From a virus, in IMG/VR virus record IMGVR_UViG_3300014501_000037, positions 1-38,397 of that record: a DNA stretch of 38,397 nucleotides; one strand, given 5' to 3'. The notes below the pieces were generated by a model. That model did no database searches. It had not been told where the DNA came from and saw only the letters and a list, made by a program, of their open reading frames with translations. This document shows, one piece after another, positions 1 to 38,397 of the stretch (its first letter is position 1; every line of letters begins with the position of its first letter). Made by a program: the position numbers and the translations under genes.

Positions 1-681
1 GACCGTGCCCGGGCAGGTCCCGCTCGCCGCGGGATTGAGGCAGGCGACATAATCGGGATTGACCGCGTCCTCGTTGACCGTAAGCAGCGCAGCTGTCGCT
101 GCGCAGGATACTTGGCACGGATAAACGCGGACCTTCGTCAGGTTGGTGAACGTCGCGCCGGCGAGGAACTTGAAGACAAACGGCGACGCTCCGGTGCCCG
201 TGTTGACGCTGAATTCTGCGTTGCAGCCGGCACCGTAGAGGACAATATTGTTGATGGTCGTCCCGGTCGACTGGCAACTCGTCGCGCTGCTATAGACCGT
301 GATGTTGTTGTTGAGCTGCGTCCCGATCTGGATGCCCGGGTTACCCGAAGTCCCCGCGGTGCCGCTGTAGTCGATGACGCAGTGCAGGCTCGCCGTGCAC
401 CACTGCGAGGTCGGGAACGTGATGGTGCACTGGATCGTGCTGGCAAGCACTCCATTGGGGGGGTAGAGGTCGGCAGTGACGACGCCCGCCGTGCTGCTGC
501 AACTGCCCGCCATCTTGGCCATGTTGAGCAGCAGCCAGTCATACGGCGGCGAGGGCGAGACGAGGACGGATAGTCCGCTGACGGGCACGATGCCGGAAGC
601 GACCTGAAAGATGCCGAAGGCTGGTGCTCCACTAGCGGGGCCACCAAGCGCCAATACTGCGAAAAGTAGCCATCTCAGCAT
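1..681 (-). CDS. Sec-exported cysteine-rich protein, partial (3' end outside window)
   Basis: The frame is open from an ATG at 681 to the window edge, at least 227 residues, so the C-terminus is missing. The first 18 residues (MLRWLLFAVLALGGPASG) look like a type I signal peptide: an arginine, a hydrophobic core, then small residues. The mature part is rich in Thr, Ser, Gly and Asn and has about ten cysteines, several in close pairs, which suits disulfide bonding outside the cytoplasm. The start lies inside the last codons of the preceding gene (stop 675-677), so translation is probably coupled. It is the last of four consecutive signal-peptide genes. I do not recognise a family; a surface-exposed adhesin or fibre-like role is only a guess. 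Confidence 0.75.
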   Translation of the reverse strand, partial: MLRWLLFAVLALGGPASGAPAFGIFQVASGIVPVSGLSVLVSPSPPYDWLLLNMAKMAGSCSSTAGVVTADLYPPNGVLASTIQCTITFPTSQWCTASLHCVIDYSGTAGTSGNPGIQIGTQLNNNITVYSSATSCQSTGTTINNIVLYGAGCNAEFSVNTGTGASPFVFKFLAGATFTNLTKVRVYPCQVSCAATAALLTVNEDAVNPDYVACLNPAASGTCPGTV

Positions 682-1424
682 GATCTCTTTACCGCATCCC
701 CGACGCCGATCTGATACGTATCGCCAGTGATCGCCATGCTTAGCCCGCTCTGTGTCGTGCTGACGATCTTGTATTGCGTTCCGATAAAGTTGGAAAACTG
801 AATTCCGGTAAACCCCGATCCGGCCGACCCAGCGTTGTTGTTCTCAACGGCAAAACTATAGATAAAATCATTTAGATTGGATGTACTCACAGATGGTGGG
901 GTGGTCGTGGTCGTGGTTGCTGGCAACGCGCCATTGCTGTCGAATGACGACGATGTGTTTGCTCCGTTAATTCCAAACGCGGCAGCGGTGGAAAAGGTCG
1001 TCGTCGAGGCAAACGTCAGCGTAATGACTTCGCTGGTCAAAGCGGATGATGCCACTCCCCGCCATTGCGTGAGAGTATTGCCGCTTGCTGTGAGTGCCGT
1101 TCCTCGTGCTGCACCATCCCACACGACATTAGAACTGGAAACGCCCGTAATCGCATTGGGCGTATTGTTTGCGAACGCACCGACGATTATGACATCGTTC
1201 GCATCTGATGTTGAAAGCGTGATCGTGTAAGTATTGGTACCGCCCGTGTAATTGGCAGTCGCCGATCCATCGAGCGCAAGAACCGCGCTGCAACTGCCCC
1301 CCGGCGTACTTGGTGAACAAAACCCAGCCGGGCAACCATTAAACTGCGCATAAGTGCGCTCGCTAAGGCAGAACCAAGACAGCGCAACAGTCAGGAAGCT
1401 AGCAAGCGCGAAACGCCAGATCAT
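675..1424 (-). CDS. Sec-exported Ser/Thr-rich protein
   Basis: This 249-residue protein begins with a signal peptide (Arg4, a hydrophobic stretch over about residues 5-19, and a YAQ cleavage-like site near residue 27). The mature part starts with a cysteine-rich segment (CPAGFCSPSTPGGSC) and continues as Thr/Ser/Asn/Gly-rich sequence that looks like beta structure, with a final cysteine at the C-terminus. The ATG overlaps the stop of the 42-residue gene upstream (ATGA at 1421-1424). No enzymatic motif is visible. Its mature N-terminus (AQFNGC) resembles that of the small neighbour (AQFGPGG), so the two may be related. Family not recognised; the exported location is the well-supported part. 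Confidence 0.75.
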   Translation of the reverse strand: MIWRFALASFLTVALSWFCLSERTYAQFNGCPAGFCSPSTPGGSCSAVLALDGSATANYTGGTNTYTITLSTSDANDVIIVGAFANNTPNAITGVSSSNVVWDGAARGTALTASGNTLTQWRGVASSALTSEVITLTFASTTTFSTAAAFGINGANTSSSFDSNGALPATTTTTTPPSVSTSNLNDFIYSFAVENNNAGSAGSGFTGIQFSNFIGTQYKIVSTTQSGLSMAITGDTYQIGVGDAVKRSC

Positions 1425-1549
1425 GTCAGGTCGCTCCCGCCGAGGTCGCCGGAGCAGACCGATGTCGCGCCGCCAGGACCGAACTGGGCCTGAGAGGGGG
1501 CGAGAGGACAGATTGCCAGTGCGAGAGCGAGAAGGAGTCGGGCAAACAT
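1421..1549 (-). CDS. 42-residue protein that is mostly signal peptide
   Basis: The short frame MFARLLLALALAICPLAPSQ... has a near-ideal signal peptide (Arg4, long Leu/Ala core, SQA cleavage site) followed by about 20 mature residues starting QFGPGG and holding one cysteine. It starts 5 bases after the stop of the gene before it and its TGA overlaps the ATG of the next gene, so the spacing fits a real coupled gene. No clear Shine-Dalgarno is seen. It may be a secreted micro-protein, or the truncated first exon-like part of a longer relative, since the next gene has a similar mature N-terminus. Function unknown. Confidence 0.6.
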   Translation of the reverse strand: MFARLLLALALAICPLAPSQAQFGPGGATSVCSGDLGGSDLT

Positions 1550-1554
1550 CGGCG

Positions 1555-2739
1555 TCACCAGTACGTACAAGAAATCTTGTGATTGGTCGTGACGGCGATC
1601 ACCGAGATCGCATGGTTGACGCCGAAACCCAGCGGAGTCGTGTAGCTCGACAAACCCGCGAACGTCGTCGCGGTCGGGGCGGCTAGCGGGTATGACCCTA
1701 CCGCGCCCGCTACCGCAGCTCCGGTAAATGACATCCAGACTGGCTCGCCCGAGCCGTTGGTGGGATCGATGTTGGCGATGGTGAAGCCGTGGAGCGCGGC
1801 GTTCGCCGCGATGATGTTCTGCGCGGTGCCGCCGGTCGTCAGGGCGATCGAGCAATCCGTAGGCGTGACGTTGATCGTCGCGGCGGTGACCGGGGAACTG
1901 TTACCGATGCTCGCCGCGCCGTTCGCGTTGGCATTATCAACCACCGTGTGGACCGAGCCTGCCGCCGTGCACTGCACGATGCCTGTATTGCCCGTCGTGT
2001 ACGTCGGCGGCGAGGAGAGGAACTCGCAGCCGGCGCCGAGCGCGTTGGTTGGCGAGCTAGACGTTCCGCCGATCGGCGCGAGGCCCCAAGTCGCTATCGT
2101 ATTCGGATCGACCTTGCCGATGGCGGTCGTGGCGCTGGCCTGCAAGGTCGCCGTGACCGCGCCGGTCCAACCGACCAGATTGCCGCCAGAAATAATGCCC
2201 AGATATGTCGCGCTGGCCGGCACGGCGCTCCCCGTCGCGCTCACACTGGCGTTCGAACTGCTCCCAGTCGCGCCCGAGCCGAAGTTCGTGAACAGACCCG
2301 CACCACCCGACACGTTGACTGTCGTCGTGCTCGACGCCGTGATGCAGGCGACGTAGGTGTTGGACCCGACTGTGTAGCCGGCAGCCCCCCCGGCGGGGAT
2401 GTAGTCGTCCGAGGTCGTGGCCGTCACGGCATTCGACGTGCCGAGCACGCAATAGGCCGCCGTCGCTCCGACGTTGTAGACGGCTACTGTTCCAGTATTG
2501 GTTGGAAGCGCGACGTTGGTCGACGAGTTGCTGACGCTGAGCGGCGAAGCGTAGTTGCCCGAGGGCGTGAAGCCCGCCAGCGACGCTGATATTGATCCCG
2601 TGACAGGCAGCGGGTTGGCGACGCTGACCGCTATCGGGTTAAGCCCGACGGCTTGCTTGTAGTAGATGACGGTCTGCGCCTGGACCGCCGAGCAGCAAAA
2701 CAGCAGAAAGCCGAGAACCGGCCCCAACCTCTTAATCAT
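1555..2739 (-). CDS. Sec-exported beta-rich protein, fibre-like
   Basis: I place the start at 2739, where the ATG overlaps the stop of the holin-like gene (ATGA at 2736-2739); an upstream in-frame extension is GC-shadow sequence. The 394-residue product opens with a signal peptide (Lys-Arg at 3-4, hydrophobic core, VQAQ cleavage site near 21). The rest is a low-complexity Ser/Thr/Gly/Ala-rich beta sequence without catalytic motifs, ending in a compact C-terminal segment (GVNHAISVIAVTTN then CTYW). Such sequences occur in tail-fibre or exported surface proteins. Having a Sec signal on a protein in a phage late operon is unusual. Exact role unknown. Confidence 0.75.
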   Translation of the reverse strand: MIKRLGPVLGFLLFCCSAVQAQTVIYYKQAVGLNPIAVSVANPLPVTGSISASLAGFTPSGNYASPLSVSNSSTNVALPTNTGTVAVYNVGATAAYCVLGTSNAVTATTSDDYIPAGGAAGYTVGSNTYVACITASSTTTVNVSGGAGLFTNFGSGATGSSSNASVSATGSAVPASATYLGIISGGNLVGWTGAVTATLQASATTAIGKVDPNTIATWGLAPIGGTSSSPTNALGAGCEFLSSPPTYTTGNTGIVQCTAAGSVHTVVDNANANGAASIGNSSPVTAATINVTPTDCSIALTTGGTAQNIIAANAALHGFTIANIDPTNGSGEPVWMSFTGAAVAGAVGSYPLAAPTATTFAGLSSYTTPLGFGVNHAISVIAVTTNHKISCTYW

Positions 2740-3017
2740 TTCCGCCTCACGATGATGTTCACCGCGATGACGAACGCGGCGTAGCCGCCCAGGCCCACGA
2801 GCTGCTGCGTCGACGGGTCCTTCGGGATGATCGCGAGGCTGAGCCAAAACACCGAGACGACCGTCAGCAGGCTGAACAGGTTGCCGAGCGCTATGACGGT
2901 CTTCTGGGAGAGCGGCTTGAGCAGCAGGAGGAGGATGTCGAGGGCCGCGCCTTCGGCGGGCGAACTAGTTGGTTCCGGCGGATCGTCCTCGACGACTTCG
3001 AACTGCGGCTGCGCCAT
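2736..3017 (-). CDS. Putative holin (two membrane segments)
   Basis: The 93-residue product has an acidic, proline-rich N-terminus, then two hydrophobic segments at about residues 38-61 (LFSLLTVVSVFWLSLAII region) and 69-85 (LVGLGGYAAFVIAVNIIV region), and ends in Arg-Arg-Lys. Short length, two transmembrane spans and a charged tail fit a class II holin, and the place after the ejection genes fits a lysis module. I prefer the ATG at 3017, which has GAGG about nine bases upstream; an ATG at 3026 is the alternative. Its 5' end overlaps the preceding gene by about 50 bases in another frame. No endolysin is recognisable beside it, so the holin call rests on topology and position only. Confidence 0.55.
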   Translation of the reverse strand: MAQPQFEVVEDDPPEPTSSPAEGAALDILLLLLKPLSQKTVIALGNLFSLLTVVSVFWLSLAIIPKDPSTQQLVGLGGYAAFVIAVNIIVRRK

Positions 3018-3225
3018 GCCCGTCATCCTCGATCATGGTCTGTGCATCGGCCATGGTAAAATCGCCCGCCTCCTCGGCGGGTACACCCTTGTCCTTCTGG
3101 AGCGTAGCGTACAGAGTTGTTAATGCCTTCAATGCGTCAACTGCCTCTGCGAAGGGCGTCGCGGCCTGTTCGGCGCGCGTTCGGATGTCCCTGGCCAGCG
3201 CTTCGAGTTCGGATTTCAGAGTCAC
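2965..3225 (-). CDS. Hypothetical 86-residue protein
   Basis: Starts at a GTG that overlaps the stop of the large ejection-type gene (GTGA at 3222-3225). Residues 1-60 are helical and charged and could form a coiled coil; the last 15 residues, encoded in the overlap with the holin-like gene, are Arg/Gly-rich and look like read-out of a sequence constrained by the other frame. A CGCCCGCC/GGCGGGT palindrome (3063-3083) lies inside the gene. No family recognised. Its place between ejection and holin-like genes may indicate a lysis-associated or late structural function, but nothing in the sequence shows it. Confidence 0.6.
   Translation of the reverse strand: MTLKSELEALARDIRTRAEQAATPFAEAVDALKALTTLYATLQKDKGVPAEEAGDFTMADAQTMIEDDGHGAAAVRSRRGRSAGTN
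3063..3083. repeat. Short palindromic repeat, copy 1
   Basis: CGCCCGCC and GGCGGGT flank a 5-base loop. It lies within the coding sequence of the 86-residue gene and matches the core of palindromes at 6581-6604, 33213-33238, 37726-37746 and, more loosely, 29653-29674. Confidence 0.5.
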
Positions 3226-6200
3226 TGCGACGGTGCTCCGTACTGGGACTCGCCGACGCCGGCACCGACCGCGCCGCCGACGTTCATCCAGTTCTGCACG
3301 GCCTGCTTGGCCATCTCGCGTCCCTGCGGGTCGCCCTTGAGGCCCTTCTGCACGAAGCGCATCAGCGTCGGGCTGTTCACCAGCTTGGTGACGAAAGCGT
3401 AATACTTACCCAAGGCCGCGCGTGCAAGCGGTTCGGCGATCGGTATCTTCGGCAGGAACTCGCCACCCTTGCCAAGCACCGACGACCACGGGTGCTCGAC
3501 CTTGGCCATGGCCGACATCGACTGCGCCGTGCCATGTGCATTCTTCGACGCCATCAGGAAGTCCATCTCCTTCGCCAATAGTTTCATCTGCTCCCCCGAC
3601 ACGCCGGGAAACATGATATTCTGAATCTCGGGCGAGACCTTGGCCAACCGGGTTGACGGCTCCAATGTCCCCATCAGAACACGCTGCGCCCACACTTGTC
3701 GCAGCATGTTGAACTCCGGCGACTGCTCGCCGAACCGGGCGCCAGCAGCCAAAATCAAATCCTCACTACCAAGGATGCGATCGACTGCCTGCGCGGCGCC
3801 CACGGTCGGATCGTAGATGAAGCCCAGCGGATCGGTACGCCGGCCCTGCGCCAGGGTACGCTGGTGGTCGGCTCGTATCTTGGCTATCTCCTTGTTCAGG
3901 GTCGCCAGCGGGTCTTTCTGGGCAGCCTGCTTGGCCGCGTCGGCGGCGACGCGCGCTCGCTCGATGATGTCGGCCATCTTGTCGCCGGGCCGCACCGGCA
4001 GTTCCAGCTTGCCGTTGAGCGCCGAGATGTGCTGCGCCTGCTGGAGGAGCTTGGCCGAAGCTTCCCGGCCGTGGACGGCTTCCAGCATGCCGGACTTGAC
4101 CCGCGACAGGACTTCCCGCGCGAACACGTTGCCGTCGATCTGGTCGGGGATCAGCGTCTTCGACGCTTCCAGCATCTGCTGCACGTCGGCCGCCTTGACG
4201 CCGGCCCACAGATTAGGGCCGATCAATTGCGCGACTTTGCGGGTCAGGTCGCTGCGCCCCTCCTTGACCAGCGTGTCGAACAGCACCTTGGGATCGGCCG
4301 GCAGGCCCGACTCCAGGCCTTTCATCACCGCCTCGATGCGCGCATCCTGCAGCGGCCTGATCTGCTCGCGGTACCACTTGTCGGTAGCGTCGAGCAGCCG
4401 CGCTGCTGTCTTCAATTCCGGCACGGCGTTAACGTCGTGCAGGATGTTGTCGACGTGCGTGGCGAAGAACTTGTACACGCCGTCGCGGATACCCGGCGTC
4501 AAATCGTGATAGTCGACGTTGGAGCGGAACCATGACCGCAATTCATGCAGTTGCCCGAACGTCGGCTGGGCCGGAGGCTTGATAACCTCGCCGGTTTTCT
4601 CGTCGATCGTTCCAGCAAGATCGGCTAGCTTCTTCACCGCGTCGGGATATTTCGCCTTGAACGGCTCGGGCAACTGCTCCAAAAAACTGGCGGCGGTCTT
4701 CGGCAGATCGCCGATGTCGGGCAGGTGCCCTTCAGCCGCCTGATCGGCCTGGCTGTACCAGAGCTTGGCACGCTCGGCGATGCCCTGGCGTATTTTGACC
4801 AGCTTGTCGCCCACCGCAGTCCACAAGTCGCCGCTGTTGTGGCCGGACTTGGCCGTCCGCATCGCCGCGTCGACATCCTTCTGGATGTCCTCGAAGCCGG
4901 CATCGATCAAACCCTGCGCCGCCTTGCGCGATTCGGCAGCACTTCGCTCCAGTATTTCGCCTTTCGCTGGAAACAATTCTATAGGGCCGCCTTCTTTAGT
5001 AGGCTTAGCATACCCTTCTTTTACAAGACTTTCGTGAATTGCCTTGGCAAAACGACTTGTTTCCCCGGAAGCGTTGACAAATAGTTTTTTACCTTCCGAT
5101 TTGGCCACTTCGGCTGCTTTAAGATACGCCGCTTTTCCTAGATTAGTATAGCGCGGCATCGCCCCGACTTCCGATTTCCACTTGCTCTCGTTGCTGATAT
5201 GATTGAGTTGGTATGCATCGTCGCCGTATTTATTAAGCGTCGCGGTCAAGGCAACTTTGCCTTGCGCATCTTTAATTTCAATTTTCCGACTTGTACCTTC
5301 GCCATCTTCCATAAAATGCGCGCGCCAAGGTTTCACATCCGTGGTGAATCCTTCTGGCAAATAGCCAGCAGCTAGGCGTTTTCCCGAAAGTACGTCCGCT
5401 AGCTTCTTATCGGCGGCGGTCTGCGCTTCAAGGCGCTTGGCGAGGATCGCCTCGCCCGCCTTCTGGGTCGACGGCGCGGTCGCGGGATCACTGATCTTGC
5501 CTTCAGTCTTCACCCCCATGTTTTCGAGCAGTTCGCCCGCGGTCTTCTCGTAATGCGCAGTCGCTGACTGCAACAGCGGCTTCTGCATGCGGAATGCCGG
5601 GTCGAACACCTCGGCGACGTTGGCCAAGTGCGGCGACTCCTTGGCCCAGGTCGACGGCGCGACCAGCACGTCCTTGTCACGCAGGCCCAACGCCGTATCC
5701 AGCGCCTCCTCGTCAGCGCCTAGGAAGTGCGCCAAGGCCTTCGGCGCACCCTGCATCACCGCACCCTTGATCGCAGGTGCCACAGCCGCGATTCCCCGCC
5801 CGGCAGCCGTCCCGACGCCGCTGGCCACGCCCGAGAGCGCGAGGTCGCCCGCTTCCTCGCCCGCGGAGCGGTCATAGACGCCCGACAGGCCCATCACGAT
5901 GTCGTTGAAACCCTGCCCAACCGCGCCACCGACCGCGCCACCGGCAATCGCACCGCCCAGCGTGCCGGGAGGACCGGCGACAGAACCGGCCACGCCGCCC
6001 AGTATCTCGCCGCCTATCGACCCGATCGTCGGGGCCGCCGCAGCAGTCAGTCCAGCGGCGGGCGCATCCCCGAAGCCCTTGGGGCGTCGCAGGGTGCCAT
6101 CGTCGTCGATGTAAAGGTTGCCCGCGCGCTCCTTGACCTTGCCGGGATAGCCTCGCTCCAGCGCCTTGCGGCGCTCTTTATCGTTGACGGCCATGTCGTA

Positions 6201-6545
6201 GAGGGTCTGGGACGTGAAATCGATACCCTGGTAGTTCGGCTTGGTCCGCAGCTTGCCTTCCGGGTCAAGAAACTGCACTCCTTCGGGAATTTCCTCGTAC
6301 TCCTCGTCGCTCGTGACCTTGTACGGCTTGGTACGGACGTTGCCGGTCGGATCCTTGAACTTCATGCCCGGCATCAGGGCCTGATAATCGTCGTCCGACT
6401 TGATGGACGGCACCGTGATCGGGTCGCGCCCACCGAGATTGCCGCGGGCGAGCTTGGCCGCGGCGCGCGTGTCGGCATCCTGCGCCATCGCAGGCTCGTC
6501 GATGCCACCTTCCGGGGTCTTGATCAGGAGATCGTCGTCGGCCAT
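3222..6545 (-). CDS. Large internal virion / DNA-ejection-type protein with a GNAT-like insert
   Basis: The start is the ATG at 6545, overlapping the previous stop (TGATG). The 1107-residue protein is the largest of the window. It contains a Gly/Ala-rich hydrophobic stretch at about residues 160-225 (GGAIAGGAVGGAVGQG type), long helical, charged segments and many Ala/Lys/Glu-rich repeats, as in podovirus internal proteins that are ejected with the genome. No lytic transglycosylase motif is evident. Residues about 385-530 differ in style and base composition (DNA about 4940-5400 is AT-richer) and resemble a GNAT fold C-half: a Gly-Lys-Ala-Ala loop, then a helix and a strand (GKKLFVNAS) and a second helix. 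Third of three ejection-type genes in a row. Role inferred from size, composition and order. Confidence 0.65.
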   Translation of the reverse strand: MADDDLLIKTPEGGIDEPAMAQDADTRAAAKLARGNLGGRDPITVPSIKSDDDYQALMPGMKFKDPTGNVRTKPYKVTSDEEYEEIPEGVQFLDPEGKLRTKPNYQGIDFTSQTLYDMAVNDKERRKALERGYPGKVKERAGNLYIDDDGTLRRPKGFGDAPAAGLTAAAAPTIGSIGGEILGGVAGSVAGPPGTLGGAIAGGAVGGAVGQGFNDIVMGLSGVYDRSAGEEAGDLALSGVASGVGTAAGRGIAAVAPAIKGAVMQGAPKALAHFLGADEEALDTALGLRDKDVLVAPSTWAKESPHLANVAEVFDPAFRMQKPLLQSATAHYEKTAGELLENMGVKTEGKISDPATAPSTQKAGEAILAKRLEAQTAADKKLADVLSGKRLAAGYLPEGFTTDVKPWRAHFMEDGEGTSRKIEIKDAQGKVALTATLNKYGDDAYQLNHISNESKWKSEVGAMPRYTNLGKAAYLKAAEVAKSEGKKLFVNASGETSRFAKAIHESLVKEGYAKPTKEGGPIELFPAKGEILERSAAESRKAAQGLIDAGFEDIQKDVDAAMRTAKSGHNSGDLWTAVGDKLVKIRQGIAERAKLWYSQADQAAEGHLPDIGDLPKTAASFLEQLPEPFKAKYPDAVKKLADLAGTIDEKTGEVIKPPAQPTFGQLHELRSWFRSNVDYHDLTPGIRDGVYKFFATHVDNILHDVNAVPELKTAARLLDATDKWYREQIRPLQDARIEAVMKGLESGLPADPKVLFDTLVKEGRSDLTRKVAQLIGPNLWAGVKAADVQQMLEASKTLIPDQIDGNVFAREVLSRVKSGMLEAVHGREASAKLLQQAQHISALNGKLELPVRPGDKMADIIERARVAADAAKQAAQKDPLATLNKEIAKIRADHQRTLAQGRRTDPLGFIYDPTVGAAQAVDRILGSEDLILAAGARFGEQSPEFNMLRQVWAQRVLMGTLEPSTRLAKVSPEIQNIMFPGVSGEQMKLLAKEMDFLMASKNAHGTAQSMSAMAKVEHPWSSVLGKGGEFLPKIPIAEPLARAALGKYYAFVTKLVNSPTLMRFVQKGLKGDPQGREMAKQAVQNWMNVGGAVGAGVGESQYGAPSQ

Positions 6546-8245
6546 CACTGTCCCACGATCGGCGCTTCTTCCCAGGCGGCTTTACCCGCCGTAGGCGGGC
6601 GAGCCTGATTAGCAGGCGGGTCAGGCGTCCACTTGTTCTCCAGCTGATCTTCCTGGCTCTTTTGCAGGCGCCCCAGCCGATCCTTGACCTCTTTCAGCGA
6701 GCGCAGCGTGTTCGCCGTGGTGTCGCCGAGGCTCAGGCCGCCGATGATGTCGTTGATCCGGTCGGCGTCCGCCGCCAGCGGTCGGCTGGCGCGATCGAAC
6801 AGCAGGCTCTGCGCCGCGGTGCGCAGGTACTGGATGTTGCGCATGAACTGCTCGCGGTCGGTCTTGCTGCTGCCGAAGATGTTCTCGACCCGCTCGCCCA
6901 GCCGCGTCGCCCGGCCGGCGAGGCCGGCGGCGCCGGCATGGGTGTCGAGCACCTGGATCGCGTCGTCGAGCGTCTTCGTCGCCTCGCCGTACTGCGTGAC
7001 ACGCCGCTGCAAGTCGACGCGCTTGTTCGGAGTCATCGCCGGCTGACTGGCAGTCGCGACTTCCTGCCTGATCTTGTCGTCCTGCGCATCAACTTCATCC
7101 GGTCCCGGCGGATTGCCCTCGGCAGTGCGCTTGGCGACCCAATCGGACAGTCGCCGCGACACTTCCTTTTCCTTGGTCGGCGCACCGCCTATGCCGCCAA
7201 CTTTGCCAACCTGGTGCTGCTGCATATACTCGATTTTCTGCTCGGTAGTCCAGTCGGGGTGCTCCAGCCCCAGCTCGCGCAGCAGTTTTAGTTGGATGTT
7301 GTTGCCGGGGTCGTTGAGTCCCTCCATGATGTCGTGCCGCGCCTGGAGGCGCTGGCCGACTTCCTGAGGCGTCATGTTCTTCGGATCGGCGGGCGGGTGC
7401 TCCTTCTCCCAGTTCGCGACCTGGGAGGCGTACAAGTCCTTCTTCAAGTTCCAGGTCTCGAAGTCCTCCGTCGACTTTTGGAGTTTATCGCGCAGAGTGA
7501 CCATCGATTCCTTGGCCTGTATCAGTTCCGGCGCCATGCCGGCGTCCAGCATGGCGATGGCCTTCTTGTCGTCGAACTGGGCGGCGACGGACAGGAGCTT
7601 CACCTTGCCCAGATCCTGATCGAGATTGAAAGTCTTCAAGGCGTCGTCGGTCAGCGCGCGCTCCATGTCGAAGCGCTTCATCGCCAGGGCCGTGTTGTCC
7701 TTCCACGCCTGATAGGCCGACTTGTAGCCCTCCTCGTCGCTGTTCTTGATGGCGGTCATCGCCGCGGCCGACGCGTTGAGCGCCGAGGTCATCGGCGTCT
7801 TGGTAAAGGCGCTGGCGAGGATGCCGAAGATCGAGCCCAGCGAGGCGAAGTCTTCGAGAGGGCCGCGAACGCGATCCTTGCGCTCTCTATCCGCGTCCCA
7901 GTTGGGCGGCACCGCGTTGAGGTCCGCAGACTCGGCCTTCTGCGCCCGCGCGAACTGCGCCCTGTCCGCCTCCAGGCGGTCGTTGACGCGCTTGTACTCG
8001 CTCTGCTCGGCCGCGCCGCGCTGCTTCTCGATGCCCGATAACTGATGACCAAGCGCGTCGACTTTATCCGGGTTGTACTTGTCCAGAAAATCGTCGACGT
8101 GGGGTGTCGCGCTGTCCTTGCCCGAGTTGTCGGCGGGACGGGCGTTGTAGAGCGGGCTCTCGGTGCCGTCCGGCGGCGGGAGGACGAGCTTCTTCCCCGA
8201 GGGCGTCGTGACTTCCTGATCACCGTCGACGATCGGCTCGGGCAT
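6545..8245 (-). CDS. Internal virion / ejection-type protein
   Basis: The 566-residue protein starts directly after the preceding stop (TAG at 8246-8248). It has a disordered, charged N-terminus, a short Ala/Ser/Gly-rich segment at about 135-165 (SIFGILASAF, ASAAAMTAIK), and then long amphipathic helices with coiled-coil-like Lys/Glu/Gln content to the end. No catalytic motif is seen. Position between two other large helical proteins, downstream of adaptor and gp10-like genes, matches the place of P22-type ejection proteins. A palindromic repeat (6581-6604) lies near the 3' end within the coding sequence. Confidence 0.6.
   Translation of the reverse strand: MPEPIVDGDQEVTTPSGKKLVLPPPDGTESPLYNARPADNSGKDSATPHVDDFLDKYNPDKVDALGHQLSGIEKQRGAAEQSEYKRVNDRLEADRAQFARAQKAESADLNAVPPNWDADRERKDRVRGPLEDFASLGSIFGILASAFTKTPMTSALNASAAAMTAIKNSDEEGYKSAYQAWKDNTALAMKRFDMERALTDDALKTFNLDQDLGKVKLLSVAAQFDDKKAIAMLDAGMAPELIQAKESMVTLRDKLQKSTEDFETWNLKKDLYASQVANWEKEHPPADPKNMTPQEVGQRLQARHDIMEGLNDPGNNIQLKLLRELGLEHPDWTTEQKIEYMQQHQVGKVGGIGGAPTKEKEVSRRLSDWVAKRTAEGNPPGPDEVDAQDDKIRQEVATASQPAMTPNKRVDLQRRVTQYGEATKTLDDAIQVLDTHAGAAGLAGRATRLGERVENIFGSSKTDREQFMRNIQYLRTAAQSLLFDRASRPLAADADRINDIIGGLSLGDTTANTLRSLKEVKDRLGRLQKSQEDQLENKWTPDPPANQARPPTAGKAAWEEAPIVGQ
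6581..6604. repeat. Short palindromic repeat, copy 2
   Basis: CCCGCC-gta-GGCGGG with a flanking TTTA on one side and CGAGC on the other. On the opposite strand it reads gctCGCCCGCC...GGCGGGTAAA, nearly the same as the copy at 33213-33238. It is inside the 3' part of the coding sequence. Confidence 0.5.
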
Positions 8246-9253
8246 CTATGCTCCTGCCGCCGCGCTCTTGCCGCCACCCAGGGCCGCCGCCATCGACGCG
8301 ATGGCCTTCATCAGGTCGGTGTTGTTGGCCTGATCCATCTTCGCCAAAGTCTCGTACAGCTGGGTCGACAGCCCGGTCTCGCTGAGCCCGGTGCTCAGCA
8401 ACTGCGAGCCCGCGGTGAACAGCTGCTGCTCCATCTGGCCGGCGAGGTTGATGCCGTTGATGTCGGCCTGCGACAGCTCCTGCGCCAGCGCGCTGTTCTG
8501 GGTCGGGTTGGTGTTCTCGCCGTTGGCGGCGTGGTTCGAGATGATGCGCGCCTTCTCGGCGGCGACCGCCGAGCTGACCTGGCTCTGCAGGGCCGGCGGC
8601 AGCGTGCCGCTGGTCAGGTAGGTCTGCAACTGCTGCCCGTTCGCCACCAGGGCCTGCCCCTCCACCTGCATGGTCGGAGCCTGCGCCTCCAGCGCCTTGA
8701 CGTTGGGGTCGGTCTGGTTGCCCTTGAGGAAGTCCAGGCCCAGGCCGCCGACCGCCGCAGCGGTGCTGAGCGGGTTCTTGGTCAGCTGGGTCTCGGCGCC
8801 CTTGAGGATGCTGTCCCAGAAGCCGCCCCCGGCGACTGAACTGCCGGGGGCGCCGCCCGCACCCGTTATCGCACTGGTCAGCGCGTCGCCTCCGGTTGCC
8901 GTGGCGTCGGTGCCCGCGGTGATCAGCGATGGCAAGCCCGCCGTGGCCGCGTCGGTCGCGCCGACATCGGCGCCGAAGCCAAGCGCGGCGTCGAGACCGC
9001 CGCCAGCGCCGGCAGCCGCGTCGACCGCAGCACCGCCGCCCAGCAGATCGGCCGCGCCGCCAGCCGCACCAAGCCCGAGCAGCGCCGGGTCGGCCAGTCC
9101 CGCGGTCAGCAAGCCCCCGCCGACCAGCAGGCCGGCATCCAGCAGCGGGTTCGCGGCGATGTCCTTGCCGGTGTCCGAGAAGAAGCTGCCCGGCGACAAG
9201 TCCTTGCCGAGATTTCCGGTCTTGCCCTCAAAAAGGTCGGTGAGGAACGACAT
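8246..9253 (-). CDS. Gly/Ala-rich internal virion or ejection-type protein
   Basis: The start is the ATG at 9253, overlapping the previous stop (TGATG). The 335-residue product has a short charged N-terminus (MSFLTDLFEGKTG), then about 150 residues dominated by Gly, Ala and Leu with membrane-like character (GLLVGGGLLTAGLADPALLG), then a helical Gln/Asn/Ala-rich C-terminal half. This profile fits small podovirus ejection proteins that insert in the host envelope. It is the first of three large consecutive ejection-type genes. Assigned from composition and position; no motif is diagnostic. Confidence 0.6.
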   Translation of the reverse strand: MSFLTDLFEGKTGNLGKDLSPGSFFSDTGKDIAANPLLDAGLLVGGGLLTAGLADPALLGLGAAGGAADLLGGGAAVDAAAGAGGGLDAALGFGADVGATDAATAGLPSLITAGTDATATGGDALTSAITGAGGAPGSSVAGGGFWDSILKGAETQLTKNPLSTAAAVGGLGLDFLKGNQTDPNVKALEAQAPTMQVEGQALVANGQQLQTYLTSGTLPPALQSQVSSAVAAEKARIISNHAANGENTNPTQNSALAQELSQADINGINLAGQMEQQLFTAGSQLLSTGLSETGLSTQLYETLAKMDQANNTDLMKAIASMAAALGGGKSAAAGA

Positions 9254-9714
9254 CAGAGCCTCGCGAACTGCTGCTGCCGCGTGTAGATGCGGCCCAGCTT
9301 CTCCTTGATCATCTCGTGCGGCACGTTGCTCAGCTCCTCGACCAGGATGATCTCGGCGCCGAGGTTCTTGGCCCACCGGTAGAACTCGGTGTAGAAGTCC
9401 GCGGCCTCCTTGACGTGGTCCTTGTTCTCCACGTCCTCGACCAGCACGAACCGCTCGCGCACGATGGGCTTGTCGGCGAGCCCGTTGGCGCGCTGCATCT
9501 CGGCCAGCGCCACCGAGTGCTCGCGAGTCAAAAACAGGAAGTCGCTGGAGTCGATCATGCCGCGAAGCCAGCCGCCCAGTCGCTGCTCCGGCAGGTCGAG
9601 CGCCGCGGTCAAGCGCGGCACCAGCCAGGCGCCGTGCCGCGACAGGTCGGCCAGGTCGAAGCGACGGATGGCGGGGAGTTCGACGCCGACTCGCTGGATT
9701 TCTGCTAAGCTCAT
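9253..9714 (-). CDS. Phage protein, possibly GNAT acetyltransferase-like
   Basis: A 153-residue protein starting at an ATG that overlaps the previous stop (ATGA at 9711-9714). The middle part (SSDFLFLTREHSVALAEMQR) and following strand-helix pattern (RERFVLVEDV, then EAADFYTEFYRWAKNLGA, then EIILVEE) look like a GNAT fold, and phages of this plan often hold a small acetyltransferase-like gene between tail and ejection genes. The usual Q/RxxGxG/A acetyl-CoA loop is not obvious, so it may be a non-catalytic relative. Confidence in the gene is high; the fold is a weaker call. Confidence 0.6.
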   Translation of the reverse strand: MSLAEIQRVGVELPAIRRFDLADLSRHGAWLVPRLTAALDLPEQRLGGWLRGMIDSSDFLFLTREHSVALAEMQRANGLADKPIVRERFVLVEDVENKDHVKEAADFYTEFYRWAKNLGAEIILVEELSNVPHEMIKEKLGRIYTRQQQFARL

Positions 9715-9959
9715 GCTGCGCTCTTTTCCTCTAAAACGCCATGATAACGTTCTTCCGGCCCGTGCAATAAATGCGGAGTAGCCAGCAACTTTCCAGTTTC
9801 ATCCTTGAAAAGTAAGTAACCTCCTAAAACGCCAAATGGAACCAAAGAAACAAATCCGCATATAGTAGGGCTAGGTCCTCCAATTACCTCCACATCGGCG
9901 CCACCAGTTACTTCGGCAATTCTTGCGCGTATCTGTTCGAGCGTCGGGTAAGTTACCAT
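9711..9959 (-). CDS. Hypothetical 82-residue protein
   Basis: Begins one base after the stop of the preceding gene and overlaps the next start (ATGA). It has a short hydrophobic middle (GFVSLVPFGVLGGYLLF) that could be a core strand pair or one membrane span. The DNA is visibly richer in A and T than its neighbours, with AAA, TTA and TCT codons uncommon elsewhere, a sign of separate acquisition. No family recognised. Confidence 0.6.
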   Translation of the reverse strand: MVTYPTLEQIRARIAEVTGGADVEVIGGPSPTICGFVSLVPFGVLGGYLLFKDETGKLLATPHLLHGPEERYHGVLEEKSAA

Positions 9960-9960
9960 G

Positions 9961-10326
9961 TCACGCGATCCCTAATATCTTGCTAGCCTGGATGTGCTCG
10001 TCGGAATTCTGGCTGATCCACTCGGCCAAGCCGTCCGGATCGGTCCAGTCTAGCCCCAGAAGGTCGTACCCGGCAATGCCCAGCACGAGGTCCATCTGGG
10101 CGTGCATCGTCGAGTGCCAGTACAGCCAGTTGGCCATGTTCTCGGGGATTATCGGGTCCAGCGGGTAGGGCTGCAAGTTGATCGGCGGGGTGGTCGACGG
10201 CGGCACCGGCTGCGTCGTCTCGTAGATGCGCCGGATGATGTCGAGGTGGTTCGCATTGTGGGCGAACGACCACCGTTGCAAGTCGGCTGGCGTCTGCGGG
10301 ACTTCGCTGATCTGGGCTAGAGCCAT
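9961..10326 (-). CDS. Hypothetical small virion-region protein
   Basis: A 121-residue acidic, Pro- and Trp-containing protein starting 2 bases after the stop of the gp10-like gene. The core (NMANWLYWHSTMHAQMDLVL) is helical with clustered His and Trp. No known family comes to mind and no catalytic pattern is clear. Its place directly after the tail gene suggests a minor structural or assembly protein. Confidence 0.6.
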   Translation of the reverse strand: MALAQISEVPQTPADLQRWSFAHNANHLDIIRRIYETTQPVPPSTTPPINLQPYPLDPIIPENMANWLYWHSTMHAQMDLVLGIAGYDLLGLDWTDPDGLAEWISQNSDEHIQASKILGIA

Positions 10327-10328
10327 CG

Positions 10329-12614
10329 TCAGCCTCGATACGCGATGCGCGGGTCGCTCTGAATCATGGCGCTGACCAAGGACACATCCGCCTCGTTGGT
10401 CTTCAATGTCATCCCGGTCAGCACGCCCTGCTGCCCGATCGCCTGCGGCGGCGTGATATAGTAGCCAGCGCCGGTCGGGCCGGCGAGCGTGTAGCCCTGC
10501 GTGTTGGTGAACGTCTGGCCATTCGCGCCGTTGATCCCCACCGCGTCGATGTCGACGATCAGGCTGGGGCTCAGCACGCTGTTATACTTCCACATCGAGA
10601 AGAACCGGCTTGTCGCCTTGTCGAACTGATAGCCGCCCGGCGCGTCCCAGTAGCGGGACTGCACCACTTTCTGGAAGCCGATCGACGCCTGACTGAACAG
10701 CGGCTTGATGACGTTGCCGTCAGTGCCCCACGCCGTCAGCACCGAGTTGATCTCCTGGGTGGCGATGTAGGTCAGCGGGCCGAAGTCCTGAATCGAGGCG
10801 TACCACTGCTTGCCGTTCCACAGCATCAGCTTGTTCTGCGTCACGAGACTGACGGGATCGACGATCTGTGCCAGTACCATCCAAATTTTCTTGCCGAACA
10901 CCGTCGCCTTGGCCGACGACAGTTGCAGGCCGCCGAAATTGGCGACGCTGTTCCACACCCCGTCGAGCGCCTCGCTGACCTTCTCCAGCGCCGCGCCGCG
11001 GCTGACGTGGACACCGAACGAGTTGGCCAGCATGATATCCCGGCCGTAGCACAGCACCGAGGCCGGGTACGGCGTGCCGATCTCGGGGTCGGCGTTCTGG
11101 TTGGTGAACGTCGTGGTCGGCGGGCTGCCAGATGTCGTCACGCCGGAGATGTAGTTCATCGACGAGTCAGCGATCAGGTACAGGAACCCGTTGGTGTTGA
11201 CCAGCCGGATGTAGCTCACGCGCAGGAAGCTGTCGCCCGAGGTCTCGTTGCCGCCGCCGTCCGACGTGGCGAAGTCGGTGAACGAGCCCGGCGCGGTCCA
11301 GTAAAAGATCGGACCGTTGGCCACCCACGCGCGCCCCTGGTAGGTCTCGATCGCAGTGCCCTGGATGCCGAAAGGCATCAGCGAGACCGTGGCCGCCGCG
11401 TTCTCAACGATGTCGGCAATCGCGATCGTCGGCGCGACCGAGGTGCCGTACTGCCCGCCGTTGGTGATCAGCACCGACGATATCGAGCCGCTGCTGATGA
11501 TCAGCGACAGGGCAGCCGCGGTGATGACGCTGCCGCCCGAGACGACCGCCGTCGCCGTGTCGCTGTAGCCGCTGCCGGCGGCGACGATCGAGACGTGCGA
11601 CACGTAGTAGTCACCCGCATCGGTAACCGTCACGATCGGAATCGGAGTCGCTGCTCCGTAAACGCCACCGTTGATGATGTTGACCCCGGTGATCGAGCCG
11701 TTGGTAATGATCGGCGCCAGCAGTGCCTGCACAGGTGGTCCAGCTCTAAGCGTTGCGCCGCCCGAGACCGTCAGCGCCGCAAACGGCGAATAGCCGCTGC
11801 CGCTGGCGATGATGGTCCCACCCGAGACTACGAACGGTGCCACCCCGCTCATCGTCAGATTTATCGAGGCGCCGGAACCGACCGCGTGCGACATCTGCGC
11901 TGTCAGACTGCCACCCGAACCAGCCGAGTTGCCGCCGGCAAAAGTCAGGCTGACCGTCTGCCCGGCGAGGTAGCCGGAACCGGGATTGGTCATGGTGACG
12001 CCGGTCACGACGCCGTCAGCAATTGCCGCGACAAACGTCGCGCCGAAGCCCGAGCCGCCGCCGGCCGTGACGGACGGCACATTCTGGTAAGCCGAGCCGG
12101 GATTGGTCAGCACCACGATCGGCGACAGCGTGCCGGCGTCGTAGAGCAGCTTGCCGTCCCAGACCCAGTAACCGTTGGTCTGGTTGGCGACGATGATCAG
12201 GTAGCTCTGGCCCCACTGCGAGAAGCCCATGCCGGTGATGGACGGCGTAGTAATGCCGCCAGGCGGCAGAATTTGCACCGTGACCGGAGTACCCGTCGTG
12301 TTGGTCGTCTCGACCGAGCCGTCCGACAGGAAGTAGATGGCGTAGGGTATCGCGCCGATATTGTAGAAACCGAACGCGACGATCGTCGCGCCGAAGGTGG
12401 GCCGAAGCTGCGGGCCAACGCCAGGCAGCGTCCGAAGATTACGCGGAGCGATCGGCATGAAGCCGTCGATCCAGTAGCACATGCTGTCGGGCACACCCGC
12501 GCGGGTCGTCGACGTGTTGATGCCGCCGAACTGCTCCATCATCTGCGGGTCGGGCAGCGACGGCGAGTAGGGATTGGCCGGCAGTTTAGCTGGTTCGGGA
12601 TTGGGGATGGGCAT
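10329..12614 (-). CDS. gp10-like tail/packaged-DNA stabilisation protein with inserted GxGY repeats
   Basis: I choose the ATG at 12614 (a GGGG tract lies close upstream); an in-frame start at 12653 would add a non-coding-looking leader. The 761-residue protein has an N-terminal region about a 'GGINTSTTRAGVPD' motif and a C-terminal region with repeated W/Y-containing blades (WNGKQWYAS, AWGTDGNVI), as in beta-propeller tail-hub proteins such as P22 gp10. Between them, residues about 180-400 hold at least five copies of a module with a [NA]xGSGY or GGxYG core. The same module is present in two neighbouring virion proteins. Function inferred from layout (after two gp4-like adaptors); no enzymatic role is expected. 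Confidence 0.65.
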   Translation of the reverse strand: MPIPNPEPAKLPANPYSPSLPDPQMMEQFGGINTSTTRAGVPDSMCYWIDGFMPIAPRNLRTLPGVGPQLRPTFGATIVAFGFYNIGAIPYAIYFLSDGSVETTNTTGTPVTVQILPPGGITTPSITGMGFSQWGQSYLIIVANQTNGYWVWDGKLLYDAGTLSPIVVLTNPGSAYQNVPSVTAGGGSGFGATFVAAIADGVVTGVTMTNPGSGYLAGQTVSLTFAGGNSAGSGGSLTAQMSHAVGSGASINLTMSGVAPFVVSGGTIIASGSGYSPFAALTVSGGATLRAGPPVQALLAPIITNGSITGVNIINGGVYGAATPIPIVTVTDAGDYYVSHVSIVAAGSGYSDTATAVVSGGSVITAAALSLIISSGSISSVLITNGGQYGTSVAPTIAIADIVENAAATVSLMPFGIQGTAIETYQGRAWVANGPIFYWTAPGSFTDFATSDGGGNETSGDSFLRVSYIRLVNTNGFLYLIADSSMNYISGVTTSGSPPTTTFTNQNADPEIGTPYPASVLCYGRDIMLANSFGVHVSRGAALEKVSEALDGVWNSVANFGGLQLSSAKATVFGKKIWMVLAQIVDPVSLVTQNKLMLWNGKQWYASIQDFGPLTYIATQEINSVLTAWGTDGNVIKPLFSQASIGFQKVVQSRYWDAPGGYQFDKATSRFFSMWKYNSVLSPSLIVDIDAVGINGANGQTFTNTQGYTLAGPTGAGYYITPPQAIGQQGVLTGMTLKTNEADVSLVSAMIQSDPRIAYRG

Positions 12615-12617
12615 CAG

Positions 12618-12646
12618 TTGACATCCCCGTAAAGTGGTGCAATACT
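12618..12646 (+). promoter_or_regulatory. Strong sigma-70-type promoter for the plus-strand RHH gene
   Basis: TTGACA at 12618-12623, a 17-base spacer and AATACT at 12641-12646. The -10 ends 7 bases before the ATG at 12654, so transcription should start at or next to the start codon and yield a leaderless mRNA. It lies between, and points away from, the minus-strand gp10-like start at 12614. Confidence 0.6.
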
Positions 12647-12653
12647 GCGCCAC

Positions 12654-12872
12654 ATGCCCAGGCAGTCAGTGACGTTCAGCAAGTCCCAATTCGAATGGCT
12701 CCAAGCAGAAGCCAGCGCGCTAGGCTTGACGACAAGCGAGGTCATTCGCCGAATCACCGATGACGCTCGCCGCGGGCTGAAATACGACGCTACCAACCGG
12801 AAGATGCTGAACAAGATTACCCGCGAAGCAATTCTGCCCCGGCTGTATAAGAGGGTGGTGGATCGTGATTGA
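12654..12872 (+). CDS. Orphan ribbon-helix-helix DNA-binding protein (moron-like)
   Basis: This 72-residue basic protein is read against the surrounding late operon. The N-terminus (RQSVTFSKSQFEWLQAEA) has the beta-strand/helix pattern of a ribbon-helix-helix dimer, followed by a second helix (TTSEVIRRITDDAR) and a basic tail. Such proteins are repressors or antitoxins; no toxin gene lies beside it. It sits exactly between two minus-strand tail genes and has its own promoter at 12618-12646 with virtually no leader. This layout is that of a moron, possibly expressed from a prophage. Target unknown. Confidence 0.7.
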   Translation: MPRQSVTFSKSQFEWLQAEASALGLTTSEVIRRITDDARRGLKYDATNRKMLNKITREAILPRLYKRVVDRD

Positions 12873-12912
12873 GTGCGCGATGCTGACATGTATGAAATAG
12901 CATAGGCCATCG

Positions 12913-13842
12913 TTAAAAGCGCCCATTAGGATTAACTGCTCGACCCACTCGCGCCGAGTGCGAATAAATGCCAAGCTGACTGTTGAACAGTTCCAAATAG
13001 TATTTGCTAATGTTGTAATTCTGCATGTCGAGCATGCCTTGGTGCGCAGCGAAGTATGCGATAGCATCGGTCCACGGGTCAGGTATTACCTCGTAATCCA
13101 AATTGCGTGTCAAATCGGACGGCAGACAGTAGCAATCTAATTCGTACTGGTACGTCTCGCTTGGAAGCGGATAAACATAAAAAGAACCGGCAGTGCCTTG
13201 CCCATACTGCGACGCGAACGTCGGCACATACTGATACTGAAACGGATATTGGCGAATCATCGATTGGTAAATTGAGAAACTATAAACCGGAAGGCTGTAG
13301 CGGTAGTTCGCGTAGATGATGCTGATACTCTGCACAGCAAAAACAGACTGCACGCCAGGATTTGCCGCTAGATATACGCCCGAGAACGGATAAACTTCCT
13401 GGCCTGCGTTCAATTGGTTGATCGGCGCCGTGAACAGCGACACCGATGCCCCGGTGCCGGCCGCATCCGTGATCGTCGCGATCGGCTGAAAGTAACCGTC
13501 GCCGCCGTAAGTCACGCCGCAAGCTGTGATCGATCCGCCCTGTACCGTCAGCGAACCGGTCGCCTGCGCTCCAAGAGGATTTAGCCCGCTGCCACCAGGA
13601 AAATCAGGTGGTGTTATGCTGATCGTTGGCGTCGAACTGTAGCCAGTGCCCCCAACAATCACGCTCGCAGTCTGAATCGGAGCGCTGATCCGGGTCAGCA
13701 CCCGGATGCACTGCGTCCGCATCGCCACCTCGCGCCGCGCCCGGTTGATGTAAACGATCAAGTCCTCGGGATTGATCAGATCCTGCTTCTTCTCGCGAAG
13801 AAACCGCTGAGCCTGCTTCTGATAGTCGAACAGCTGCGCCAT
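12913..13842 (-). CDS. gp4-like head-tail adaptor, paralogue 2, with inserted repeat domain
   Basis: A 309-residue protein whose start overlaps the stop of paralogue 1 by one base. Its ends match paralogue 1: an N-terminal helical part (LIVYINRARREVAMRTQCIR), and a shared C-terminal stretch (YGQGTAGSFYVYP, a Cys-containing strand, then PDPWTDAIAYFAAHQGML). Compared with paralogue 1 it carries about 85 extra residues (about 60-145) made of GGTGYSSTPTI/GGDGYFQPIA repeats like those in the gp10-like protein. The 3' third (about 12913-13400) is AT-richer than the 5' part. Podovirus tail-completion role inferred from order and similarity to paralogue 1. Confidence 0.65.
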   Translation of the reverse strand: MAQLFDYQKQAQRFLREKKQDLINPEDLIVYINRARREVAMRTQCIRVLTRISAPIQTASVIVGGTGYSSTPTISITPPDFPGGSGLNPLGAQATGSLTVQGGSITACGVTYGGDGYFQPIATITDAAGTGASVSLFTAPINQLNAGQEVYPFSGVYLAANPGVQSVFAVQSISIIYANYRYSLPVYSFSIYQSMIRQYPFQYQYVPTFASQYGQGTAGSFYVYPLPSETYQYELDCYCLPSDLTRNLDYEVIPDPWTDAIAYFAAHQGMLDMQNYNISKYYLELFNSQLGIYSHSARVGRAVNPNGRF

Positions 13843-14603
13843 CAGCCGCCACCCTGCGCCGAGCGCTGCACACCCAGCTTGTTGATCGAGGCCGGATCAG
13901 CCGCCTGCTCATATTGCGAGCGGTTGACGCTCGGGTTCGCCGCCATGCGAGCCCGGTTCATGAATTCCTTGTAGCGGTTATACATGCGGTCGGCATCATC
14001 CTGCCGTGCCCCAGTCTGCGCCGTCAGGAAAGCATAAAACGCGGCGAAGAACGGCACCGCGTCTGTCCACAGGTAGGGGATCGCCTCGACCGTCGTATTG
14101 TCGACCAGCGGAATCGGGTAGCAAGTGCAGTCGCAGTTCAGCGTGTAAACGTAATCCGGTGGCGGATCGATCCAGAAGCTGCCGGTGGCAGCCGAACCAG
14201 TCGAAGGCGTCGCCGAGCCCTGGCCATACTGCGCCCACGTCGCTGGCGGGCCGCCGACCGGGACCGGATTGTTGACGCAGTAGAGATCAAAATACTCCCA
14301 CTCCCGCGGCGTCATCCACAACTGGCCGGACGCCACGTTGTAGGAAATCCGGCGCACGTTGATGGCGCCCTGAATGCCGGTCGCCGCTGATAAACCGAAA
14401 TTAAGGCTGGAGAAGTTGTATTGCCTTTGGCCAACGACAGTCGTAAGCGTACCAATAGCCCGTATGCACTCGCCCTCGCCCGCTAATTGCCCGCGAGCGA
14501 TATTGATCCAGATGTCGAGGTTCGATGTCGGGTAGAGCGTCGCCGGGGCGCTCGGCAATTGCAGCAGGTTCTGAAGATTCGTCTCGTAGGCGGTCAGGGC
14601 CAT
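13842..14603 (-). CDS. gp4-like head-tail adaptor, paralogue 1
   Basis: A 253-residue protein with an AGAGAGG ribosome-binding site upstream. The N-terminal helices (LDIWINIARGQLAGEGECIR) and the pattern strand-rich middle, Pro-Pro-Asp loop, then a Trp-Thr-Asp helix (YLWTDAVPFFAAFYAFL) followed by a long C-terminal helix resemble the tail accessory/adaptor proteins that close the portal in P22-like phages. It is adjacent to a longer paralogue that shares the same N- and C-terminal blocks. Located between capsid and gp10-like genes as expected for an adaptor. Role inferred. Confidence 0.65.
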   Translation of the reverse strand: MALTAYETNLQNLLQLPSAPATLYPTSNLDIWINIARGQLAGEGECIRAIGTLTTVVGQRQYNFSSLNFGLSAATGIQGAINVRRISYNVASGQLWMTPREWEYFDLYCVNNPVPVGGPPATWAQYGQGSATPSTGSAATGSFWIDPPPDYVYTLNCDCTCYPIPLVDNTTVEAIPYLWTDAVPFFAAFYAFLTAQTGARQDDADRMYNRYKEFMNRARMAANPSVNRSQYEQAADPASINKLGVQRSAQGGG

Positions 14604-14624
14604 GGCAGAAAGACCTCTCTGCCA

Positions 14625-14861
14625 TCAGTATAACCGACGCAGCACCAGCGAAGCACCGGGAATTGACCGCTCGGCATCGTAAGTGTGCCACACCTGAGAG
14701 CCATCCGGCATCTTCACCAGGAACGCGGTCCCCAGCTGCATGGCATTCTGCTCGTCACCGGCAGTCTGGCAGACCGAGTCGCCAATCGTCAGCTGCTTCG
14801 CAAGCTGAAACCGGCTGTCAGACTCGACGCCGGTAACAGCAATGCTGAACGTCTCGGCCAT
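14625..14861 (-). CDS. Small virion-region protein
   Basis: A 78-residue protein starting immediately after the preceding stop (TAA directly followed by ATG). The sequence is beta-rich with alternating polar/hydrophobic residues (FSIAVTGVESDSRFQLAK, AFLVKMPDGSQVWHTYD). It is placed between the decoration-like and adaptor genes, which suggests a small head or joining component. No family recognised. Confidence 0.6.
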   Translation of the reverse strand: MAETFSIAVTGVESDSRFQLAKQLTIGDSVCQTAGDEQNAMQLGTAFLVKMPDGSQVWHTYDAERSIPGASLVLRRLY

Positions 14862-16046
14862 TTACGGCGCCGGTTGCAGGATCACGATGTCAGCGGCGCT
14901 GCCCATGGTCAGGGCGACACCCGCGGCGTTGATAGTCCCGGTGCCGGCCAGCCCGAGCTGGAGAGCCGTGACGAAGCCAGGCGCCGTGTTGGTGTTGAAC
15001 AGCCCTCCGTCGTAGATCGCGCCGGCCTGCGGCGCCAGCGAGCCCGCGCCGGTCACGGTGAGGCCGATCTGCGCCGGCCGCGGCAACCACGCGAGGTACT
15101 TGTAGTCCGGGTTGTTCGTGATCGAGCCCTGCGGCGGCGCACCGCCGACCGTGGTGATCAGGGCCGAGACCGTACCGTAGCCGGCAGCCGCGCCGGTCGA
15201 CACCGTGGCCGACGTGACGGTCTGCATCGAGAACGCCGTCAGCGAAGCGCTGGTGCCCGCACCAGTGACGGTGAGGCTGATGTTGTTCGGGTTCGACAGC
15301 GGCGCGCCGTTGTTCGTGCAGAGACAGCCGGTCAGCCCGCCACCCGTGATCAGCGAGAACGACAGCGTGCCGGTCGTGATGCCGACGTTGATGTTAGGAT
15401 CGGTCGGATTCGGCAGGATGACGGGCGTCGGCGCCGTGGCGTAGCCGGCACCCGGATTGGTGAAGGTGAAGCCCGAGATCGTGCCGCTGGCGATGCCGCA
15501 AAAACCGGACGCCTGGATGCCGCCAACACCGTTCGGGTTGTTCGGGCCGGGGGGCGGCGGCGGAATGAGCACGATCGGGGGCACGCCGTAGCCGGCACCG
15601 GCATTGGCCGTCACCACCGAGGAGAAGCCCAGTGCGCCGCCGACGATCGGCTGCCACAGCGAGCCGCCACCACCGGTCACAGTGACCGCGGTCGTCGCCT
15701 GCACGTAGTTGGTGCCCTGCACCGACACCACGGCGCCGGTCGGACAGCCGGTCAGGTTGGCGACACGGACGTTGAAGCCGTCGCTCTTGACGTAGATGAA
15801 GCCGCGGCCACCATAGGCCGCCGACGAGCCGAAGGCCCAGGTGCCCGTGACCGGATCCATGTACTGCAGCACGCAGTAGAACCCGAGGCCGACATACCAA
15901 GTGCCGGCCGGGATCGGCAACTGCTCGCCGGGACCGAGCGCCACGCGGTTGGTGCTGGCGTCGTAGGGCGCGTAGTTCAGTTCGGTCGGGTAGAGGTACT
16001 GCGGAAGCTGCAGCCCAAGACCAGGACCGCTCAAAGGACCAGGCAT
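14862..16046 (-). CDS. Beta-repeat capsid decoration-like or head-fibre protein
   Basis: A 394-residue protein with an AAGGAGA ribosome-binding site. After a 60-residue N-terminal part (pLPIPAGTWYVGLGFYCVLQ) it consists of Gly/Thr/Val-rich beta repeats with the GxGY core (NAGAGYGVPPIVLI, NPGAGYATAPTPVIL, AAGYGTVSALI), plus a Pro run (IPPPPPGPNNP). It has several Cys pairs. The gene follows the major capsid gene, where head-decoration or fibre proteins are often found. The repeat module is shared with an adaptor and the gp10-like protein. Function inferred from position. Confidence 0.6.
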   Translation of the reverse strand: MPGPLSGPGLGLQLPQYLYPTELNYAPYDASTNRVALGPGEQLPIPAGTWYVGLGFYCVLQYMDPVTGTWAFGSSAAYGGRGFIYVKSDGFNVRVANLTGCPTGAVVSVQGTNYVQATTAVTVTGGGGSLWQPIVGGALGFSSVVTANAGAGYGVPPIVLIPPPPPGPNNPNGVGGIQASGFCGIASGTISGFTFTNPGAGYATAPTPVILPNPTDPNINVGITTGTLSFSLITGGGLTGCLCTNNGAPLSNPNNISLTVTGAGTSASLTAFSMQTVTSATVSTGAAAGYGTVSALITTVGGAPPQGSITNNPDYKYLAWLPRPAQIGLTVTGAGSLAPQAGAIYDGGLFNTNTAPGFVTALQLGLAGTGTINAAGVALTMGSAADIVILQPAP

Positions 16047-16058
16047 AGAACGGTCTCC

Positions 16059-17099
16059 TTAGTACTGGTTGCCCAAAAGGTTGTAGCCCCAGAAACCAGA
16101 CGAGGGCTTCGCGGTGATGATGTCGTAGCCGACCACGACCACGCCCTGCTGGCCGATCTGACCGAGCGGCACCAGCGAGTAGAAGCCGGAGAAGTCGAAC
16201 GCCGCGTCCTCGGACAGGTACATCGACGTGTACTTGACGTTGACGCCGTACACGTTGCCCTGCGGCACGAAGTGGTCGGCGAAGATCGGCACACCGGAAA
16301 CGAACAGGTTCGGGAAGCTCGACCGGACGGCGGTGTCCATGGTGAACTGCGAGCCCGGCGGCGGGTTGATCTGCTCGATCCCGATGAAGTCCAGGTTGAG
16401 CGTCGCGTAGTCGCCGGGATTCATCACCACGTAGGTCGGCGCCTCGCCGCCCGCCTGGTCGGTGACGTAGGAGAGCAGCGTCGCCATCGACTTGCGGGTG
16501 AATCCCACGGTCCCGAGCGAGAACGTGCCCGAGTTCAGGTTGATGTACTGGCCCTTGAAGGCCGAGTTGCCGGCGTTGTTGCGGTTGATGCCGCCGTAGG
16601 TCGGAAAGTTGGTGCCGTTGTCGAAGGCGTCCTGGTAGCTGTTCGGCAGCAGCGGATTGCCGGAATTGTTGGTGAACATCAGCCGCGCCATGTTCTGGCG
16701 GGTCACGGCGTACACGTCATTCATGCGCGCCTTGAGAATCGATATCTCGCGGTCGGTCGCCTGGATGATCGTCTCGCCGAAGGGCAGCGGGATCGGCACG
16801 ACCCAGTACGCGAGATTGAACTGGAGGTTCTGAATCCCCGGTGTGATGACGGGACTGTTGAAGCCCCCGCCGTACCCGGTAAACTGGCCCTGCACCATGC
16901 TCTGGCCTTGCGCCGGCACGGTAATCTGGTTGAGTCCGCCGGCCGCGCGCTGCGCATTGCCGGTCATGTAGAACAGCGTGGGACTTCCGAAGTAAATCTG
17001 AACAAAAAGACGCGGGACGAATGCACGACGGGTCGCTGAAGCTAGCTCGTTGTACAAACTGCCCGCAGCCGGGGCGACGCCAATACCGGGAAGTGGCAA
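16059..17099 (-). CDS. Major capsid protein
   Basis: The frame opens with TTG at 17099 preceded by a full AGGAGG five bases upstream; there is no in-frame ATG nearby, so the TTG start is well supported. The 346-residue protein has the mixed alpha/beta character of an HK97-fold coat protein: an N-terminal arm, a strand-rich middle, a long helix (TIIQATDREISILKARMNDV) and C-terminal beta sequence (GVVVVGYDIITA). It directly follows the scaffold-like gene, and portal-scaffold-coat is a standard order. No signature names the family; call rests on size, composition and synteny. Confidence 0.75.
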   Translation of the reverse strand: MPLPGIGVAPAAGSLYNELASATRRAFVPRLFVQIYFGSPTLFYMTGNAQRAAGGLNQITVPAQGQSMVQGQFTGYGGGFNSPVITPGIQNLQFNLAYWVVPIPLPFGETIIQATDREISILKARMNDVYAVTRQNMARLMFTNNSGNPLLPNSYQDAFDNGTNFPTYGGINRNNAGNSAFKGQYINLNSGTFSLGTVGFTRKSMATLLSYVTDQAGGEAPTYVVMNPGDYATLNLDFIGIEQINPPPGSQFTMDTAVRSSFPNLFVSGVPIFADHFVPQGNVYGVNVKYTSMYLSEDAAFDFSGFYSLVPLGQIGQQGVVVVGYDIITAKPSSGFWGYNLLGNQY

Positions 17100-17113
17100 C
17101 TCAACCTCCTAAA

Positions 17114-17719
17114 TTAGCGCCGCGTGCTACCGCGAGCCTCGTTGATCGTATTGCCGACGCGGTTCATCAGCGCGCCGTCCGAGATGCCGTTCTTGCCGGC
17201 CTTCAGAAGACTGTCGATGTACTTGTCGTCGGCGTCGTCGGTCGAATTGGGAAGCTCGCCGAAATTCCAGCCGCCCGTTCCGGTCTGCTGGATCGGCACC
17301 TGCGGCGGATGATCGCGGTCGAAGATCGCGGCGGCGTCGAGCGGATCGAGGATGCCCTTGTCCTCCATGATCTTCTCGATGGCCTTGATGCCGTCGTCGG
17401 TGTAGCGGCGCTCGCGCAGCGTCTTGATGCCGGTGTCCTTCAGCATCTGAAGCTGCGTCAGGCGGCCGTCGCGCTCGCGCGCCGCGGCGTCGTCGGCGAT
17501 CTTCTTCTCCAGCGCGGCGATCCTGTCCGCAGCCTCGGTTCGCACCGCCTCGATCGGATCGGGCTCGTCGAGTTCGGGAATCTCGGCCTTCGGGTCGACC
17601 AGCTTCTGCGCTTCGAGAATCTTGCGCTTGGCTTTCGGATTCTTCATCCAGGTCTCGACGGTCTGCCGCAGCCGGTTGTTCTGCTGCAGCTGAACCTCGT
17701 CAATCTCGACGGTCGGCAT
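17114..17719 (-). CDS. Capsid scaffolding-like protein
   Basis: This 201-residue protein is acidic and highly helical, with a long charged coiled-coil-like stretch (EAADRIAALEKKIADDAAARE) and no cysteine or hydrophobic core, and ends in a basic tail (EARGSTRR) of the kind that binds coat protein. It lies right before the major capsid gene and downstream of the portal. These are the hallmarks of phage scaffolds, though such proteins share little sequence. It starts 3 bases after the preceding stop. Confidence 0.7.
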   Translation of the reverse strand: MPTVEIDEVQLQQNNRLRQTVETWMKNPKAKRKILEAQKLVDPKAEIPELDEPDPIEAVRTEAADRIAALEKKIADDAAARERDGRLTQLQMLKDTGIKTLRERRYTDDGIKAIEKIMEDKGILDPLDAAAIFDRDHPPQVPIQQTGTGGWNFGELPNSTDDADDKYIDSLLKAGKNGISDGALMNRVGNTINEARGSTRR

Positions 17720-17722
17720 CGG

Positions 17723-17908
17723 CTACTTCCCCGTCGTCGAGCCGGCATTCGGCACGTGGTTGATGCCGAGCGCGCCGGACTTCATGGTCTGCGGCAGATG
17801 GCTCTTGCGACCCTGGATGTCGATCTGCTCCATATCGACCCGGATGATCTGCTCGTCGCCGGTCGGTACGGACTTGGCGGAATTCTGAAAGATGTTGACG
17901 TTCGACAT
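17723..17908 (-). CDS. Hypothetical 61-residue protein
   Basis: The start at 17908 is set by a strong GAGGAGA ribosome-binding site; upstream in-frame sequence is the overlap with the previous gene's end. The product (MSNVNIFQNSAKSVPTG...) is polar with a central acidic strand and a Gly/Asn-rich C-terminus. No family recognised. Position just before the scaffold gene suggests a head-assembly accessory. Confidence 0.6.
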   Translation of the reverse strand: MSNVNIFQNSAKSVPTGDEQIIRVDMEQIDIQGRKSHLPQTMKSGALGINHVPNAGSTTGK

Positions 17909-17918
17909 CGTGATCTCC

Positions 17919-18086
17919 TCAAACCTTGTGGCCGTAGCGCGGCCGCGCGACGTGCTCGACGGATCGAGCACCGAAATCCCCCATCTGCCCCGGCGCCATG
18001 TTGGCAGACTTCTCAGCCATGCTCTGAGCGACCTTGACCGGTTTCTGCTCGGGCACGTCCGACATTTTTTCTTCGAAGATGTCCAT
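17919..18086 (-). CDS. Hypothetical 55-residue protein
   Basis: A short frame starting at an ATG overlapping the previous stop (TGATG at 18084-18088 region) and ending at 17919, with the next gene's GAGGAGA ribosome-binding site built on its stop codon. The product starts MDIFEEKMSDVPEQK, is acidic at the N-terminus and basic near the end (EHVARPRYGHK). Tight coupling on both sides supports reality. No family recognised; may be a minor head gene. Confidence 0.6.
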   Translation of the reverse strand: MDIFEEKMSDVPEQKPVKVAQSMAEKSANMAPGQMGDFGARSVEHVARPRYGHKV

Positions 18087-18310
18087 CACGCGGCCTTCTC
18101 AGACTCATCGAAACCATCGCTAACCGCGCTAAAAACCGAACGCGCACAATCGCAACTTTTCGTCAAGTCGTAACCCATACATATTGCCATGTTTTTGAAA
18201 GCGTCGATCTCGCGAAGAATGCGAGAATGCTCGTGAACCAGCAACGTCTGCGAAACATATCGCCTGACATTTTCTGGGCACTCGTCAACAATTTTCAAAA
18301 AATCGGGCAT
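18086..18310 (-). CDS. Hypothetical 74-residue helical protein
   Basis: Starts at an ATG overlapping the upstream stop (TGATG at 18310). The product is mostly helical (FLKIVDECPENVRRYVSQTLLV) with four cysteines, including a CDC. Base composition is lower in GC than both neighbours, so it may be a separately acquired gene. No family recognised. Confidence 0.55.
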   Translation of the reverse strand: MPDFLKIVDECPENVRRYVSQTLLVHEHSRILREIDAFKNMAICMGYDLTKSCDCARSVFSAVSDGFDESEKAA

Positions 18311-18708
18311 CACGCGGCCTTCGGCATCTGCGGCGCTTGCGGCATGCCGGCCGGCGGCTGCGCCTTGAGCTGCTGCTGCATCTGGCCGTTCTGCTGATTC
18401 TGGATCGCCATCTTCTCGATCTGATTCTTCTCGGCCGCGTTGTTGGTCGATCCCGGCGGCACATGCTTGGCCAGCGCCGTGATCGACTTCATGAGAGCTT
18501 GCCCGAGATCGGACGTGGCGCCGACCTGGGGTAATATCTCGGTCATCTGCTTGACGAGAACCCCCACCCGCTGCATCGCCGCCGCCTCGTACCCCTTGTT
18601 CGGCGTCGGCCCTGTGGCTGACGACGACCCCATGGGAGGCTGTTGCGGTTGTCCCGCACCAGGAGGCTGTTGCGGAGCTGCGGCGGGTGGGGGCGTCATT
18701 GCAGGCAT
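18310..18708 (-). CDS. Pro/Gln-rich structural-region protein
   Basis: A 132-residue protein with a Pro/Gln-rich disordered N-terminus, a central helix (AAAMQRVGVLVKQMTEILPQ and KSITALAKHVPP) and a Gln/Pro/Met-rich C-terminal tail. It resembles short linker or chaperone-like proteins placed near portal and scaffold genes in podoviruses. It is the first full gene after the plus-strand island 18916-19513 and needs its own or read-through transcription from the portal side. Function unknown. Confidence 0.6.
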   Translation of the reverse strand: MPAMTPPPAAAPQQPPGAGQPQQPPMGSSSATGPTPNKGYEAAAMQRVGVLVKQMTEILPQVGATSDLGQALMKSITALAKHVPPGSTNNAAEKNQIEKMAIQNQQNGQMQQQLKAQPPAGMPQAPQMPKAA

Positions 18709-18715
18709 CGGTGGG

Positions 18716-18760
18716 TTACTTGCGACCCTTGCGCTTGTGCTTCCGATTCCGAACCATCAT
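18716..18760 (-). CDS. Possible 14-residue basic peptide
   Basis: ATG at 18760, TAA at 18716-18718, encoding MMVRNRKHKRKGRK, ten of 14 residues being basic. A strong GAGAGGAG site stands 7-10 bases upstream, as good as any in the window. It ends 7 bases before the next start and could be a leader peptide coupling translation, or a DNA-binding micro-protein. The only support is the ribosome-binding site and the charge, so treat as tentative. Confidence 0.35.
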   Translation of the reverse strand: MMVRNRKHKRKGRK

Positions 18761-18915
18761 GATGATTCTCCTCTCAGGATTTGGGTTGACGCAACCGCAC
18801 CGAACCATTTCGTAGCGGCACTGCGATACTTTACCTGCCGCGGACAATCCCCTAGTCAAAGCCTTTAATGCGGGCTGTTGCCTTCAAAGCGGAAATCCTA
18901 TAGGTTCCGATTTCG
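18761..18915. promoter_or_regulatory. Divergent intergenic region
   Basis: This 155-base gap separates the minus-strand 18310-18760 genes from the plus-strand HTH gene at 18916, so it should hold promoters for both directions. Candidate -35 hexamers exist on each strand (TTGACG on plus at about 18785; TTGACT on minus at about 18856), but I find no convincing paired -10 for either. An HTH autoregulator is encoded right beside it, so an operator here is likely. Confidence 0.35.
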
Positions 18916-19167
18916 ATGAAACCTGCGGCCCCAAACGAACTTCCACGTTCGGAAAAAAATTTTTGGACCGTCAAGGATGCCGCGCGCTATCTTGGCGTCA
19001 GCGTCGAAACAATCTACGGCTGGGTAAGCCCCGAATCAAAATCCAGACCCGCCAAAATACCCGGTCCACTACCGCCGATTTACCGCTTCGGAAAACGCCA
19101 CGCCATCAGGATACCGATCAAGGAATTCCTGGTGTGGGTGGAAAACTTCAGGCAAGGAGCCAACTAA
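18916..19167 (+). CDS. HTH DNA-binding protein, excisionase/MerR-like
   Basis: An 83-residue protein on the plus strand, opposite to the late operon. Residues about 16-75 match the helix-turn-helix domain of excisionase-like (HTH_17) proteins: FWTVKDAARYLGVSVETIYGWV, then a wing (PPIYRFGKRHAIRIPIKEF). An insert of about 15 residues lies between the helices and wing. It probably regulates its own promoter in the divergent gap upstream, or acts as a small recombination directionality factor. It is followed within 1 base by the second plus-strand gene. Confidence 0.7.
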   Translation: MKPAAPNELPRSEKNFWTVKDAARYLGVSVETIYGWVSPESKSRPAKIPGPLPPIYRFGKRHAIRIPIKEFLVWVENFRQGAN

Positions 19168-19168
19168 A

Positions 19169-19513
19169 ATGCACGTCATCACCATCGCTTTCGGCGAGAC
19201 GCCGGCCGTCTGGCAGTTCGTTTTCAAGACCGAGGAAGCCGCAATCAAAGCGTGGTCATCCTTCGGCGACGGCAATCTCAATATCGTCGACGATTTCGGC
19301 CAGACCGCAAACTTCATGATCGGATCAGTCACCGGCCGAATGATGGAAAACCTGGACATGTCCAAGCAGGCCCACGTCGCTCGCTCGCTGCACCAGCAGC
19401 GCACGCAGGCCGAGTTTCAGAAAGCCGCCGAGAGCGATCCTGGTATCCGCGCCGCGATGCGCGGCCCCGCCGTGCTGTCTCCGGTCCCAGGCTTCAACGG
19501 ACGCGGAAACTAG
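19169..19513 (+). CDS. Hypothetical companion of the HTH gene
   Basis: A 114-residue protein starting 1 base after the HTH stop, with the HTH gene's AAGGAG tract about 13 bases upstream. It has a beta-rich N-terminal half (VITIAFGETPAVWQFVF, then NIVDDFGQTANFMIG) and a helical polar C-terminal half. It ends convergently with the portal gene, overlapping its stop by four bases. No family recognised. Co-transcription with the HTH gene suggests a moron-type pair. Confidence 0.6.
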   Translation: MHVITIAFGETPAVWQFVFKTEEAAIKAWSSFGDGNLNIVDDFGQTANFMIGSVTGRMMENLDMSKQAHVARSLHQQRTQAEFQKAAESDPGIRAAMRGPAVLSPVPGFNGRGN

Positions 19514-21231
19514 CGCTTGCCACCACCAATCTGCTTCTTGGCGAGGAACTCGCCGAGATCGGGATTCTCCGCGATGAGCTTCTGCATCTGAATCTGCTTC
19601 TGCTCGTCCTGCTCCTTCTTCTGGGCCTTGGCCTCTTCCTTGTTCGGAAACGGCAAGTTGTCGACGACGTACTCCGTCGTCACCGCGCCCATCTTGGCAC
19701 CAGCCATGATCAGCTGCGTGTTCTCGTCGGAGAATATCGGGCTCGACGAGTGCGAATCGACGCTGACCCGCCAGTCATCCGGCAGGTCGGTCAGCTTGAA
19801 CTGCGTATCGTCCATCGTCTTAACTGTGCTGCCGTCGACCCAGTAATTGCTGCCGTCCTTCGCCTCCTTGAGCGCCAGCGTCTTGTCGGCCGCCGTGGCG
19901 ACCTGCCGCTCCACTAAGAGCGCGCGGTCGCGCAGGTACGGCGAGGCCGTCTTCATCAGCGTGTCGGCATGCGACCCGGCCCGAACCCCAGGCTCGCCCT
20001 GACCCTGCATGATGTTGGGGAAGCCCGACAGCCAGTTGATCTGCTCGATGACGAACTTGATCATCGGCAGCATCTCGGGGAAAATCTTCGGCGTCAGATC
20101 CTTGATGTCCGAGCCCTGCTGGAGATTCATCCAGCCGGCGCCGCGGAACTGGCCGTACTTCTCGTCGTCGATGCCGTTGTCCCCGATGAATCCCAGGATG
20201 CGGTCGACCTGCAGCCCGAACAGCCGCTTGGCGTCGTCGCACCACGACGACAGCAGGCCCTGCGGCTCAATCAGGTCGACCAGCTCCGACCGGCCCCAGA
20301 ACCAGTTCGCCACCTCGTTCGGCTGGATCAGCGTGTACGGCTGCAACAGGTCGACGCCGGTCAGATTCATCTTCTTGCCGAACGGCGCGATGATGATGTC
20401 CGGCTCGACCATGATGATAGTCGTGTAGTCATCGTCGTCCTGAATCCAGAGCTCGTGGACACTGACCACCTCGGCGCCGACCTGCGGCCCCATGATGGCG
20501 TAGTTCGGGTCGTTGTTGAGCTGCACGATGCCGCCCGGCAACGGGCGGGTCGCCCCGCTGACGCCGGTCTGCAACTGCGAGGTCGACAGCACCTGGTGGA
20601 AGTAAGACTGCGGGTCCGACATCGCCTGCCCGCGCATGGCGTGGCTGCGAATCCGGTCGAACAGCTTCTTGGCGTTCGGCAGATGGTAAATGCGCCGCCA
20701 CACCTCGGGCAGCGTCATGGTCGTGGTCTCGACCATCGCCGGCTGGCGGTCGATCTCGTTCTCGGCCTCGTTGTACACCCCGAACTGCCAGGGCATGACC
20801 AGTTTCTTGTAATAGTGCGGCGTCTGGCTCGGCCCCTCGGTCTGCACCCACTGCTTGAGCAGGCACGCGCCGTACTTCAGCGCCTGGAAGACGCCCAGGG
20901 CGAAGACGTGATCGATGTTGGACCGCTCCCACGAGCGCGTCAGAATCTTGGCGACCACCGCGGCGCGCTGCAGGTAGTTCTTCGGATAAGTGCGCTCGAA
21001 ATCGACCGAGAATTTCAGTTCAACCGGGCTGAACAGGTGCGACGCCGTGCGATTAAGGTGCGTCGTCAGCATGTTGATCAAAGACTTGGTGCCGTCGTAG
21101 CGCCCGGTCTCGGCAATGACGTTCATCAGTCGGCATTCCGACGCCCGCTTCCCGACGCTGATGCGGCACATCTCGATATGTTCGTTGGCAAAAGCTACGA
21201 GGTCACGTTCACCCGTGGGAACGGTTATCAC
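19510..21231 (-). CDS. Portal protein
   Basis: A 573-residue protein that starts with GTG directly after the preceding stop. Size, predominant helical content and an early pattern (SLINMLTTHLNRTASHLFSP, FALGVFQALKYGACLLKQWV) fit a podovirus portal, and the gene follows the terminase with one small gene between. The C-terminal 60 residues are Lys/Glu/Gln-rich (KEEAKAQKKEQDEQKQIQ), as in the barrel or crown of portals. It forms the dodecameric DNA channel at the capsid vertex in this family. Its 3' end overlaps a convergent plus-strand gene by four bases. Confidence 0.8.
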   Translation of the reverse strand: MITVPTGERDLVAFANEHIEMCRISVGKRASECRLMNVIAETGRYDGTKSLINMLTTHLNRTASHLFSPVELKFSVDFERTYPKNYLQRAAVVAKILTRSWERSNIDHVFALGVFQALKYGACLLKQWVQTEGPSQTPHYYKKLVMPWQFGVYNEAENEIDRQPAMVETTTMTLPEVWRRIYHLPNAKKLFDRIRSHAMRGQAMSDPQSYFHQVLSTSQLQTGVSGATRPLPGGIVQLNNDPNYAIMGPQVGAEVVSVHELWIQDDDDYTTIIMVEPDIIIAPFGKKMNLTGVDLLQPYTLIQPNEVANWFWGRSELVDLIEPQGLLSSWCDDAKRLFGLQVDRILGFIGDNGIDDEKYGQFRGAGWMNLQQGSDIKDLTPKIFPEMLPMIKFVIEQINWLSGFPNIMQGQGEPGVRAGSHADTLMKTASPYLRDRALLVERQVATAADKTLALKEAKDGSNYWVDGSTVKTMDDTQFKLTDLPDDWRVSVDSHSSSPIFSDENTQLIMAGAKMGAVTTEYVVDNLPFPNKEEAKAQKKEQDEQKQIQMQKLIAENPDLGEFLAKKQIGGGKR

Positions 21232-21741
21232 TTACCACCCCTGCATCTTGCGCGAGACTCGCTGCGCCGCGCGGGCGCCGGCATTCGGCTCGATGCCCGT
21301 CGTCACCCGACCATTGAGCGCCACAGCGCCCTGGGCGATACCGGCGCTAAACTCCGCGCCGTTGGGCTGAAAGCCGATCGGAGCCGGCGTGGTCGACTTG
21401 AGCCGCGCCATGGCTGCGTCGGCCTCCTTGGCCGCGATGTCGCCCGCCCGCATGTTGTCGTTCATGTCGGTGATGCGCAGCGACGCCATGTCCTCCTTGG
21501 TCGCACCCGTCAGTTCGGCAGCCTTCTCGACCCTGACCTCGGACCCAGCCTCCATCTGGCGATAAGTCCTGTCCGTCGCCGCCATCCTGGCGCTACGGAT
21601 GAACGGCATCACCACGGCGCTGTCCTCCGCATCCGAGGTGCCGATGCCGCCGCCGCAGACCGGGCAGAACTTCGGATGCGGGGTGCTGGCGTCCCACGGG
21701 AAGGTCTTGCGACACTCCGGCAGGGGACAACGCAATTTCAT
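21232..21741 (-). CDS. Zinc-ribbon hypothetical protein
   Basis: I choose the ATG at 21741, which overlaps the terminase stop (ATGA). The 169-residue protein has four cysteines in two CPxC-like knuckles near the N-terminus (RCPLPECRKTF and FCPVCGGG), typical of a zinc ribbon, followed by a helical, Ala/Glu-rich body. It is between terminase and portal. A packaging accessory role is plausible by position; no family recognised. Confidence 0.6.
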   Translation of the reverse strand: MKLRCPLPECRKTFPWDASTPHPKFCPVCGGGIGTSDAEDSAVVMPFIRSARMAATDRTYRQMEAGSEVRVEKAAELTGATKEDMASLRITDMNDNMRAGDIAAKEADAAMARLKSTTPAPIGFQPNGAEFSAGIAQGAVALNGRVTTGIEPNAGARAAQRVSRKMQGW

Positions 21742-23651
21742 CGATATCTCCAAGCATTCCGCATCGCCACCCGCTGCTGGACCGTCCGGGTCGCCTGCTT
21801 CTGCTTGAAGAACATATCAAGGTGGTTGCGATTGAACAAGGCGACCTGATCGACGATCGACGCCCGCTTGCGCGCCTGCTCAGCCTCTCGGGTCTGCCGG
21901 CGCGAGATCATGATGTTCTTGATCTTGGTGTCCCAGTAGTACGACGCCATCGCCGCGGCCACCACGCGATCGTCGCGCGTGCTCTGCGGCGCCCCGATGG
22001 AGTCGCCCTCCCGCGCAACGGTCTTCATCTCCTCGACCAGCGCCGCCGATCTAATCCGCATCTTGCCGGTCGACACGAAGTCGCGCAGGCGCTCCATGAT
22101 CATGATCTTGCGCTTGGTCGCCGTTTCCCAGTGATAGTTAGACCCGACGCCCATGGCGTCGACGCGCGTGTAGATGTAGGTCTTGACGTTCTTGAAGATG
22201 CTGGTCAGCCCGCGGTCCTCCAAGTCCTTGCGCTGGCTGCGATCGTTGTCGATCTGGAATTTAAGCGACCGCAGCTCGTTGAACACGGCCGAGCCGGGAC
22301 CGTTAATCTCCAGGATGTAGCTGATGTCCGAGCCGTTGCTGCCGTACCAGCCGAGAAGACTGGCGATGACCCAGGCAAACTGCCGGGTCGTGATCAGTGG
22401 CCAAGCGTATTCTGCCACCTGATCCAGACCATCAGCATAGCATCGGAACACCTCGATCGCCGAGCGATCGTTATTCTCATTCTCGCCAAAAGCCGGGTCG
22501 GCAGCCAGGACATACTGCGCACCATTCTCCGGCTCCTCCCAGACCTTGAGTTCGATAGAACGCATGTTCTGCGCCGGATATATCCGCATGTCGGTGAAGT
22601 TGTCGCCGGCCATGTACATGTAGGTCTTGGCCTTGTGAACGACGTGCTTGTTACTCTGGTCGGTGAGCTGCTGCGCGCCAAAAAAGACCGCGCCGCTCTG
22701 CTGGAACGCTTCTTCTTCGGTCCAAGCCTGCTCGGCAAGCATGATCGAGTCGTCTTCACCATCGTCGTAGTCCTCATCGTCATCGAAGTTGGGATCGAAC
22801 TTGCGCCGCACCCAAGCCAGCTGCTCGGGCATGATGTCATGATCGTAAAGCGTCTTGACCGCCCTTATCTTTTCCAGTTCTTTCTCGGTCGGTGGCTGAA
22901 TACCGTAAGTCGCGAAGTCGGCATGATCCCTGTCGATACGTTGCAGCGGTTTGGACCACCAGCCGAGGAACAGGCACTTGCAGTGGGCCTCGTCCTTCTT
23001 GGCGCGCTTCCACATCACGTACCAGGAATTGAAACCGCGCGCCGTAGACTCGTACACATAAAGCCGGTCGGGATGTTCTTCCGACAGCGACTGCTCGAAT
23101 GACTTCAGGCCCTCGTCGTTGTCGAACGAGCACAGCTCGGACAGATGCGCCAGGGACAAGCCTTCGGATCGGCCAAGGGTGCCACTCGACTTCGACTTCT
23201 TGACGCCGGCCGACATGAACAGCATCGACGAGTCGTTGACCAATTCGAAGCTGTCGCGGTTGCCGGACCCGGTGCCCTTGACCCGAGGAAATTTCAGGGT
23301 TGCCGGCAAATTCTGCACCATGGTCACGAGTTCTTTGCGGGCCGACTCCTTGTGCGGCGCCGTGTCGAACACAAGCGCGCCCTTGAGCCCCTCATGAGTG
23401 CCAAGGTAGAAAATAGACAGTGCGCGAGCGATGGTCGACAGGCCCAATTGGCGCGACTTCAGGACAAAAATCTTGTGGATGTCCTGCTCAAGCGCATCGA
23501 ATACGGTCGAGATGAACTTGATCTGGCCATCGTACAGACTGTCGCCGAGGCAAATCCGGCCGGCATCCTTCGAATTGACGTAGCAGCGCTTGAGGAACTG
23601 ATAAAACGCAGCTTCCGCCTTGTTGCGCTTCGCTCTGGGCCAACCTGCCAT
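21738..23651 (-). CDS. Terminase large subunit
   Basis: A 637-residue DNA-packaging motor. The N-terminal ATPase has a Walker A-like segment near residue 65 (FVLKSRQLGLST) and an acidic strand further on (LAHLSELCSFD). The C-terminal nuclease has the expected spaced acidic residues: an ADPAFGENENNDRSAIEV strand-loop, a LEINGPGSAVFNEL segment and a DDRVVAAAMA segment near 590. All three are where RNase H-like terminase nucleases hold catalytic acids. It cuts and pumps the genome through the portal encoded downstream. Its start codon lies in the loop edge of a perfect 8-bp hairpin (23642-23662) that also spans the upstream stop. Confidence 0.9.
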   Translation of the reverse strand: MAGWPRAKRNKAEAAFYQFLKRCYVNSKDAGRICLGDSLYDGQIKFISTVFDALEQDIHKIFVLKSRQLGLSTIARALSIFYLGTHEGLKGALVFDTAPHKESARKELVTMVQNLPATLKFPRVKGTGSGNRDSFELVNDSSMLFMSAGVKKSKSSGTLGRSEGLSLAHLSELCSFDNDEGLKSFEQSLSEEHPDRLYVYESTARGFNSWYVMWKRAKKDEAHCKCLFLGWWSKPLQRIDRDHADFATYGIQPPTEKELEKIRAVKTLYDHDIMPEQLAWVRRKFDPNFDDDEDYDDGEDDSIMLAEQAWTEEEAFQQSGAVFFGAQQLTDQSNKHVVHKAKTYMYMAGDNFTDMRIYPAQNMRSIELKVWEEPENGAQYVLAADPAFGENENNDRSAIEVFRCYADGLDQVAEYAWPLITTRQFAWVIASLLGWYGSNGSDISYILEINGPGSAVFNELRSLKFQIDNDRSQRKDLEDRGLTSIFKNVKTYIYTRVDAMGVGSNYHWETATKRKIMIMERLRDFVSTGKMRIRSAALVEEMKTVAREGDSIGAPQSTRDDRVVAAAMASYYWDTKIKNIMISRRQTREAEQARKRASIVDQVALFNRNHLDMFFKQKQATRTVQQRVAMRNAWRYR

Positions 23652-23662
23652 GCCGGCAGGTT
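23642..23662 (-). promoter_or_regulatory. Hairpin over the terminase start codon
   Basis: AACCTGCC and GGCAGGTT form a perfect 8-bp stem with a 5-base loop. On the minus strand the ATG of the terminase (23651) straddles the stem-loop junction, and the stop of the upstream gene (23661-23663) is at the other base. No clear Shine-Dalgarno is visible before the start, so terminase translation may depend on ribosomes melting this stem after reading the upstream gene. Confidence 0.4.
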
Positions 23663-23936
23663 ATCGCCGGCCGAACCCCTGCGCAATGGACATCTGGTTC
23701 GACGCCTCGTCGATCTCTCGCTGGACGCGAGAGCTGACCATGGCGAAGAACTGCACCAGGTCGCCGACGCCGCCGGGAGGCAGGACGATCAGTATCTCGA
23801 TCGGGTTGGCGCCGGCGCCGGTCGGCGGAACGATGACGCACGCGCCGCCGAAACCGTCGTCCCTGTTCAGGTCGATGCGCTCGGCCATCTTACGGAAGCG
23901 ATCAGAGTTGGTCGGTATCTGGGGTTCGTCGTTCAT
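23661..23936 (-). CDS. Hypothetical protein just upstream of terminase
   Basis: A 91-residue protein (start ATG at 23936; an in-frame GTG at 23966 is an alternative). It has a Gly/Pro-rich centre (PPTGAGANPIEILIVLPPGG), a hydrophobic strand and a C-terminal helix (FAMVSSRVQREIDEASNQ). Its position fits a small terminase, but it is short for one and has no visible HTH, so I do not assign that. It ends at the hairpin over the terminase start, consistent with coupling. Confidence 0.55.
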   Translation of the reverse strand: MNDEPQIPTNSDRFRKMAERIDLNRDDGFGGACVIVPPTGAGANPIEILIVLPPGGVGDLVQFFAMVSSRVQREIDEASNQMSIAQGFGRR

Positions 23937-23940
23937 TACG

Positions 23941-24183
23941 TTAAGCCCGAGGCTGATCGTAGCCACGCATCAAAGCGTTTGCGAACCATCCGACCATCAC
24001 GTCCTCGGAAATTCCGCAGTCTGTATTAATCTTGAGAAAGGCTTGCGCCCAATCGCGAGCGTCGAATGACGGCAGGGGCCAGTCAGGACGCTCTTGCGGG
24101 GGCCGCCCGCTTGCTGCCCATTCCCGTTCAAACTCGGCGTGGTCGCCATTGAGGATTACCGGGTAGCCTGTATGCTCGCTCAT
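23941..24183 (-). CDS. Hypothetical 80-residue protein
   Basis: An 80-residue acidic, Trp-rich protein (WAASGRPPQERPDWPLPSF) with a helical C-terminus. A GGAAGGAG site lies about 10 bases before the ATG. It is between the KTSC gene and the pre-terminase gene. No family recognised. Confidence 0.6.
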   Translation of the reverse strand: MSEHTGYPVILNGDHAEFEREWAASGRPPQERPDWPLPSFDARDWAQAFLKINTDCGISEDVMVGWFANALMRGYDQPRA

Positions 24184-24201
24184 TTTTTAGTTACTCCTTC
24201 C

Positions 24202-24417
24202 TCACGTATACCTGTGCTGATAAAACGGCTTGATCTCGGAATTGACAAACGACCCGACGCTCGGCGCCCGCGAGCAGGCCTCGGCGACATCCTCTGGCAC
24301 GCCCGCGTAGGCACTCACCCGGCCGCTTTTCAGCCAGGTGATCAGCAACTCCTCGGCATCGGAGTCGTAGCCGACTTCCGAGACGTTGGAGCTATAGACC
24401 GAGCGCGACCATCTCAT
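24202..24417 (-). CDS. KTSC-domain protein
   Basis: The 71-residue product fits the KTSC domain across its length: a SSNVSEVGYD strand, a LLITWLKSGRVSAYAGVPEDV segment matching the 'G..Y.Y..VP' core, an ALA/SVGSFVNSEIK helix-loop and a final aromatic-basic strand (FYQHRY). KTSC domains are small, often phage- or RNA-metabolism-associated, and of unknown biochemistry. It starts at an ATG overlapping the previous stop. Confidence 0.75.
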   Translation of the reverse strand: MRWSRSVYSSNVSEVGYDSDAEELLITWLKSGRVSAYAGVPEDVAEACSRAPSVGSFVNSEIKPFYQHRYT

Positions 24418-24611
24418 GGCGATGCCAAAGTTAAACGCCAGCTTTCGATCAGAGCGATCTTGGGCTCGCCGTTAGAAATCCAAGACACCTCGAAATTAAC
24501 CATATCGACATGCCGCCACTGGATCGCAGTTATTATGCCAGTAAGCTCCCGACAGCCGTCGACCCACACCTTGTCTCCAACCGAAAACTCGGCAGCGACT
24601 TGGCACTCCAT
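24414..24611 (-). CDS. Hypothetical SH3-like small protein
   Basis: A 65-residue protein starting at an ATG overlapping the previous stop (TGATG). It has a five-strand look: FSVGDKVWVDG, LTGIITAIQW, DMVNFEVSWIS and PKIALIESWRL, the pattern of small SH3-like or KOW-like barrels. Its ligand is unknown. The call is based on strand pattern only. Confidence 0.5.
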   Translation of the reverse strand: MECQVAAEFSVGDKVWVDGCRELTGIITAIQWRHVDMVNFEVSWISNGEPKIALIESWRLTLASP

Positions 24612-24814
24612 CAGGATGTCGCCGCCTTGACCGCCCACATGGCCGCCTCCTCGTAGGCCGTCTGCGCCAGCGCGACGCAGCGGGCGTCGCCGCCGTTGAT
24701 CTTTATTCCTTCACATAGATTGATCAGCGCGGCCGATTCCTGCTTGATCTGATCGACCACAGTGTTTGCGCTCGGATTGAACTGCGTTCGTACCCGGTCT
24801 TCGCCAATCGACAT
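24611..24814 (-). CDS. Acb2/Tad1 hairpin-domain-like protein (candidate anti-CBASS/anti-Thoeris)
   Basis: The 67-residue protein starts at the ATG at 24814, one base after the previous stop, with AAGGAG 7 bases upstream. It is a predicted two-helix hairpin: helix 1 (VVDQIKQESAALINLCEGI) and helix 2 (ARCVALAQTAYEEAAMWAV) joined by a Gly turn. The helix 2 pattern R..ALA.T..EEA.MW is, as far as I recall, characteristic of the Acb2/Tad1 hairpin domain. Acb2 and Tad1 are phage sponges that bind cyclic nucleotide or cyclic ADPR signals of CBASS and Thoeris. Whether this one binds a nucleotide is unknown; family call from pattern, not search. Confidence 0.55.
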   Translation of the reverse strand: MSIGEDRVRTQFNPSANTVVDQIKQESAALINLCEGIKINGGDARCVALAQTAYEEAAMWAVKAATS

Positions 24815-24815
24815 G

Positions 24816-25154
24816 TCAGGCTCCTTGTTTTCTGGCTGCATCAGTCATGATCTGGTGGATTATCGGAAGCAGCACCGCGTCGGCATCTTCCACCGTCTCG
24901 TCGGAAAAAAGCAGGAACGGGATCTTCAGGATTTTGACTTCCTTCGGATCGTAGTTCGGATGACCTTCCGGCACGCGCCACAGCAGGATGCGCCGCCGAT
25001 TATTATCGTGGGCGCCAAGACTCCAGAACTCGCCCTGGCTCTCCGGCACGTACTTCACCTGCCGCGACGGCAACTTGACCAGCACTTGCCTCGGCTCGCG
25101 GATGTGCGCGTAGCGGTCTGGGTGCTGCGTGAAAAACTGCGCGTCCTCATCCAT
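24816..25154 (-). CDS. Hypothetical 112-residue protein
   Basis: Starts at an ATG overlapping the previous stop (TGATG). The product has a His-rich N-terminus (DAQFFTQHPDRYAHIREP), a central strand pair (GEFWSLGAHDNNRRRILLWRV) and a helical C-terminus. The sequence in the middle is rich in charged and aromatic residues but shows no catalytic site I can name. No family recognised. Confidence 0.55.
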   Translation of the reverse strand: MDEDAQFFTQHPDRYAHIREPRQVLVKLPSRQVKYVPESQGEFWSLGAHDNNRRRILLWRVPEGHPNYDPKEVKILKIPFLLFSDETVEDADAVLLPIIHQIMTDAARKQGA

Positions 25155-25375
25155 CAATAACAAACCTTGTCGTAAAGCGCTTCTGCTTCCTCGCGAGACA
25201 TTTCTAGATGTTCCAATATCATCTCGCCGACCACCCACGACTTGCGCTGCGCTCTATACATTTCTTTTTGCTGCTCCGACGATAACGCATTAAACCGGTC
25301 AACAGCCTCTTTTACCAGCTGGTCCAGATCCGGGCGCGGCGTCGAGCCAAACAAAGTCTTTCTGGTTTTACCCAC
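25154..25375 (-). CDS. Hypothetical helical protein, 73 residues
   Basis: Starts with GTG inside the end of the preceding gene. The product is basic at the N-terminus and then helical and acidic (VKEAVDRFNALSSEQQKEMY, SREEAEALYDKV). It is AT-richer than the genes around it. Could be a small DNA- or protein-binding adaptor; no family recognised. Confidence 0.55.
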   Translation of the reverse strand: MGKTRKTLFGSTPRPDLDQLVKEAVDRFNALSSEQQKEMYRAQRKSWVVGEMILEHLEMSREEAEALYDKVCY

Positions 25376-25772
25376 CGAGCAAATCCTTCACACGCTCCAG
25401 GATGACCCGCACCCAGCGCTCGGCGTCCGCCTGCTCGGCGTTGCCGGTGGTCTTCACCGACTCCCTGGCACAATTCGCGATGGCCTGAGCGGCCTGCTCC
25501 GCGTAGTTGCGACACGATTGCTGAGCCGCGTCCATGCTGGACGCCTTCTCGATAATGGCGCCGAGCTGCCGGTCTTCTTCCTGCTCGCGCTCCCGGATAG
25601 CGGCACGACCAGCATCGGTGATGGTGTACTGCCAGCCACCATTAAGCATCTCCTTTTTCAGCAAACCTTCGGCTTCGAGGTGCCGCGTCGGCTGCTCCCA
25701 ATGACCGATCGCCAGCATGTATTCACCCCGCGCCGCGATCATCAGCACCGAGAACTCGTCATCCGTGATCAT
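25368..25772 (-). CDS. Winged-helix-like hypothetical protein
   Basis: A 134-residue protein starting at an ATG overlapping the FkbM stop (ATGA at 25769-25772). The first 60 residues have a winged-helix order: helix (EFSVLMIAARGEY), helix (EQPTRHLEAEGLLKKEML) and a short strand pair (WQYTITDAG). The remainder is a long charged helix that could coil. A transcriptional or DNA-binding role is possible; it follows directly after the glycan operon. Confidence 0.5.
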   Translation of the reverse strand: MITDDEFSVLMIAARGEYMLAIGHWEQPTRHLEAEGLLKKEMLNGGWQYTITDAGRAAIREREQEEDRQLGAIIEKASSMDAAQQSCRNYAEQAAQAIANCARESVKTTGNAEQADAERWVRVILERVKDLLGG

Positions 25773-26575
25773 GCCACGATCTCCGGCCAAGCCTCGCTCA
25801 CCGCGTCGAACGAGGCGAACAGCACGTTCCAGTTCAGGCGGCTGGGAACGACCTTGGTCAGCCGCGGAATATAGGTCGGGAGCGCGCCGTCAGGATGCAA
25901 CAGGAACGGCTCGTAGCCGTGCGGGCGGAGAAAGTCGCAGATGCCAGTCACGCTGCTGTTGAACTTCGGCAACGCCTCGACGTTCAATTCCATGACGATG
26001 AACGGACACTTGCCCAGAAACGCGGTCGCACCTTCCAGAGCTTTGGCCTCGGCGCCCTCGATGTCAAGCTTGATCAACCGGATATTTCCGACTATTTCCC
26101 CGTCAGCGAAGTCGTTCAGTTTCACGCCAAAAAACGGCGCGGCACCGCGCGTGCCGGCGTGGGGAGCCAGCGAGTTCTTGCCGCCATCCGAGCACATGTG
26201 CAGGAGCACTTTCTCGTGCTTATGCCAGAGGGGCGCCTTGACGATCTCGACGTTGGAGCAGTGGTTGATCTCGATATTATCTTCCAGCTTGAAGATGTTG
26301 TTCGAGCCGGGCTCCACCGCCAGAACGTACCCGTGCGACCCAACCAGCTTGGACATCAGCACGGTGAAGAAGCCTATATTGGCGCCGCCGTCGACGGCGA
26401 AGTCGCCCGGCCGCAGCGCCCGCGCCATCAAGTGGCAGACCTCGGGCTCTGGACAGGTCGCCAGCCTGATCGCGGTCATAAACTCCTGGTCAGTCGGACA
26501 AGTGGCGTCGACCGACATGTCGAACGCGACGTGCTTGCCGGCGAGGGTCAGGTCTATTTTCAGGATGGTGTTCAT
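25769..26575 (-). CDS. FkbM-family methyltransferase
   Basis: A 268-residue protein with the SAM-binding signature of FkbM methyltransferases: motif I AVDGGANIGFFTVLMSKL near residue 60, an acidic end of strand 2 (VLAVEPGSNN), and the later LIKLDIEGAEAKAL segment followed by EGA. Such enzymes O-methylate sugars or other surface polymers. It overlaps the DUF4406 stop by one base (TAATG), so it is translated with the glycan genes. The N-terminal 35 residues are less conserved. Likely acts on a product of the neighbouring glycosyltransferases; substrate unknown. Confidence 0.8.
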   Translation of the reverse strand: MNTILKIDLTLAGKHVAFDMSVDATCPTDQEFMTAIRLATCPEPEVCHLMARALRPGDFAVDGGANIGFFTVLMSKLVGSHGYVLAVEPGSNNIFKLEDNIEINHCSNVEIVKAPLWHKHEKVLLHMCSDGGKNSLAPHAGTRGAAPFFGVKLNDFADGEIVGNIRLIKLDIEGAEAKALEGATAFLGKCPFIVMELNVEALPKFNSSVTGICDFLRPHGYEPFLLHPDGALPTYIPRLTKVVPSRLNWNVLFASFDAVSEAWPEIVA

Positions 26576-26925
26576 TACAAGATAATAATTTTAAGACCCA
26601 AGGCCACCGCTGCTGCACGCTCGGCATTTGCTCCCTTGCTATTTTCCCATCCAGGCAGCAACGCAACGGCATCAGCCTCTCGACAAATGAAAATCAAATC
26701 GTCAGCCAAAGCCTCCCTCAAATTAAAGCCGTGCTCCGCAGCAGCTTGCTTTTCATCGCCGGCAACATTTCCCCTCGATATATCAACACCGTGAACTTTA
26801 TAGTCGCGCTCGTTGGGACTAAAAACAAAATGTCCACCCGCACGTAATTTGGCAGCAGCTTCGCGAAAAGCTGGAAAGTTGAACTCAGGAATGCCCCGCA
26901 TTGGACCCGCAAGATAAATTTTCAT
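26575..26925 (-). CDS. DUF4406 / nucleoside 2-deoxyribosyltransferase-like protein
   Basis: The start at 26925 is the ATG overlapping the upstream stop (ATGA). The 116-residue protein has the family's opening (MKIYLAGPMRGIPEFN), a middle with alternating helices, and the closing ADAVALLPGWENSKGANAE segment characteristic of DUF4406. Members resemble nucleoside 2-deoxyribosyltransferases and may act on nucleotides. The gene is AT-richer than its neighbours. It may make or salvage a nucleotide used by the cassette; this is inference. Confidence 0.75.
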   Translation of the reverse strand: MKIYLAGPMRGIPEFNFPAFREAAAKLRAGGHFVFSPNERDYKVHGVDISRGNVAGDEKQAAAEHGFNLREALADDLIFICREADAVALLPGWENSKGANAERAAAVALGLKIIIL

Positions 26926-28301
26926 TTTTGAAGCCTCTCTTGCAACGCCGCCTCGATCTCCTTGAACACCGGACCCCACTGCTGATCCGGCCCCTGGCGG
27001 AAGACCCGGTGCCTGGGCGACCACAGCACATCCTTACCGTCGACGCCAATCCGGTAATCCTTGCCGAGATAGCTGTAGGGCACCCAGCACTCGACGCCGA
27101 GCATCGAGCACATGTGCGCCAGCGCCGACTCGCAGCAAATCACCAGGTCCAGCTTGCGGATCAGCGCCATGGTGTCGACGATCGAGGCGATGTATGGGCA
27201 CAAGTCCCAGATCAGCGCCATGCTGCCGGAGTCGTACAGCTCCTTGTTGCGATCGGACTTCTGCAGCGAGTAGAGCTGAACCCCCGGTATCTTGTACAGG
27301 TCCAGAAACTGCGTCACCGGGATGTTGCGGTGCCTGTCGATGTCGTTGAGCGGGCTGCCGGCCCACGCAATGCCGATGTGTATCTTGCGATCCGGGATGC
27401 GCCAGTTCGCCGTGAAGTCGTACTGATCGACATGGATGTTCTTGGCGCCGACGATCTCGTCGTCGGTCAGCCCGAGCACCGCTGGCAGACTGACAAACGT
27501 CGTCCACACGTCGGCCGGCGGGAACTGGTTGCCGTTCGGCACCAGATTGAGATTCGGGATGTCGAAGAACGCGCGCTGGAACAGCAGCAACAGCTCCGGC
27601 TGGATGTGGGCGTGAACGAACTTGGCACGCTTGCAGGCCGCCGGCAGAAAGCGGGCGAAGCTCAGCGTGTCGCCGATGCCCTGGTCGGCCGACAGGTAGA
27701 CCTGCTTGTCCGGCTCGCCGTTCCACTTCGGATAGGGGAACTGCAGGTAGTTCTTCAGCCGGTAGGCAAACCGCGCTTCGAGGTGCTTGAAGCCCTTGGC
27801 CCACTGCCGGTCGAACAGGTAGGCCATGCCCAGCGCGAACTCGTTCATGGCGATGCCGGACAGCTTGAAGCCCTGCAGGGCGCAGGACAGCGCGGTCTGC
27901 GGCTGATCCAGCGTGGTGTGGATCACCGAGAGATTGACCCAGGTCGCGTCGAGCGTGTCGTCGAGCGACAGCGACGCCATGGCGAAGTCGTAGGCTTCCT
28001 GGACGAAGCCGAGGCCGTGCAGGCGCCAGGCGAGGTTGCACATCGCCTTGGCCTTGAGCGTCTTGTCGGCGATGTTGTCGGCAGCCTGACGCCAGCAGGC
28101 GATGGCGGCCGGGAACAGGTTCAGGTCGTTATTGTTGTTGCCGGACCAATACCACGCCTCGCCCCAGGTCGGGTCGGTCAGGCACGCCGACGAGAAAAGC
28201 TGATAGGCGTGATTCAGCCGGGTCGGGTTCTGCTGGTCGTTGACCGCGGAGACCGCCTGGTTGAAGAAGTCCTGCGCGAACTTACGATTTCCCATGCTCA
28301 T
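26922..28301 (-). CDS. TPR-repeat protein with GT9-like glycosyltransferase domain
   Basis: About 459 residues from the ATG at 28301 (28295 is possible and has a better GGGATGAG site). The N-terminal ~170 residues are helix-turn-helix TPR-type repeats (NPTRLNHAYQLFSSACLTDP, WVNLSVIHTTLDQPQTALS). The C-terminal part has Rossmann-like patterns of heptosyltransferase-like (GT9/GT-B) proteins: KIHIGIAWAGSPLND and DLVICCESALAHMCSMLG. TPR plus such a domain is common in glycan-biosynthesis proteins. It overlaps the gene before and the DUF4406 gene after it. Confidence 0.75.
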   Translation of the reverse strand: MSMGNRKFAQDFFNQAVSAVNDQQNPTRLNHAYQLFSSACLTDPTWGEAWYWSGNNNNDLNLFPAAIACWRQAADNIADKTLKAKAMCNLAWRLHGLGFVQEAYDFAMASLSLDDTLDATWVNLSVIHTTLDQPQTALSCALQGFKLSGIAMNEFALGMAYLFDRQWAKGFKHLEARFAYRLKNYLQFPYPKWNGEPDKQVYLSADQGIGDTLSFARFLPAACKRAKFVHAHIQPELLLLFQRAFFDIPNLNLVPNGNQFPPADVWTTFVSLPAVLGLTDDEIVGAKNIHVDQYDFTANWRIPDRKIHIGIAWAGSPLNDIDRHRNIPVTQFLDLYKIPGVQLYSLQKSDRNKELYDSGSMALIWDLCPYIASIVDTMALIRKLDLVICCESALAHMCSMLGVECWVPYSYLGKDYRIGVDGKDVLWSPRHRVFRQGPDQQWGPVFKEIEAALQERLQK

Positions 28302-28494
28302 CCCAATTTTTAGAAAGTATAGCAGCAAGTTGATGCCAACGATTAATATCTTTTTCTGAACGCGGCTCGTTCATTTCGCAAAGGACAAACACTCCATAAG
28401 GCATCTGCAACGATATTCTGTTAAGATCGGGCTCGCCAGGACCGAAGCCCAAAAGCGTTCTAGTAATATAAAATGGCGGTAATTTAAAATTCAT
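28282..28494 (-). CDS. Hypothetical 70-residue protein
   Basis: Starts at an ATG overlapping the upstream stop (ATGA). The product is basic and aromatic at the N-terminus (NFKLPPFYITRTLLGFG), then acidic and helical. It is AT-richer than its neighbours and overlaps the TPR gene start. No family recognised. Confidence 0.55.
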   Translation of the reverse strand: MNFKLPPFYITRTLLGFGPGEPDLNRISLQMPYGVFVLCEMNEPRSEKDINRWHQLAAILSKNWDEHGKS

Positions 28495-28679
28495 CTGGCC
28501 TTGTCCTGATACTTTTTCCACAGGCCATTGGCGAGACAGAGTCCGTGCGAGACCGAGTTTCCCCGCCGAACGTCGTGAACGTACTCCCGGGTCTCAGGTC
28601 GGTAGCGGACCTCGACGCCCTGGGCGCAGTTCGGACAAACAGTGCGACAGAGATCGCCGAAGTCAGCGGTGATCTGCAT
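28491..28679 (-). CDS. Hypothetical zinc-knuckle-like protein
   Basis: The ATG at 28679 lies inside the end of the recombinase gene. The 62-residue product has CPNC near residue 15-18 and a later His-Gly-Leu-Cys (about 45-48), enough for a small zinc site with His-35. The pattern suggests a nucleic-acid or protein-binding zinc finger. No family recognised. Confidence 0.5.
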   Translation of the reverse strand: MQITADFGDLCRTVCPNCAQGVEVRYRPETREYVHDVRRGNSVSHGLCLANGLWKKYQDKAR

Positions 28680-29370
28680 GCGCCCGCTCCATGATCCGCT
28701 TGACCTGGAAGCACTCGAACGGCTTGCTGGTTCGATTCCTGTGGCCCCTCTCGTTGAGCGCCCTGGCAATGTTCCACGAGGTCAGCTTCTGCTCAGCGAG
28801 TGTCAGGACTTCCTTCACGATCCGCTGCTCCGCGGGCACCGGCTCCAGCCTGGACTCGCGCTTGGCGCCGACGACGCGATAGCCGTAGGGCGCCTCGCCG
28901 CCGAGGTGGCCGTTGTTGCGCCGCTTGCCGCGGCGGCCGTCTTCGGTGCGCTCGTTGATCCGCTCGCGCTCGAACTCGGCGACCAGAGCCAGCATCCCAA
29001 AAAACATCTTGGCCGTGCCGTTCTCGGTCACCGGGCTGGTGCCCATGTCGACCAGGATCAAGTGGACCTTGCGAGACTTCAGCATCTCCGCGGTGTTGAG
29101 CGCGTCGGACGCCGATCGGAACAGCCGATCCATCTTGCTCGCCACGATCACGTCGCCCGGCTTGGCCGTCGCCAGCATGTCCTTGCCCGCCGGCCGCTCG
29201 CTCAGCGGGATGCTGCCGGAGATGCCCTTGTCGGTGAAGATCACGAAGTCGAACGCCGAGGCGCCGCGCAGGTCGGCGACGGCCTTGGCCTTTCGAACCT
29301 GCTCGTCGATCGACGTGGCGCCGTCCTCGGCCTGTTCGACGGTGCTCACCCTGGCGTAGCTAAGAATCAT
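28663..29370 (-). CDS. Serine recombinase (resolvase/invertase type)
   Basis: A 235-residue protein with the resolvase catalytic domain: nucleophile Ser9 in YARVSTVEQ, a conserved SGSIPLSERPAGK region with catalytic-type Arg, and the DRLFRS segment. A long helix (MLALVAEFERERINERTEDG) precedes a short C-terminal DNA-binding region (NIARALNERGHRNRTS) of HTH_7/recombinase type. It is small, unlike large serine integrases. A palindrome (29384-29402) with a possible promoter lies just upstream. It may act on sites bounding the glycan genes, in DNA inversion, or be a moron; substrate sites unknown. Confidence 0.85.
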   Translation of the reverse strand: MILSYARVSTVEQAEDGATSIDEQVRKAKAVADLRGASAFDFVIFTDKGISGSIPLSERPAGKDMLATAKPGDVIVASKMDRLFRSASDALNTAEMLKSRKVHLILVDMGTSPVTENGTAKMFFGMLALVAEFERERINERTEDGRRGKRRNNGHLGGEAPYGYRVVGAKRESRLEPVPAEQRIVKEVLTLAEQKLTSWNIARALNERGHRNRTSKPFECFQVKRIMERAHADHR

Positions 29371-29383
29371 GGCTGGTCCCCTA

Positions 29384-29402
29384 TGTAGTCATCCTAACTA
29401 CA
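29384..29402. promoter_or_regulatory. GTAGT-N7-ACTAC palindrome, site 1
   Basis: TGTAGT and ACTACA (6-bp arms) flank a 7-base spacer, between the recombinase start (29370) and the end of the epimerase gene; the epimerase stop 29398-29400 is inside it. A TTGACG at 29418-29423 on the minus strand is 17 bases from a TAGTTA hexamer at 29395-29400, so the palindrome covers a possible -10. The same arms and spacing recur at 33342-33360. Confidence 0.45.
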
Positions 29403-30390
29403 CTAGAGCCTCGGCGCCGTCAAGCGCTTTCTTGAGGTGCCTGCCGACGCGGTCGATGCCCTCCTCCAGGGTGATCTTCGGCCGGTAATACTGGAGCAGC
29501 TTGTAAGTATCGGCGACGCGGCGGAAGACGCCCTCGGGCTTGGTCGAGTCGTTGACGATGTTGCAGGTCGATGTCGGTCCCCCGAACTGCGTATGCGCCA
29601 TCGCCGCCAAGTCGCGGAACGACACGCCGCGACCCGTCCCGAGGTTCAGGGGCTCGCCCGCTGGAAGCGGGTCCATGGTCTGCAGCACCGCCTCGACGAT
29701 ATCGTCGACGTGGATGAAGTCGCGCTGCTGGTCGCCGGAGCCCCAGACCGTGATCGGATCCTCGCGCCGGAGGACGCGACGGATGATCGAGGGGAACGGG
29801 TAGGTCATGTCCTGATCCTCGCCGTAGCCGCCGAACGGCCGGTACACCTTCACGTCGAGGCCGTACCTCTCGGCGGCGATCTTGGCCAGGTACTCGCCGG
29901 ACAGCTTGGACCAGCCGTAGGTCATGTCAGGCATGCCGACCCGCGTGCCGTCGAAGTGCAGGTAGGTCTCGACGAGATCGCAGTTGTTGTCGCGGGTCTG
30001 CAGTTCAACCGGGTAGGCGGCCGACGACGAGAAGTAGATGACCCTGGGCATCGTCTTGGACTGCGTGCACCAGTTGAACAGGTCGCTGTCGATCGCCAGG
30101 TCGGCCGCCACGCCGAGCGGGTCGCCCTCGATGTTCAGCCGGCCGCCGACCACCGCGGCGCAGTGGATGACCAGATCGAACTCACTGGCGACGTTATGCT
30201 TGAACCATTGTCGACAGTCCATGGCCGTGAACTGGAAACCAAACAGGTTCTTCGGCTGGACCACCCACTTCCAACGCTCCAGTCCGGTCGACAAATCGTC
30301 AACGATAATGACCAGATGGCCGTCGTCGGCCAGCCGGCGCGTGAAGGCACGCCCAACGAAGCCCGCCCCTCCGGTGATCAGGACTTTCAT
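29398..30390 (-). CDS. NAD-dependent epimerase/dehydratase (extended SDR)
   Basis: The start is the ATG at 30390, overlapping the previous stop (ATGA). The 330-residue protein has the NAD-binding GGAGFVG near residue 8, a strand-2 Asp-Asp (VIIVDDLSTG), the TYGWSK catalytic YxxxK segment, and a GxGDQQRDFIHVDD segment typical of UDP-sugar epimerases. It should interconvert or modify a nucleotide sugar for the neighbouring glycosyltransferases. The tail overlaps a palindrome at 29384-29402. A mild palindromic-repeat variant (29653-29674) is in its coding sequence. Confidence 0.85.
   Translation of the reverse strand: MKVLITGGAGFVGRAFTRRLADDGHLVIIVDDLSTGLERWKWVVQPKNLFGFQFTAMDCRQWFKHNVASEFDLVIHCAAVVGGRLNIEGDPLGVAADLAIDSDLFNWCTQSKTMPRVIYFSSSAAYPVELQTRDNNCDLVETYLHFDGTRVGMPDMTYGWSKLSGEYLAKIAAERYGLDVKVYRPFGGYGEDQDMTYPFPSIIRRVLRREDPITVWGSGDQQRDFIHVDDIVEAVLQTMDPLPAGEPLNLGTGRGVSFRDLAAMAHTQFGGPTSTCNIVNDSTKPEGVFRRVADTYKLLQYYRPKITLEEGIDRVGRHLKKALDGAEALV
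29653..29674. repeat. Short palindromic repeat, variant copy
   Basis: CTCGCCCGCT-gga-AGCGGGTCC: same outer bases and position of the loop as copies at 33213-33238 and 37726-37746, but with CT/AG in place of the CC/GG stem base pair. In the epimerase coding sequence. Confidence 0.35.
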
Positions 30391-31628
30391 GACGGCGGCA
30401 AGCTCCCGTAGTCGAACCGCACCCCCGGCAGCCATGGCTGCGGCTCCTTGACCCGGAGGCCGAAGAAACAGACGCCCGGAGACCTCGCCGTCAGGACGAT
30501 CTCCCGGTACGCCGCGGCGCCGGGCACCGCGAGCTGCATGACCTGACCCTGGTCAGTCTCCGGCGCCAGATCGACATCGACGTTGAAGCCGGACTGGTCG
30601 TCGGCGACATTGATCCTGCCGCCCTGCTTGCCGCCGCTGACGATCAGGTCGCAGGGACCGATGACAGGGACGCGCATTATCGGTGACTGCTCAGCAACTT
30701 CTGCTTCGGTTGCTCGCCAACAGAAAGGACCAAATCCCTGGAAATCGCGCGCGCGCCAGTCGCCACTATACACCCCGCCGAGCATCGGCACCTGATGCGC
30801 GAATATCGTGTACACGCTGCCGTCGTGGAAGAACGGGTGGTTGACGCCAGGACGCAGTTTACCCTCCCGCACACGGGCGAGGTTGTCCCGGTAACGCTCG
30901 AACCCGGAAGGATTCCGGGCAAGCGCGAAATCGCCGTCGGCGTACTTCAGGCCGAGCGGGGCAATGTTCTGGTCCAGCATGGTGGCGCGGTTCGGAGTCA
31001 GTGCCAGGCTGGCGAGGCCGTGCGCGGCCAGCACCCGGTCGAAGTTCCAGTCGGCGACGAGGAAATGCTGCTCGCCGCGGAAGGCCCAGTAGCGGCCGAT
31101 GTCGACCCCGCTGAGCTGCGAGAACAGCAGCCGGTTCTCGGTGGTCCAGACCGTGCGGTAGTTCTGCAGGACCAGCTCGGCCGCTTCGCGGGTAAACATA
31201 ATCTGGCCTGCACCAAGGTTGTGAAAAATTCCGTAACCTTGCTTCTGTATAAGGATTCGATCTTCATAAGACCGCGCCGACACTGCCCCAACTTCTAAAC
31301 CTTCTTCCGCACCACGTTTAAATAAGTGCATCATTGGTTTGAAAAAATCTTTATCAAGCAAAACATCATTCTCGCAAAGCCCACAAAATTCGTAGCCTCG
31401 TTCCAACATCATAGTCAGTGCGTAAACAATAGTTGGACCGGAGCCGCCACATATATTGCTATGCATCCATTTGAAATTAAATCGATCTGGTAATTTTTTT
31501 CCTTCAGTAGTTTTTGACCCATCGCACCAATGCAAATCCCAGCCATCTTGCGCTAACAACGGCTCAATCGAACGCCGAGACAATTCGGGACGGTCACATG
31601 TTAAAAAACAAATAGCTACGTTGCTCAC
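30387..31628 (-). CDS. Glycosyltransferase, GT2-like
   Basis: A 413-residue protein starting with GTG that overlaps the AP2-like ORF's stop. The N-terminus (VAICFLTCDRPELSRRSIEPLL) and the later FCGLCENDVLLDKDFF segment are as in GT-A glycosyltransferases, with END in the place of the usual DxD. The C-terminal ~120 residues appear to be a beta-rich accessory domain. A sharp drop in GC occurs within the gene near 31195: the N-terminal part (31195-31628) is AT-rich, the rest GC-rich, with no change of frame. Likely adds a sugar to a phage or host surface polymer. Confidence 0.7.
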   Translation of the reverse strand: MSNVAICFLTCDRPELSRRSIEPLLAQDGWDLHWCDGSKTTEGKKLPDRFNFKWMHSNICGGSGPTIVYALTMMLERGYEFCGLCENDVLLDKDFFKPMMHLFKRGAEEGLEVGAVSARSYEDRILIQKQGYGIFHNLGAGQIMFTREAAELVLQNYRTVWTTENRLLFSQLSGVDIGRYWAFRGEQHFLVADWNFDRVLAAHGLASLALTPNRATMLDQNIAPLGLKYADGDFALARNPSGFERYRDNLARVREGKLRPGVNHPFFHDGSVYTIFAHQVPMLGGVYSGDWRARDFQGFGPFCWRATEAEVAEQSPIMRVPVIGPCDLIVSGGKQGGRINVADDQSGFNVDVDLAPETDQGQVMQLAVPGAAAYREIVLTARSPGVCFFGLRVKEPQPWLPGVRFDYGSLPPS

Positions 31629-31744
31629 AATGGATAATCCGTTTTATTAAGGTAGGCAGTAAGACCAAACAACTCCATTGCCGCTTTATCATAGGCCCTA
31701 GCAGCATCTTCCTCGCTATCAAAAACTCCTACAGGCGCCCCCAT
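31625..31744 (-). CDS. Stand-alone half AP2 DNA-binding domain (39 residues)
   Basis: A 39-residue frame starting at 31744, sharing a base with the STELLO-like stop (TAATG) and overlapping the GT2-like GTG (GTGA). The sequence VGVFDSEEDAARAYDKAAME then LFGLTAYLN matches the second strand and the helix of the AP2/ERF domain (GxFDTEEEAARAYD...LxGxxAxLN). The first strands with the Arg/Trp DNA contacts are absent. In phages AP2 domains accompany HNH endonucleases; here only the helix end remains, yet the frame is intact and coupled on both sides. It is either an evolved mini-protein or a remnant that still links two genes. Confidence 0.7.
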   Translation of the reverse strand: MGAPVGVFDSEEDAARAYDKAAMELFGLTAYLNKTDYPL

Positions 31745-32778
31745 TACAGAACCTTCTCCAGGTCGCCGTAGAACGCCATCGCCGCCTCGATCGCCGCGTC
31801 GGGCAGCAGCCCGATGCCATGCATGCCTCCGACCAGCGACCGGCACGCCGTCACCGCGTCGACGTAGTCCGAGTCGCTGTGGATCGGCGCGCGCCAGAGT
31901 GCCTCGGCGAACGCCTCGACGCCGGCCATGCCGTCGATCTCGACGCGCAGGTCGGCGATCAGGTCGTGGCTGTTGCGCTGCTGCCAGACGAACGGCTGGC
32001 CGAAGTGGACGAACTGGTTGCGCTCGGCCATGACGCGCTGGCAGATCAGGCTGGCATAGATGTCGTCGAACCGGCCCAGTCCCGGCATCATGAACATGCA
32101 GGCGGCGAGGTCGCGCCGGAACGCGGTGTTCTGGCTGTTGAACACCGTGCGGGTGCGCCGCGGGTCGGTGACGACGCCGGCCTTCAGCACCTCGCTGGCC
32201 ATGTGGATGACCGGGTGATCGGCGATGCGAGTCACGGCGTCGATGTCGGGGTCGCCCAGGCAGGCGCCGGCCGCGACGCCGATCTTCGCGCCGGTGACGG
32301 GCTCCAGCACCAGGGAGGGCGCGACGCCTATCGGGAAGCCGCGGTGCTTGGCCGGCGGGGTAAAGAGTTGTCCCACGTCGAACCAGCGCTGCGGGCTGGA
32401 AGCTTCGAGGCCGCGGAACGGCGCAAGATCCCACCCAAACGTAGTTTCAAATTTAAAAAAGTAATCCATGTCCATCGGGATGTTGTCGTCGTCAGTGGTT
32501 ATTATCATCTCGGCGCCGGACCTCACCGCTTCGAGCAGCGCGATGTTGCGGCGGCCGATGGTGTTCCAGCCGATGAGCGACGAACACTCGTAGCCCAATT
32601 CCTTCTGGCGCTCCGGCGTGTAAATCTCGCAGTCGCCGAGATCGGCGCAGAAAGCGTAGGCCTCGTCCGGCGTCTTCTCGTCGGCGGCGACGAAGAACGG
32701 GACGCTGGCGTCGTGGGCGCGGTAGAGCGAGAGGACGCGCGGCACGTTGATGGTCGTGGTGATCAGAGCCAGTTTCAT
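31744..32778 (-). CDS. STELLO/DUF288-like glycosyltransferase
   Basis: The start is the ATG at 32778, overlapping the previous stop (ATGA). The 344-residue protein starts with a GT-A type strand (KLALITTTINVPRVLSLYRA), then VPFFVAADEKTPDEAYAF, a YECSSLIGWNTIGRRNIALL segment and a metal-binding TTDDDNIP motif. This order (strand, KTP, Asn-Arg-Arg-Asn-Ile, DDDN) matches STELLO / DUF288 and reversibly glycosylated protein-type transferases. Such enzymes act on nucleotide sugars. Probably part of the surface-glycan cassette; substrate unknown. Confidence 0.7.
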   Translation of the reverse strand: MKLALITTTINVPRVLSLYRAHDASVPFFVAADEKTPDEAYAFCADLGDCEIYTPERQKELGYECSSLIGWNTIGRRNIALLEAVRSGAEMIITTDDDNIPMDMDYFFKFETTFGWDLAPFRGLEASSPQRWFDVGQLFTPPAKHRGFPIGVAPSLVLEPVTGAKIGVAAGACLGDPDIDAVTRIADHPVIHMASEVLKAGVVTDPRRTRTVFNSQNTAFRRDLAACMFMMPGLGRFDDIYASLICQRVMAERNQFVHFGQPFVWQQRNSHDLIADLRVEIDGMAGVEAFAEALWRAPIHSDSDYVDAVTACRSLVGGMHGIGLLPDAAIEAAMAFYGDLEKVL

Positions 32779-33044
32779 TTTTGCTCTCTTGAATCGCGAG
32801 CAACGTAAGGCGCCCAAAAAATCTTGTATCCTTGTTTTTCGAGAAAACCCGCAACTCGGACTGCAGTGGGCGGTCCATGAGCTGCTTCGCCAAGTGCTAC
32901 TGCCAAGGCCTCCACAGCAGAATTTGGCGGCTCGTCCAATTTAATAATCCCCAACCTCTCCCAGCACCGGACCCACCGCGAAGAAACCAGTTCTGGGATT
33001 GCTATTTCTTGCTCGACAATCTTGGCAGCTTCCTCTCGGGTCAT
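32775..33044 (-). CDS. Hypothetical 89-residue protein
   Basis: Starts at an ATG overlapping the RHH stop (ATGA at 33041-33044). The product (MTREEAAKIVEQEIAIPE...) begins with an HTH-like helix pair (KIVEQEIAIPELVSSRWVRCW), followed by a mixed region and a basic C-terminus. It is translated with the RHH gene, which suggests a partner. GC falls toward its 3' end. No family recognised. Confidence 0.6.
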   Translation of the reverse strand: MTREEAAKIVEQEIAIPELVSSRWVRCWERLGIIKLDEPPNSAVEALAVALGEAAHGPPTAVRVAGFLEKQGYKIFWAPYVARDSREQK

Positions 33045-33199
33045 TTCTTCGCGTCCTCTCGCTTGCGCCAGTCGGTCCACTTCTTCAGGATGTCGGCGAT
33101 CAGCCAGGTCATCGAGCAGCCCTGAGCCCTGGCGCACTTGTCGAGGTACGCCTTCAGGGACTTGTCGAGCCTGATCGAGGTCGGGTGTCCGTCAGCCAA
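33041..33199 (-). CDS. Ribbon-helix-helix DNA-binding protein, TTG start
   Basis: A 52-residue protein missed by long-frame scans. The TTG at 33199 has GGAAGG 7 bases upstream; no ATG is in frame. The sequence has the RHH order: a short strand with alternating residues (PTSIRLDK), helix A (SLKAYLDKCARAQG), a turn with Ser, and helix B (MTWLIADILKKW), then a basic tail. It leads the glycan operon and is translated with the next gene. Likely autoregulator; a GTAGT-N7-ACTAC palindrome and a structured leader lie upstream. Confidence 0.7.
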   Translation of the reverse strand: MADGHPTSIRLDKSLKAYLDKCARAQGCSMTWLIADILKKWTDWRKREDAKK

Positions 33200-33212
33200 C
33201 GCTAAGCCTTCC

Positions 33213-33238
33213 AGCTCGCCCGCCTCTCGGCGGGTAAA
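33213..33238. repeat. Short palindromic repeat, copy 3
   Basis: CTCGCCCGCC-tct(c)-GGCGGGTAAAA. On the minus strand it forms a stem-loop just before the GGAAGG site of the RHH gene. Nearly the same sequence occurs at 6581-6604. Confidence 0.55.
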
Positions 33239-33242
33239 AGGG

Positions 33243-33285
33243 AGCCCGGTCCCTCGACAGGGGGGACCGACCGGGAGACCGGGCT
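33243..33285 (-). promoter_or_regulatory. Structured leader of the RHH-led operon
   Basis: AGCCCGGTC (33243-33251) can pair with GACCGGGCT (33277-33285), enclosing a shorter CGGTCCC/GGGACCG pair (33247-33253 with 33263-33269) that competes for the same bases. The two stems are mutually exclusive. A second hairpin (33213-33238) follows directly before the RHH ribosome-binding site. This is compatible with translation or attenuation control, though no terminator-type U-run is seen. Confidence 0.4.
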
Positions 33286-33341
33286 GCTGGATCGGACTTG
33301 GGCGCTCTGAGGGGGGAGTGAAAGGTCCGAGAGCCAGCCCG

Positions 33342-33360
33342 CGTAGTTGAGCACACTACG
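33342..33360. promoter_or_regulatory. GTAGT-N7-ACTAC palindrome, site 2
   Basis: CGTAGT and ACTACG flank a 7-base spacer, about 145 bases upstream of the RHH start. A TTGCAA at 33368-33373 is 17 bases from TCAACT at 33345-33350 on the minus strand, so the palindrome would cover a weak -10. Same arms and spacing as 29384-29402. Confidence 0.45.
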
Positions 33361-33383
33361 AAGCGGGTTGCAAGGGGGATTCG

Positions 33384-33418
33384 TAAAAATAAAAACCCCG
33401 CCGTTGGCAGGCGGGGTT
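33384..33418 (-). terminator. Rho-independent terminator (minus strand, maybe bidirectional)
   Basis: AACCCCGCC and GGCGGGGTT form a 9-bp stem with a 7-base loop (33394-33418). On the minus strand it is followed by TTTTTATTTTT, a strong U-run. It would end transcription of the 37745-38242 gene, from which the transposon now separates it by 4.3 kb. On the plus strand the tail is only TTCTAAGTTTT, and the transposon starts in that T-rich stretch. Confidence 0.75.
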
Positions 33419-33419
33419 C

Positions 33420-33427
33420 TAAGTTTT
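33420..33427. repeat. Target site duplication, left
   Basis: TAAGTTTT, identical to 37714-37721 on the other side of the element. An 8-bp duplication is the known size for IS1595-family insertion. Confidence 0.85.
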
Positions 33428-33451
33428 GGCGATTATGCACTTGACAATACC
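33428..33451. repeat. Left terminal inverted repeat of the IS1595-family element
   Basis: 24 bp, beginning GGCGATTATGCACTTGAC; perfect inverted match to 37690-37713. Contains a TTGACA that serves as the -35 of the transposase promoter. Confidence 0.9.
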
Positions 33452-33469
33452 AGTTTTCTGGCCTAGATT
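33441..33469 (+). promoter_or_regulatory. Transposase promoter inside the left repeat
   Basis: TTGACA (33441-33446, within the inverted repeat), 17-base spacer, TAGATT (33464-33469). The ATG at 33476 is 6 bases after the -10, so the message would be leaderless or nearly so. Confidence 0.6.
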
Positions 33470-33475
33470 ACAACC

Positions 33476-34462
33476 ATGGCCAGCAAGCACAACAGCACCC
33501 CAAGCGGTAAGAACGCCACCGGCGATCTGACCCTCATTCAAATTGCGCAGCGGTTTTCGACTGAGGAAGCCGCGCGAGAGTATTTCGAGAAACTGCGCTG
33601 GCCCGATGGTCCCGTTTGCCCTCATTGCGGCAATGCCGATCAAGAGCGCATCTACAAAGTGACGCCGAACCCCGAAAAGAAAATTCGCGCCGGGCTCTAC
33701 AAGTGTGCGGAATGTTTGCAGGGTTTTACCGCAACGGTCGGAACGGTCTGCGAGGACTCGCACATCCCGCTCAATAAATGGCTGATCGGCTTCTACGTGA
33801 TGTGCGCGAGCAAGACTCAGGTGAGCGCGCTCCAATTGCAGCGCCAGCTTGAGATTGGCTCTTATCGGTCGGCGCTGTTCATGTGCCAGCGTATCCGCTT
33901 TGCGCTGATGGACATCGAACACGGCGATAAACTCAGCGGAACCGTTGAGGCTGACGAAACCTATATCGGCGGTGTGAAGCGTGGTATGGGGCGGCGGTAC
34001 GTCGGCAACAAAACGGCGGTCATGTCGATGGTCGAGCGCGGCGGCGACGTTCGCTCTCAGGTCGTGAATAAGGTTACTGGCGCGATGCTTGGCCGGTTGC
34101 TTAAACAGCACGTCGCCGAATCCGCTCACTTGAATACCGACGAATCGCCGCTATACAAGAAAGCAGGCAAGACGTTTGCCTCGCACGACACTGTGAACCA
34201 TAGTGAAGAGGAATACGTGCGCCGCGACAAGTCCGGGCGGCTCGCGACTACGAATACCGCAGAGGGATTTTTCGGAAATTCCAAGCGTTCGCTTGATGGC
34301 ACTCATCATCATGTGAGCCGAAAATATCTGCCGTTCTACCTCGCCGAGCTCGATTACAAATACAACACGCGAGAGATGACCGATGGCGCGCGTACCGCCA
34401 ACGGTATTCCGAAGCTAGTTGGCAAGAGGCTCATGCTGCGCCGTCCAAGCGGACGGGTTTGA
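33476..34462 (+). CDS. IS1595-family transposase (ISXO2-like)
   Basis: A 328-residue transposase. It has an N-terminal zinc ribbon (Cys48, 51, 77, 80: CPHCG and CAEC), then the ISXO2-like DDE domain: first Asp160 in EADETYIGG, second Asp222 in LNTDESPLY, and third acid Glu263 in NTAEGFFGNSK, followed by the typical SRKYLPFYLAELDYKYN helix. All known catalytic positions are present, so it should be active. Its promoter is in the left inverted repeat and there is no room for a normal leader. The restriction gene begins one base after its stop. Confidence 0.92.
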   Translation: MASKHNSTPSGKNATGDLTLIQIAQRFSTEEAAREYFEKLRWPDGPVCPHCGNADQERIYKVTPNPEKKIRAGLYKCAECLQGFTATVGTVCEDSHIPLNKWLIGFYVMCASKTQVSALQLQRQLEIGSYRSALFMCQRIRFALMDIEHGDKLSGTVEADETYIGGVKRGMGRRYVGNKTAVMSMVERGGDVRSQVVNKVTGAMLGRLLKQHVAESAHLNTDESPLYKKAGKTFASHDTVNHSEEEYVRRDKSGRLATTNTAEGFFGNSKRSLDGTHHHVSRKYLPFYLAELDYKYNTREMTDGARTANGIPKLVGKRLMLRRPSGRV

Positions 34463-34463
34463 T

Positions 34464-37220
34464 ATGGCGCGAGCGGCGACAAAGCGCGCATCGGAACTTT
34501 CCGCGCAAGATATGCCTGTAATTGAGGGGGTCCTGCTTTATTGTCCAGTGCGCGGCGCATTGGGTGCGAAAGCGCTGGCGAAAGACGGGCTGACGCCGAC
34601 GGAAGAGGCGCGGCGAGTAGACTTCCTCAATTTCCTCGTTGACGAGCGAAACTACCCCATTGAGCGCATTCGCGTCGAAGTAGTTACCATCAAAAATCTT
34701 GGCGAGAGCGGCCGGAATCAACTTCGTGCGGACGTGATCGTTTATGATTGTCCGTGGTCACAGATTGCATCGTTAGATGTTGGTGGGCAACTCGCTCACG
34801 CTATTTTGGTCGCAGAGATCAAGCGCGATTCTACGAAGAAATCTAAGGGGATTACGTACCAGCTTGAACCGGCGCTGCGCGTGCTGCCGCGACTTGATGC
34901 CGTTGGTGTCTACTGGGATGACGAAAGCCGACTCCTTTTCACCAAATCAATAAAAAAGCAAAAGGCATTTGAAGAGGTCACGATCAAGACCGATTCAATC
35001 GCAAATCTTCCAGACTACGGCATCGTCTACCAAGCCAAGGCTATCACGGTCGATACCCTGACAAAGCCCACGAATCTCGTCGCTACCCTGCAAGGGCTTG
35101 CCAATGTTATGCGCTCGCATGGCGTTAATGACGGTCAACAACGCTATCGCGAGACCGTCAAATTGCTCTTGGCGCGCTACGTCGATGAAAAGAGCGCGCG
35201 AGTATCCGCAAACAAACAATTAAAGCTTCAGGTATTGGAGGGAGCAGACCCCGGCTTCATGGCGCGCGTGCAAAAACTGTATACCAGCGCCTCGATCCGC
35301 TACAATCGCGTCAAGACGCTTTTCTCCCCTCGCACTGGTCCAGACGTTGACGAGAATACGCTTCGTGACCTTGTGAAAGCGATTGAGGGGTTTGATTTTT
35401 CATCGGTGTCGAGCGACACCATGCAACAAGTGTTTATGACCTTTGTTCCGGTCGTTTTCAAAAGAGACCTTAGCCAGTATTTCACTCCAGCGTCGCTTAT
35501 CGACACGATGGTCCAGATGGCCGCGCCAGGACCGACGGAGAAGATTGCCGACCCGGCGATGGGAACGGCCGATTTCCTTACGTCGGCGATGAATTACTGT
35601 ATACGGCGCGGCGACGATGATGCGTTGAGCAGAATCTACGGGACTGATTCTGATTCGCAGGCTTACGACCTCGCGATCATCAACATGATATTGAACCGGG
35701 ACGGCCAGGCGAATTTACGTAATGAAGATTCAATAGAACATCATTTACGGTGGGCAGAGGAGATGGACGTTGTGCTCTGCAATCCGCCATTCGGATCAGA
35801 AACCGTCGAGCGGCGGCCTGAAATTCTCAAAGCATACGATCTGGGTCATTTATGGGCCGCTGACAATAAAGGTGTTTGGAAGAAAACATCCGAAATCCTG
35901 AAGAGCCAGCAAATCGGAATCTTGTTCATCGAGCGATGCTGGAAGATGCTTAGGGACGGCGGACGGTTGGCGATCATCCTTCCTGAAGGTTATCTAGCCA
36001 CGGCGGCCCACAAGTATGTGCGGCAGTGGATATTAGACCATTTCGTGATCCGCTCTTTGGTCGAATTGCCGCGGCGCATCTTCGTAAAATCAGGCGCCGA
36101 TCTTAGATCGAACATCATGGTAGCGGAAAAGCGCGACCCAAGTGAGCGAGTTGCGCCTTACCCAATCCACGCCTCTATGGTTCGCCGCGTCGGCTACAAG
36201 CTTGGCGGAGATTTCGGGCCGCTGTCGCTGCAAGACAAAGCTACCGGACTTCCGATCAGAGACAGCGCAAACAAGATTGTTCTGGATTCTGATTTCCGCC
36301 GCGTCTTGCAGGAATTTGGGGTAACCCCGAAAAGAATCTCTGCAAAATGGAATGGCGCAACCGTCACAGACGTTATTTCCCACAAGAATTTAGACATGAA
36401 GCCGAGACGCTTAGTGCCGCGCGCCTTGCAGAATATGCGCGATCTAAAATCGTCCGGGGCGGTCCCACTGTCTCAAATCGCCAATGTTGTGGATGAGACA
36501 ATCGACCTGCTGAATGACGTGGGAGTGAGCGACTTCCGACGGGTAGTAGAAGGGCAGGATATTCGGGCCATCGAGGGAATCGTCGTACCCCATTTCCAAG
36601 AACGATGCTGGTCAATCGCCGAACGAAAACAGCGCAAGGTCTATCAACTTCAATATGGGGATTTGATAGTTGGCCTTGTCAGGCCAGAGCGGCGCAACAT
36701 CGGCATCTTGCTTGACGATGGCAATGACGTGGTAGGAAGCCCGGACGGTCTCGCGGTGGTGCGCGTCAAAGAGGATTGTGAAGGGAGTTACCCCGCCGAA
36801 TGGCTATTCGCCACTCTCCGATCAGAGCAAGTCCGGCTTCAACTGTGGACCGAATCAGGCGGCACCAGCTACGGGAAATTGGACGCGGACCAGATTCGGC
36901 AGGTTCTCGTTCCGGTCGCGACGGAGAATGAACGAAAAGAAGTAGCTTCAAGAGTTCAGATGTGGATCGACAGCGTGCGAGCAAACAGCGAATCATGGGC
37001 TGAGATTGGCATAGAAGGCGATAGGCGCCCTATCCTCAATTCACCATTGACGGGTCTGTTCGATGATTCTGAGTCCGAAGATGAGCCTTCGACTTCGCAG
37101 ACAGAGGATGAGCGCGATGCCGACATCGCGCGTAAACGGCTTACGGAAATCAAGGAAAATCCTGGGGGGCTTGTGCAAGGCGATCAATTACGTGACAGGC
37201 TCGCAGGGATCAAACCCTAG
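34464..37220 (+). CDS. Single-chain restriction-modification protein (nuclease-like N-terminus, N6-adenine methylase, specificity region)
   Basis: I place the start at 34464, one base after the transposase stop; an earlier in-frame ATG at 34419 is in transposase sequence. Of 918 residues: about 45-125 match the HsdR N-terminal PD-(D/E)xK fold (Glu72; Asp90 in RADVIVYD; Glu118 and Lys120 in VAEIKRD). About 315-560 form an HsdM-type adenine methylase with QYFTP (338), DPAMGTADFL (363, canonical GG replaced by AD) and NPPF (440). The C-terminal ~300 residues resemble a target-recognition region (SGGTSYGKLDADQIRQV). This layout is that of type IIG or fused type I enzymes. No helicase motor is present. 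Confidence 0.75.
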   Translation: MARAATKRASELSAQDMPVIEGVLLYCPVRGALGAKALAKDGLTPTEEARRVDFLNFLVDERNYPIERIRVEVVTIKNLGESGRNQLRADVIVYDCPWSQIASLDVGGQLAHAILVAEIKRDSTKKSKGITYQLEPALRVLPRLDAVGVYWDDESRLLFTKSIKKQKAFEEVTIKTDSIANLPDYGIVYQAKAITVDTLTKPTNLVATLQGLANVMRSHGVNDGQQRYRETVKLLLARYVDEKSARVSANKQLKLQVLEGADPGFMARVQKLYTSASIRYNRVKTLFSPRTGPDVDENTLRDLVKAIEGFDFSSVSSDTMQQVFMTFVPVVFKRDLSQYFTPASLIDTMVQMAAPGPTEKIADPAMGTADFLTSAMNYCIRRGDDDALSRIYGTDSDSQAYDLAIINMILNRDGQANLRNEDSIEHHLRWAEEMDVVLCNPPFGSETVERRPEILKAYDLGHLWAADNKGVWKKTSEILKSQQIGILFIERCWKMLRDGGRLAIILPEGYLATAAHKYVRQWILDHFVIRSLVELPRRIFVKSGADLRSNIMVAEKRDPSERVAPYPIHASMVRRVGYKLGGDFGPLSLQDKATGLPIRDSANKIVLDSDFRRVLQEFGVTPKRISAKWNGATVTDVISHKNLDMKPRRLVPRALQNMRDLKSSGAVPLSQIANVVDETIDLLNDVGVSDFRRVVEGQDIRAIEGIVVPHFQERCWSIAERKQRKVYQLQYGDLIVGLVRPERRNIGILLDDGNDVVGSPDGLAVVRVKEDCEGSYPAEWLFATLRSEQVRLQLWTESGGTSYGKLDADQIRQVLVPVATENERKEVASRVQMWIDSVRANSESWAEIGIEGDRRPILNSPLTGLFDDSESEDEPSTSQTEDERDADIARKRLTEIKENPGGLVQGDQLRDRLAGIKP

Positions 37221-37223
37221 CCA

Positions 37224-37496
37224 ATGTCCGCCCTCTACGGATTTGCGTACACCGAGGGCGCGCTTAAGTTCCTTGAGACGATGGTGCCCGTCAAAATTCG
37301 CGGCCAGATAAAGCGGAGGATCGAAGCGTTAGCCGCCAATCCAATTCCGCCGGGATCAAAAAGGCTGCAAGGCGTTATGGACGGGGAGAACCCCGTATAT
37401 CGAGCGCGACAAGGTAACTACCGAATCCTATACTCTGTTCGCGGCGTTATCATCGTGATCTTGGACATCGACCACAGGAAGGACGTGTATCGATGA
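37224..37496 (+). CDS. RelE/ParE-family toxin
   Basis: A 90-residue protein starting 3 bases after the restriction-gene stop. It has the RelE superfamily pattern: N-terminal helix, then basic residues (KRRIEALAANP, GSKRLQGV), a central NPVYRARQGNYRILYSV strand pair, and a C-terminal strand HRKDVYR that carries the usual catalytic-type His/Arg/Tyr. RelE toxins cleave mRNA on the ribosome. Its ATG-TGA overlap with the next gene marks a toxin-antitoxin pair in toxin-first order. Confidence 0.8.
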   Translation: MSALYGFAYTEGALKFLETMVPVKIRGQIKRRIEALAANPIPPGSKRLQGVMDGENPVYRARQGNYRILYSVRGVIIVILDIDHRKDVYR

Positions 37497-37648
37497 AAGC
37501 CGGACAGCCTAAGCCCGCAGATGAGCTGCGCATGAGCGGCGCGGAGTTTGATCGGATTATGGGTCAGGCGCTTCAGGTGAAGCCCAAGGCTCAGAAATCG
37601 AAGCGGGCGACAAAGACCGCGCGCAAGAAGCGCAGCGCCAGCAAGTAG
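37493..37648 (+). CDS. Small basic probable antitoxin
   Basis: A 51-residue frame that starts inside the toxin stop (ATGA). The first 30 residues (AGQPKPADELRMSGAEFDRI) may form a short helix; the last 25 are Lys/Arg-rich (KSKRATKTARKKRSASK), unlike usual acidic antitoxin tails. No DNA-binding fold is obvious. Its place and coupling make it the likely antitoxin, but it is short and its basic tail would be odd for binding a basic toxin. Confidence 0.55.
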   Translation: MKAGQPKPADELRMSGAEFDRIMGQALQVKPKAQKSKRATKTARKKRSASK

Positions 37649-37689
37649 CGTCAGCCCGTCAACCTGGGCCGAAAGAAGGTTGTGGTCCC

Positions 37690-37713
37690 GGTATTGTCAA
37701 GTGCATAATCGCC
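37690..37713. repeat. Right terminal inverted repeat of the IS1595-family element
   Basis: 24 bp, perfect inverted match to 33428-33451. Non-coding sequence of about 40 bases separates it from the antitoxin stop. Confidence 0.9.
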
Positions 37714-37721
37714 TAAGTTTT
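37714..37721. repeat. Target site duplication, right
   Basis: TAAGTTTT, identical to 33420-33427. Confidence 0.85.
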
Positions 37722-37725
37722 TGAA

Positions 37726-37746
37726 CTCGCCCGCCGAAGGCGGGTC
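37726..37746. repeat. Short palindromic repeat, copy 4
   Basis: CTCGCCCGCC-gaa-GGCGGGTC. It spans the stop codon (37745-37747) of the coiled-coil gene and is just outside the transposon. Could add to termination on the minus strand before the insertion separated them. Confidence 0.5.
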
Positions 37747-38242
37747 AGAAAGTCTTCGGCTTCTCGCCGATCAGGTTCGGCGGCTGCCAACCGGGCGCCG
37801 GAGCCTGCGGCGGATCCGGGTTGAAAGTCACCGGTTCACCCGGCGGAAGCGGGTCGGTGACGGGCTTGCCGGCTGAATCGAGCGTCACGGGGCGGTTCTC
37901 GGCGCGCCGGTAAGCCTTCGAGCCGACGGCGCCCTCGACCGTGGTGACGCGCTTGTCGAGGTCGTCGAGCCGGGCCTTGTCCTTCTCGGGCTGGTCCTCG
38001 ATGGTCTTCACCCGGACCTCGTGCGCGTCGCGGGTCTTGGCCAGGCTGGCGATCGACTGCTCGTGCTCGACCTGCTTGGCCTCGGCGACACCGAGACGGG
38101 ACTTGGCTTCGAGGTGGAAGTGCTCCAGGTTCTTGATGCGCTCGTTCTGGGCCACGAGGAGTTCCAGGATCTGGAGCTGCTCGGGCGACTCGTAGTGCTC
38201 CGCCTTGAGAGCGGCGACGGCGTCGTCGAATTTGGTGGGCAT
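37745..38242 (-). CDS. Coiled-coil hypothetical protein
   Basis: A 165-residue protein with a GAAGGA site 8 bases before the ATG. Residues about 10-100 are charged heptad-like helix (LVAQNERIKNLEHFHLEAKS, VRVKTIEDQPEKDKARLDDL), forming a probable coiled coil; the last 50 are Pro-rich and disordered. It is in the phage minus-strand operon direction, on the far side of the transposon. A structural, spanin-like or scaffold role is possible, but there is no signal peptide. Family not recognised. Confidence 0.7.
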   Translation of the reverse strand: MPTKFDDAVAALKAEHYESPEQLQILELLVAQNERIKNLEHFHLEAKSRLGVAEAKQVEHEQSIASLAKTRDAHEVRVKTIEDQPEKDKARLDDLDKRVTTVEGAVGSKAYRRAENRPVTLDSAGKPVTDPLPPGEPVTFNPDPPQAPAPGWQPPNLIGEKPKTF

Positions 38243-38341
38243 GTTGGCGTTCCTTCGGGGTTTGCGCCGGGCTGCCTCCGGCGGTCGATAGGTAACGCAC
38301 GAAATGAAAATTAGTTCAACGCGGTTCTAAAATAAAAGCCG

Positions 38342-38397
38342 CTATATGCCGGCCGGGTCGGCGTTGGCGGGGATGTCGAGGGTTTCGTAGAGGGTCA
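38342..38397 (-). other. End of an open frame entering from the right edge (J-domain-like fragment)
   Basis: The frame entering from the edge reads TLYETLDIPANADPAGI then TAG at 38342-38344. The words resemble the first helix of a DnaJ J-domain (LYETLGV.. A....I), but it stops before the HPD motif. It may be the true C-terminus of an unrelated gene or a truncated J-domain; too short to decide. Confidence 0.25.

Follow-up and report, generated by a model that had tools for sequence, protein, structure and literature searches.

A candidate cassette of exported, fibre-type proteins at the distal end of a phage structural block

The virion proteins of phages are normally assembled in the cytoplasm, and tailed-phage assembly is taught in this way. 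Podovirus tail fibres of the T7 gp17 and epsilon15 gp20 type carry an N-terminal attachment domain, and in T7 the fibre gene follows gp16. In epsilon15 gp20, Cobetia Carin1 Dpo31 (whose annotation calls it structurally identified and validated) and HTVC010P, this domain stands at the start of the protein and no signal peptide precedes it. Phages also encode envelope proteins that block superinfection, such as T5 Llp, phi80 Cor and lambda Lom and Bor, which are single lipoproteins or outer-membrane proteins. The spanins (Rz/Rz1) pair an outer-membrane lipoprotein with a coiled-coil inner-membrane protein. The Ena pilins of spore appendages are jelly rolls joined by inter-subunit disulfides.

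The locus described here comprises four neighbouring genes named B to E and is compared with these systems below. Relatives of the phage have fibres with the same N-terminal attachment domain, late position and single copy per genome as the T7 and epsilon15 type, but unlike epsilon15 gp20, Dpo31 and HTVC010P they place a signal peptide before the domain; B to E of the window lack the domain. Like Llp, Cor, Lom and Bor, the products of B to E bear signal peptides and would act outside the cytoplasm, but they form a multi-gene, beta-rich cassette in a structural block and have no lipobox. Unlike the spanins, they combine cleavable leaders with beta-rich rather than helical sequence. The likeness to Ena pilins concerns one domain of B and is weak (Z about 7, equalled by unrelated folds). 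Bradyrhizobium phage ppBdUSDA122-1 offers a further parallel: its tail fibre has a signal peptide, many cysteines in even number and a signal-bearing neighbour, but the context is that of a lambda-like siphovirus with a J-like protein, where no B-C-D cassette was seen.

The window, meaning the whole stretch of DNA analysed, is a 38,397-base IMG/VR virus record and a piece of a soil-phage genome some 63 kb long. Closest to it are G001 (63,405 bases) and G002 (62,596 bases), whose terminal overlaps of 127 and 123 bases suggest closed contigs; relatives of about 63 kb have the same gene run. The presumed late genes of the window lie on the minus strand (Table 1), with a gene for an 86-aa protein between the 1108-aa gene and the two-TM gene, and the contig end is reached within E. 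A PHROG search gave no function for the 1108-aa protein, past which B to E occupy the distal end of the structural block, a layout equal to that of L007 and L008. The gene upstream of B had been called holin-like; it has two TM segments, but PHROG and Pfam give this label no support.

The window terminase matches those of G001, G002 and G005 and weakly that of G015, with no match in G007-G012 or G016. The large terminases of G001 (L047:15980-18895, +) and G005 (L053:11300-14236, -) are interrupted in frame by about 330 aa that include a LAGLIDADG-like domain scoring above the Pfam cut-off, a probable intein, and the window terminase is without it. Elsewhere in the window, a serine recombinase/invertase-type gene (28663-29370, -; PHROG 95/125) lies near a nucleotide-sugar epimerase gene (29398-30435). 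G001 and G005 have further late genes in common with ppBdUSDA122-1, and G005, a sister of the window, encodes a leader-bearing 722-aa fibre-like protein with 54-70% segments in common with the fibre of that phage. These shared late genes and fibre segments suggest a Bradyrhizobium-like host.

Table 1. Features of the window discussed in the text
Feature	Position	Strand	Remarks
Terminase-like gene	21738-23651	-	Window late block, followed by head and tail genes
1108-aa protein, presumed last large gene of the structural module	3222-6548	-	78-84% identity; synteny anchor with L007/L008
Two-TM, holin-like gene	2736-3026	-	Directly upstream of B; C-terminus conserved in G001, G002 and L004
Gene B, 394 aa	1555-2739	-	Leader 2677-2739; middle beta/Gly-rich and of low complexity; C-terminal domain conserved
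Conserved C-terminal domain of B (NVTPTDCS...HKISCTYW)	1558-1872	-	Alignment; jelly-roll-like in model
Gene C, 42 aa	1421-1549	-	Signal peptide followed by QFGPGGATSVCSGDL...GSDLT
Gene D, 249 aa	675-1424	-	Leader 1347-1424, QFNGCxxGFC, then variable domain
QFNGCPAGFC motif, predicted mature N-terminus of D	1317-1346	-	Motif scan
Gene E, at least 227 aa	1-681	-	Leader 619-681; 3' part past contig end

Genes B to E are all in frame on the minus strand and closely coupled, with short overlaps or gaps between them: B overlaps the gene upstream by 4 nt, C starts 5 nt past the stop of B, C and D overlap as ATGA, and D and E also overlap. Shine-Dalgarno-like motifs stand ahead of the starts. The four leaders have the positive n-region, hydrophobic core and A-x-A site of Sec and signal peptidase I substrates, and no lipobox ([LVI][ASTVIG][GAS]C) was found in any of them. 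Signal peptides were called with our own heuristic, built on charge, h-region and A-x-A rules, which predicts cleavage at AVQA^QTVIYY in B, PSQA^QFGPGG in C, RTYA^QFNGCP in D and GAPA^FGIFQ in E; about 2.6% of shuffled N-termini score with this caller, and it missed or misplaced sites at L085, L154 and L142-L144. By this heuristic, B, C, D and E alone among the window genes reach a score of at least 4, and the chance of four such genes lying side by side among about 47 is about 2e-4. Four consecutive signal-peptide genes, as originally predicted, were thereby confirmed by heuristic prediction. The homologues of B, C and D carry signal peptides at the corresponding position, so that the N-termini are not mis-set, and mis-set starts were dropped as an explanation. 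Since E ends at the contig edge, the run of signal-bearing genes may extend further.

Searches of B to E against PHROGs and Pfam gave no usable match, no tail-fibre, collar or attachment family and no T7 gp17/epsilon15-type N-terminal domain, and no outer-membrane barrel signature was found in the four proteins. Additionally, tblastn of B, C and the B domain against 50,697 phage records returned no match.

Disulfides form in the periplasm, and exported proteins therefore tend to have even, paired cysteines. In ten related contigs and the window, the ratio of even to odd cysteine counts is 56:11 for signal-bearing proteins versus 221:321 for the others (p=1.2e-11), figures that are inflated by relatedness, with a consistent direction. 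Cysteine density in the signal-bearing proteins is twice that of the others in the same set. Among the mature proteins of the window, the earlier description "Cys-rich" suits E, which has 10 cysteines in the part seen; B has 6, D 4 and C 1. Taken with the leaders, this pattern indicates that the B to E proteins are very probably exported.

The homologues of B (L002-L006, L085-L110) nearly all start with a signal peptide and occur in runs of similar genes. Intact signal-bearing members have 2, 4, 6 or 8 cysteines, an even number in 24/24 (one judged by eye), and the position of the cysteine pair differs between subfamilies; signal-less members have 0 or 1. A search with the B domain in 398 sampled Pseudomonadota genomes, the phylum of a Zetaproteobacteria genome, found one member, which is signal-less. 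The AF2 model of full B reaches a pLDDT of about 70-80 in the last 105 or so residues only and is poor elsewhere. This C-terminal domain is modelled as jelly-roll-like, with weak matches to many unrelated folds (Z up to 7.7), among which are the disulfide-linked Ena spore appendage subunits 7a02 (Z 7.3) and 8pdz (Z 6.8). A PDB sequence search with B gave chance-level matches only.

Full-length proteins of the C family measure about 160-171 aa and end in SP-A^QFG.GG at one side and G[NST]DLT at the other. Both flanks of the window gene align to L117 with 73-78% DNA identity, and about 390 nt are absent in frame, from which the 42-aa gene is read as an in-frame internal deletion of the longer protein. 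Signal-bearing C members have 2, 4 or 6 mature cysteines in 15/15 cases (some of them near-copies), versus none in 6/6 signal-less homologues, which begin with another N-terminal module (QSGxVTPxH...GVIxDGG) or with none; Fisher's test on cysteines and signal peptide gives 2e-5 with relatedness ignored. The window C retains a single cysteine after its deletion.

The model of C, with a mean pLDDT of 68, folds as a beta-sandwich; its best, though weak, match is 8h89 chain J from the capsid of Ralstonia phage GP4 (Z 7.9, 3.1 A over 121 residues, 15% identity). We identify this chain as the GP4 cement protein from PMC9698820; a PDB sequence search with C gave no match, and export is not described for that cement protein. 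Fold matches of the C model in BFVD are uncharacterised phage proteins. Because the C model is middling and the full B model poor, the matches of both are taken as weak, and these models do not decide function.

Protein searches with D and E in viral contigs found no relatives, and those of D came to light through the motif at its mature N-terminus. In the viral collection QFNGCxxGFC occurs at 24 loci, a few being copies of the same contig, and in 24/24 a signal peptide ends just before the Q, with unrelated domains following. In 257 Gb of cellular genomes the QFNGC motif has 12 matches, mostly in unfitting phyla and probably due to chance. Very short signal-bearing proteins in L010, L022, L025 and L032 join a QFNGCxxGFC start to a second cysteine-bearing end (e.g. 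CSNSLDLTDQCNSQY) and are read as the minimal form of the D family. The codon usage of D is unlike the rest of the window, and D was for this reason missed by a codon-based gene caller; its variable domain was likely acquired recently.

G007, G010, G012, G016 and L015 all retain the order B-C-D amid different virion genes, and it persists even in genomes whose packaging genes show no recognisable relationship. In G007-G009 the cassette adjoins capsid genes rather than lysis genes. L005, L007, L008 and other relatives have more signal-bearing, beta-rich genes at the cassette site. At the position of the cassette, L007 also encodes a LamG-like protein that is signal-less, and the same domain follows a signal peptide and QFNGC in L019 and L020. 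The cassette, which lies where fibre genes lie, thus reads as modular and fast-evolving, its domains swapping between leader-bearing and leader-less forms.

Other genes of the relatives bear leaders too. Among neighbours of the cassette, Tat-like twin-arginine leaders occur in L004:10466-11593 (+; SRRKFIRG) and L002:11497-12390 (+; SRRRLLAA), neither protein having a Pfam family. In G007, a 104-aa protein with the Tat-type leader SSRRGFLFG (L058:13073-13387, -) contains 49 residues that match the C-terminal region of the phage's own major capsid protein at 61% identity (E=4e-20 pairwise) and is possibly an exported capsid fragment. The adjacent 116-aa gene (L058:13384-13734, -) also has a Tat-type leader, and no family was found for it. 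Signal-bearing proteins near lysis genes in G009 (L067:5580-6398, +; no Pfam match) and G012 (gene 54, 32405-31662, -) resemble, by eye, alphaproteobacterial outer-membrane proteins.

Leaders are also carried by recognisable tail fibres. Proteins of G012, G008 and L149 match PHROG tail fibre/spike families (PHROG 1640, 13893 and 1171), with profile position 2, or its equivalent, right past a leader of 26-33 residues. Among the genomes scanned, the T7/epsilon15-type N-domain was found only in G007-G009, G012 and G016, once per genome and with a leader in 5/5. A scan for this domain gave 13 loci, ten of which have a leader (cleavage placed by eye in some); in L147, L148 and L152 the initiator Met stands directly ahead of the domain. 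Eight aligned leaders end exactly at the position of that Met, and what stands ahead of the domain is compatible with signal peptidase I in 8/8 (ANA, AAA, ATA, TQA, ADS, AHG, VRA and ARA). Some leader-bearing fibres (L143, L149) have odd cysteine counts.

The tail fibre of ppBdUSDA122-1 (WAX24263.1) has a signal peptide, 18 cysteines and a Collar domain above the Pfam cut-off; the gene before it encodes a signal peptide and 6 cysteines, and the J-like protein immediately precedes the pair. In ppBeUSDA76-1, RHph_Y3_1 and RC1, the comparable genes lack a leader and encode few paired cysteines or none. The Bradyrhizobium phage lipoprotein was sought in the 398 sampled Pseudomonadota genomes, and none was found. 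No report of signal-peptide-bearing tail fibres was found in a search of open-access literature. Phage fibres are well known, but a fibre routinely exported, disulfide-paired and led by a signal peptide exactly before its canonical N-terminus would appear to be new.

From the leaders, the conserved cassette, the cysteine pairing that goes with the leader, the exchange with signal-less homologues and the leaders set exactly before fibre N-domains in related phages, all of which are read in the sequence, we infer translocation, disulfide formation, fibre-like behaviour of B to E and attachment at or after lysis. We consider it narrowly probable that B to E are an exported cassette of receptor-binding or tail-fibre type, mostly stabilised by disulfides, whose products join virions at lysis. 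They are not filed in any fibre family, and by analogy may work like the relatives' exported fibres. Under this proposal B to E would form the distal and rapidly evolving part of the late (structural) block, and host Sec would translocate their precursors. Signal peptidase I would then cut them, often leaving an N-terminal Gln. Disulfide bonds would stabilise the proteins in the periplasm, the shortened C excepted, and the parts would attach to otherwise complete virions when the cell lyses. We know of no tailed phage described as adding Sec-exported fibres after lysis, which counts against this explanation, as do the failure of B to E to match any tail-fibre, collar or attachment family, the single cysteine left in C and the odd cysteine counts of some leader-bearing fibres.

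The main rival, and the main idea of the original prediction, holds that the proteins do not belong to the particle but are retained in the periplasm or at the envelope of the infected cell, where they would prevent superinfection, hide receptors or render cells adhesive. The B to E signal peptides are real, other exported proteins lie near lysis genes, some of them outer-membrane-like (G009 gene 60, G012 gene 54), and a variable domain behind a constant motif, as in D, suits adhesion as well as receptor binding. We nevertheless regard this rival as rather unlikely. The reasoning that an exported protein is not a virion protein fails on the relatives' bona fide tail fibres, where signal peptides precede canonical N-domains present once per genome, and on the signal-bearing tail fibre of ppBdUSDA122-1. 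Neither a lipobox nor a barrel signature accompanies B to E, and domains of the cassette are exchanged for signal-less forms at equivalent sites. Signal-less homologues in virions had been named in advance as a contrary sign, and signal-less homologues do exist: six in the C family, three in the fibre family and the L007 protein. For B to E themselves, superinfection exclusion or adhesion is a possible role.

Periplasmic parts of lysis had also been proposed. The place of the cassette right after the two-TM gene and the lysis genes nearby in G001 and G002 would suit spanin-like or murein-binding accessories that follow a holin. The proteins are, however, beta-rich and variable, the cassette of G007-G009 adjoins capsid genes, and no lipobox or coiled-coil i-spanin layout was found, nor any hydrolase family with PHROG and Pfam, so that this reading was dropped as improbable. 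Exported decoys or pilus-like appendages, in which B, C and D self-assemble outside the cell into disulfide-linked fibres unrelated to the virion, would draw on the paired cysteines, the constant QFNGCxxGFC end and the weak resemblance of the B domain to Ena subunits, but those Z-scores fall in an uninformative range, tied with unrelated cupins and plant virus coats, and the leader-bearing fibres of these phages have virion domains, which makes such appendages very improbable. It is most improbable that the proteins are ordinary cytoplasmic virion parts whose hydrophobic N-termini anchor them in the membrane or arose by chance: the predictor is heuristic and some shuffled N-termini score, but precise A-x-A sites fall at family boundaries and cysteine parity tracks the leader; the membrane anchor was dropped.

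If the fibre parts of the preferred exported cassette do join at lysis, the virion would be assembled in two separate compartments. It is conceivable, though somewhat short of probable, that a group of phages, probably of Bradyrhizobium-like soil bacteria, routinely exports its fibres and receptor-binding proteins through Sec, and perhaps Tat too, with signal peptidase restoring the canonical fibre N-terminus, disulfides forming in the periplasm and attachment to particles only at lysis. A clean signal peptide before a known fibre N-terminus makes this testable in cultured Bradyrhizobium diazoefficiens USDA 122 and its phage. Were export and oxidation of the fibres to come first, final assembly would take place at lysis, and co-infecting phages could share fibres. 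Host Sec, SPase and Dsb would become phage host factors, and the "hypothetical secreted" proteins of soil viromes would become candidate receptor-binding proteins.
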